This document shows, one piece after another, positions 1 to 28,644 of a DNA stretch of 28,644 bases. The position numbers and the translations under genes were made by a program. The stretch lies in the IMG/VR virus record IMGVR_UViG_3300021085_000154, positions 1-28,644 of that record; one strand, 5' to 3'. Position 1 is the first letter of the stretch. The number at the start of each line of letters is the position of its first letter. The notes below the pieces were generated by a model. It made no database searches and had not been told where the DNA came from. It saw only the letters and a list, made by a program, of their open reading frames with translations. This stretch comes from a virus.

Positions 1-1088
1 TCGTCTTTAATGTCCTGTGCAAAATTATCTCCAGCAGTAAATTTAGTTATGGCATCTGCGGCTCCTGAACCTGCTTTACCTAGGGCGAATGCAACAAGAC
101 CAGCTCCTAATGCGGTCATTGTCCCTAAGAATCCTGCCTTTTCTGGGTCTGTTTTTGGTACTAAATTAATTGATAATAATGTTTCAACTTCCTTTTTAAT
201 ATCCTCTGCAAAGTTTTCACCTTGACTAAATTTGGCAATTGCGTCTCCTGCTCCACCTGCGGCCTTACCAACACCAAATGCAGCCAAACCAGCACCCATT
301 GCAGCAAGAGCAATACCAAGTTTTGAACTACCACCTAATAAACTTTGACCTTGTTCAATTACGGCAGTCTCAATTGATAATAAACTAAGAACATTATCCT
401 TAATTTTATCAGTCCAACCTTCATCAAGGAATTTATCAACTCCACCAGAAACACCTGCACCAATACCCAATGCTGCAAGACCTATACCAATACCTGTCAT
501 TGCTAATGCCAAAGAACCACCATCAACTAATAAATTACCACCTTGTTTTTCAACCTCTTGGTTAATACCAATTAAGTCCATGATATTTTTCTTAATTGCA
601 GGAACATCCATTGTTTCAAATGTTTTGATTAGTTTGGGAGCAGTTGCAAATACTGCGGCAATACCAATACCCATAGCACCGATACCTATACCACCAACAC
701 CAACCATTTTACTAATCTTGCCCATTAAGGCACCGCCACCATCCTTTTTACTAGCTGTTGCTGTGGCAGTTGCAGTACTCTTAGGTAGTTTTTGCAATTC
801 ATTACGAATCTCTTCAAAGATGGACATCCTTTCTCGGTTGTTCTCCATACCTTGAAGCTTTTGTGAATCAATTATATCTAGGAAGTTTTCAAAACCATAT
901 ACCGTACGCGCTTGAAAGTCATTCATGACCTTCTGCATGTTTTTCATTTCTAATAAATGTCGCCTTGTGTTACGACCATCAATTGCAATTCTGTCAGTCG
1001 ATTTATTGTTCGACTCCATTACCTCAATTAATTGGGCAAATTCTGATTTACCGGGTCCAGGCTTTTTTGGTTTTTCTTCTTCAGCCAT
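1..1088 (-). CDS. Gly/Ala-rich repeat structural protein, candidate tape measure (partial)
   Basis: The ATG lies at 1088-1086, preceded by AAGGA, and the frame stays open to base 1, so about 362 N-terminal residues are visible and the C-terminus is missing. Residues 1-100 are charged and helical. An Ala-Thr linker follows at about 104-112. Then come at least four copies of a 63-68 residue unit: a Gly-rich hydrophobic helix (GAGLAAFG type), a segment like GDAIAKFSQGENF, and an amphipathic helix ending LLSI. It follows the gp26 chaperone locus and a small membrane protein on the same strand. In lambda-like phages the tape measure gene follows the frameshifted tail chaperones, and T4 places gp29 in the 26-51-27-28-29 cluster. 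Tape measure is therefore an inference from position and composition. A virion membrane-active protein is the main alternative. Confidence 0.5.
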   Translation of the reverse strand, partial: MAEEEKPKKPGPGKSEFAQLIEVMESNNKSTDRIAIDGRNTRRHLLEMKNMQKVMNDFQARTVYGFENFLDIIDSQKLQGMENNRERMSIFEEIRNELQKLPKSTATATATASKKDGGGALMGKISKMVGVGGIGIGAMGIGIAAVFATAPKLIKTFETMDVPAIKKNIMDLIGINQEVEKQGGNLLVDGGSLALAMTGIGIGLAALGIGAGVSGGVDKFLDEGWTDKIKDNVLSLLSIETAVIEQGQSLLGGSSKLGIALAAMGAGLAAFGVGKAAGGAGDAIAKFSQGENFAEDIKKEVETLLSINLVPKTDPEKAGFLGTMTALGAGLVAFALGKAGSGAADAITKFTAGDNFAQDIKD

Positions 1089-1103
1089 TTTTATTCCTTA
1101 AAA

Positions 1104-1481
1104 TTATTTACCAAATGCTTTACCAGCTTCTGATATACCAAATGAACCTAATGTTACCACCACAAATGATGTGTAAATTGTTTCAGATACTTTTAAATCT
1201 AAATCCCACACTAATGCAGTAACTAAATCTGTTATACCAAAGCACATCATTAAAAAGAATGATATAAAACCAATGATTGCTTTTTCATTTAAGTCATTAT
1301 CATCTAAAAATAAATCCATAAATTTTCTTTTACGAGGTCCTAATTGCTCTGCAGCTCTTCTAGCTTCCTCTTGCATTTCTTTGATTTGGTCTTCCTGTTG
1401 GTCTAACTTTTCAATCATAGCCATATACTTATCTAAGTCTATTTCTACTTCATTTCTACTGTTATCTTGGTTGTCAGCCAT
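1104..1481 (-). CDS. Small two-helix membrane protein, unknown role
   Basis: This 125-residue protein has a charged, coiled-coil-like N-terminus (residues 10-50, rich in Glu, Gln, Lys and Arg). Two hydrophobic helices follow, at about residues 66-92 and 100-118. The start codon overlaps the stop of the gp26 -1 frame extension (TAATG), and an AGGAG sequence lies just upstream, so translation is probably coupled. I do not recognise the family with certainty. The two-helix C-terminus ending in a Gly-Ser-Phe-Gly stretch and a basic tail resembles some small phage holins. Its place between a tail chaperone and a putative tape measure could equally mean a tail-associated role. Both functions are inference; the membrane topology is what the sequence shows. 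Confidence 0.7.
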   Translation of the reverse strand: MADNQDNSRNEVEIDLDKYMAMIEKLDQQEDQIKEMQEEARRAAEQLGPRKRKFMDLFLDDNDLNEKAIIGFISFFLMMCFGITDLVTALVWDLDLKVSETIYTSFVVVTLGSFGISEAGKAFGK

Positions 1482-2382
1482 TATCGTCTCCTATTATTCA
1501 TTTTCTGAATTCTTTCGTTTTCTTCTTTAATATGTTCCTGTAGTAAGGATAAATATATCTCCCTCTCCCACGGCATCATACTTTCTATTTCTGTCAGACC
1601 GTATTTATGATGTTGCATTAATGCAAAATTTGTTTGGTAAAAATTTTCCAAACTCTCATGCGAGAGGCTTATGTAAAAAAACTATTCAGTCCTCTTAATT
1701 CAACCTCGTGTTTCTTATTACACTTATCACATTTATAATCGGTCTTATAATATACTGCCGGTACCTCTTGTAAGAAATTCTGAACCTTTTTAAATTGTTC
1801 ACTACTTAAACTTTCAACAAATTCCTGTAGTTCCTCTTTACTTTGTGCACTAGCTTCGTGTACATTCTCATCATCAAAAATGGAATCCACACAATCCACA
1901 ATTAAATCCATAACGCCTTCAATAGAGTTTAATTTTTCTATATCCAAAGAACTAATTATTTCAATGGAAGGATATTTCATCTCTAATCCAACACCAAGGT
2001 CTTTATCAAGTAATATTGTTCGCTCTTGATTTTTATTTATTATTTCAACATCGTCAACATTAATTGATAGGGGTGTAAGCCCATCACATTTTTCATCTTG
2101 ACATTTAATCTGTATGTTCATATTTTCACCTACAGATTTTGCTCTTAATTGTAAAAACAAATATTCAATGTCAAATACAGTCAATTTATCCATATCTGGT
2201 AAATCATAACATGATTTAATGATATTTCTAACTGCCTTACTGATTTGCTCCATATCATTCGATTCTAAAGCAATCATTAATACCTTTTCCTCTCTTACAA
2301 GGAAAGGCCTCATACTAATTTTTTCTCCAGTAGATGGTAATTCAACCGTATACTGAGGAACATTCAATTTTGGCAAAGCCAT
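1481..2382 (-). CDS. gp26 -1 frameshift product (gp26 plus 64-residue extension)
   Basis: If ribosomes slip back one base on the run of seven T at the gp26 end, residues 1-236 continue into a 64-codon frame that begins Tyr-Ile-Ser-Leu-Ser and stops at 1483-1481, giving about 300 residues. The extension looks like real protein: helical, with MMPWEREIYLSLLQEHIKEE followed by a basic tail. It has no start of its own with a ribosome site: the first in-frame ATG is 1618-1616, with only AT-rich sequence upstream, and using it would drop the first 19 residues. The stop overlaps the next gene's ATG. In lambda and many other tailed phages, the tail assembly chaperone is made in short and -1 frameshifted long forms (gpG/gpGT). 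By analogy the long form would bind the tape measure. Expression is inferred. Confidence 0.65.
1653..1666 (-). promoter_or_regulatory. Hairpin downstream of the gp26 slippery run
   Basis: On the minus strand CTCTC-GCAT-GAGAG forms a perfect 5-bp stem with a 4-base loop. It starts 8 bases after the last slippery T, within the spacing usual for stimulators of -1 frameshifting. The stem is short, so its effect may be modest. Confidence 0.5.
1669..2382 (-). CDS. gp26: gp26-like baseplate hub subunit / tail assembly chaperone
   Basis: This 237-residue protein matches the T4 gp26 family (Pfam T4_baseplate type). It opens with a Pro-rich strand and an STGEKISMRPFLVREEKVLM segment (residues 17-36), followed by a helical body. 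Two cysteine pairs, C94/C99 and C218/C221, could form a zinc site. T4 gp26 takes part in assembling the central baseplate hub and is regarded as a hub component or chaperone. The ATG is preceded by TAGGAGAATATT, a good ribosome site. It lies downstream of the tail-tube-fold gene and directly upstream of the membrane protein. The last codons are AAT AGT TTT TTT ACA TAA, which form the slippery run described separately. Family assignment is firm; the exact T4 role is less so. Confidence 0.85.
   Translation of the reverse strand: MALPKLNVPQYTVELPSTGEKISMRPFLVREEKVLMIALESNDMEQISKAVRNIIKSCYDLPDMDKLTVFDIEYLFLQLRAKSVGENMNIQIKCQDEKCDGLTPLSINVDDVEIINKNQERTILLDKDLGVGLEMKYPSIEIISSLDIEKLNSIEGVMDLIVDCVDSIFDDENVHEASAQSKEELQEFVESLSSEQFKKVQNFLQEVPAVYYKTDYKCDKCNKKHEVELRGLNSFFT
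1675..1681 (-). promoter_or_regulatory. Slippery heptamer T TTT TTT for -1 frameshifting in gp26
   Basis: On the minus strand seven T fill the wobble base of AGT and two TTT codons, so P-site and A-site tRNAs can both re-pair after a one-base backward slip. The gp26 stop codon follows after a single codon. The reading frame entered runs 64 codons to the next gene. Confidence 0.65.
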
Positions 2383-2402
2383 AATATTCTCCTATATTAA
2401 TA

Positions 2403-3038
2403 TTAGCCTAGTATATCCAGTGTCGCACTGATACCACTTAATCCGGTACTTAGTGCTCCTTCTGGGACTAGTCTATCGTAACTCAATGTTACATTTAATT
2501 CCATGGGCCCGCTTTCGGTAGCCTGGTCCAAGTCAATACCATTTACAGAAGTTGGAAACGCATTAATGAGTTTCACTCCATAAATTGGTTTGTTTTTCAT
2601 ACTTAATTGCTGTATCACAACATCGCATGTAAAATCTTTTTTATATCCTGCTTGATATTTTTCTAAATTTACTATAGATGATAACCAATCATCCATCATT
2701 CTTCTGATATACATATCCTCGGTTACCAAGAATTTTAATTGTACATCTTCTTGTATTATTGCATAAGGGATAGGTACAGTTTGTTTTTCTGCTATATAAT
2801 CAATTGTTGTAATTTGTTGTCCTGGTATTGACGCACCTTGACAAAGTAATGATATATCCCTTGGGTCACTTATTAAACTTTTCGCACTTGCTCCTCCAGC
2901 GAGAGCACCAATTATAGCTGATGGATTTAAATTTAAAAGTGATTGTGTTGGTGGTGTAAATATAACATTAAACTTATTTGCTTTTGCTATACCACCTCGT
3001 TTACTGATAGTTGATTTTAATGTATCTATTGTGCTCAT
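2403..3038 (-). CDS. Tail-tube-fold protein, probable gp54-like tube initiator
   Basis: This 211-residue protein opens with an ISKRGGIAKANKFNVIF segment. The middle has LLCQGASIPGQQI and a long hydrophilic strand region. The end has DWLSSI, an AFPTSVNGIDLD segment and LNVTLSYD. This order is that of the gp19 tail tube family of T4-like phages and its baseplate paralogues. Because it sits among hub genes rather than beside a sheath gene, and because gp48 is encoded just across the divergent gap, I infer that it is the second tube-initiation protein (T4 gp54). T4 gp54 is longer at about 320 residues. It could also be a tube paralogue or tail completion protein (gp3). Its ATG overlaps the gp2 stop (TAATG), so translation is coupled. 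Confidence 0.65.
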   Translation of the reverse strand: MSTIDTLKSTISKRGGIAKANKFNVIFTPPTQSLLNLNPSAIIGALAGGASAKSLISDPRDISLLCQGASIPGQQITTIDYIAEKQTVPIPYAIIQEDVQLKFLVTEDMYIRRMMDDWLSSIVNLEKYQAGYKKDFTCDVVIQQLSMKNKPIYGVKLINAFPTSVNGIDLDQATESGPMELNVTLSYDRLVPEGALSTGLSGISATLDILG

Positions 3039-3628
3039 TAATTTCTCGCTATTTTAATACTTTCTGACCATACAGCTGTTTTACTTTTTCTGACAAACTG
3101 TTCTGTTGGTAAGAATATTGCAATTTCCCAATCTGTCATCGGTACTCTAGAAAATTGTGATTTAACATGTTTTCCTAAATAGTGCTTAAAACATGGTTTA
3201 AATTCTTTATATTTTTTCACACCTTGCAACAAACCGTATTTCATTTTTCGTATTCTTGTTGTTTCCTTTACTTTATCTGGTGCTAATTTCATTAATTCAT
3301 CTAAAAATTCTGCTCTTATATCTGGTCTTAAATAGTGTAAATTTAATCCATAAAAGCCATCTTTTGCTGGTTCCACAAATATTGTAAGTGGAAACCTATC
3401 GTAATATGGTAATGTTTTCTTATGTTTTGGGTCATAAAAATACATATACATACTACCAGGTAGTGTTCGAGTTGTTTTGTCAAGTGCACTATCCTTTAAT
3501 ACCTTTGCTCTTGATACAGACGATAATTCACCGACCTTTTTTTCAAACCATTTCTTTGAGGTTTTGGTTCGTGCTGTTACCCCTGCTCTCATAGCTTGGG
3601 CTTGTAATGTATCAAATAAACTTGCCAT
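3038..3628 (-). CDS. gp2: gp2-like DNA end protector / head completion protein
   Basis: This 196-residue basic protein carries the segment PGSMYMYFYDPKHKKTLPYY at about residues 57-76. GFYGLNLHYLRPDIR follows at about 91-105, then a TTRIRKMKYG region and FKPCFKHYLGKHVKSQF. These match what I know of T4 gp2-type proteins in marine T4-like phages. T4 gp2 binds the ends of packaged DNA, protects them from host exonuclease and helps make heads competent for tail joining. In T4, genes 2 and 4 are also adjacent, which supports the call. T4 gp2 is longer, about 270 residues. The ATG lies only 6 bases downstream of a TATAAATA octamer and has no Shine-Dalgarno sequence, so a near-leaderless late transcript is possible. 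Confidence 0.7.
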   Translation of the reverse strand: MASLFDTLQAQAMRAGVTARTKTSKKWFEKKVGELSSVSRAKVLKDSALDKTTRTLPGSMYMYFYDPKHKKTLPYYDRFPLTIFVEPAKDGFYGLNLHYLRPDIRAEFLDELMKLAPDKVKETTRIRKMKYGLLQGVKKYKEFKPCFKHYLGKHVKSQFSRVPMTDWEIAIFLPTEQFVRKSKTAVWSESIKIARN

Positions 3629-3634
3629 ATAATC

Positions 3635-3642
3635 TATTTATA
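3635..3642 (-). promoter_or_regulatory. T4-type late promoter octamer TATAAATA before gp2
   Basis: A perfect TATAAATA on the minus strand, in the gap between gp4 and gp2, ends 6 bases before the gp2 ATG. T4 late transcription starts roughly 6 bases after this octamer, so the transcript would begin at or next to the start codon. Confidence 0.5.
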
Positions 3643-3648
3643 TGTTTT

Positions 3649-4089
3649 TTAGAGTACTTTGATGCCTAGATTTTTTAAAGTTTCTTCTGTCCATACCTGG
3701 AACTTCCAACCTTTATGTTTGGCATATTGGTCGGCCGCATACCATTTGTCTTGATTTTTAATATAATCTAATTGTTCACTGATATATCTTTTGGTTTTAC
3801 GTGACCTTTTCTTTGGTGGTTGTGTTTGAGATTTAGGTTTTATTTCAATTAAATATGTTTCCTTATTATCCATTTTTATTAATAAGTCGACATAATAACG
3901 ATGTATTTTCTTATCAACTTGATATCGGTATGGTACTACTATCTCCTCTGAATTCCAGAGTTTTACTTTTGGATTAGATTCGCACCAACGAAATGCATTC
4001 CTTTCCCATAGGGAACGAAACACTACTTTACTTGGATTTCCGATATACTTATCCGGATTTTTTATTTTGTATTTCCCTTTGTAAGCCAT
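3649..4089 (-). CDS. gp4: gp4-like head completion protein, nuclease fold
   Basis: This 146-residue protein matches T4 gp4 (also called gp50), a head completion protein needed before tails can join. The pattern is KNPDKYIGNP, then FRSLWERNAFRWCE at about residues 24-37, HRYYVDLL at 63-70, and YLIEIKPKSQTQPP at 79-92. Glu29, Asp68 and Glu82-x-Lys84 lie in the order expected for a PD-(D/E)xK type nuclease (TnsA/Vsr-like), as noted for this family. Whether cleavage is its virion role is not known to me. It is the first gene of the leftward operon, with a late promoter octamer at 4125-4118. The gene order gp4 then gp2 mirrors T4. Confidence 0.85.
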   Translation of the reverse strand: MAYKGKYKIKNPDKYIGNPSKVVFRSLWERNAFRWCESNPKVKLWNSEEIVVPYRYQVDKKIHRYYVDLLIKMDNKETYLIEIKPKSQTQPPKKRSRKTKRYISEQLDYIKNQDKWYAADQYAKHKGWKFQVWTEETLKNLGIKVL

Positions 4090-4097
4090 TATAAATA
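4090..4097 (+). promoter_or_regulatory. T4-type late promoter octamer, rightward
   Basis: TATAAATA begins one base after the gp4 start and points right. A start near 4103 would give a leader of about 30 bases with an AAAGG ribosome site before the gp48 ATG at 4135. Confidence 0.6.
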
Positions 4098-4117
4098 AAC
4101 CTATATATGTTTTATTT

Positions 4118-4125
4118 TATTTATA
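4118..4125 (-). promoter_or_regulatory. T4-type late promoter octamer, leftward
   Basis: TATAAATA on the minus strand lies 28 bases upstream of the gp4 ATG. A start near 4112 would give a leader of about 23 bases. It faces the rightward octamer at 4090-4097 in the same 45-bp gap. Confidence 0.6.
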
Positions 4126-4134
4126 AAGGTAAAA

Positions 4135-4998
4135 ATGGCAACAAGACACAAAACAGACGCAAACGCAACTACAATTAGTTTTCCATCTACGCTATCAGCA
4201 GATGCAGAAAAAGGCCTAAACCATGTTAGATTTGAAATACATGAATTACAAGATGGAAAAAGGATTAATCCTTATATAATTCATTTATTTCCACCAGTTG
4301 GTTTTTCAGCAACAGATGCTGGTAATTATGGTACTTTAGACAGAGGTGCAACTGGTGCTGGTATGAATGCTGTATTACAATCAATTGGTATCAAAAGTTC
4401 TGAAGAAACAGGTCTTACTGGTGCTGATATGAAAGCCTTATCGGCCGCCAATGTTGGATTATTATCAGGTATACCTGGTATCGATTCAATAGGTAGAGGA
4501 GCAAGAATTGCTGCAATGGAAAGAGGTATTGCACAAAACCCGCATACAGCTGTTACATATGAAGGACATCAGCTTCGTACATTCCAATTTGATTTTAAAA
4601 TGATATCTGAATCAAATGCAGAAGCAAATACAATTAAACAAATTGTTGATGTATTAAGAAATTATTCAATGCCTGAATCAACAGGGGCTTTATCTATTCA
4701 ATATCCAGCTCAATTTGAAATAGAATTTTATCAAGGCGAAGAAATTAATCCATTTATGCCAAAAATTACAACATGCCATTTATCAAGTATAGCAACAACA
4801 TATAACCAAACATCAAATATATTTCACCCAGACGGTGCTCCTGTTGAAACAGATATTCAATTATCATTCCAAGAAATCAAAACACTTGTACGACAAGATT
4901 TATATGGAGAAGAATATGCAGGAATTGATGATAAATTTACAATTGTTGAAGTCCCAACAGTAGACCCAAATGCTACAACAGAGACACCAGGAGGATAA
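4135..4998 (+). CDS. gp48: gp48-like baseplate tail tube cap
   Basis: This 287-residue protein has the segment VTYEGHQLRTFQFDFKMISE at about residues 140-159, then a run on IKQIVDVLRNYSMPE and YPAQFEIEFY. This is the tube-domain signature of gp48 proteins in T4-like phages. The N-terminal third has a Gly-rich stretch (residues 60-125) that is less conserved. In T4, gp48 sits on the central hub and, with gp54, starts tail tube polymerisation. It is the first gene of the rightward operon, behind a late promoter octamer and an AAAGG ribosome site. T4 gp48 is longer, about 364 residues. The gp54/gp48 distinction rests on similarity from memory and on the tube-fold protein encoded across the gap. 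Confidence 0.75.
   Translation: MATRHKTDANATTISFPSTLSADAEKGLNHVRFEIHELQDGKRINPYIIHLFPPVGFSATDAGNYGTLDRGATGAGMNAVLQSIGIKSSEETGLTGADMKALSAANVGLLSGIPGIDSIGRGARIAAMERGIAQNPHTAVTYEGHQLRTFQFDFKMISESNAEANTIKQIVDVLRNYSMPESTGALSIQYPAQFEIEFYQGEEINPFMPKITTCHLSSIATTYNQTSNIFHPDGAPVETDIQLSFQEIKTLVRQDLYGEEYAGIDDKFTIVEVPTVDPNATTETPGG
4989..4994 (+). promoter_or_regulatory. Strong ribosome binding site for gp53
   Basis: A full AGGAGG sits 4 bases before the gp53 ATG, inside the last codons of gp48. It fixes the gp53 start, which directly follows the gp48 TAA. Confidence 0.7.
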
Positions 4999-5793
4999 AT
5001 GAGTTTTTTTAAACAGTTTCCAAAAGTACAATATGATTTAAACCGAACTGGTGTAAAACAAAATATGGTTGATATTTTTAGAAGTGTAAGACCTTTACCT
5101 TCTTTTTTAGATAATACAACAGCATATAAATTTTATGAAATAATAAATGGAGAAAGACCTGACATTGTATCTCAAAGGTTATATGGTACACCAGATTTTT
5201 ATTGGACATTTTTTGTTGTGAATGATTTTTTACACGATGGTTATAGAGCATGGCCAATGAGTCAAGAGCAACTTTTTCAATATATGGAATCACAATACGA
5301 AGGATATGTAGTTGAAACACATGCAACTTCAAGCACTGCTTTAACAAATAGTTTAGCAGGTAGATTTACATTAGGAGAAACAATTACAGGAGCTACATCC
5401 AACGCAACGGGAACACTTACAAAGAAAAACATTGATATGAGTCAATTGGTAATTCAAAATGTTACAGGTGCATTTATAGGAAGCCTTGTAGGTATTACAA
5501 ATACAACAGAATTGGTAATTGGAGGAACATCAGGTGATTCAGTTTCAACACACAGAGTATTTAAATATGCAGACGCACCATATTATTATTATAGAGAAGA
5601 AGATACAAAAGAGAAAAAACCTGTATCAAATGCAAAACATGTTGTTGGTGGAATTGCTGATAGTGATTTGGCTTTTGTATCAAACAGAACACATGAATTT
5701 AATTTAAACGAAAAAAGGTCAAAAATAAGATATGTTGACCCTAACTATATTTCACAATTTGTAGACGCGTATAAAAAAGCAATTAATAAATAA
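4999..5793 (+). CDS. gp53: gp53-like baseplate wedge subunit with inserted domain
   Basis: The N-terminus has MVDIFRSVRPLPSFLDN and then NGERPDIVSQRLYGTPDFYW, followed by FVVNDFLHDGYRAWPMS (about residues 23-88). This is the hallmark of T4 gp53, whose fold is LysM-like and which clamps the inner wedge proteins gp6, gp7 and gp25. The usual YYYYRE and VDPNYI segments follow. T4 gp53 is about 196 residues and this one is 264. The difference is an insertion at about residues 108-186 with GRFTLGETITGATSNATGTL and a mirrored VIQNVTGAFIGSLVG half. It looks like a small beta module of the kind common in marine phage tail proteins. The stop overlaps the gp27 ATG (TAATG). Confidence 0.9.
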   Translation: MSFFKQFPKVQYDLNRTGVKQNMVDIFRSVRPLPSFLDNTTAYKFYEIINGERPDIVSQRLYGTPDFYWTFFVVNDFLHDGYRAWPMSQEQLFQYMESQYEGYVVETHATSSTALTNSLAGRFTLGETITGATSNATGTLTKKNIDMSQLVIQNVTGAFIGSLVGITNTTELVIGGTSGDSVSTHRVFKYADAPYYYYREEDTKEKKPVSNAKHVVGGIADSDLAFVSNRTHEFNLNEKRSKIRYVDPNYISQFVDAYKKAINK

Positions 5794-7133
5794 TGGCAAA
5801 TAAAAGTAATAGTGAGCAGACCAATGCAATTCGACCTACTTCTTATGTGGTCGAAAAGGTTCATTTATTCACAAATTTAAACTCAGAAGAACAATTTGTT
5901 GACCTAACATTTGTGTCACAGGATATTGTTATTACAGAAAGTATTTTTACAATGGGGATTTCATTAGATGTAACCATTGGAGATGCTACAGGACTCCTTG
6001 AAGGATATAAAATAATGGGAAATGAAAAGGTCCTGGTCCAAATTTCTCGTAGTGATATTGAATCTGGAGAGAAAAAAGAATATGAATTACATTTAAGGAT
6101 AGCAAATATTGGTCCGTATTCCAGAATGAAAGATTCATTACAGACATTTACTCTTACTTGTGTTTCTGATTATGTTTATCATAATAATCTTATGACCCTC
6201 ACAAATCCTTTTGAAGGTTCCATTGGTACTTCTATTGAAAATATATGTAAAACACAATTAAAAATAGATAAAGATGACCTTGAAATAAACAGTGAAACAG
6301 GATTGGCAAATGGAGTATATCCTAGATTAAAACCTCTTTCAGCAATTAAATGGTTATTATTAAATGCTACGGAAGGGAAAACACCCTTTTTCTTTTATCA
6401 AAGAGTTGCAGATAATAAAGTAGTATTGGAATCATATAAAAATATGGTCGATAAAGATTCATTTGAAACCTATGAATACGCTCCATACTTTCAATCAGAT
6501 ATAACAACAGGAAAGGATTTAAAGGAAGGTTATATTGAGGAACGAAAAAAGATTACAGCCTTATCATCTGATTTAGATATATCACAATTAAAATTAATTG
6601 CTGATGGTGCTTATGGTTCAACACTACATACATTAGATATCGCAAACAAAACATATAATACAGTTAAATACAATTATAATCGAACAGAAAAATTAAATGA
6701 TAATGATTCACTATCTGACAATATGAAATTATTGGATAAACCTATAAAGGAATTTACGGAAGGAAAAAATTTATTCATATCAAAAAATTCATTAGCATTT
6801 AATGACCAAAAAGGTTATAGTGATTTAATAGGACCTGGTTATTTAGATGCACAATCATACATTAAAAATTTAAATACACTTACATTGGATATTATGATTG
6901 CTGGTGATTTTAATTTAAAACTTGGAGACAAAATTACCACAAACATTAACAGGGCTGGGTCGGATTCAAACGAACCTGCATTTGACCAATATTTATCTGG
7001 TAATTATATAATAACAAAAATAATACACAAATTTAGTACTAAATACACAATGAAATTAACAATACAAAAAGATTCATTTTCAGAAAGTATTGATGATATT
7101 ATTCAGATACAAAATAGACCTGAGGTAGTATAA
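5793..7133 (+). CDS. gp27: gp27-like baseplate hub protein
   Basis: This 446-residue protein has N-terminal beta-strand repeats with two mirrored halves (LTFVSQDIVITESIF and then IANIGPYS...FTLTCVSDY). A helical and strand region follows with SIENICKTQLKI, LKPLSAIKWLLLNAT and FFFYQRV. These are hallmarks of T4 gp27 and the wider gpD-type hub family. T4 gp27 forms a trimeric torus that continues the tail tube and holds the gp5 spike. The direct overlap of its stop with the gp5 start (TAATG) agrees with the two proteins being made together as one hub complex. The protein is somewhat longer than T4 gp27, about 391 residues. Confidence 0.8.
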   Translation: MANKSNSEQTNAIRPTSYVVEKVHLFTNLNSEEQFVDLTFVSQDIVITESIFTMGISLDVTIGDATGLLEGYKIMGNEKVLVQISRSDIESGEKKEYELHLRIANIGPYSRMKDSLQTFTLTCVSDYVYHNNLMTLTNPFEGSIGTSIENICKTQLKIDKDDLEINSETGLANGVYPRLKPLSAIKWLLLNATEGKTPFFFYQRVADNKVVLESYKNMVDKDSFETYEYAPYFQSDITTGKDLKEGYIEERKKITALSSDLDISQLKLIADGAYGSTLHTLDIANKTYNTVKYNYNRTEKLNDNDSLSDNMKLLDKPIKEFTEGKNLFISKNSLAFNDQKGYSDLIGPGYLDAQSYIKNLNTLTLDIMIAGDFNLKLGDKITTNINRAGSDSNEPAFDQYLSGNYIITKIIHKFSTKYTMKLTIQKDSFSESIDDIIQIQNRPEVV

Positions 7134-8482
7134 TGAGAGCAGATGATTTTTTAAGTGGAGGTTTTAACTGGTTTACCGGTGTTGTCGAAGATAGATTTGA
7201 CCCAGAGGAGATGAACCGTGTTAAAGTTAGATGTTTTGGTTATCACACCGAAAATAAAAATGAATTAGATACTGATAATTTACCTTGGGCTACTGTTATG
7301 ATGCCAACAACTGCAAGTGGAACATCAGGAATTGGAGATACACCACACGGATTAATGGAAGGTTCTTGGGTTGTAGGATTTTTTAGAGATGGACCATCTG
7401 CACAGGACCCAATTATAATGGGAACAATTGCTTCCAAATCATCTAGTAGAAATAAAAATTTAGGATTTACTGGTTTAAATTATCCAAAAGGAGAATATAT
7501 TGACCAAAGTGATGTAAACTTTTCGGCAAGAGCAACCAAATATGAACAGGGAACATCAAATGTAGAGAGAACCAAAAAGGAATATCCTAGTATTACAACG
7601 GCTTCTCCAGCAAAAATATCAACAGTTGCTCCAGATAAGGCAGATAGTTTTTATGCCGCACAAACATGGGCAGAATTAAAACCATTAAATGACCATAAAC
7701 CAGATTATCCATATAACAAGGTGAACGAAACTGAAAGTGGTCATGTGTTTGAGGTTGATGATACACCAGGTAATTTAAGATTAAATAAACAACATGCTTC
7801 TGGTTCATACGAAGAAATCTATAATGATGGAACAAGACAGGTTAAAATTATTGGTGATGATTATGAAATCATTGTAGCAAATAAAAATATTCACATTAAA
7901 GGTAATATGAATATGACTGTCGATGGTGATTTACGACAATTAGTATATGGTAACTATCACTTGGAAGTAGAAAAAGATTTTACAATGAATATTAAAGGTT
8001 CATTACAACAAGGTATTCAAGGGAATCACGAGGCTGAAATTGCAAGAAACAGAAGTATTAATATTGGTTCCAATGATAATTTATTAGTGAATAATGATTT
8101 AATTCAAAATGTTGTAAATGATAATTTATTAACAATATCAAATGATTATACAATTAATACTGCAAAAAATTATGCAAATACTGCATACGAAAATATGACA
8201 TTATTTGCTGGTGGTAAATATTCACAAAGTTCTGTGAGTGATTATGCAGTTGCTTCTGGTGGTAATATGTTATTTGGAACCACTGGTAATTTAACAGAGG
8301 AAGTAGATGGTACACATACAATGACTTGTGCGACTGCTGCATTAACATATAACGCTGGTGAATTAACAATTAATAATATAACACATACACAACATACACA
8401 TGAAGAGGTACCAGGTACTGGTGGTGCAAGTTCTCCAACACCTGCAACACAACAAACATCTGCACCTACTACTGGGACATAA
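7133..8482 (+). CDS. gp5: gp5-like baseplate spike, no lysozyme domain, His-rich tip
   Basis: Residues 10-100 form the gp5 OB-fold domain: FNWFTGVVEDRFDPEEMNRV, then LPWATVMMPTT, SGIGDTPHG and a GSWVVGFFRDG segment. Residues 100-195 are a linker. From residue 200 a GHVFEVDDTPGN segment leads into a long beta-helix (about 235-415) with DGD and KGN turns. The end carries HTQHTH at 418-423, a histidine motif like the iron-binding tips of P2 gpV-type spikes. A 26-residue Pro/Thr/Ser-rich tail follows. T4 gp5 has a lysozyme domain between the OB fold and the helix. No such segment is present here, so this spike likely only punctures, without digesting peptidoglycan. Confidence 0.85.
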   Translation: MRADDFLSGGFNWFTGVVEDRFDPEEMNRVKVRCFGYHTENKNELDTDNLPWATVMMPTTASGTSGIGDTPHGLMEGSWVVGFFRDGPSAQDPIIMGTIASKSSSRNKNLGFTGLNYPKGEYIDQSDVNFSARATKYEQGTSNVERTKKEYPSITTASPAKISTVAPDKADSFYAAQTWAELKPLNDHKPDYPYNKVNETESGHVFEVDDTPGNLRLNKQHASGSYEEIYNDGTRQVKIIGDDYEIIVANKNIHIKGNMNMTVDGDLRQLVYGNYHLEVEKDFTMNIKGSLQQGIQGNHEAEIARNRSINIGSNDNLLVNNDLIQNVVNDNLLTISNDYTINTAKNYANTAYENMTLFAGGKYSQSSVSDYAVASGGNMLFGTTGNLTEEVDGTHTMTCATAALTYNAGELTINNITHTQHTHEEVPGTGGASSPTPATQQTSAPTTGT

Positions 8483-8485
8483 AAA

Positions 8486-9382
8486 ATGAGTTGTTCAGAA
8501 AATAGTTTATTAAAAGGAATTAAGGATAAACAAGCACAATTGGATTCTCTTTTAGAAGGAGGAAAGGCTCAATTAGCTTCAATGTCCTCTAAATTAAATG
8601 AATTAAAAGTTGATTTGGATTCATTTAAACCTGAATTGCCTAACATTGGTGGATTACAAAAAGAATTATTAGGCCTTGCGGCACTGACAACACCTGAAGG
8701 TTTGGCCGCAAAAATAGCAGAATTAAATGAAAAATATGGAGCAAATGTTCCTAATTTATCAGCACTGATTAGTGGTTTAGGATTAGATAGTTTTCCACCA
8801 TCAATTAATATATCTAATATATGTGACCAAATACCAAATGTCGAAGAAAAACCTGATGGAACAATAAAAGAAGAACCAAAGGAATCAAAACCTGCAGAGG
8901 AAAAACCACCAGAACCTACACCAGAAAAGAAAACAGCACCTGTTGAACCTATTGATTTAGATAAGTATGAATTAAATAAAGATTTATTAAAGAGAGTATA
9001 CTCTATTTCGAAAGAAAATCTTGGAATAGGACCAATCACAAGAGTATTTAGTAGAAAAAAGGATAATCAAACATTATATGATTTAACAGTGCCTGAATTA
9101 ATTGCAGAACTTGCAGAGGCTGGTGGTTCAACATTTGATGATTATAAAATATATGATTACACCTATGCTGATTTACAAAAGGAAAGGGAAAAGTTTTTAA
9201 AGAAAAAGAATGCAGAAGGTAAATGGGATTTTGCTACAGAAGGAAGAATATTTGCAAAGGAATATGATTTAGCAAAGGCCTATGCTGCAAGTGTTGGAAA
9301 TCCACTTCAGTTTGCTGAAAGTTTTAATATTGCGGCGACACAATCTGTAGAAAGACGAAAGGAGAAACTTAAAACTTCATAA
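8486..9382 (+). CDS. Unrecognised structural protein between gp5 and gp25
   Basis: I do not recognise this 298-residue protein. Residues 5-50 look like a coiled coil. A short hydrophobic, helix-rich part (60-125) includes LGLAALTTPEGLAAKIAELN and ends near INISNICDQIP. A Pro/Glu/Lys-rich linker spans about 125-160. A second helical domain (165-298) has LYDLTVPELIAELAEAGG, DDYKIYDYTYADLQ and a basic, amphipathic end. There is no signal peptide. It starts 3 bases after the gp5 stop, without a clear ribosome site, so it may depend on coupled translation. Its place between hub and wedge genes suggests a virion protein, possibly a hub accessory. That role is an inference. Confidence 0.75.
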   Translation: MSCSENSLLKGIKDKQAQLDSLLEGGKAQLASMSSKLNELKVDLDSFKPELPNIGGLQKELLGLAALTTPEGLAAKIAELNEKYGANVPNLSALISGLGLDSFPPSINISNICDQIPNVEEKPDGTIKEEPKESKPAEEKPPEPTPEKKTAPVEPIDLDKYELNKDLLKRVYSISKENLGIGPITRVFSRKKDNQTLYDLTVPELIAELAEAGGSTFDDYKIYDYTYADLQKEREKFLKKKNAEGKWDFATEGRIFAKEYDLAKAYAASVGNPLQFAESFNIAATQSVERRKEKLKTS

Positions 9383-9389
9383 AATAGTT

Positions 9390-9397
9390 TATAAATA
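9390..9397 (+). promoter_or_regulatory. T4-type late promoter octamer before gp25
   Basis: TATAAATA in the 20-base gap ends 5 bases before the gp25 ATG, and no Shine-Dalgarno sequence is visible. The arrangement is almost a copy of the gp2 start on the other strand. Confidence 0.5.
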
Positions 9398-9402
9398 GAT
9401 AT

Positions 9403-9852
9403 ATGGCAGGAATAAATCAATCAGACTTTAGTATTACAAGTGATATTTCAAAATCTCAAATAGTTTCCAGAAAGAAACCACATAGAGATTTGGACTTATC
9501 TCTTAAAATACACCCAATCAGAAAGGATATTATACCTTTAAAGGACGATAATGCGATAAAAAATGCATTAAAAAATTTATTGGTAAGTAATTTTTATGAT
9601 AGACCTTTTGCAAGTGATAAAGGTGCAAATCTAAAAGGGCTTTTGTTTGAACCCGCAGATGTGTTTACTAAAATTTCATTAAGAAAAAATATAACGAATG
9701 TAATAAAAAAATATGAACCTAGGGTATTAATAAGAAAAATAATAATTAATGATGACCCAGATGCTAATTCATATAGAATAAATGTAAATTTCCAAATAAA
9801 AGAATATGACACAAACGATAATGTTTCAATCGTATTAAGAAGGTTAAAGTAA
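9403..9852 (+). CDS. gp25: gp25-like baseplate wedge protein
   Basis: This 149-residue protein belongs to the GPW/gp25 family, present in contractile tails, R-type pyocins and type VI systems (TssE). It shows a conserved order: an N-terminal DLDLSLKIHPIRKDI segment, NAIKNALKNLLVSNFYDRPF, a Gly-rich turn, LLFEPADVFT, and the EPR motif at residues 105-107 (KKYEPRVLIRKI). The EPR element contacts gp6 and the first sheath ring in known structures. Length is close to T4 gp25 (132). It starts the gp25-gp6-gp7 block, with one base between its stop and the gp6 ATG. A late promoter octamer lies immediately upstream. Confidence 0.95.
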   Translation: MAGINQSDFSITSDISKSQIVSRKKPHRDLDLSLKIHPIRKDIIPLKDDNAIKNALKNLLVSNFYDRPFASDKGANLKGLLFEPADVFTKISLRKNITNVIKKYEPRVLIRKIIINDDPDANSYRINVNFQIKEYDTNDNVSIVLRRLK

Positions 9853-9853
9853 A

Positions 9854-11722
9854 ATGGCAAGTAATTTAAATGTAACAGAATTAGATTTTAATCAAATCAA
9901 ACAAAATCTAAAAAATTATCTAAAACAACAATCACAATTTAATGATTATGATTTTGAAGGTTCAGGTCTGAGTGTTTTACTTGATGTCCTTGCGTATAAT
10001 ACTCATTATAATGCAATGAATGCTCATTATTCATTGAACGAGGCATTTCTTGACTCTGCACAGATAAGAGGTAATGTCGTAACAAGAGCAAAATTATTAG
10101 GATATACTCCTAGGTCTGTATTATCTCCAAGAGCACAGGTAAATTTAGTAGTTACAAAAGCAACAAGTGGAACTATAGCAACAACCCTTACATTACATAG
10201 AGGAACAAAATTAAAAACATTTGCTGACGGACAAGAATTTCAATATGTTGTTTTAGAAACACAGACTGCAAATTTGGTAGGAACAACTTATACATTTGAA
10301 AATGTAGTAATAGTGGAAGGTAGTATAAGAGAATTAAAATATAGAGTTGATAATGATATAGAGAATCAAAAATTTCAACTTACAGATTTTAATGCTGATA
10401 CATCATCACTTCGTGTTCGTGTACAAGCAAATGAAAACGATGCTACAGGATTTGATATTTATACTAAATTCGAATCACTTAAAAATGTAGATGCGTCAAG
10501 TAAAGTTTATTATTTACAAGAAAATGCCTCTGGTTATTACGAAGTATATTTTGGAGATGGCGTAACAGGATTTAAGCCAACAAATAATAATGTTGTAACA
10601 ATTGATTATGTCACAACAGATGGTAGTGAATCAAATGGTGCAAATACATTCAGTATGGTAGATAATGTAGAAGGTCTTTCTGATATTGTAATTACAACTT
10701 CAGTTGCTTCTGCAGGTGGTTCTGAGGCAGAAACACTTGAATCAATTAGATTTAATGCACCGTTAACATTTACAACACAAAATAGAGCTGTAACATCAGA
10801 GGATTATGCAGCAATTATTAAAAAGGAATTTAGTAATATCGATTCAATATCAACATGGGGTGGAGAAGATAATGACCCACCAGATTACGGAAGAGTTTTT
10901 GTTTCAATAAAACCTTTATTATCCAATGCATTAACTGATGCAGAAAAATCAGATATTACTGGTGCGATATTAAAAGGTAAAAATGTGGTATCAATTACAC
11001 CACAAATTGTCGACCCTAATTTTACTAATTTAGAATTGGATGTTGACTTTAAATATAATCCAAATTTAACAGATAGAAGTTCTGTTGAATTACAATCAGT
11101 GGTAAGAGATACAATATCAGATTATAATTTTAATAACTTAAATAAATTTGATGGTGTGTTTAGGCATTCACAATTAACAAGAGCAATCGATAGTTCAGAC
11201 CCTGCGATATTAAATACTGTTATTCGACCAAGAATGTTCCAAAGCATTACACCTACAAGTGATACAACTGGTGCGATTGAATTACAATCACATGAATTAA
11301 CATTTGTGGCTCCGTTTTTCCAATCAGGACAATCAACCAAATTTGTTTTATCATCAACAGCATTTGGATTAAATACAGACCCAGCTACTGACCACTTTTT
11401 TGGTGATATTCCAATTGTAGGTTCCACGAATAGAACAGTAATAATATATAAAGTGGTAAATCAAGAGAATGTAACGGTGGTAGCCGACGCAGGCTTAATG
11501 GAACCAGAAAATGGTAAGGTAACACTAAACAATTTTAAAACAAGTAGCACCGCAGCTATTAGAATAACTGCATTACCTAACTCACTTGACCTGGCGCCAA
11601 AGCGTAACCAATTAATTTCAATTGATAATTCATTTGTGACCATACTACCAGAGATTGACACAATCGCAGTTGCTGGTTCATCTGGTTCAATAACATATAC
11701 AACAACATCTAGATTTAAATAA
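9854..11722 (+). CDS. gp6: gp6-like baseplate wedge protein
   Basis: This 622-residue protein has the baseplate J-like architecture. It opens with a helical LKNYLKQQSQFNDYDFEG segment and SVLLDVLAYNTHYNAMN (about residues 18-60). AFLDSAQIRGNVVTRAKLLGYTPRS follows, typical of gp6/gpJ proteins. A beta-domain has YYEVYFGDGVTGFKP (about 226-240). The segment RFNAPLTFTTQNRAVTSEDY (about 300-320) is the family signature. T4 gp6 (660 residues) forms the continuous inner ring of the baseplate through gp6 dimers. The stop overlaps the gp7 start (TAATG). Confidence 0.95.
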   Translation: MASNLNVTELDFNQIKQNLKNYLKQQSQFNDYDFEGSGLSVLLDVLAYNTHYNAMNAHYSLNEAFLDSAQIRGNVVTRAKLLGYTPRSVLSPRAQVNLVVTKATSGTIATTLTLHRGTKLKTFADGQEFQYVVLETQTANLVGTTYTFENVVIVEGSIRELKYRVDNDIENQKFQLTDFNADTSSLRVRVQANENDATGFDIYTKFESLKNVDASSKVYYLQENASGYYEVYFGDGVTGFKPTNNNVVTIDYVTTDGSESNGANTFSMVDNVEGLSDIVITTSVASAGGSEAETLESIRFNAPLTFTTQNRAVTSEDYAAIIKKEFSNIDSISTWGGEDNDPPDYGRVFVSIKPLLSNALTDAEKSDITGAILKGKNVVSITPQIVDPNFTNLELDVDFKYNPNLTDRSSVELQSVVRDTISDYNFNNLNKFDGVFRHSQLTRAIDSSDPAILNTVIRPRMFQSITPTSDTTGAIELQSHELTFVAPFFQSGQSTKFVLSSTAFGLNTDPATDHFFGDIPIVGSTNRTVIIYKVVNQENVTVVADAGLMEPENGKVTLNNFKTSSTAAIRITALPNSLDLAPKRNQLISIDNSFVTILPEIDTIAVAGSSGSITYTTTSRFK

Positions 11723-14700
11723 TGGCAAATAGAAAATCAATATCTTCGGGTTTTGTCGAACTTGATAATTCGACTCTAAGGGATACAAAGGAGAATATTC
11801 GCCTTGACCAATTATTGCCACCTGATATATTAGCAGATAAAACTAAATTAGACCAATTATTACAATCATATTACACGTTCATGAATATGGACGAATTTAT
11901 ATATCAGGAAAATGAAGTATTTACCGATGTTGTTTTAGATGGTATCGCAAGGTTTAGAATATCAGACCCAAACAATACTAACAGTGAATTTTTTACTGAT
12001 GAAACTGGTGCTTCATCAAAATTAATACTTACATCTCCGACTGGTAAATCACCTGCAGAATTTACTTTTGATGGTTCATCTAGTTCAATTGTAAACACAT
12101 CAAATAATTCTCTTGATTTAACAGAATTTCAACAGAAGGCTTTACCAGTAGGAACAAAAATACAATACGATACTGGTGACGGAACAACAATTGGTGGGTT
12201 AACAGATGACTTTGAATATTTTGTTGTATTTAGTTCAAACAGTCAAATTAAATTAAGTCTTACTAAAGGCGGTAGTGCAATTAATTTATCATCTGTGGGA
12301 ACAGGTAGAATACATAAAATACGAGGGGCATTTGCCACAATGGAAATACCTCTTACAGCTGTAAATGTGGCGATTACAAATGGTAATGACTTACCAGGTT
12401 CACTTGCAGAATCAACATCTGAAATAGGTAAAACATTTTCAGTAAATGGATTAACATCATTTAATAATTATTCAGCACAATTAACAACAATAGTAAAATA
12501 TTGGGTTGGTCCAGGTCCATCGTGGGTAATGAATAACATTGAAGCGGCAATGGATATTGACCGAAATGAATCTAATTATTTAGAATTAATGCAGAAAGAA
12601 ATTGCATCTGCCATACCAAGAGATGTTACTGTTAATAAAAGAAACCTTTATAAAAGAATACTTGATTTTTATAAGGTAAGAGGTTCCTCTGATGCGATTG
12701 AAATATTTTTTAGGTTATTATTTAACGATTCAGTGGAAGTTGAATTTCCATATGATTCAGTATTAATACCTTCATCTGGTGGTTGGGACCAACCAGAAAC
12801 TGTAACCACTACACTAAATGGTGCAGTAAATAATTCAAATACACTTACAATTATATCAGCAAATGATGGTATTAGACTTTCATCTAAATTAACTGTAGGT
12901 ACAACAATTGGTCTTACTGATGATATTCGTGTTTCAGCAATTAATGGTACAACAATTACACTATCTCATAATGTAACATTAGCAGATACAACAACGATTA
13001 ATTTTGTACCAAGAGGAATTTATTTAGATAATAAAGGATTCCTATCAAATAATATTAAAATACAAGATAGTAAAAAATTCCAAAAGTTTTCGTATTTAAT
13101 TAAAACAGGTAAAAATTTATCTGATTGGGAAAATGTATTTGATAAATTAGTACATCCATCAGGGTTTATTTACTTTGCTGAAATATTAATTTTCTTAGAA
13201 TTATCAAGGAAGATTTTAGGTGATGATAGTTTTGATGTTGATACAGTGAGATGGGACGAATTAACAAAAATAATTAGAAAAGTTTTATCAGCAATGCCTA
13301 TCAGACAACCAGGTGTAATTGGAGTCGAAGATGTTCCAATTCTTGTGGAAATGTTTGCTTCTACATTCTTACCTGGAATAGAAGCCAAAATACATAAATC
13401 AGGAACACTTTCACTTGGTCTTAAAAATGGTGTTATAACAGGAATTAATGTTACGACTGCCGGTTCTGGTTATACATCAGCTCCTGCAGTAACATCAACA
13501 GATGCTGGAACGCCATCAGGTCACACGACAGCCACATTAACTGCAGTTATTGCTAACGGTAAATTAACAGGAGTTACAATAGGTAATGGTGGTAAAGATT
13601 ATAATGTTCCATCAGTTACAATTGCAGCACCTGCAGATATAACATTTAATGGTTCAAGTAGTTCCATTGTAAGTGTTTCAGGTAATAGTATCACATTAAC
13701 AGCACCACAAGCTGCAGCATTTCAAGTACTTGACCAAATAACATATACGACCACAGGTACATCGATTGGTGGATTAGTATCTGGTACAACTTATTTTGTA
13801 AAAGCAAAATCAGGAAATGCTATTACTTTATCAGCAACTTCAGGTGGTGCAGTAATTAATATATCCGGATTAGGAGCAGGAACAACACATAAATTTAAAG
13901 GACAAACCGCAACAGTCACCGCAAGTAAAACAGATGGTCAGCTAGAAAGTGTAACAATTGTTGAACCTGGATTTGGTTATCCCTCTGCTCCTGCAATATC
14001 ATTTAGTGGAGTTGAATCATCAAGTGGTAGTGGAGTAAATCCATCTGTCACAATAGGAATTACATCAGACGGCGAATTAAATAAAAATGCTATTACAATT
14101 AATACTGTAGGTGGTGGTTGGTCAAATTTATTTGCAACACCTGCGGCCAATACAAATGCAAGTAAAATTGCAACAGTAAGAGTATTCGGTAAAGCAGATA
14201 AAGCATATACAACGGCACCAGCAATAAACTTTACACAACCAACAGCAACAGATACAGAAGGTAATCCGTTAAGCACAAATGCAATTGCAGTAGCTAATTT
14301 TGTTCTTGATTCTGATAAACAAATATCAAGTGTAAATTTATCAAACCCTGGAAGTGGTTATGTAGATGACCCAATTGTAACATTAGGTAGTGCTGTTTCA
14401 AATGAACAAAGAGTTGCAGAGGTACCAGAAAAGGTTATTATATCATTAAATCACAATGATGTAAACAATTTAATGACACAAATTAAAGTAAATCCAAAAC
14501 AATCATCTGGTTCAAAAAGAGGATATACATTATATGATGGTCAAAGATTTGATGTGGCAAAGGATACATTACACCCATCATCAAATCCTGATTTTACAAT
14601 AACACAACAAACACCAGTTGCAGACAAATTTTTATCAGAACACACAGTAAAGGTATTGGACCCCAATTTTAGAACCATTATAAATAATAATTACATACAA

Positions 14701-14847
14701 AGGAAAGGCACAGACAATTTCTTTACTAGTGCAAGATTGTATAACACAAACCAAACAATTGAATTTTTAGGAAGTAAAACCTTACAAACTATCAATTCAA
14801 ATGATATAAATAAGTATAATACACGAACATTCGTGGAAATAGAATAA
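11722..14847 (+). CDS. gp7: gp7-like baseplate wedge protein with repeated inserted modules
   Basis: This 1041-residue protein is close to T4 gp7 (1032). It follows gp6 and precedes gp8 as in T4. The framework is visible at residues 1-80 (LDQLLQSYYTFMN, DGIARF), 270-345 (MQKEIASAIPRDVTVNKRNL, then DFYKVRGSSDAIEIFFRLLF) and 450-555. Onto this are set a beta-rich module at about 113-205, a second copy at about 639-729, and GSGY-type repeats at about 570-635, 735-765 and 870-890. T4 gp7 links the inner wedge ring to gp10 and the tail fibre attachment region. The gp7 label rests on synteny, length and framework; similarity to T4 gp7 itself is low by eye. Confidence 0.75.
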   Translation: MANRKSISSGFVELDNSTLRDTKENIRLDQLLPPDILADKTKLDQLLQSYYTFMNMDEFIYQENEVFTDVVLDGIARFRISDPNNTNSEFFTDETGASSKLILTSPTGKSPAEFTFDGSSSSIVNTSNNSLDLTEFQQKALPVGTKIQYDTGDGTTIGGLTDDFEYFVVFSSNSQIKLSLTKGGSAINLSSVGTGRIHKIRGAFATMEIPLTAVNVAITNGNDLPGSLAESTSEIGKTFSVNGLTSFNNYSAQLTTIVKYWVGPGPSWVMNNIEAAMDIDRNESNYLELMQKEIASAIPRDVTVNKRNLYKRILDFYKVRGSSDAIEIFFRLLFNDSVEVEFPYDSVLIPSSGGWDQPETVTTTLNGAVNNSNTLTIISANDGIRLSSKLTVGTTIGLTDDIRVSAINGTTITLSHNVTLADTTTINFVPRGIYLDNKGFLSNNIKIQDSKKFQKFSYLIKTGKNLSDWENVFDKLVHPSGFIYFAEILIFLELSRKILGDDSFDVDTVRWDELTKIIRKVLSAMPIRQPGVIGVEDVPILVEMFASTFLPGIEAKIHKSGTLSLGLKNGVITGINVTTAGSGYTSAPAVTSTDAGTPSGHTTATLTAVIANGKLTGVTIGNGGKDYNVPSVTIAAPADITFNGSSSSIVSVSGNSITLTAPQAAAFQVLDQITYTTTGTSIGGLVSGTTYFVKAKSGNAITLSATSGGAVINISGLGAGTTHKFKGQTATVTASKTDGQLESVTIVEPGFGYPSAPAISFSGVESSSGSGVNPSVTIGITSDGELNKNAITINTVGGGWSNLFATPAANTNASKIATVRVFGKADKAYTTAPAINFTQPTATDTEGNPLSTNAIAVANFVLDSDKQISSVNLSNPGSGYVDDPIVTLGSAVSNEQRVAEVPEKVIISLNHNDVNNLMTQIKVNPKQSSGSKRGYTLYDGQRFDVAKDTLHPSSNPDFTITQQTPVADKFLSEHTVKVLDPNFRTIINNNYIQRKGTDNFFTSARLYNTNQTIEFLGSKTLQTINSNDINKYNTRTFVEIE
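12058..12336 (+). repeat. Beta module copy 1 within gp7
   Basis: It encodes residues 113-205, with the pattern FDGSSSSIV, a hydrophobic strand, GTTIGGL, YFV, GGSAINLSSVGTG and HK. It pairs with a diverged second copy about 1.6 kb downstream in the same gene. Confidence 0.7.
13636..13908 (+). repeat. Beta module copy 2 within gp7
   Basis: It encodes residues 639-729, with FNGSSSSIV, NSITLT, GTSIGGL, TTYFV, GGAVINISGLGAG and HKFKG in the same order and spacing as copy 1. The DNA is clearly diverged, so the duplication is not recent. Confidence 0.7.
14805..14812 (+). promoter_or_regulatory. Candidate late promoter octamer for gp8
   Basis: TATAAATA lies inside the last codons of gp7, 47 bases upstream of the gp8 ATG, in the right orientation. 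Being in coding sequence it could be chance. Confidence 0.4.
14822..14835 (+). other. Small hairpin at the gp7 end
   Basis: CACGA-ACAT-TCGTG forms a perfect 5-bp stem with a 4-base loop, 9 bases after the octamer at 14805-14812. It would sit near the 5' end of any transcript started there. Confidence 0.4.
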
Positions 14848-14859
14848 TAGGAAATAATT

Positions 14860-16482
14860 ATGGCAGCAATAGTATCATCAAATTTTAGGGTTTTAAACGC
14901 TAATAACTTTAAAGAAGATGTATCCGATAGCAGTGTCTATGTAGCAATAGGTAAATCAGATGTGTGGTCAAATACTACATCAGACACAGTTGACGGAACA
15001 CCAGCAACTCCAAATGACCATTTGGATGATTTAGGGGAATTAAGAGCACAATTAACTGGTATGAAGAAGGTTACAGCTTCTGATTTATCAAATGTAGTAC
15101 CAAGATACACTTGGACTTCTGGTAATTCATATCATGCATGGAAATCAAATGACGCAAGTATTTTTGATAAAGCATTTTATATCGTAACATCAGAATTTAA
15201 AGTTTATAAATGTATTAAGGCCGGCGGTGGAGCTTCAAGCATTCAGCCAACTCAAACATTAACTGACCCAACAGCTGAATCAGATGGTTATACATGGAAA
15301 TATATGTATACTATTGGTGTTGCTGATTCAACAAAATTCTTAACAAATGCATATATGCCGGTTAAAACAATTTCATTAAGTGCTGAAGCAGTTATCGCTG
15401 CCACGACCTCTTCAAGCACTACTGTAACACTAACTGCATCTAATCTAAATATTTTAGTTGGTATGACCGTTTCGGGTACCGGCATTTCTGGTACACCAAC
15501 GGTTTCAGCTAGAAATGGTAATGTATTAACACTTTCTGCTGCACAATCACTTACTGCAGGAAATAGATTAACATTTGCTTTTGCTAACGATGCTGCGGCA
15601 GAATCAAATCTAACTGAATCAGATTTCGCACAATATCTAAACCAAAAGGCTTCAAGAGATTCCTCAACAGCGGCGGGTATAGAACATATTACTGTAACAG
15701 CTGGTGGTACAGGTTACACTAACGGAACACATGAATTTGCTGCTGGTAGTTCAGGTGCAAGATTTGTAACAATTACAGGTGATGGAACAGGAGCAACTGC
15801 AACAGCAACAGTAGCTAATAACACAGTAACAGGAATCACAATAACAAATAAAGGAACTAATTATACAGTGGCTGATATTGTTATTGCTGGACAAGGTGGT
15901 TCAGACGCCACAGCAGAGGCAACTCTTGCTCCTAAAGCAGGACATGGAGTTGACCCAGTATCAGAATTAGGTGGATTCTTTAGTTCACTTAATGTTCAAT
16001 TGGACGGTGCAGATGGTAGTGGAGATATTACAGTAGGTAATGACTTCAGACAAATTTCTTTAATTAAAGAACCAAGAGTTTATAACGCAACTCCATTGGC
16101 TGGTGCAGTTGCAACTGCTGATACATTAAAAGCAACAAAAGCTTTAGATTTTACTGGTTCAGCAAGTGGCGTAAATGCATATCAAGTTGATGAATTATTA
16201 GTTCAAGCAACAACTGGTGCACAGGGATATGTGGTTGAAATAGACGCATCAAATGGTTATGTTCATTATCATCAAAATGATAAAACAGGTTATACAGCAT
16301 TTGGTGCTGGATTGGTTGTAACTGGCCAAACAAGTACAACTGCATTAACCACTGAATCAACTCCAGTAATTAATCCGGAAGTTGATAGGGCAAGTGGTGA
16401 AGTATTATTTTATGAGAACAGACAAGCAATTAGCAGAACAACAACACAGATTGAAGATATAAAACTTATATTAGAATTCTAA
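14860..16482 (+). CDS. gp8: gp8-like baseplate wedge protein with insertions
   Basis: The 540-residue protein has gp8 landmarks at both ends. Near the N-terminus are VYVAIGKSDVWSN, LRAQLTGMKKVTASDLSNVV and RYTWTSGNSYHAW. At 101-165 are FYIVTSEFKVYKCIKAGGG and ESDGYTWKYMYTIGVADSTK. GHGVDPVSELGGFF is at about 361-374. The close is GEVLFYENRQAISRTTTQ...LILEF. T4 gp8 has 334 residues and forms a dimer on the wedge arm. The extra length here lies mainly at 180-243 (GMTVSGTGISGTPTVSARNG type module) and 274-360 (GGTGYT and GTNYT repeats). AGGAAATAATT before the ATG is a fair ribosome site. Confidence 0.85.
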   Translation: MAAIVSSNFRVLNANNFKEDVSDSSVYVAIGKSDVWSNTTSDTVDGTPATPNDHLDDLGELRAQLTGMKKVTASDLSNVVPRYTWTSGNSYHAWKSNDASIFDKAFYIVTSEFKVYKCIKAGGGASSIQPTQTLTDPTAESDGYTWKYMYTIGVADSTKFLTNAYMPVKTISLSAEAVIAATTSSSTTVTLTASNLNILVGMTVSGTGISGTPTVSARNGNVLTLSAAQSLTAGNRLTFAFANDAAAESNLTESDFAQYLNQKASRDSSTAAGIEHITVTAGGTGYTNGTHEFAAGSSGARFVTITGDGTGATATATVANNTVTGITITNKGTNYTVADIVIAGQGGSDATAEATLAPKAGHGVDPVSELGGFFSSLNVQLDGADGSGDITVGNDFRQISLIKEPRVYNATPLAGAVATADTLKATKALDFTGSASGVNAYQVDELLVQATTGAQGYVVEIDASNGYVHYHQNDKTGYTAFGAGLVVTGQTSTTALTTESTPVINPEVDRASGEVLFYENRQAISRTTTQIEDIKLILEF

Positions 16483-16501
16483 TATAAAATAGGAAACATT
16501 T

Positions 16502-19500
16502 ATGAGTACAACAGTAGTAAAACAATACAATAATAGTCCTTATTTTGATGATTTTGACGAAACTAAAAATTATCATAGGATATTATATAAACCAGGATTT
16601 TCAGTTCAAGCTCGTGAGCTTACTCAAATGCAAACAGCCTTACAGGCACAAATTGACAGACATGGTCAATATGCATTTAAAGATGGTTCAAGAGTTGTAA
16701 ATGGTAAAGCTACATTAAATGTTGAATATGATTATTTAAAAATAGAATCATCTTTTTGGAATGGTTCTGCTACAGTTAATTCAGATACCTATTTAACGAG
16801 TTTAAAAGGCAGTGTACTTACTGGAACCGGAAACTCAACAAATCAGGTAACCGCAGAAGTTTTAGATATTATTGCTTCAGAAGGCAGTGACCCAAATACA
16901 TTATTTGTAAGATATACAAGCGCTGGTGGGGCAAATAGAGAAGTACCTAAATTTGTTGCTGGTGAATTAGCACAATCAAATGCTTCTGGCACTCCATTTA
17001 TTATGGTCGGTGGTGGTAGTAATACCAATAACGCTGGTGCAGCTTCATCAATATCCAATCCTATAGGATTGGGTGCTTCAGTAAACTTAGAAGAAGGTGT
17101 GTATTTTATTGCTGGTACATTTGTTTATGTCCCTGCAGGTTCAATTGTATTATCAAAATACTCAAACACACCTAGTAATATTATTGGTTTAAAAGTAACT
17201 GAAACATTAGTTAATTCAAATACAGATGGTACACTTGTTGATAATGCTCAAGGCACACCTAATTATTCTGCTCCAGGCGCGGACAGATATCAAATATCAA
17301 CAACACTAATAAAAGAACCATTAGATATTGCAAGTAGAACAGAAAATGATTATATTACATTATTGGTTGTTGAAGATGGTAAAGCTTCAGCTGATAAAAC
17401 AGATAAAAATCAAGGGACTGAATTATCAGAGAGATTAGCAAGAAGGACATTTGAGGAATCAGGTGATTATTCAGTTAATCCATATCAGTTAAATGTTAAG
17501 GAACATTTGGATAATCTAACTAATAATGGTTACCTAATTCAAAGTAATGGTGGAGATGCTGATAAATTAGCAATTGGTGTTGAACCTAATGTTTCATATG
17601 TAAAAGGATTCAGAGTAGAAAATACAACAACAAAATATTTAGAAGTGAATAAGCCACGAGGCACTGATGCTCAGGTTGATGTTAACCAATCACAACAAAC
17701 ATTAAATTTAGGTAATTACATTGAAGTGGACGAAAGTAATTCACTTGGTATGCCTGATATAGCTGAATATGATACCATTGACCTACATGATGCGACAAAT
17801 GGTGGTGGAAACATCAGAGGAACAGCAAGAGTAAGAGGCGTAAGACAAGGTTCAAGTTCAACAAAATTATATTTACATTTATTTGATATAACATTTAATG
17901 CTGGTTATACCATGGCAAATATTGCTAGTGTCCAATGGAACGATAGTGGAACAGTAAAATTTAGAGCTAATTTAGGTTCAGATAAAACAATTAAGGAAAC
18001 CGGATTTAATACATTGGTATATAAATTACCATTTAATGCGGTCGCACATTTAAGGGACCCAGGCTCAACAGCATCAAGTCCTTCTTATAATACAGCATAT
18101 GTTGTACGACAAACATTTACAACTGATGCAAATAACCTTGCTGATACAATTACTGGTGCTAAATTTATAAATGCATCTTCAGTTGTTGCATATGTTTTAA
18201 ATGGTAGTACTTATGGTGCATTGGACGCAAGTCCAGCATGTACAATTTCAGGTAATGGTGGAACAATAACATTCACAAATGTTTCTGGTACTACTAGTTT
18301 ACCATCAGGTGCAAGGGTAGTATATTCAGTTGATGTTTCATATACAGGTGCTGCAGCTAAAGTAAAAACAAGAGCAAATGTAACAACATCTGCAACTGCA
18401 CTTTCTAGTGGTTCATTAAGTTTAGGTAAATCAGATATTATAAAAGTTAATTCAATTAAGGTTGGAACAACTGATGTAACAAATTTATTTACACTTGATA
18501 ATGGACAAAGAGATAATTTCTATGATGTAGGAAAGGTCGTTTTAAAACCAGGTGAATCTGACCCAGGTAGTATTGTAGTTGATTTTGACCATTATACACA
18601 TAGTGGTGCTGGTAGTTTCTTTACTGTTGATTCGTATGTATTATCAAACCCTGCAGGCGAATATGATAATATACCAACATTTAGTGGAGCAAATGGTACA
18701 ATCGAATTAAGAGATGCGATTGACTTTAGACCAACAGTTAATGATAGTGGAACATTTGCGGCAGGTACAAATTTATCATTATCAAATCCACCAACACCAA
18801 GTAGTAATTTTATTGCTGATGTGACTCACCATTTACCAAGAATAGATAAAATCTATGTAACGAGAAAAGGTGAGTTTAAAACAGCTGTTGGTGTCCCAGA
18901 TTCTAATCCAAAACCACCTGCAGTCCCAGATGACGCAATGGGTATATACAATTTAAGATTATCACCGTACGTGTTCTCTTTATCTGGTGTTAAACCACAA
19001 TTAATAGAAAATAAAAGATTTACAATGCGTGATATTGGTTCAATAGAAAAACGTGTTAAAAATTTAGAATACTTTACATCACTTTCACTATTAGAGCAAA
19101 GTGCAGCTGATGTTGATATGAGAGATTCACAAAGTAATACCAGATTAAAAAATGGATTTATTGTAGATAATTTCACAAGTCATGGTATTGGTGACCCATC
19201 AAATCCTGATTATTCAGTTTCAGTCGATAGGCAAAATGGAATATTAAGACCTAAATTCGATGAACGTAATACTAATTTAATTAGAAAAGCAGCAGACAGT
19301 GGTAATTGTGTTAATAATGCTGGCATTGTAACCATGGAAATGGATACCGATGTTAATTATATTAACCAACCTTATGCATCAACATTCTCAAATGTAAATC
19401 CATATAATGTATTTAGTTGGGCAGGAGTTATAGAATTATCTCCTGATTCTGATGAATGGAAAGAAACAGATGTAAGACCAGCAGTTGTAATAGATGATTC

Positions 19501-21859
19501 TTCTTCTTTTGACCAATTTAAGAAAATGTCTGAAGAAACAGGAATTTTAGGTACTGTATGGAATGAATGGGAAACAAACTGGACTGGAGTTGATATAGAT
19601 GAATCAACAGAAACATCTGGAACAGCACCAGGCAGAAGAGGCAGAAACCAATTTGGTTTACCTTGGTGGTTAATGGAAGATGAAAGAGAAGATTTCTTTG
19701 ATATTGGAACAGCTGGTGGTGGACAACAAAATACAACAATTACTACAACCACTACAACCACAGGTCAGTCAAGAGATGGTATACAAACGGATTTGGCATT
19801 TGATACTGTAACAAGGTCAGATGGCAGAAAAGTTGTTGAGGTTAACTTTGTACCATTTATTAGGTCAAGAAAAATATTCTTTAAGGCACAATTATTAAAA
19901 CCAAATACAAAGGTATATGCATTCTTTGATGGTGCTGATATATCTGAATTTGTAAAAGAGGAATCATTTACTCATTTTTCAAGTACAAATTCTGTAACTA
20001 CATTCGAAGGTGCAATTACTCACCCTAGTACAAAAAGTGCTTTGGAATCAAATGGTTCCGGTGTTATTGAAGGTTCATTTATTATACCAAGAAATGACGC
20101 ATTAAAATTTGCTACTGGTACAAGAGAATTTAGATTAACTGACAGTTCAACAAATAATAAAAATACAGAAACAACATTTGCTGAGGCACAATATCATGCA
20201 CAAGGATTATTAGAAACAACAGAAGAAAGAATTGTTTCTACAAAAGTGCCAAGATTAGTACAATCAGAATTAAACCAAGACAGAACATTGGTTGATACTA
20301 GTGTGTCTGAAACAACAACATGGATTGACCCAGTTGCAGAAACTTTCCTAGTGGATAAAGAAGGCGGTATATTCTGTAAATCAGTAGACTTATATTTTAA
20401 ATCAAAAAGTGCTACTATTCCGGTTAGAGTAACAATCAGAACAACATTAAATGGGGTTCCAACACAAAGAATAGTACCAGGTGCTGATAAGATATTATAT
20501 CCAGGTTCAGTAAATACATCTGCAACTGCAGCATCTACTACTAATTTTGCATTTGATTATCCTGTGTACTTATCACAAGATACAGAATACGCACTTGTTA
20601 TCACTTCACAATCAGATGATTACGAAGTATGGGTAGCTGAAATGGGTGGATTTGATGTTACTGATGTATCAAAAAGAATTACAAAACAACCATATAATGG
20701 TGTATTCTTCAGTTCACAAAATGCTTCAACATGGACACCAGAACAAAGTAAGGATTTAAAATTTAAATTAAATAGAGCTAAATTTAAAACAGGACAGACA
20801 AATAAGATTACATTTGTAAATGATGCTGTACCTGCAACAACACTTCAATCAAATGCTATGTTTACAACTAGTGGAAGTGCAACAATTAAAGTGTTACATA
20901 AAAATCATGGATTGCATAATGCTTCTGATAAGGTTTTAATTAATGGTGTTGTTGGAACAGGAAGTCCTCAGAAAATAAATAATATTCCAATTACAGAGAT
21001 AAATGGTGTAACACATACCATATCTGCTGTGACGCATGATACATATTCAATTACTGTATCAACAAACGCAAACGCAAGTGGATATGCTGGTGGAGTTGGA
21101 ATTAAAGCTAATGGAAACAGACACATGGATTTATTATATCCAGTAATTCAAAACATGCAAGTGCCTGGAACATCAGCAAGATTTTTCTTAAAAACAAGAA
21201 CATCAAAAAGTATAGATGGTAGTGAAGTAGGATATTCAGAAACAACATCAGGTACTGATGGATATGAAATATTACCAAATAGAAATTTTTATTTTCCAGT
21301 ACCTCAGGCTATATTCTCTTCTAAAAATGAGGAATTAAATTTATCTAGTGCAAAATCATTTGAATTAACTTGTGTAATGACCTCAACAAACGATGCATTA
21401 TCACCAGTTATTGATATGAATAGATTATCTGCAAATACAATTCAAAATATTGTAACAAGTAATGATGGTTCATTAAATGGTGTTTCATTGCCAGAGACTG
21501 ATGCATCAGGTGGTGCAGAAATATCTAAATATATAACTAAGAAAATTGAATTGGCTGAACAGGCAGATATTGCCACAGTATTTGTAAATATTTTAAAACC
21601 AGGTGGTTCAGAAGTAGAACTATATTGGAGAGCAGTTAATGGTGATACAGATATTAATACTGTTTCATTTACACAACAATTACCAGTAGGTGGTACAATA
21701 CCATTTAATGCATCGACATTCCAAGAAGTTCAATTTGATGTTGACCCATTTGGACTTAATGCAAGTTTTAGTGCAATTCAATTTAAATTAGTACTGAAAG
21801 GAGAAAATTCAGCGCAACCACCATTAGTAAAAGATTTTAGAGCAATCTGTGCGACATAG
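16502..21859 (+). CDS. Giant DUF4815-type structural protein, probable peripheral baseplate
   Basis: This 1785-residue protein starts with the DUF4815 signature: YFDDFDETKNYHRILYKPGF followed by SVQARELTQMQTALQAQIDR (about residues 14-53). That domain is known from large phage tail structural proteins. The rest is long and beta-rich, with a Thr-rich linker at about 1079-1090 (TTTTTTTGQS) after a Trp-rich helical part. A module at about 1460-1535 (HKNHGLHNASDKVLING, ending TYSITVS) resembles the FCCH-like inserts seen in phage tail proteins. It sits where T4 has gp9 and gp10, so a role joining wedge tips to fibres is likely but inferred. AGGAA lies 7 bases before the ATG. Confidence 0.75.
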   Translation: MSTTVVKQYNNSPYFDDFDETKNYHRILYKPGFSVQARELTQMQTALQAQIDRHGQYAFKDGSRVVNGKATLNVEYDYLKIESSFWNGSATVNSDTYLTSLKGSVLTGTGNSTNQVTAEVLDIIASEGSDPNTLFVRYTSAGGANREVPKFVAGELAQSNASGTPFIMVGGGSNTNNAGAASSISNPIGLGASVNLEEGVYFIAGTFVYVPAGSIVLSKYSNTPSNIIGLKVTETLVNSNTDGTLVDNAQGTPNYSAPGADRYQISTTLIKEPLDIASRTENDYITLLVVEDGKASADKTDKNQGTELSERLARRTFEESGDYSVNPYQLNVKEHLDNLTNNGYLIQSNGGDADKLAIGVEPNVSYVKGFRVENTTTKYLEVNKPRGTDAQVDVNQSQQTLNLGNYIEVDESNSLGMPDIAEYDTIDLHDATNGGGNIRGTARVRGVRQGSSSTKLYLHLFDITFNAGYTMANIASVQWNDSGTVKFRANLGSDKTIKETGFNTLVYKLPFNAVAHLRDPGSTASSPSYNTAYVVRQTFTTDANNLADTITGAKFINASSVVAYVLNGSTYGALDASPACTISGNGGTITFTNVSGTTSLPSGARVVYSVDVSYTGAAAKVKTRANVTTSATALSSGSLSLGKSDIIKVNSIKVGTTDVTNLFTLDNGQRDNFYDVGKVVLKPGESDPGSIVVDFDHYTHSGAGSFFTVDSYVLSNPAGEYDNIPTFSGANGTIELRDAIDFRPTVNDSGTFAAGTNLSLSNPPTPSSNFIADVTHHLPRIDKIYVTRKGEFKTAVGVPDSNPKPPAVPDDAMGIYNLRLSPYVFSLSGVKPQLIENKRFTMRDIGSIEKRVKNLEYFTSLSLLEQSAADVDMRDSQSNTRLKNGFIVDNFTSHGIGDPSNPDYSVSVDRQNGILRPKFDERNTNLIRKAADSGNCVNNAGIVTMEMDTDVNYINQPYASTFSNVNPYNVFSWAGVIELSPDSDEWKETDVRPAVVIDDSSSFDQFKKMSEETGILGTVWNEWETNWTGVDIDESTETSGTAPGRRGRNQFGLPWWLMEDEREDFFDIGTAGGGQQNTTITTTTTTTGQSRDGIQTDLAFDTVTRSDGRKVVEVNFVPFIRSRKIFFKAQLLKPNTKVYAFFDGADISEFVKEESFTHFSSTNSVTTFEGAITHPSTKSALESNGSGVIEGSFIIPRNDALKFATGTREFRLTDSSTNNKNTETTFAEAQYHAQGLLETTEERIVSTKVPRLVQSELNQDRTLVDTSVSETTTWIDPVAETFLVDKEGGIFCKSVDLYFKSKSATIPVRVTIRTTLNGVPTQRIVPGADKILYPGSVNTSATAASTTNFAFDYPVYLSQDTEYALVITSQSDDYEVWVAEMGGFDVTDVSKRITKQPYNGVFFSSQNASTWTPEQSKDLKFKLNRAKFKTGQTNKITFVNDAVPATTLQSNAMFTTSGSATIKVLHKNHGLHNASDKVLINGVVGTGSPQKINNIPITEINGVTHTISAVTHDTYSITVSTNANASGYAGGVGIKANGNRHMDLLYPVIQNMQVPGTSARFFLKTRTSKSIDGSEVGYSETTSGTDGYEILPNRNFYFPVPQAIFSSKNEELNLSSAKSFELTCVMTSTNDALSPVIDMNRLSANTIQNIVTSNDGSLNGVSLPETDASGGAEISKYITKKIELAEQADIATVFVNILKPGGSEVELYWRAVNGDTDINTVSFTQQLPVGGTIPFNASTFQEVQFDVDPFGLNASFSAIQFKLVLKGENSAQPPLVKDFRAICAT

Positions 21860-21867
21860 GATATAAA

Positions 21868-22065
21868 ATGGCAAGGAAAAAAATAAAAGAAAATAAAGAT
21901 TTAGTAAAAGATACAAATACTGGAGCAGTTATAAATACTAATAGTAATGCTTTTGCAGCGAGAAGAGAACAAATGAGACTTGCTCAGGAAAAGGATAATA
22001 AAATTCATCAACTTGAAAAGGATGTTGCTGAATTAAAAAAATTAATAAAAGGTTTGAGTAAATAA
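21868..22065 (+). CDS. Small coiled-coil protein, unknown
   Basis: This 65-residue, lysine-rich protein has a basic N-terminus (ARKKIKENKDLVKDTNTGAV), an Asn/Ala-rich middle, and a C-terminal heptad stretch (KDNKIHQLEKDVAELKKLIK) expected to form a coiled coil. It lies between the DUF4815 protein and the large fibre, 8 and 2 bases from each. Similar small proteins occur at this position in marine T4-like phages, as far as I recall. A fibre adaptor or trimerisation helper is possible, but the function is not known. Confidence 0.7.
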   Translation: MARKKIKENKDLVKDTNTGAVINTNSNAFAARREQMRLAQEKDNKIHQLEKDVAELKKLIKGLSK

Positions 22066-22067
22066 TT

Positions 22068-25000
22068 ATGCCTATCAATAACGAAACAAGAATACAAAAA
22101 ACTGATACGATTGAGCAACTTCGTCAAAAAACGAATGATGTATCATTACATTTAGGAGATAATGGATTAATTGATTCCAGGATACTTGATAAAACTGAAT
22201 CAATTACAGCGACTGCTGGTCAAACATTATTTACTTCTAATACATTAAGGTTTGAATTAAAGCCTGGTGAATCATTAGATGATACAGCAAATAGTGAGTC
22301 ATTAAGTATTGGAGTTGTTAAGGTATTTAAAAATGGTACAGAATTATCACAAGGATTAGGCGCTGCACAATTTGAAGTTCCTAACTTTGTTTTAAAGGTT
22401 GTTTGTACAGGAAGTTTTACTGTCCCTACAGAATTTATAGAAGGTGCAACACTAACACAATCAGGTGGATTTAGTGGTGTATTATTATCTGCAAGTACAA
22501 CAGAATTAAGATTTAAATCAGTAAACAGCACATCATTTAATACTGGACAATTAGTTCAATTAAGTGGTAATTCAACCAAAAGAATATTGGCCGCAAATTT
22601 ATCTAGTGCAGCAGTCCAGGATAGTTCATTCGGAAATATTATTCGATTAAATACTGCAGCATCAAATGGCAATGTTATTAAAATTGTTTCAACAAATATA
22701 GTAGATGCAATTAATGAAGTTCAAGATGATGTTGGTGATATATTATCATTAGGCAGTAACGATAAATCAGATATTGTTACAGCAATCAATGAATTAGAAA
22801 CAGGTTTAAGAGGAACAAGAAGTGGTTTGGTTGCAGCAGATTTATCTGGAATGTCGGCCGATAATGTTGTTTCAGCCATATTAGAACACGAAGGCGATAT
22901 TGGTAATATGACCTTAACGGGTTTATCAGCAACTGATTTATCAGCCGGTTTAAGAGAAGTTATTAATGAGGTTGGTGCTGTAGGTAATTTAATAACTGCA
23001 CATCAATCAACAACTGTTGGTGCGATTAATGAAGTGCATAACGATGCATTGGCTAGTGTTAAATTAACTTCTAGTGGAACACAAACATTAAATTCTAATT
23101 TCACCATGACAAGTGGAAATACATTAACATTTCCAAATAATACAACACTTGATATAAGAAATGGTTCATTATTAGTAGGTGCTGGTGGTACAGAACTTCA
23201 ATTTGATACAGCATTCCTCGCACTTACAGCAAACGATAGTAGTAATTCAGCTGTAAACCAATTAGGTCTTGAGGTTAAAAGAGCAGGTTCTGCCTTTGCA
23301 AGATTACAATGGAACGAAACATTAGTAGGAAGTACTCCATCTAAAGCATGGCAGTTAATTGGAATGAACGATGCTGGTGCAGCAAATACTGCAGGTATAG
23401 TTACATTTTATAACGCAAAGGATTTAATTGCCGGTTCAGAAACTGGTATCAGTGTAGTGTGGGACGATTCAAATGATAGGTTTGATTTTGCCCTAACAGC
23501 AGACCCAACAATTTCATTGGCTGGTGACTTATCAGGTTCAGTCGCACTTACAAATTTAGCAACAGACACATTTACTCTTACAGCAACAATTGGTTCAGGT
23601 GTTGTAGAAAATAGTATGTTGGCTGGAAGTATTGCTGCTTCTAAATTAGCAGGTTCAATACCAAATAATAAATTATCAAATCCAGGATTTGAATTAGATG
23701 CAAGTTCTGGTACAACAAATACAGTTAACCTTGGTGAAACATTATCTATATTAGGTACATCATCAGAAATAGATACTGCAGTAAGTGGAAACACTGTCAC
23801 AATTGGTTTACCAAATGATGTAACAATCGGAAATGATTTAACAGTTACAGGTGACCTATTAGTTCAAGGTGATACAGTTACCTTAAACACTTCAACACTT
23901 GCTGTTGAAGATACATTGGTATTAATGGGAACAGCAGGTGCAGAACCAAGTACAGGTGGATTTGGTTTAGAAACAAGAGCATTTTCAGGACAAACAAATC
24001 CTCATGCAAATGCCGCTGCAGGAGTAACAGGTACTCACTCACTAGTGTATAACTTTGCAACTGACCAATGGGAAGCTGATGGTAATCAAATATTGGATAC
24101 TGTTAACAGTTTAATTACCCCACAGGTAAAAACAAATAATGCTTCATCAACTGGTGGTGGAAATATAGGACCTACTGATTTAACCGGTACAAGAGATTTG
24201 GATTTTATTGCCGGTTCTGGTTTAAGTATTGCTGGTGCAGTAAATAGTACAGATATTGATATTACATTTACGAATACGGATAAAGGTTCTGATGTAATGG
24301 TATTTAAAAATGTAGCCTCACAATCAGGGACAGCAGTTGCAGATACAAATACAGACACACTTACAATTAATGGTGGTAATGATTTATCAACATCAGTAAG
24401 TGGAGACACATTAACAATTCAACATGATAATTCAGGCGTAACAGCGGCCTCATACGGAAGTCGATTTGTTGTACCAACTATTACGGTAGACGCAAGAGGT
24501 CATATTACATCTGCTTCAAATAATGCAGCAATATCACTTTCAGCTCTTGGATATTCTGGTGCAACTAATGCTGATAATTATGGTTCATTTAGTATTAAAG
24601 CAAATTCAGGTTCTGCAGAAGCGATTGGTTCAGGTGAAACAATAACCTTTACTGATAGTGGTGGAGCAACTGTAACTAGAAGTGGTAATACAATTGATAT
24701 ATCTTCTGCTAATACAATCACTCAAATAAGAGAAGATTCAGGTTCATATAGAACTGGTAATATTACTTTACAAAGTGGTTCAAATGTAGCTATTAGTGAA
24801 CCATCAACTGGAACATTTAGAATTGATTCAACAGATACTAATACAACTAACTTTAATGTTAATGCAAATGGTGGTACTAACGAAAACATATCTGCTGGTG
24901 AAACAATAAGGTTTAATGGTGGTGGTGCAACTTCTGTAACTAGACAAGGTCAAACATTTACAATAAGCTCAACCGATAGTAATGATAACACAACTAATTT

Positions 25001-25676
25001 TAATATTAATGCGAATGGTGGTGCTAATGAAAACATATCAGCTGGTGAAACAATAAGGTTTAATGGTGGTGGTGCAACTACTGTATCAAGAAGTGGAAAC
25101 ACATTTACAATTAGTTCAACAGACACTAATACAAATACTCAATTAACTGATGCACAAGTAAGAAGTAAATTCTCTGCTGGTAGTAATGTATCAATATCAA
25201 GTAGTGGTGTAATATCTGCAACAGATACAAATACCACATATACTAGAGCAAGTTTTATTAACCAATCAGTTAATAATAATGATAATGTTCACTTTGAAGG
25301 TTTAATGGTTGGACAAACATCAGGTTCCACAGCAAATACCATACGTTGTACTGGTGATGTTGTTGCTTTCTATTCATCAGATGAAAGATTAAAAGATAAT
25401 ATTACACCAATCGAAAATTCATTAGAAAAAGTAGGACAATTAAAAGGTTATGAATTTGATTGGAATGATAATCAAGAAGTTTACGAAGGACATGATGTTG
25501 GTGTTATTGCTCAAGAAGTTGAGAAGGTAGTACCAGAGATTGTGGAAACAAGAGAACACGATGGCTATAAAGCTGTTAAATATGAAAAATTAGTTCCTCT
25601 CTTAATAAATGCAGTTAATGAATTAAAGGCTGAAATTGAGGAATTAAAAATTATAAATAAAGATATAGAGAAATAA
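22068..25676 (+). CDS. Tail fibre protein with C-terminal S74 intramolecular chaperone
   Basis: The N-terminus (ETRIQKTDTIEQLRQKTNDV and LHLGDNG) is typical of virion-attached fibre proteins of marine T4-like phages. The shaft is repetitive and Thr/Asn/Gly-rich, with paired strands such as DLTVTGDLLVQGDTVTLNTS (about residues 590-610) and two 49-residue tandem repeats (24844-25137). The end, from about residue 1102, is an S74 peptidase-type intramolecular chaperone: YSSDERLKDN, GYEFDWN, GHDVGVIAQEVEKVVPE, YKAVKYEKLVPLLINAVNEL and a coiled-coil tail. In this family the C-terminal domain assists trimer folding and cuts itself off at a conserved Ser, here Ser1104 next to the Asp, with Lys1109 close by. 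It probably makes the main host-contacting fibre. Confidence 0.85.
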   Translation: MPINNETRIQKTDTIEQLRQKTNDVSLHLGDNGLIDSRILDKTESITATAGQTLFTSNTLRFELKPGESLDDTANSESLSIGVVKVFKNGTELSQGLGAAQFEVPNFVLKVVCTGSFTVPTEFIEGATLTQSGGFSGVLLSASTTELRFKSVNSTSFNTGQLVQLSGNSTKRILAANLSSAAVQDSSFGNIIRLNTAASNGNVIKIVSTNIVDAINEVQDDVGDILSLGSNDKSDIVTAINELETGLRGTRSGLVAADLSGMSADNVVSAILEHEGDIGNMTLTGLSATDLSAGLREVINEVGAVGNLITAHQSTTVGAINEVHNDALASVKLTSSGTQTLNSNFTMTSGNTLTFPNNTTLDIRNGSLLVGAGGTELQFDTAFLALTANDSSNSAVNQLGLEVKRAGSAFARLQWNETLVGSTPSKAWQLIGMNDAGAANTAGIVTFYNAKDLIAGSETGISVVWDDSNDRFDFALTADPTISLAGDLSGSVALTNLATDTFTLTATIGSGVVENSMLAGSIAASKLAGSIPNNKLSNPGFELDASSGTTNTVNLGETLSILGTSSEIDTAVSGNTVTIGLPNDVTIGNDLTVTGDLLVQGDTVTLNTSTLAVEDTLVLMGTAGAEPSTGGFGLETRAFSGQTNPHANAAAGVTGTHSLVYNFATDQWEADGNQILDTVNSLITPQVKTNNASSTGGGNIGPTDLTGTRDLDFIAGSGLSIAGAVNSTDIDITFTNTDKGSDVMVFKNVASQSGTAVADTNTDTLTINGGNDLSTSVSGDTLTIQHDNSGVTAASYGSRFVVPTITVDARGHITSASNNAAISLSALGYSGATNADNYGSFSIKANSGSAEAIGSGETITFTDSGGATVTRSGNTIDISSANTITQIREDSGSYRTGNITLQSGSNVAISEPSTGTFRIDSTDTNTTNFNVNANGGTNENISAGETIRFNGGGATSVTRQGQTFTISSTDSNDNTTNFNINANGGANENISAGETIRFNGGGATTVSRSGNTFTISSTDTNTNTQLTDAQVRSKFSAGSNVSISSSGVISATDTNTTYTRASFINQSVNNNDNVHFEGLMVGQTSGSTANTIRCTGDVVAFYSSDERLKDNITPIENSLEKVGQLKGYEFDWNDNQEVYEGHDVGVIAQEVEKVVPEIVETREHDGYKAVKYEKLVPLLINAVNELKAEIEELKIINKDIEK
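24844..25137 (+). repeat. Two tandem 147-bp repeats in the fibre gene
   Basis: Two adjacent 49-codon units start with NFN(V/I)NANGG and share NENISAGETIRFNGGGAT, then a variable TRQGQ or SRSGN segment, then TFTISSTD. Unit starts lie at 24844 and 24991. DNA identity is high in the core and lower at the ends. A degenerate related unit (GSGETITFTDSGGATVTRSG) precedes them near 24630. Confidence 0.8.
25652..25659 (+). promoter_or_regulatory. Candidate late promoter octamer at the fibre gene end
   Basis: TATAAATA lies in the last codons of the fibre gene, 18 bases before the next ATG. A start near 25665 would give a short leader. It could be chance within AT-rich coding sequence. Confidence 0.4.
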
Positions 25677-25677
25677 A

Positions 25678-26013
25678 ATGGCAGTATACTCTAACATTGT
25701 TATAGACCAAGGTGCTGACTATTCAGCTTCGATTGATGTGACTGATACTGATGGAGATGCGGTTGACCTAACTGGCCACACAGCGGCCGGACAAATAAGG
25801 AAAACATTTTCATCATTAACAAAAGTTGATTTTGCAATCACTTTTGCTAGTCCAAGGACTACAGGTACCTTGAATTTAAGTTTGACAAATAGTCAAACAA
25901 ATGCAATGAAAGCCGGACGATATGTATATGATATAGAAATCACTTCGTCTGCAGGAGTAAAAACAAGAGTTTTAGAAGGACAAGTTGAAATTACACCAGG
26001 AGTGACATCATAG
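25678..26013 (+). CDS. Small beta-sandwich protein, BppU-like fibre or baseplate component
   Basis: This 111-residue all-beta protein opens MAVYSNIVIDQGADYSASID, then has VDLTGHTAAGQIRKTF, LTNSQTNAMKAGRYVYDIEI and a VLEGQVEITPGV end. The pattern of a strand, DLTGYTA-like turn and GRYVYDI is common to small structural proteins of marine phages and resembles the N-terminal domain of BppU-type baseplate proteins. It sits one base after the fibre stop and ends in a TAGTG overlap with the next gene. The role may be to join fibre subunits; this is inferred. Confidence 0.75.
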   Translation: MAVYSNIVIDQGADYSASIDVTDTDGDAVDLTGHTAAGQIRKTFSSLTKVDFAITFASPRTTGTLNLSLTNSQTNAMKAGRYVYDIEITSSAGVKTRVLEGQVEITPGVTS

Positions 26014-26228
26014 TGGCAAACATAAAAGCTAAAATCAGACGAAACCCCAATAAAATTACAGCACAGACCTTAAAAATTGGTAATGTAAGATTAACTGATT
26101 TAACAGATGTTGACGCATCTGGTGCAGCTGATGGTGCTTTATTACTTTATAATGGAAATACAAATCAATTTGCTATGACAACAATTTTAGATAATAGCAA
26201 TACTAATATTACAGGAGGCACTTACTAG
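26013..26228 (+). CDS. Short fibre adaptor-like protein, GTG start
   Basis: This 71-residue protein starts with GTG, supported by AGGAG 8 bases upstream and by the TAGTG overlap with the previous stop. It has a basic N-terminus (NIKAKIRRNPNKITAQTLKI) followed by VRLTDLTDVDASGAADGALL, a motif common in phage fibre proteins. It ends NITGGTY, matching the GGTY end of the next protein. The size suggests a connector or a remnant N-terminal module of a fibre. Function is not known. Confidence 0.7.
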   Translation: MANIKAKIRRNPNKITAQTLKIGNVRLTDLTDVDASGAADGALLLYNGNTNQFAMTTILDNSNTNITGGTY

Positions 26229-27730
26229 TGGCTAATTTAACAAGAATTAAAATTTTAACTACGGGTTCAACCACTACTGCTCCTAGTAATTTAAAAACAG
26301 GTGAGTTTGCATATTCATATGTAAGTGGTACACAGGGAAATAATGGTGATAGATTATACATTGGTACCGGAACAGAAACCGGTGGTGTTGCTGCATCAGT
26401 TGATTTAATCGGTGGTAAATATTTTACTGGATTATTAGACCATGTTCATGGTACTACAACAGCAAATAGTGCTTTAATTGTAGATGGCAATAAACATGTA
26501 GACGAATTAAATATTGGAAGTTTAGCACTTGAATCATCAGGTGGTTCTGGTCAAGTTGTAACAAGTATTGTTACTTCTATGCCTGGTTCACCAACAGATG
26601 CTCAATTAATAACAGCACAAGGTGTTAAAGAGTTTATGGATACTATTGACCTGAGCGTATCAGGTGATAGTGGTTCAATTGCAATTGATGTATTTACTGG
26701 TGGTTCTTCGGCTGAAGAAACATTAGGTATTATAGGTACTGCTAACGAAATTGAAACTGTAGCATCAGGTAATAATGTCCAAATAGGTTTACCAAACAAC
26801 ATAACAATAGCTGGTGAATTGGATGTAGCAACTTTAGATGTTGCAACTTCAGCTGCAATCGCATCTGCTACAATCGAAGATTTAACAAATAATAGAATTG
26901 TTATTGCAGGTTCTGGTGGAGAACTAGAAGATGACGCAAACTTAACCTTTGATGGTACAAGTTTAGTTGTTGGTTCAAATAAATTTACAGTTGCTCAAGC
27001 TACTGGTAACACAGTTGTTGCAGGAACATTAACAGTTAATGGTAATGTTACTCTAGGTGATTCCACATCTGACACAGTACAAACAGGTGGTAACCTAACA
27101 GTTGGTGGAAACTTAACAGTACAAGGAACAACAACATCAGTTAATTCAACAGAAACAACATTAACTGACCCAATGATTGAATTGGCAAAAGATACTTCTT
27201 CTGCTGATGGTCTAGATAGAGGGGTAAGATTTAAATGGCATAATGGTTCTGCAGTTAAGGATGGTTTCTTTGGATTTGATATTCAGACACAAAGATTCTC
27301 ATTTACACCAGATGAAGATTTAAGTGGTGGAGACAATGCCTCATCGCCTTGGGGTGACCTAAACATTGGAGATATTTACGGTACTGGTGCGACACTCGAT
27401 AATATTAGAGTTGCAGTTACTGGTGGAAATGAAATTGATACGGCATCGGGTAATTTAACTCTTGACTCAGCTGGTGGAACAGTTATTGTCGATGATATAT
27501 TACAAGTTACTGGTGCGGCCTCAGCTGCTTCCTTAACACTAACCACTGATTTGGCAGTTGCCCATGGTGGTACAGGTGTTTCAACACTTGCATCAAATGG
27601 TGTATTGGTTGGTAATGGAACAGGTGCTGTGGTTGTTACAGCTGCTTCAAGTGCGGCTGGTAGTATTCTTCAGGCTGCCTCTGGTGGAACACCGGCATTT
27701 TCTAACATCATAGATGGTGGAACTTACTAA
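26228..27730 (+). CDS. Tail fibre-like protein, GTG start
   Basis: This 500-residue protein starts with GTG in a TAGTG overlap, with AGGAGG 10 bases upstream. The N-terminus (MANLTRIKILTTGSTTTAPS, LKTGEFAYSYV, RLYIGTGTETGG) is a fibre attachment type shared with the last gene in the window. The shaft contains NITIAGELDV, GNLTVGGNLTVQGTTTSVNS and related strand pairs similar to those in the 1202-residue fibre. The C-terminal part carries AVAHGGTGVSTLASNGVLVG, a well-known phage fibre repeat, and ends IIDGGTY. No chaperone domain is present. It probably forms a second fibre, or a segment joined end to end with its neighbours. Confidence 0.8.
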   Translation: MANLTRIKILTTGSTTTAPSNLKTGEFAYSYVSGTQGNNGDRLYIGTGTETGGVAASVDLIGGKYFTGLLDHVHGTTTANSALIVDGNKHVDELNIGSLALESSGGSGQVVTSIVTSMPGSPTDAQLITAQGVKEFMDTIDLSVSGDSGSIAIDVFTGGSSAEETLGIIGTANEIETVASGNNVQIGLPNNITIAGELDVATLDVATSAAIASATIEDLTNNRIVIAGSGGELEDDANLTFDGTSLVVGSNKFTVAQATGNTVVAGTLTVNGNVTLGDSTSDTVQTGGNLTVGGNLTVQGTTTSVNSTETTLTDPMIELAKDTSSADGLDRGVRFKWHNGSAVKDGFFGFDIQTQRFSFTPDEDLSGGDNASSPWGDLNIGDIYGTGATLDNIRVAVTGGNEIDTASGNLTLDSAGGTVIVDDILQVTGAASAASLTLTTDLAVAHGGTGVSTLASNGVLVGNGTGAVVVTAASSAAGSILQAASGGTPAFSNIIDGGTY

Positions 27731-27738
27731 TATAAATA
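27731..27738 (+). promoter_or_regulatory. T4-type late promoter octamer before the last fibre
   Basis: TATAAATA starts directly after the fibre stop codon, in the only intergenic gap longer than 45 bases (85 bases). A start near 27744 gives a leader of about 70 bases. Confidence 0.65.
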
Positions 27739-27744
27739 TATTAT

Positions 27745-27762
27745 AACACATAGATATGTGTT
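27745..27762 (+). other. Hairpin at the start of the predicted leader
   Basis: AACACAT-AGAT-ATGTGTT is a perfect 7-bp stem with a 4-base loop, placed where a late transcript would begin. It is not followed by a U-run, so a terminator is unlikely. A 5' stabilising structure is an alternative. Confidence 0.5.
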
Positions 27763-27783
27763 TGTAAACCATTTTATTAACTT

Positions 27784-27795
27784 CCTTATATAAGG
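27784..27795 (+). other. Perfect 12-bp palindrome in the leader
   Basis: CCTTATATAAGG reads the same on both strands. It lies 20 bases before the TTG start, just upstream of GAGGAG. It could be a protein-binding site or chance in AT-rich DNA. Confidence 0.35.
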
Positions 27796-27815
27796 ATTGA
27801 AAAGAGGAGCCAAAA

Positions 27816-28644
27816 TTGGCAAGAAATACTAACATTAAATTAAGGCGTTCTGCTACCGCAGGCGCAATTCCAACTACAAGTAATTTAGACCTAGGTGAGC
27901 TAGCGCTTAATACCTACGACGGTAAATTATATATGAAAACTACCGAGGGTAGTTTGGACAATGTTATTCAAGTTGGCTCCGCAACAGATTCATATTATAA
28001 GGTAAGAAAAAGTCAAACACTTACTTTTACAGTTACAGTTGCTTCAAAAACAACAGACCATATACATTATAATTCAGGTTCAAGTAGTGGTTATCAAATC
28101 GATGGAGTTGAATCACCACATTTTAATTTAATTCCAGGTAATACATATAGATTTGACCAATCTGATTCATCGAACTCTGGTCACCCTTTAAGATTTTATT
28201 ACGATTCAGGTAAAACAACAGCATATACTGCAGGTGTAACTACAAACGGAACACCAGGTTCATCAGGTGCATATACACAAATAGTTCCTACAGTCGATAC
28301 CCCAATGGTATTACATTACCAATGTTCAGCACATGGTTTAATGGGAAACCAAGTAAGTTTTAAAACAAGAAATTTAACAGGATTTGATACTGATGATTTA
28401 TCAGAAGGTTCATCAAATTTATATTTTACAAACGCAAGGGCCAGAGGAGCTGTATCAGTTACTGATGCTGGTGGAGATGGTTCTCTTGCTTATAATAGTT
28501 CAACAGGTGTTATAACCTATACAGGGCCAAGTGCATCGGAAGTAAGAGCTCATTTTTCTGCAGGAACTGGTATAGGAATATCAGGTGGTACAATATCCAC
28601 ATCAATAACACAATATACAGATGCTCTTGCAAGGGCAGCAATAT
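27816..28644 (+). CDS. Fibre protein with cupredoxin-like segment (partial, TTG start)
   Basis: The start is TTG: GAGGAG lies 6 bases upstream and no suitable ATG is near. About 276 residues are visible and the frame is open at the window end. Residues 1-60 form a fibre attachment type N-terminus (NTNIKLRRSATAGAIPTTSN, DLGELALNTYDGKLYMKTTE). Residues about 66-181 look like a cupredoxin: FNLIPGNTYRFDQSDSSNSG, HPLRFYYDSG, a GTPGSSGAYTQI strand, then VLHYQCSAHGLMG. His123, Cys170, His173 and Met176 give a full set of type 1 copper ligands with C-x2-H-x2-M spacing, as in amicyanin. After it, SEGSSNLYFTNARARGAVSV and GPSASEVRAHFSAGTGI are fibre repeats of marine phages. Copper binding is an inference. 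Confidence 0.8.
   Translation, partial: MARNTNIKLRRSATAGAIPTTSNLDLGELALNTYDGKLYMKTTEGSLDNVIQVGSATDSYYKVRKSQTLTFTVTVASKTTDHIHYNSGSSSGYQIDGVESPHFNLIPGNTYRFDQSDSSNSGHPLRFYYDSGKTTAYTAGVTTNGTPGSSGAYTQIVPTVDTPMVLHYQCSAHGLMGNQVSFKTRNLTGFDTDDLSEGSSNLYFTNARARGAVSVTDAGGDGSLAYNSSTGVITYTGPSASEVRAHFSAGTGIGISGGTISTSITQYTDALARAAI

Follow-up and report, generated by a model that had tools for sequence, protein, structure and literature searches.

A probable −1 frameshift links gp26 to a gp51-like domain in a marine T4-like phage and its relatives

The window analyzed here is a 28,644-nt stretch of DNA from a virus (IMG/VR record IMGVR_UViG_3300021085_000154). Its minus strand carries a gp26-like ORF of 237 amino acids (1669..2382), the putative short form of the protein discussed below (TAC-N, the candidate analogue of lambda G). 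The product matches PF12322 (T4_baseplate) with an E value of 2.9e-62 and 210.7 bits against a curated cut-off of 24.5, and phrog_150 (baseplate hub) with an E value of 5.7e-68. The upstream neighbor on the same strand (2403..3038) encodes a tail tube-family protein (phrog_45 tail tube, E 4e-35). The downstream neighbor (1104..1481, minus strand) encodes 125 amino acids with a hydrophobic stretch and is followed by a long ORF cut by the window end (3..1088, minus strand). We regard this long ORF as a tape measure candidate by position; Pfam and phrog profile searches returned no convincing family for it. Its counterpart in phage phiM12 is annotated with 'similarity to phage tape measure proteins' and gives weak tape measure profile matches. 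Elsewhere on the minus strand, positions 3649-4089 encode a head closure gp4-like protein (phrog_218), which Pfam recognizes as a TnsA-like endonuclease (E 8.1e-17).

Read directly on the minus strand, the last codons of gp26 are AAT AGT TTT TTT ACA TAA, and they contain the slippery heptamer T TTT TTT (1675..1681) in the phase required for a tandem −1 slip. The original prediction had described the end of the gene as AGT TTT TTT ACA TAA with seven Ts in exact −1 slippery phase, and both statements are correct (1681-1675). The −1 frame extension, stop included, occupies 1481..1681 on the minus strand and comprises 66 codons from the first slipped TTT, or 64 after the two Phe codons. It is translated as FFYISLSHESLENFYQTNFALMQHHKYGLTEIESMMPWEREIYLSLLQEHIKEENERIQKMNNRRR, and its stop TAA (1483-1481) forms a TAATG overlap with the start of the next ORF (1481-1104); the 64-codon open frame and the overlap had likewise been read accurately. 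This T-like domain, the 'gp51' part of the proposed long form, matches phrog_634 ('baseplate hub assembly catalyst', gp51) with an E value of 1.4e-27, and also the C-terminus of phrog_150 (positions 231-282, E 2.5e-9). The T-like homology begins at the slippery site, 5' of any start codon, and the modeled T part is predicted to form helices (pLDDT 86.7). The layout of separate genes seen in T4 does not occur within this 28.6-kb fragment, where gp26 matches once and T adjoins it in the −1 frame, although a second gene may lie outside the fragment. Runs of seven Ts or As are about six times rarer in the window (1-28644) than expected from dinucleotide shuffles, with 6 seen against 36.65 expected. 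Since such runs are rare in the window, and since the site, the frame and the peptide are widely conserved, the T-run at the end of gp26 reflects more than chance.

To place the junction among related phages, we searched 50,697 phage records at the protein level, with an E limit of 1, at which the weakest matches may be due to chance. Of these, 1,525 contain relatives of gp26 and 996 relatives of the extension; many of the latter align starting with the very first slip-site residue. The survey set of 344 sequences comprised the window, 80 IMG/VR loci near it, 20 named phage regions and 243 further IMG/VR loci, in all of which a single script scanned the six frames for gp26 and for the T domain. 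T was found beside gp26 in 330 sequences, always in the −1 frame (330/330) and never in frame 0 or +1. In seven others, all T4-type, T lies elsewhere; five sequences have no T, of which four end 24-44 nt after gp26 and one is a T4-type fragment; in the remaining two gp26 is cut off. A T TTT TTN heptamer is present in 326 of the 330 assessable loci, and among the 80 nearest loci T TTT TTT occurs in all 79 that reach the site. The survey set is not independent, containing close strains, one duplicate (KVP40, as L085 and L337) and named phages chosen from the matches; we therefore counted lineages, defined by gp26 identity (197 at 90%, 82 at 70% and 22 at 50%). The heptamer is found in 193/197, 78/82 and 18/22 of them, respectively. 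The first Phe codon of the site is TTT in all 78 lineages, and in the rest of gp26 TTC makes up 246 of 854 Phe codons. The loci without the tandem heptamer are Ackermann-type (L089, L092, L097 and L100): they have a T-like domain in the −1 frame, and ATT TTC, GTT TTT, CTT TTC or CTT TTT in place of the heptamer. L089 and L092 belong to Ackermannviridae, and L097 and L100 cluster with them in a tree. The small domain of L089 matches phrog_9633, a family of unknown function. In L097 (Aeromonas phage TSW001) a strong-looking stem, CCCCTCGACTCTAGAGGGG, lies just past the gp26 stop, directly after the shift region.

Homopolymers are prone to indels, and one ORF could have been split here by a sequencing or assembly error; the break recurs, however, in 330 loci that come from many different samples and from named isolates, which refutes this explanation and leaves it a negligible probability. 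Slippage of RNA polymerase on the T-run would instead join the two frames in a subset of mRNAs. The seven Ts of the window favor such slippage, but 229 of the 326 loci have six Ts followed by C, with the tandem-codon phase kept, and the bacterial cases discussed in the accessible text of PMC5009743 involve runs of nine. We consider polymerase slippage very unlikely.

None of the 326 loci with the heptamer interrupts the −1 frame downstream of it, and purifying selection acts on this frame from the slip site on. We examined the first 17 codons past the site, a stretch that precedes the first common ATG. Here pN/pS is 0.19 in the −1 frame and 1.74 and 1.92 in the other frames, and over 89 disjoint pairs the substitutions at codon positions 1, 2 and 3 number 168, 100 and 388. 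These values bear on the view that the −1 ORF is what is left of a gp51 in decay. According to the accessible text of Sullivan et al. 2010 (PMC3037559), gp51 of cyanophages and marine vibriophage is 'only ~20% of the length' of T4 gp51 and lacks ~200 N-terminal residues, as a remnant might. The low pN/pS, however, is accompanied by conservation of the T domain across deep lineages, no stops or relaxed selection are seen in the surveyed loci, and the missing N-terminal part of gp51 corresponds to gp26. Decay is highly improbable, and the short gp51 is explained if the remainder is gp26, added by recoding.

A further alternative is that T is a separate small protein, translated from its own start or by reinitiation after the gp26 stop. 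Within the first 30 codons of the −1 frame, the only ATG, GTG or TTG codons in the window are TTG 1651 and ATG 1618. Annotators of P-SSM2, S-PM2, KVP40, phiM12, Mosig and Melnitz place a separate 'gp51' at this location, and an ATG is present at the LMQHH place in 52 of 78 lineages. Against this, conserved coding starts at the slip site, ahead of the candidate starts, and a start at 1618 would remove the conserved first third of the domain. Some ATG, GTG or TTG precedes residue 20 of the −1 frame in 223 of 326 loci, and none occurs from the frame opening to residue 20 in the other 103, or in 47 of 78 lineages; the candidates differ between lineages, and the earlier ones are not common to them. 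A Shine–Dalgarno (SD) score of −5 kcal/mol or lower is reached by 2% of candidates before residue 20 and 4% of those at 20-30 (4 to 6% when ATG alone is counted). The corresponding shares are 71% for gp26 starts, 58% for next genes and 12% for random places. At the window junction, with scores taken from L002, whose junction is identical, the energies are −2.7 for TTG 1651 and +2.2 for ATG 1618, against −7.3 for the SD-like sequence upstream of the next gene. Because the starts vary between lineages and carry less SD-like sequence than random places, separate translation of T is argued against, and we consider it very unlikely. The claim that the −1 frame has no independent ribosome site is thus borne out, SD-like sequence being scarcer at its candidate starts than at random places. 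The comparison of related loci proposed with the original prediction gives the same picture: the T-run, the lack of a conserved start and the −1 frame are all conserved, no conserved start with a ribosome site was found, and stops interrupt the frame in 0 of 326 loci.

Two elements flanking the heptamer are candidate stimulators of the shift. The first is an SD-like AAGAGGA (1690..1696, minus strand), located 8 nt upstream of the heptamer and pairing with the anti-SD at −5.8 kcal/mol in the window. The third codon before the XXT codon encodes Gly in all 78 lineages. T4-type gp26 keeps the same Gly (AGA GGC, AAG GGG), so the residue may serve the protein, and the evidence for the element lies in codon choice. 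For this Gly, 46 of 78 lineages use GGA or GGG, compared with 168 of 572 elsewhere in gp26 (Fisher p 6e-7, with lineages treated as independent). Anti-SD pairing is also stronger than in 200 of 200 synonymous shuffles at each clustering level (18, 78 and 193 lineages). The upstream SD-like element thus appears to be kept by codon choice. It is possibly new: we found no paper in the open-access literature text describing an SD-like stimulator at the gp26/T junction. The second element is a hairpin of 5 bp, CTCTC-GCAT-GAGAG (1653..1666, minus strand; 1666-1662 pairs with 1657-1653), separated from the heptamer by 8 nt. Its presence and spacer had been predicted and are confirmed, but as evidence it is weak on its own: the 121-nt fold is no better than shuffles (z −0.45), and no covariation is seen. 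In the window, a 28-nt segment exceeds 488 of 500 synonymous shuffles in stability. Across lineages, the 38-nt downstream segment has a minimum free energy of −5.67 kcal/mol against −3.63 in synonymous shuffles (0/60 as low); a control segment 60 nt further downstream shows a smaller excess (−3.67 against −2.97, also 0/60 as low). We rejected conservation of this exact 5-bp stem, given the missing covariation and a middle pair broken in 9 of 22 close relatives. In E. coli tests U_UUU_UUU slipped far less than A_AAA_AAG, according to the accessible text of PMC5009743.

T4 itself has separate genes 26 and 51, as the original prediction rightly pointed out, and these lie on opposite strands. In hhalign comparisons the gp26 family matches T4 gp26 (99.5%, E 5e-23) and the N-terminal part of T4 gp51 (97.1%, E 6.6e-11), and the T family matches the C-terminus of T4 gp51 (96.2%, E 2.7e-9); profile comparison also links T4 gp26 with T4 gp51. 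T4 gp51 is thus built like the frameshift fusion, and T4 gp26 like the short form. On this sequence evidence, T4 gene 51 is a paralogue of gene 26 with the T domain fused in frame. The T4 fusion encodes Phe-Phe as TTC TTT after GAG, without a heptamer, where the window has T TTT TTT; another T4-type sequence, L343, has GAG TTT TTT, also without a heptamer. In a 27-sequence tree built from gp26 and the N-part of gp51, the T4-type 26 and 51 group together (89/88), a grouping that is only suggestive because of long branches. In the same tree the window clade (row L002) falls just outside a group of cyanophages, Melnitz and Mosig (94/89, 98/96), and may represent a separate marine lineage.

The 64 residues had also been proposed as the tape-measure-binding part, for which we find no support: the accessible text of PMC5009743 assigns binding of the tape measure in lambda to the shared G part and binding of the tail tube protein to the T part, and gives a molar ratio of 30:1. 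Frameshifting reached 6 and 7% when two HK97-like chaperone genes were tested (accessible text of PMC3711429). We modeled gp26 using 45 sequences (pLDDT 87.2). For its first ~90 residues, the top three PDB matches are 3fgx (Z 7.7), the HK97 tail assembly chaperone 2ob9 (Z 7.0) and 5ir0 (Z 5.5), with the next dropping to 2.4 (VIA second look). The 2ob9 match spans 83 residues at an rmsd of 3.9, and its Z of 7.0 is below 8, the safe level of the tool. Foldseek with the same model returned nothing from the PDB at E ≤ 0.001, the HK97 chaperone appearing at E 2.8, and no solved structure related to gp26 by sequence was found at E below 0.06. Among predicted viral proteins, the matches to the model are mostly gp26-like baseplate hub proteins. 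The predicted N-terminus of gp26 may therefore resemble the HK97 tail assembly chaperone.

In lambda the gene order is V-G-T-H, and the G/GT tail assembly chaperone is reportedly produced by a −1 frameshift (Xu, Hendrix and Duda, 2004). By analogy, the window would likewise combine a short form with a minority −1 extension, between the genes for the tail tube and the presumed tape measure. It differs from lambda in its site, which is T TTT TTT in the window and T TTT TTC in relatives, in the larger gp26 (237 amino acids, more than a chaperone-like N-terminal part), and in an additional ORF that precedes the long downstream gene. The E. coli dnaX cassette consists of an upstream SD-like element, a slippery heptamer and a downstream structure. 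The candidate cassette of the window would share this three-part layout, but with a different heptamer and a shift that lengthens the product. Frameshifted chaperones have been described before in tailed phages, some T4 relatives among them. Vladimirov et al. 2022 reportedly concluded that several T4-like groups retain the frameshift and that T4 relies on genes 26 and 51. Their study may or may not cover the uncultured marine clade, a wide IMG/VR survey or a codon-choice SD test. The accessible parts of later papers credit Vladimirov, Gautam and Davidson 2022 with identifying the T4-like chaperone genes (PMC10885494, PMC12846349), with separate short and fused long genes in some T4-likes (via PRFect, PMC10885494) and with poly-T frameshift signals in T4-like phages (PMC12846349). 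Pseudomonas phage Adele of the Vandenendeviridae likewise has a conserved −1 frame without stops and a poly-T motif, but the motif is GTTTTT rather than T TTT TTY and the phage family is different (PMC12846349, accessible part). Beyond the items cited, literature searches and the accessible text of PMC11821841, PMC5587285, PMC12671138, PMC10783043 and PMC12859696 yielded no description of the gp26/T junction in cyanophages or marine relatives.

These findings have consequences for annotation. The separate 'gp51' start in the P-SSM2, S-PM2, KVP40, phiM12, Mosig and Melnitz records is probably wrong. The T domain is unannotated in the ACG-2014b, ACG-2014e and LPCS28 records (among L083, L084, L095 and L096), and Desulfovibrio phage 7757 (L096) carries gp26 and T in a record without any annotation. 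The Ackermann-type records have a hypothetical protein or nothing annotated at the place of T.

A −1 frameshift producing a gp26-T fusion, the central claim of the original prediction, is upheld: the site, the frame and the peptide are all conserved, selection is seen ahead of the first common start, and ribosome sites are lacking. Ribosomes on the gp26 mRNA would hold two tRNA-Phe at T TTT TTT; a minority would slip back one base and read 64 more codons, and the others would stop two codons later, yielding short gp26 and a less abundant long gp26-T. The SD-like sequence 8 nt upstream and the downstream RNA structure would probably raise the slip rate. Jointly, gp26 and gp26-T would chaperone the tape measure during tail assembly, as gpG and gpGT do in lambda. 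We infer the slipping itself, its rate, the action of the stimulators and the chaperone function. On the sequences compared here, it is very probable that one gene gives rise to a short gp26 and a minority −1 gp26-T forming a chaperone of the lambda gpG/gpGT kind, with probable stimulators. The labels 'gp26' and 'gp51' in the window thus most likely denote a single tail assembly chaperone in its short and its long form. More tentatively, and with somewhat less than an even chance, marine and other T4-like phages would possess a dnaX-type cassette (an SD-like element at constant spacing with its invariant Gly codon, T TTT TTY and a downstream RNA structure), the T4 genes 26 and 51 would have arisen by duplication with loss of the cassette, and the 'truncated gp51' would be the older arrangement. 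The locus would then offer a clean case where evolution seems to have swapped recoding for gene duplication.

Follow-up and report, generated by a model that had tools for sequence, protein, structure and literature searches.

Type 1 (blue copper) sites are known from cellular electron carriers and oxidases, and we found no report of one in a virion; within the open full-text literature, subscription papers and InterPro lying outside the scope, no paper was found that describes phage virions with a cupredoxin domain. Fold and site are already known, and it is the setting in a virion which is new as far as we can tell. With the plastocyanin/azurin cupredoxins (PF00127) the phage domain described here shares four ligands, which stay in register along the full length of a profile alignment, and the fold class as assigned by Foldseek. 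It differs from plastocyanin in being embedded in a virion protein, whereas plastocyanin-type proteins are free secreted electron carriers, and in its H-x2-M loop, which is shorter than that of plastocyanin (x4). With amicyanin, whose partner is methylamine dehydrogenase, it has the C-x2-H-x2-M ligand loop in common, and amicyanin is among the best fold matches of one of our two models (L170). There is no amicyanin family match, however, the first ligand His of the phage domain usually precedes a Pro, and the domain lies inside a tail-fibre open reading frame instead of forming a separate soluble periplasmic protein; we class it as a cupredoxin and not as an amicyanin. Rusticyanin and the cupredoxin domains of copper nitrite reductases and two-domain laccases provide the top fold matches, with the nitrite reductase 9cck as the best profile match. 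The ligand loop of rusticyanin is longer, and in contrast to copper nitrite reductases and laccases the phage domain has no catalytic copper sites and is not part of a multidomain enzyme. In ephrins and some phytocyanin-like nodulins the cupredoxin fold is kept and the copper is lost.

Metal-binding proteins encoded by phages have been described in other settings. The plastocyanin gene petE of cyanophages is an auxiliary metabolic gene of marine T4-like phages (PMC3037559); both are phage-encoded copper proteins, and one contig carries a petE-type gene together with the virion domain, but the petE product is a free metabolic protein in the infected cell while the domain reported here is part of the virion. 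The nearest published idea is the Ferrojan or Trojan horse hypothesis, according to which iron is held by HxH motifs in T4-type tail fibres, including those of marine phages (PMC11705849), the shared feature being a metal, in our case a predicted one, held in a phage tail fibre. The YHYH domain is phage tail-associated with predicted zinc bound by a His triad and an Asp (PMC7824862); no match to the YHYH family was listed for the window copy or its relatives.

The tail-fibre reading frame and its predicted cupredoxin domain

The DNA analysed here, referred to as the window, comprises the 28,644 bases of an IMG/VR virus record with a T4-type tail and baseplate operon, and the nearest relatives of its gp6 are those of Pelagibacter phage HTVC008M and OM43 phage Melnitz (~40% identity). 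Its last open reading frame begins with a TTG start at 27816 preceded by a GAGGAG Shine-Dalgarno sequence and matches PHROG tail fibre families (best E 3e-48). The features and the predicted copper ligands are as follows.

27816..28643, plus strand: tail-fibre gene with T4 gp37-type N-terminus, 276 aa, reading frame truncated by the contig end (TTG start, PHROG)
27816..27992, plus strand: N-terminal segment homologous to long tail fibre distal subunits, virion-side end (tblastn)
27993..28370, plus strand: predicted cupredoxin domain, residues 60-185 (AlphaFold2, Foldseek, profile search, hhalign)
28182..28184, plus strand: His123, predicted copper ligand 1, immediately before strand 66-69 of the domain (invariant in alignment A2)
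28323..28325, plus strand: Cys170, predicted copper ligand 2, end of strand 106-111 (invariant in A2)
28332..28334, plus strand: His173, predicted copper ligand 3 (invariant in A2)
28341..28343, plus strand: Met176, predicted axial copper ligand (invariant in A2)
28371..28643, plus strand: fibre repeat region of GFDTDDLSEGSSNLYFTNARA type, running beyond the contig end (similar to what follows the domain in relatives)

The initial annotation had placed a cupredoxin-like domain inside a tail fibre, and this placement is borne out on both flanks. Residues 1-56 match the gp37-type N-terminus of coliphage distal subunits (44.6% identity, 575 phage records by tblastn), meeting one criterion for a T4-type long tail fibre distal subunit (gp37), a homologous N-terminus, whereas any C-terminal receptor-binding tip would lie beyond the contig end, and 3' of the domain follows a DLSEGSSNLYFTNARA-type fibre repeat with a counterpart in relatives L001-L006 and in phage Melnitz. 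The His-Cys-His-Met set read earlier from the sequence was recovered exactly (28182, 28323, 28332 and 28341), as was the amicyanin-like C-x2-H-x2-M spacing, and Cys170 is the only cysteine among the 276 residues. A second fibre protein of the window (1202 aa, 22068-25676) ends in a Peptidase_S74 intramolecular chaperone domain.

Structure prediction had been named in advance as a test of the assignment and did not refute it. Supplied with an alignment of 49 sequences, AlphaFold2 modelled the window domain as a confident beta-sandwich (pLDDT 93.9, pTM 0.87), for which all eight Foldseek matches in the PDB with E <0.001 are rusticyanin, followed by two-domain laccases and factor V. The second model, of the gp9-type copy L170, which is 27% identical to the window domain, was built from an alignment excluding rows from annotated phage records; it reached a pLDDT of 91.5, and its top-50 PDB list consists of cupredoxins only, including nitrite reductase, rusticyanin, amicyanin, pseudoazurin, laccases and the copper domain of cytochrome oxidase. 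TM-scores against solved cupredoxins are modest (~0.5), and PDB searches found no solved structure of the phage domain family itself. The model strands FNL 44-46, TYRFD 51-55 and LRFY 66-69 (domain numbering) stand in the cupredoxin order that the initial annotation had assumed for them. According to DSSP of the window model, H64 precedes strand E66-69, C111 ends strand E106-111, and H114 and M117 precede strand E119-123 (domain numbering), which is the canonical ligand topology of cupredoxins with the first His before a mid strand, the Cys at the end of the penultimate strand and the second His and the Met in the loop before the last strand. Three criteria of the cupredoxin superfamily, namely fold, conserved H-C-H-M set and ligand topology, are fulfilled, fold and topology by model. 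Sequence comparison and modelling together establish residues 60-185 as a true cupredoxin domain with a complete predicted type 1 ligand set; the distances between the ligands were not measured and there are no metal-binding data.

Short proteins from Pithovirus and Marseillevirus relatives, named beta-sandwich proteins in BFVD (A0A481Z6J5, A0A481YY19, A0A481YWX9, A0A481Z7Q7), resemble the model with TM ~0.73.

At the level of sequence, the relation to cellular cupredoxins becomes visible only in part. Searches of Pfam and the PDB with the window copy alone gave no cupredoxin match, and NCBIfam gave nothing relevant; weak matches of single-sequence searches to SpaA_3, SETD7 and an At5g54830-like domain were set aside. 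The profile of alignment A2, comprising 66 copies with less than ~70% mutual identity, some 23% identical to the window copy, matched the copper nitrite reductase 9cck best (E 4.8e-5) and plastocyanins with a best E of 0.0013 and all four ligands in register. Pfam PF00127 (Copper-bind) is matched by 13 of the 66 copies (best E 2.5e-5); scanned singly, none of ten relatives reaches its curated cut-off (21.2 bits), and the window copy does not match it at all. The profile comparison with cupredoxins held for cyanobacterial plastocyanins, which hhalign aligned over the full length with the ligands in register (E 2.4e-6, probability 88.9%), and failed for azurin-like proteins (from relatives of a Verrucomicrobia MAG), for which nothing was found. 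Masking the four ligand columns reduces the plastocyanin signal to the level of shuffled sequences, and for this reason sequence alone supports the site and not descent. The case for common descent with cellular cupredoxins, against a convergent site on a similar fold, rests mainly on the fold match of the predicted models, which speaks for descent.

The same searches bear on the possibility that the metal held by the site in vivo is not copper but zinc or iron, with copper being merely adventitious. Type 1 sites do take Zn, Co or Hg in vitro and no evidence presented here addresses metal identity, but the profile and fold searches led to copper proteins without a single zinc family among the matches, and an invariant Met ligand combined with a Cys thiolate favours copper, so that we consider another metal improbable.

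Several copies (among them L336, L346 and L354) show weak matches to PF25489, the At5g54830-like domain of a plant protein (best E 0.0005); possibly this plant domain, too, is a cupredoxin that has gone unrecognised.

Conservation of the four ligands

The 372 loci collected contain 512 domain copies, which fall into 75 clusters at 70% identity. H-C-H-M is kept in 66 of these clusters and the first ligand position is His in 70; this is the unbiased count, because alignment A2 drew on clusters having the full ligand set. A2 contains exactly four invariant columns, and these are the four ligands. When positions are ranked by conservation, Met176, His173, Tyr168 and Cys170 are at the top and His123 is sixth, and across copies the positions between and around the ligands vary. 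The C-x2-H-x2-M spacing is present in 437 of 439 copies, and the only natural replacement among 440 otherwise complete copies is a single Met to Leu exchange; type 1 sites tolerate Leu in place of the axial Met. Homologues that freely replace Cys170, His173 or Met176 would have spoken against the assignment and were not found. In four further scans of viral contigs the queries ended before the C-x2-H-x2-M motif, and in two of the four the search pattern did not contain any ligand.

Three other readings of the motif were discarded. A chance occurrence of C-x2-H-x2-M was rejected on its conservation across copies, a catalytic Cys-His pair on the invariant Met and the one Cys per domain, and a disulfide on the same two observations, the disulfide being excluded since the ligand Cys is the sole cysteine of the domain in 64 of 66 clusters.

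The nine clusters lacking the full set comprise two truncated by contig ends, five without the first His, the Cys and the Met together, and two which keep the first His and lack the C-terminal part, one of the latter being an ambiguous partial alignment. Copy 1 of gp7 and gp10-like copies lack the C-H-M part and usually the first His as well. Loss of the site tends to be all-or-none as a set, and these losses are not independent events since they are confined to few gp7/gp10 lineages, for which reason we attach no importance to a P value. Prochlorococcus-type phages (L084, which is P-HM2 gp7, and L174-L201) have gp7 proteins with tandem cupredoxin copies, of which the first has lost the copper site (K/Q-D-H) and the next is intact.

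This pattern allows weighing the simplest alternative, namely that no metal is bound and the domain is an ordinary Ig-like beta-sandwich decoration whose four residues are kept for packing. The persistence of site-less copies in gp7/gp10-like proteins implies that the fold can exist without the site, and in BFVD some relatives bear the name immunoglobulin domain or beta-sandwich protein. Yet H, C, H and M are the sole invariant residues while core positions vary, the site tends toward loss as a set, and the retention of a lone free Cys in an extracellular protein would otherwise be hard to explain; we judge a metal-free decoration to be highly improbable. Binding of a metal, most likely copper, is inferred from the strict conservation and from the established chemistry of type 1 copper and has not been shown. 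We consider it very probable, by inference and without measurement, that each copy binds one copper ion via His123, Cys170, His173 and Met176.

Occurrence in phage tail and baseplate proteins

The CSAHxxMG-like segments that the initial annotation had mentioned for structural proteins of other marine phages proved to be widespread: tblastn retrieved 231 phage records when the window domain served as query and 362 when a divergent copy did, and hundreds of IMG/VR contigs carry the domain. Among the matches listed for the divergent copy, most are cyanomyovirus gp9, annotated as 'baseplate wedge tail fiber connector'. The carriers are phages of cyanobacteria, pelagiphages and an OM43 methylophage, and the carrier proteins include tail fibres (Melnitz, Mosig, P-SSM2), gp7 (P-HM2), gp9 (S-RIM2), the P-SSM2 tail spike, tail proteins of podovirus P-GSP1 and pelagiphage Baldr, and gp10-like baseplate proteins. 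The domain follows an N-terminal segment, lies in the middle of the protein or forms its C-terminus, at times in tandem; in the window fibre and in Melnitz it sits between the fibre N-terminus and the shaft. It is a mobile module carried by virion tail and baseplate proteins. A cellular donor was not found, as a scan of cellular genome contigs gave four loci, and some of these at least are evidently located on misbinned phage contigs.

One contig of 189 kb (C3 of G002; L092, L375, L377, L380 and L382), filed as a Prochlorococcus single-cell genome, looks like a cyanophage and contains a free plastocyanin-type gene (110907-111155) in addition to four virion cupredoxin copies.

The placement of the copies bears on the idea that fibre-held copper is recognised by copper-uptake or copper-binding surface proteins of the host, as a copper version of the Trojan horse. 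Several metal-loaded modules per virion would be expected if T4 stoichiometry applies, but type 1 copper is largely buried and hard to offer to a transporter. In the window fibre and in Melnitz, moreover, the module adjoins the virion-side N-terminus and not the tip, and other copies reside in the baseplate proteins gp7 and gp9. We regard such recognition as improbable, even though an analogous hypothesis has been published for iron at HxH motifs (PMC11705849).

Possible roles of a copper-bound module

Synthesis and assembly of the fibre would take place in the host cytosol, which contains almost no free copper, and it is therefore natural to assume that the site is loaded at lysis or later: it may take up copper once lysis has set the virion free in the presence of dissolved copper and of copper proteins from the host. 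Copper strongly raises the stability of cupredoxins. The bound ion would be expected to shield the lone thiol from oxidation and, at one end of the beta-sandwich, to clamp the loops, and the locked module may then serve as a rigid, protease- and heat-resistant accessory domain, i.e. as a spacer and weak surface adhesin, acting on the baseplate and close to the end of the fibre that faces the virion. The variable surroundings of the ligands and the near-virion position favour such a structural or adhesion module. In particular, the variability between and around the ligands disfavours a fixed electron-transfer partner, and the location near the virion-side fibre end and in baseplate proteins disfavours a role as tip receptor; we counted the insertion at many positions in unrelated virion proteins for structure or adhesion as well. 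Our inference of a copper-locked structural or adhesion module, being neither a specific receptor-binding tip nor an electron carrier with a fixed partner, remains tentative and somewhat short of an even chance. For the explanation as a whole, i.e. a cupredoxin module which is copper-bound and has this copper-locked role, we see the chances as evenly balanced in the absence of metal-binding data. As a counterpoint, the near-absolute retention of a redox-type site exceeds the needs of a purely structural role.

This retention leads to the alternative of a redox-active centre, in which type 1 copper takes an electron at the host surface, from outer-membrane or periplasmic reductants or, in cyanobacteria, by light-driven reduction, and by switching between Cu(I) and Cu(II) controls adsorption or the firing of the baseplate. 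The ligands, the axial Met among them, are those of electron-transfer cupredoxins and strictly kept, gp9, the T4-type connector of baseplate and long tail fibre, carries the domain in most cyanomyovirus records listed and would be a plausible place for a trigger, and light-dependent adsorption of cyanophages is a reported effect. However, type 1 sites barely change structure on reduction and are therefore poor mechanical triggers, the surroundings of the exposed ligand His are variable and mostly small or polar without a conserved hydrophobic docking patch, and the presence of the domain in SAR11 and OM43 phages means that a link to photosynthesis cannot be general. We consider both the switch and the suggested electron sources unlikely, without dismissing them. 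In its broadest form, most cyanomyoviruses and many aquatic phages would be copper metalloparticles with tens of redox-active type 1 centres on the baseplate and fibres of each virion, and these centres would contribute to adsorption, whether by switching in response to redox state or light or by making use of the host's handling of copper; this is equally a minority expectation, which, if true, would tie phage infection to the copper chemistry of the ocean.

It is probable that many virus particles in the ocean contain copper, the purpose of which is untested. Confirmation would mean that a very abundant class of ocean viruses has protein-bound copper on its tails, with bearing on phage survival in seawater, attachment and trace-metal chemistry. 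For annotation, a domain so far concealed by the labels 'tail fiber' or 'hypothetical protein' becomes recognisable.

The window domain also contains a His82-Ile-His84 sequence (28059-28067); this HxH is not conserved across domain copies. His82 is retained in a long class of the domain (K-T-S-x-H) and missing from the short class, and it possibly represents a second site or a packing residue.
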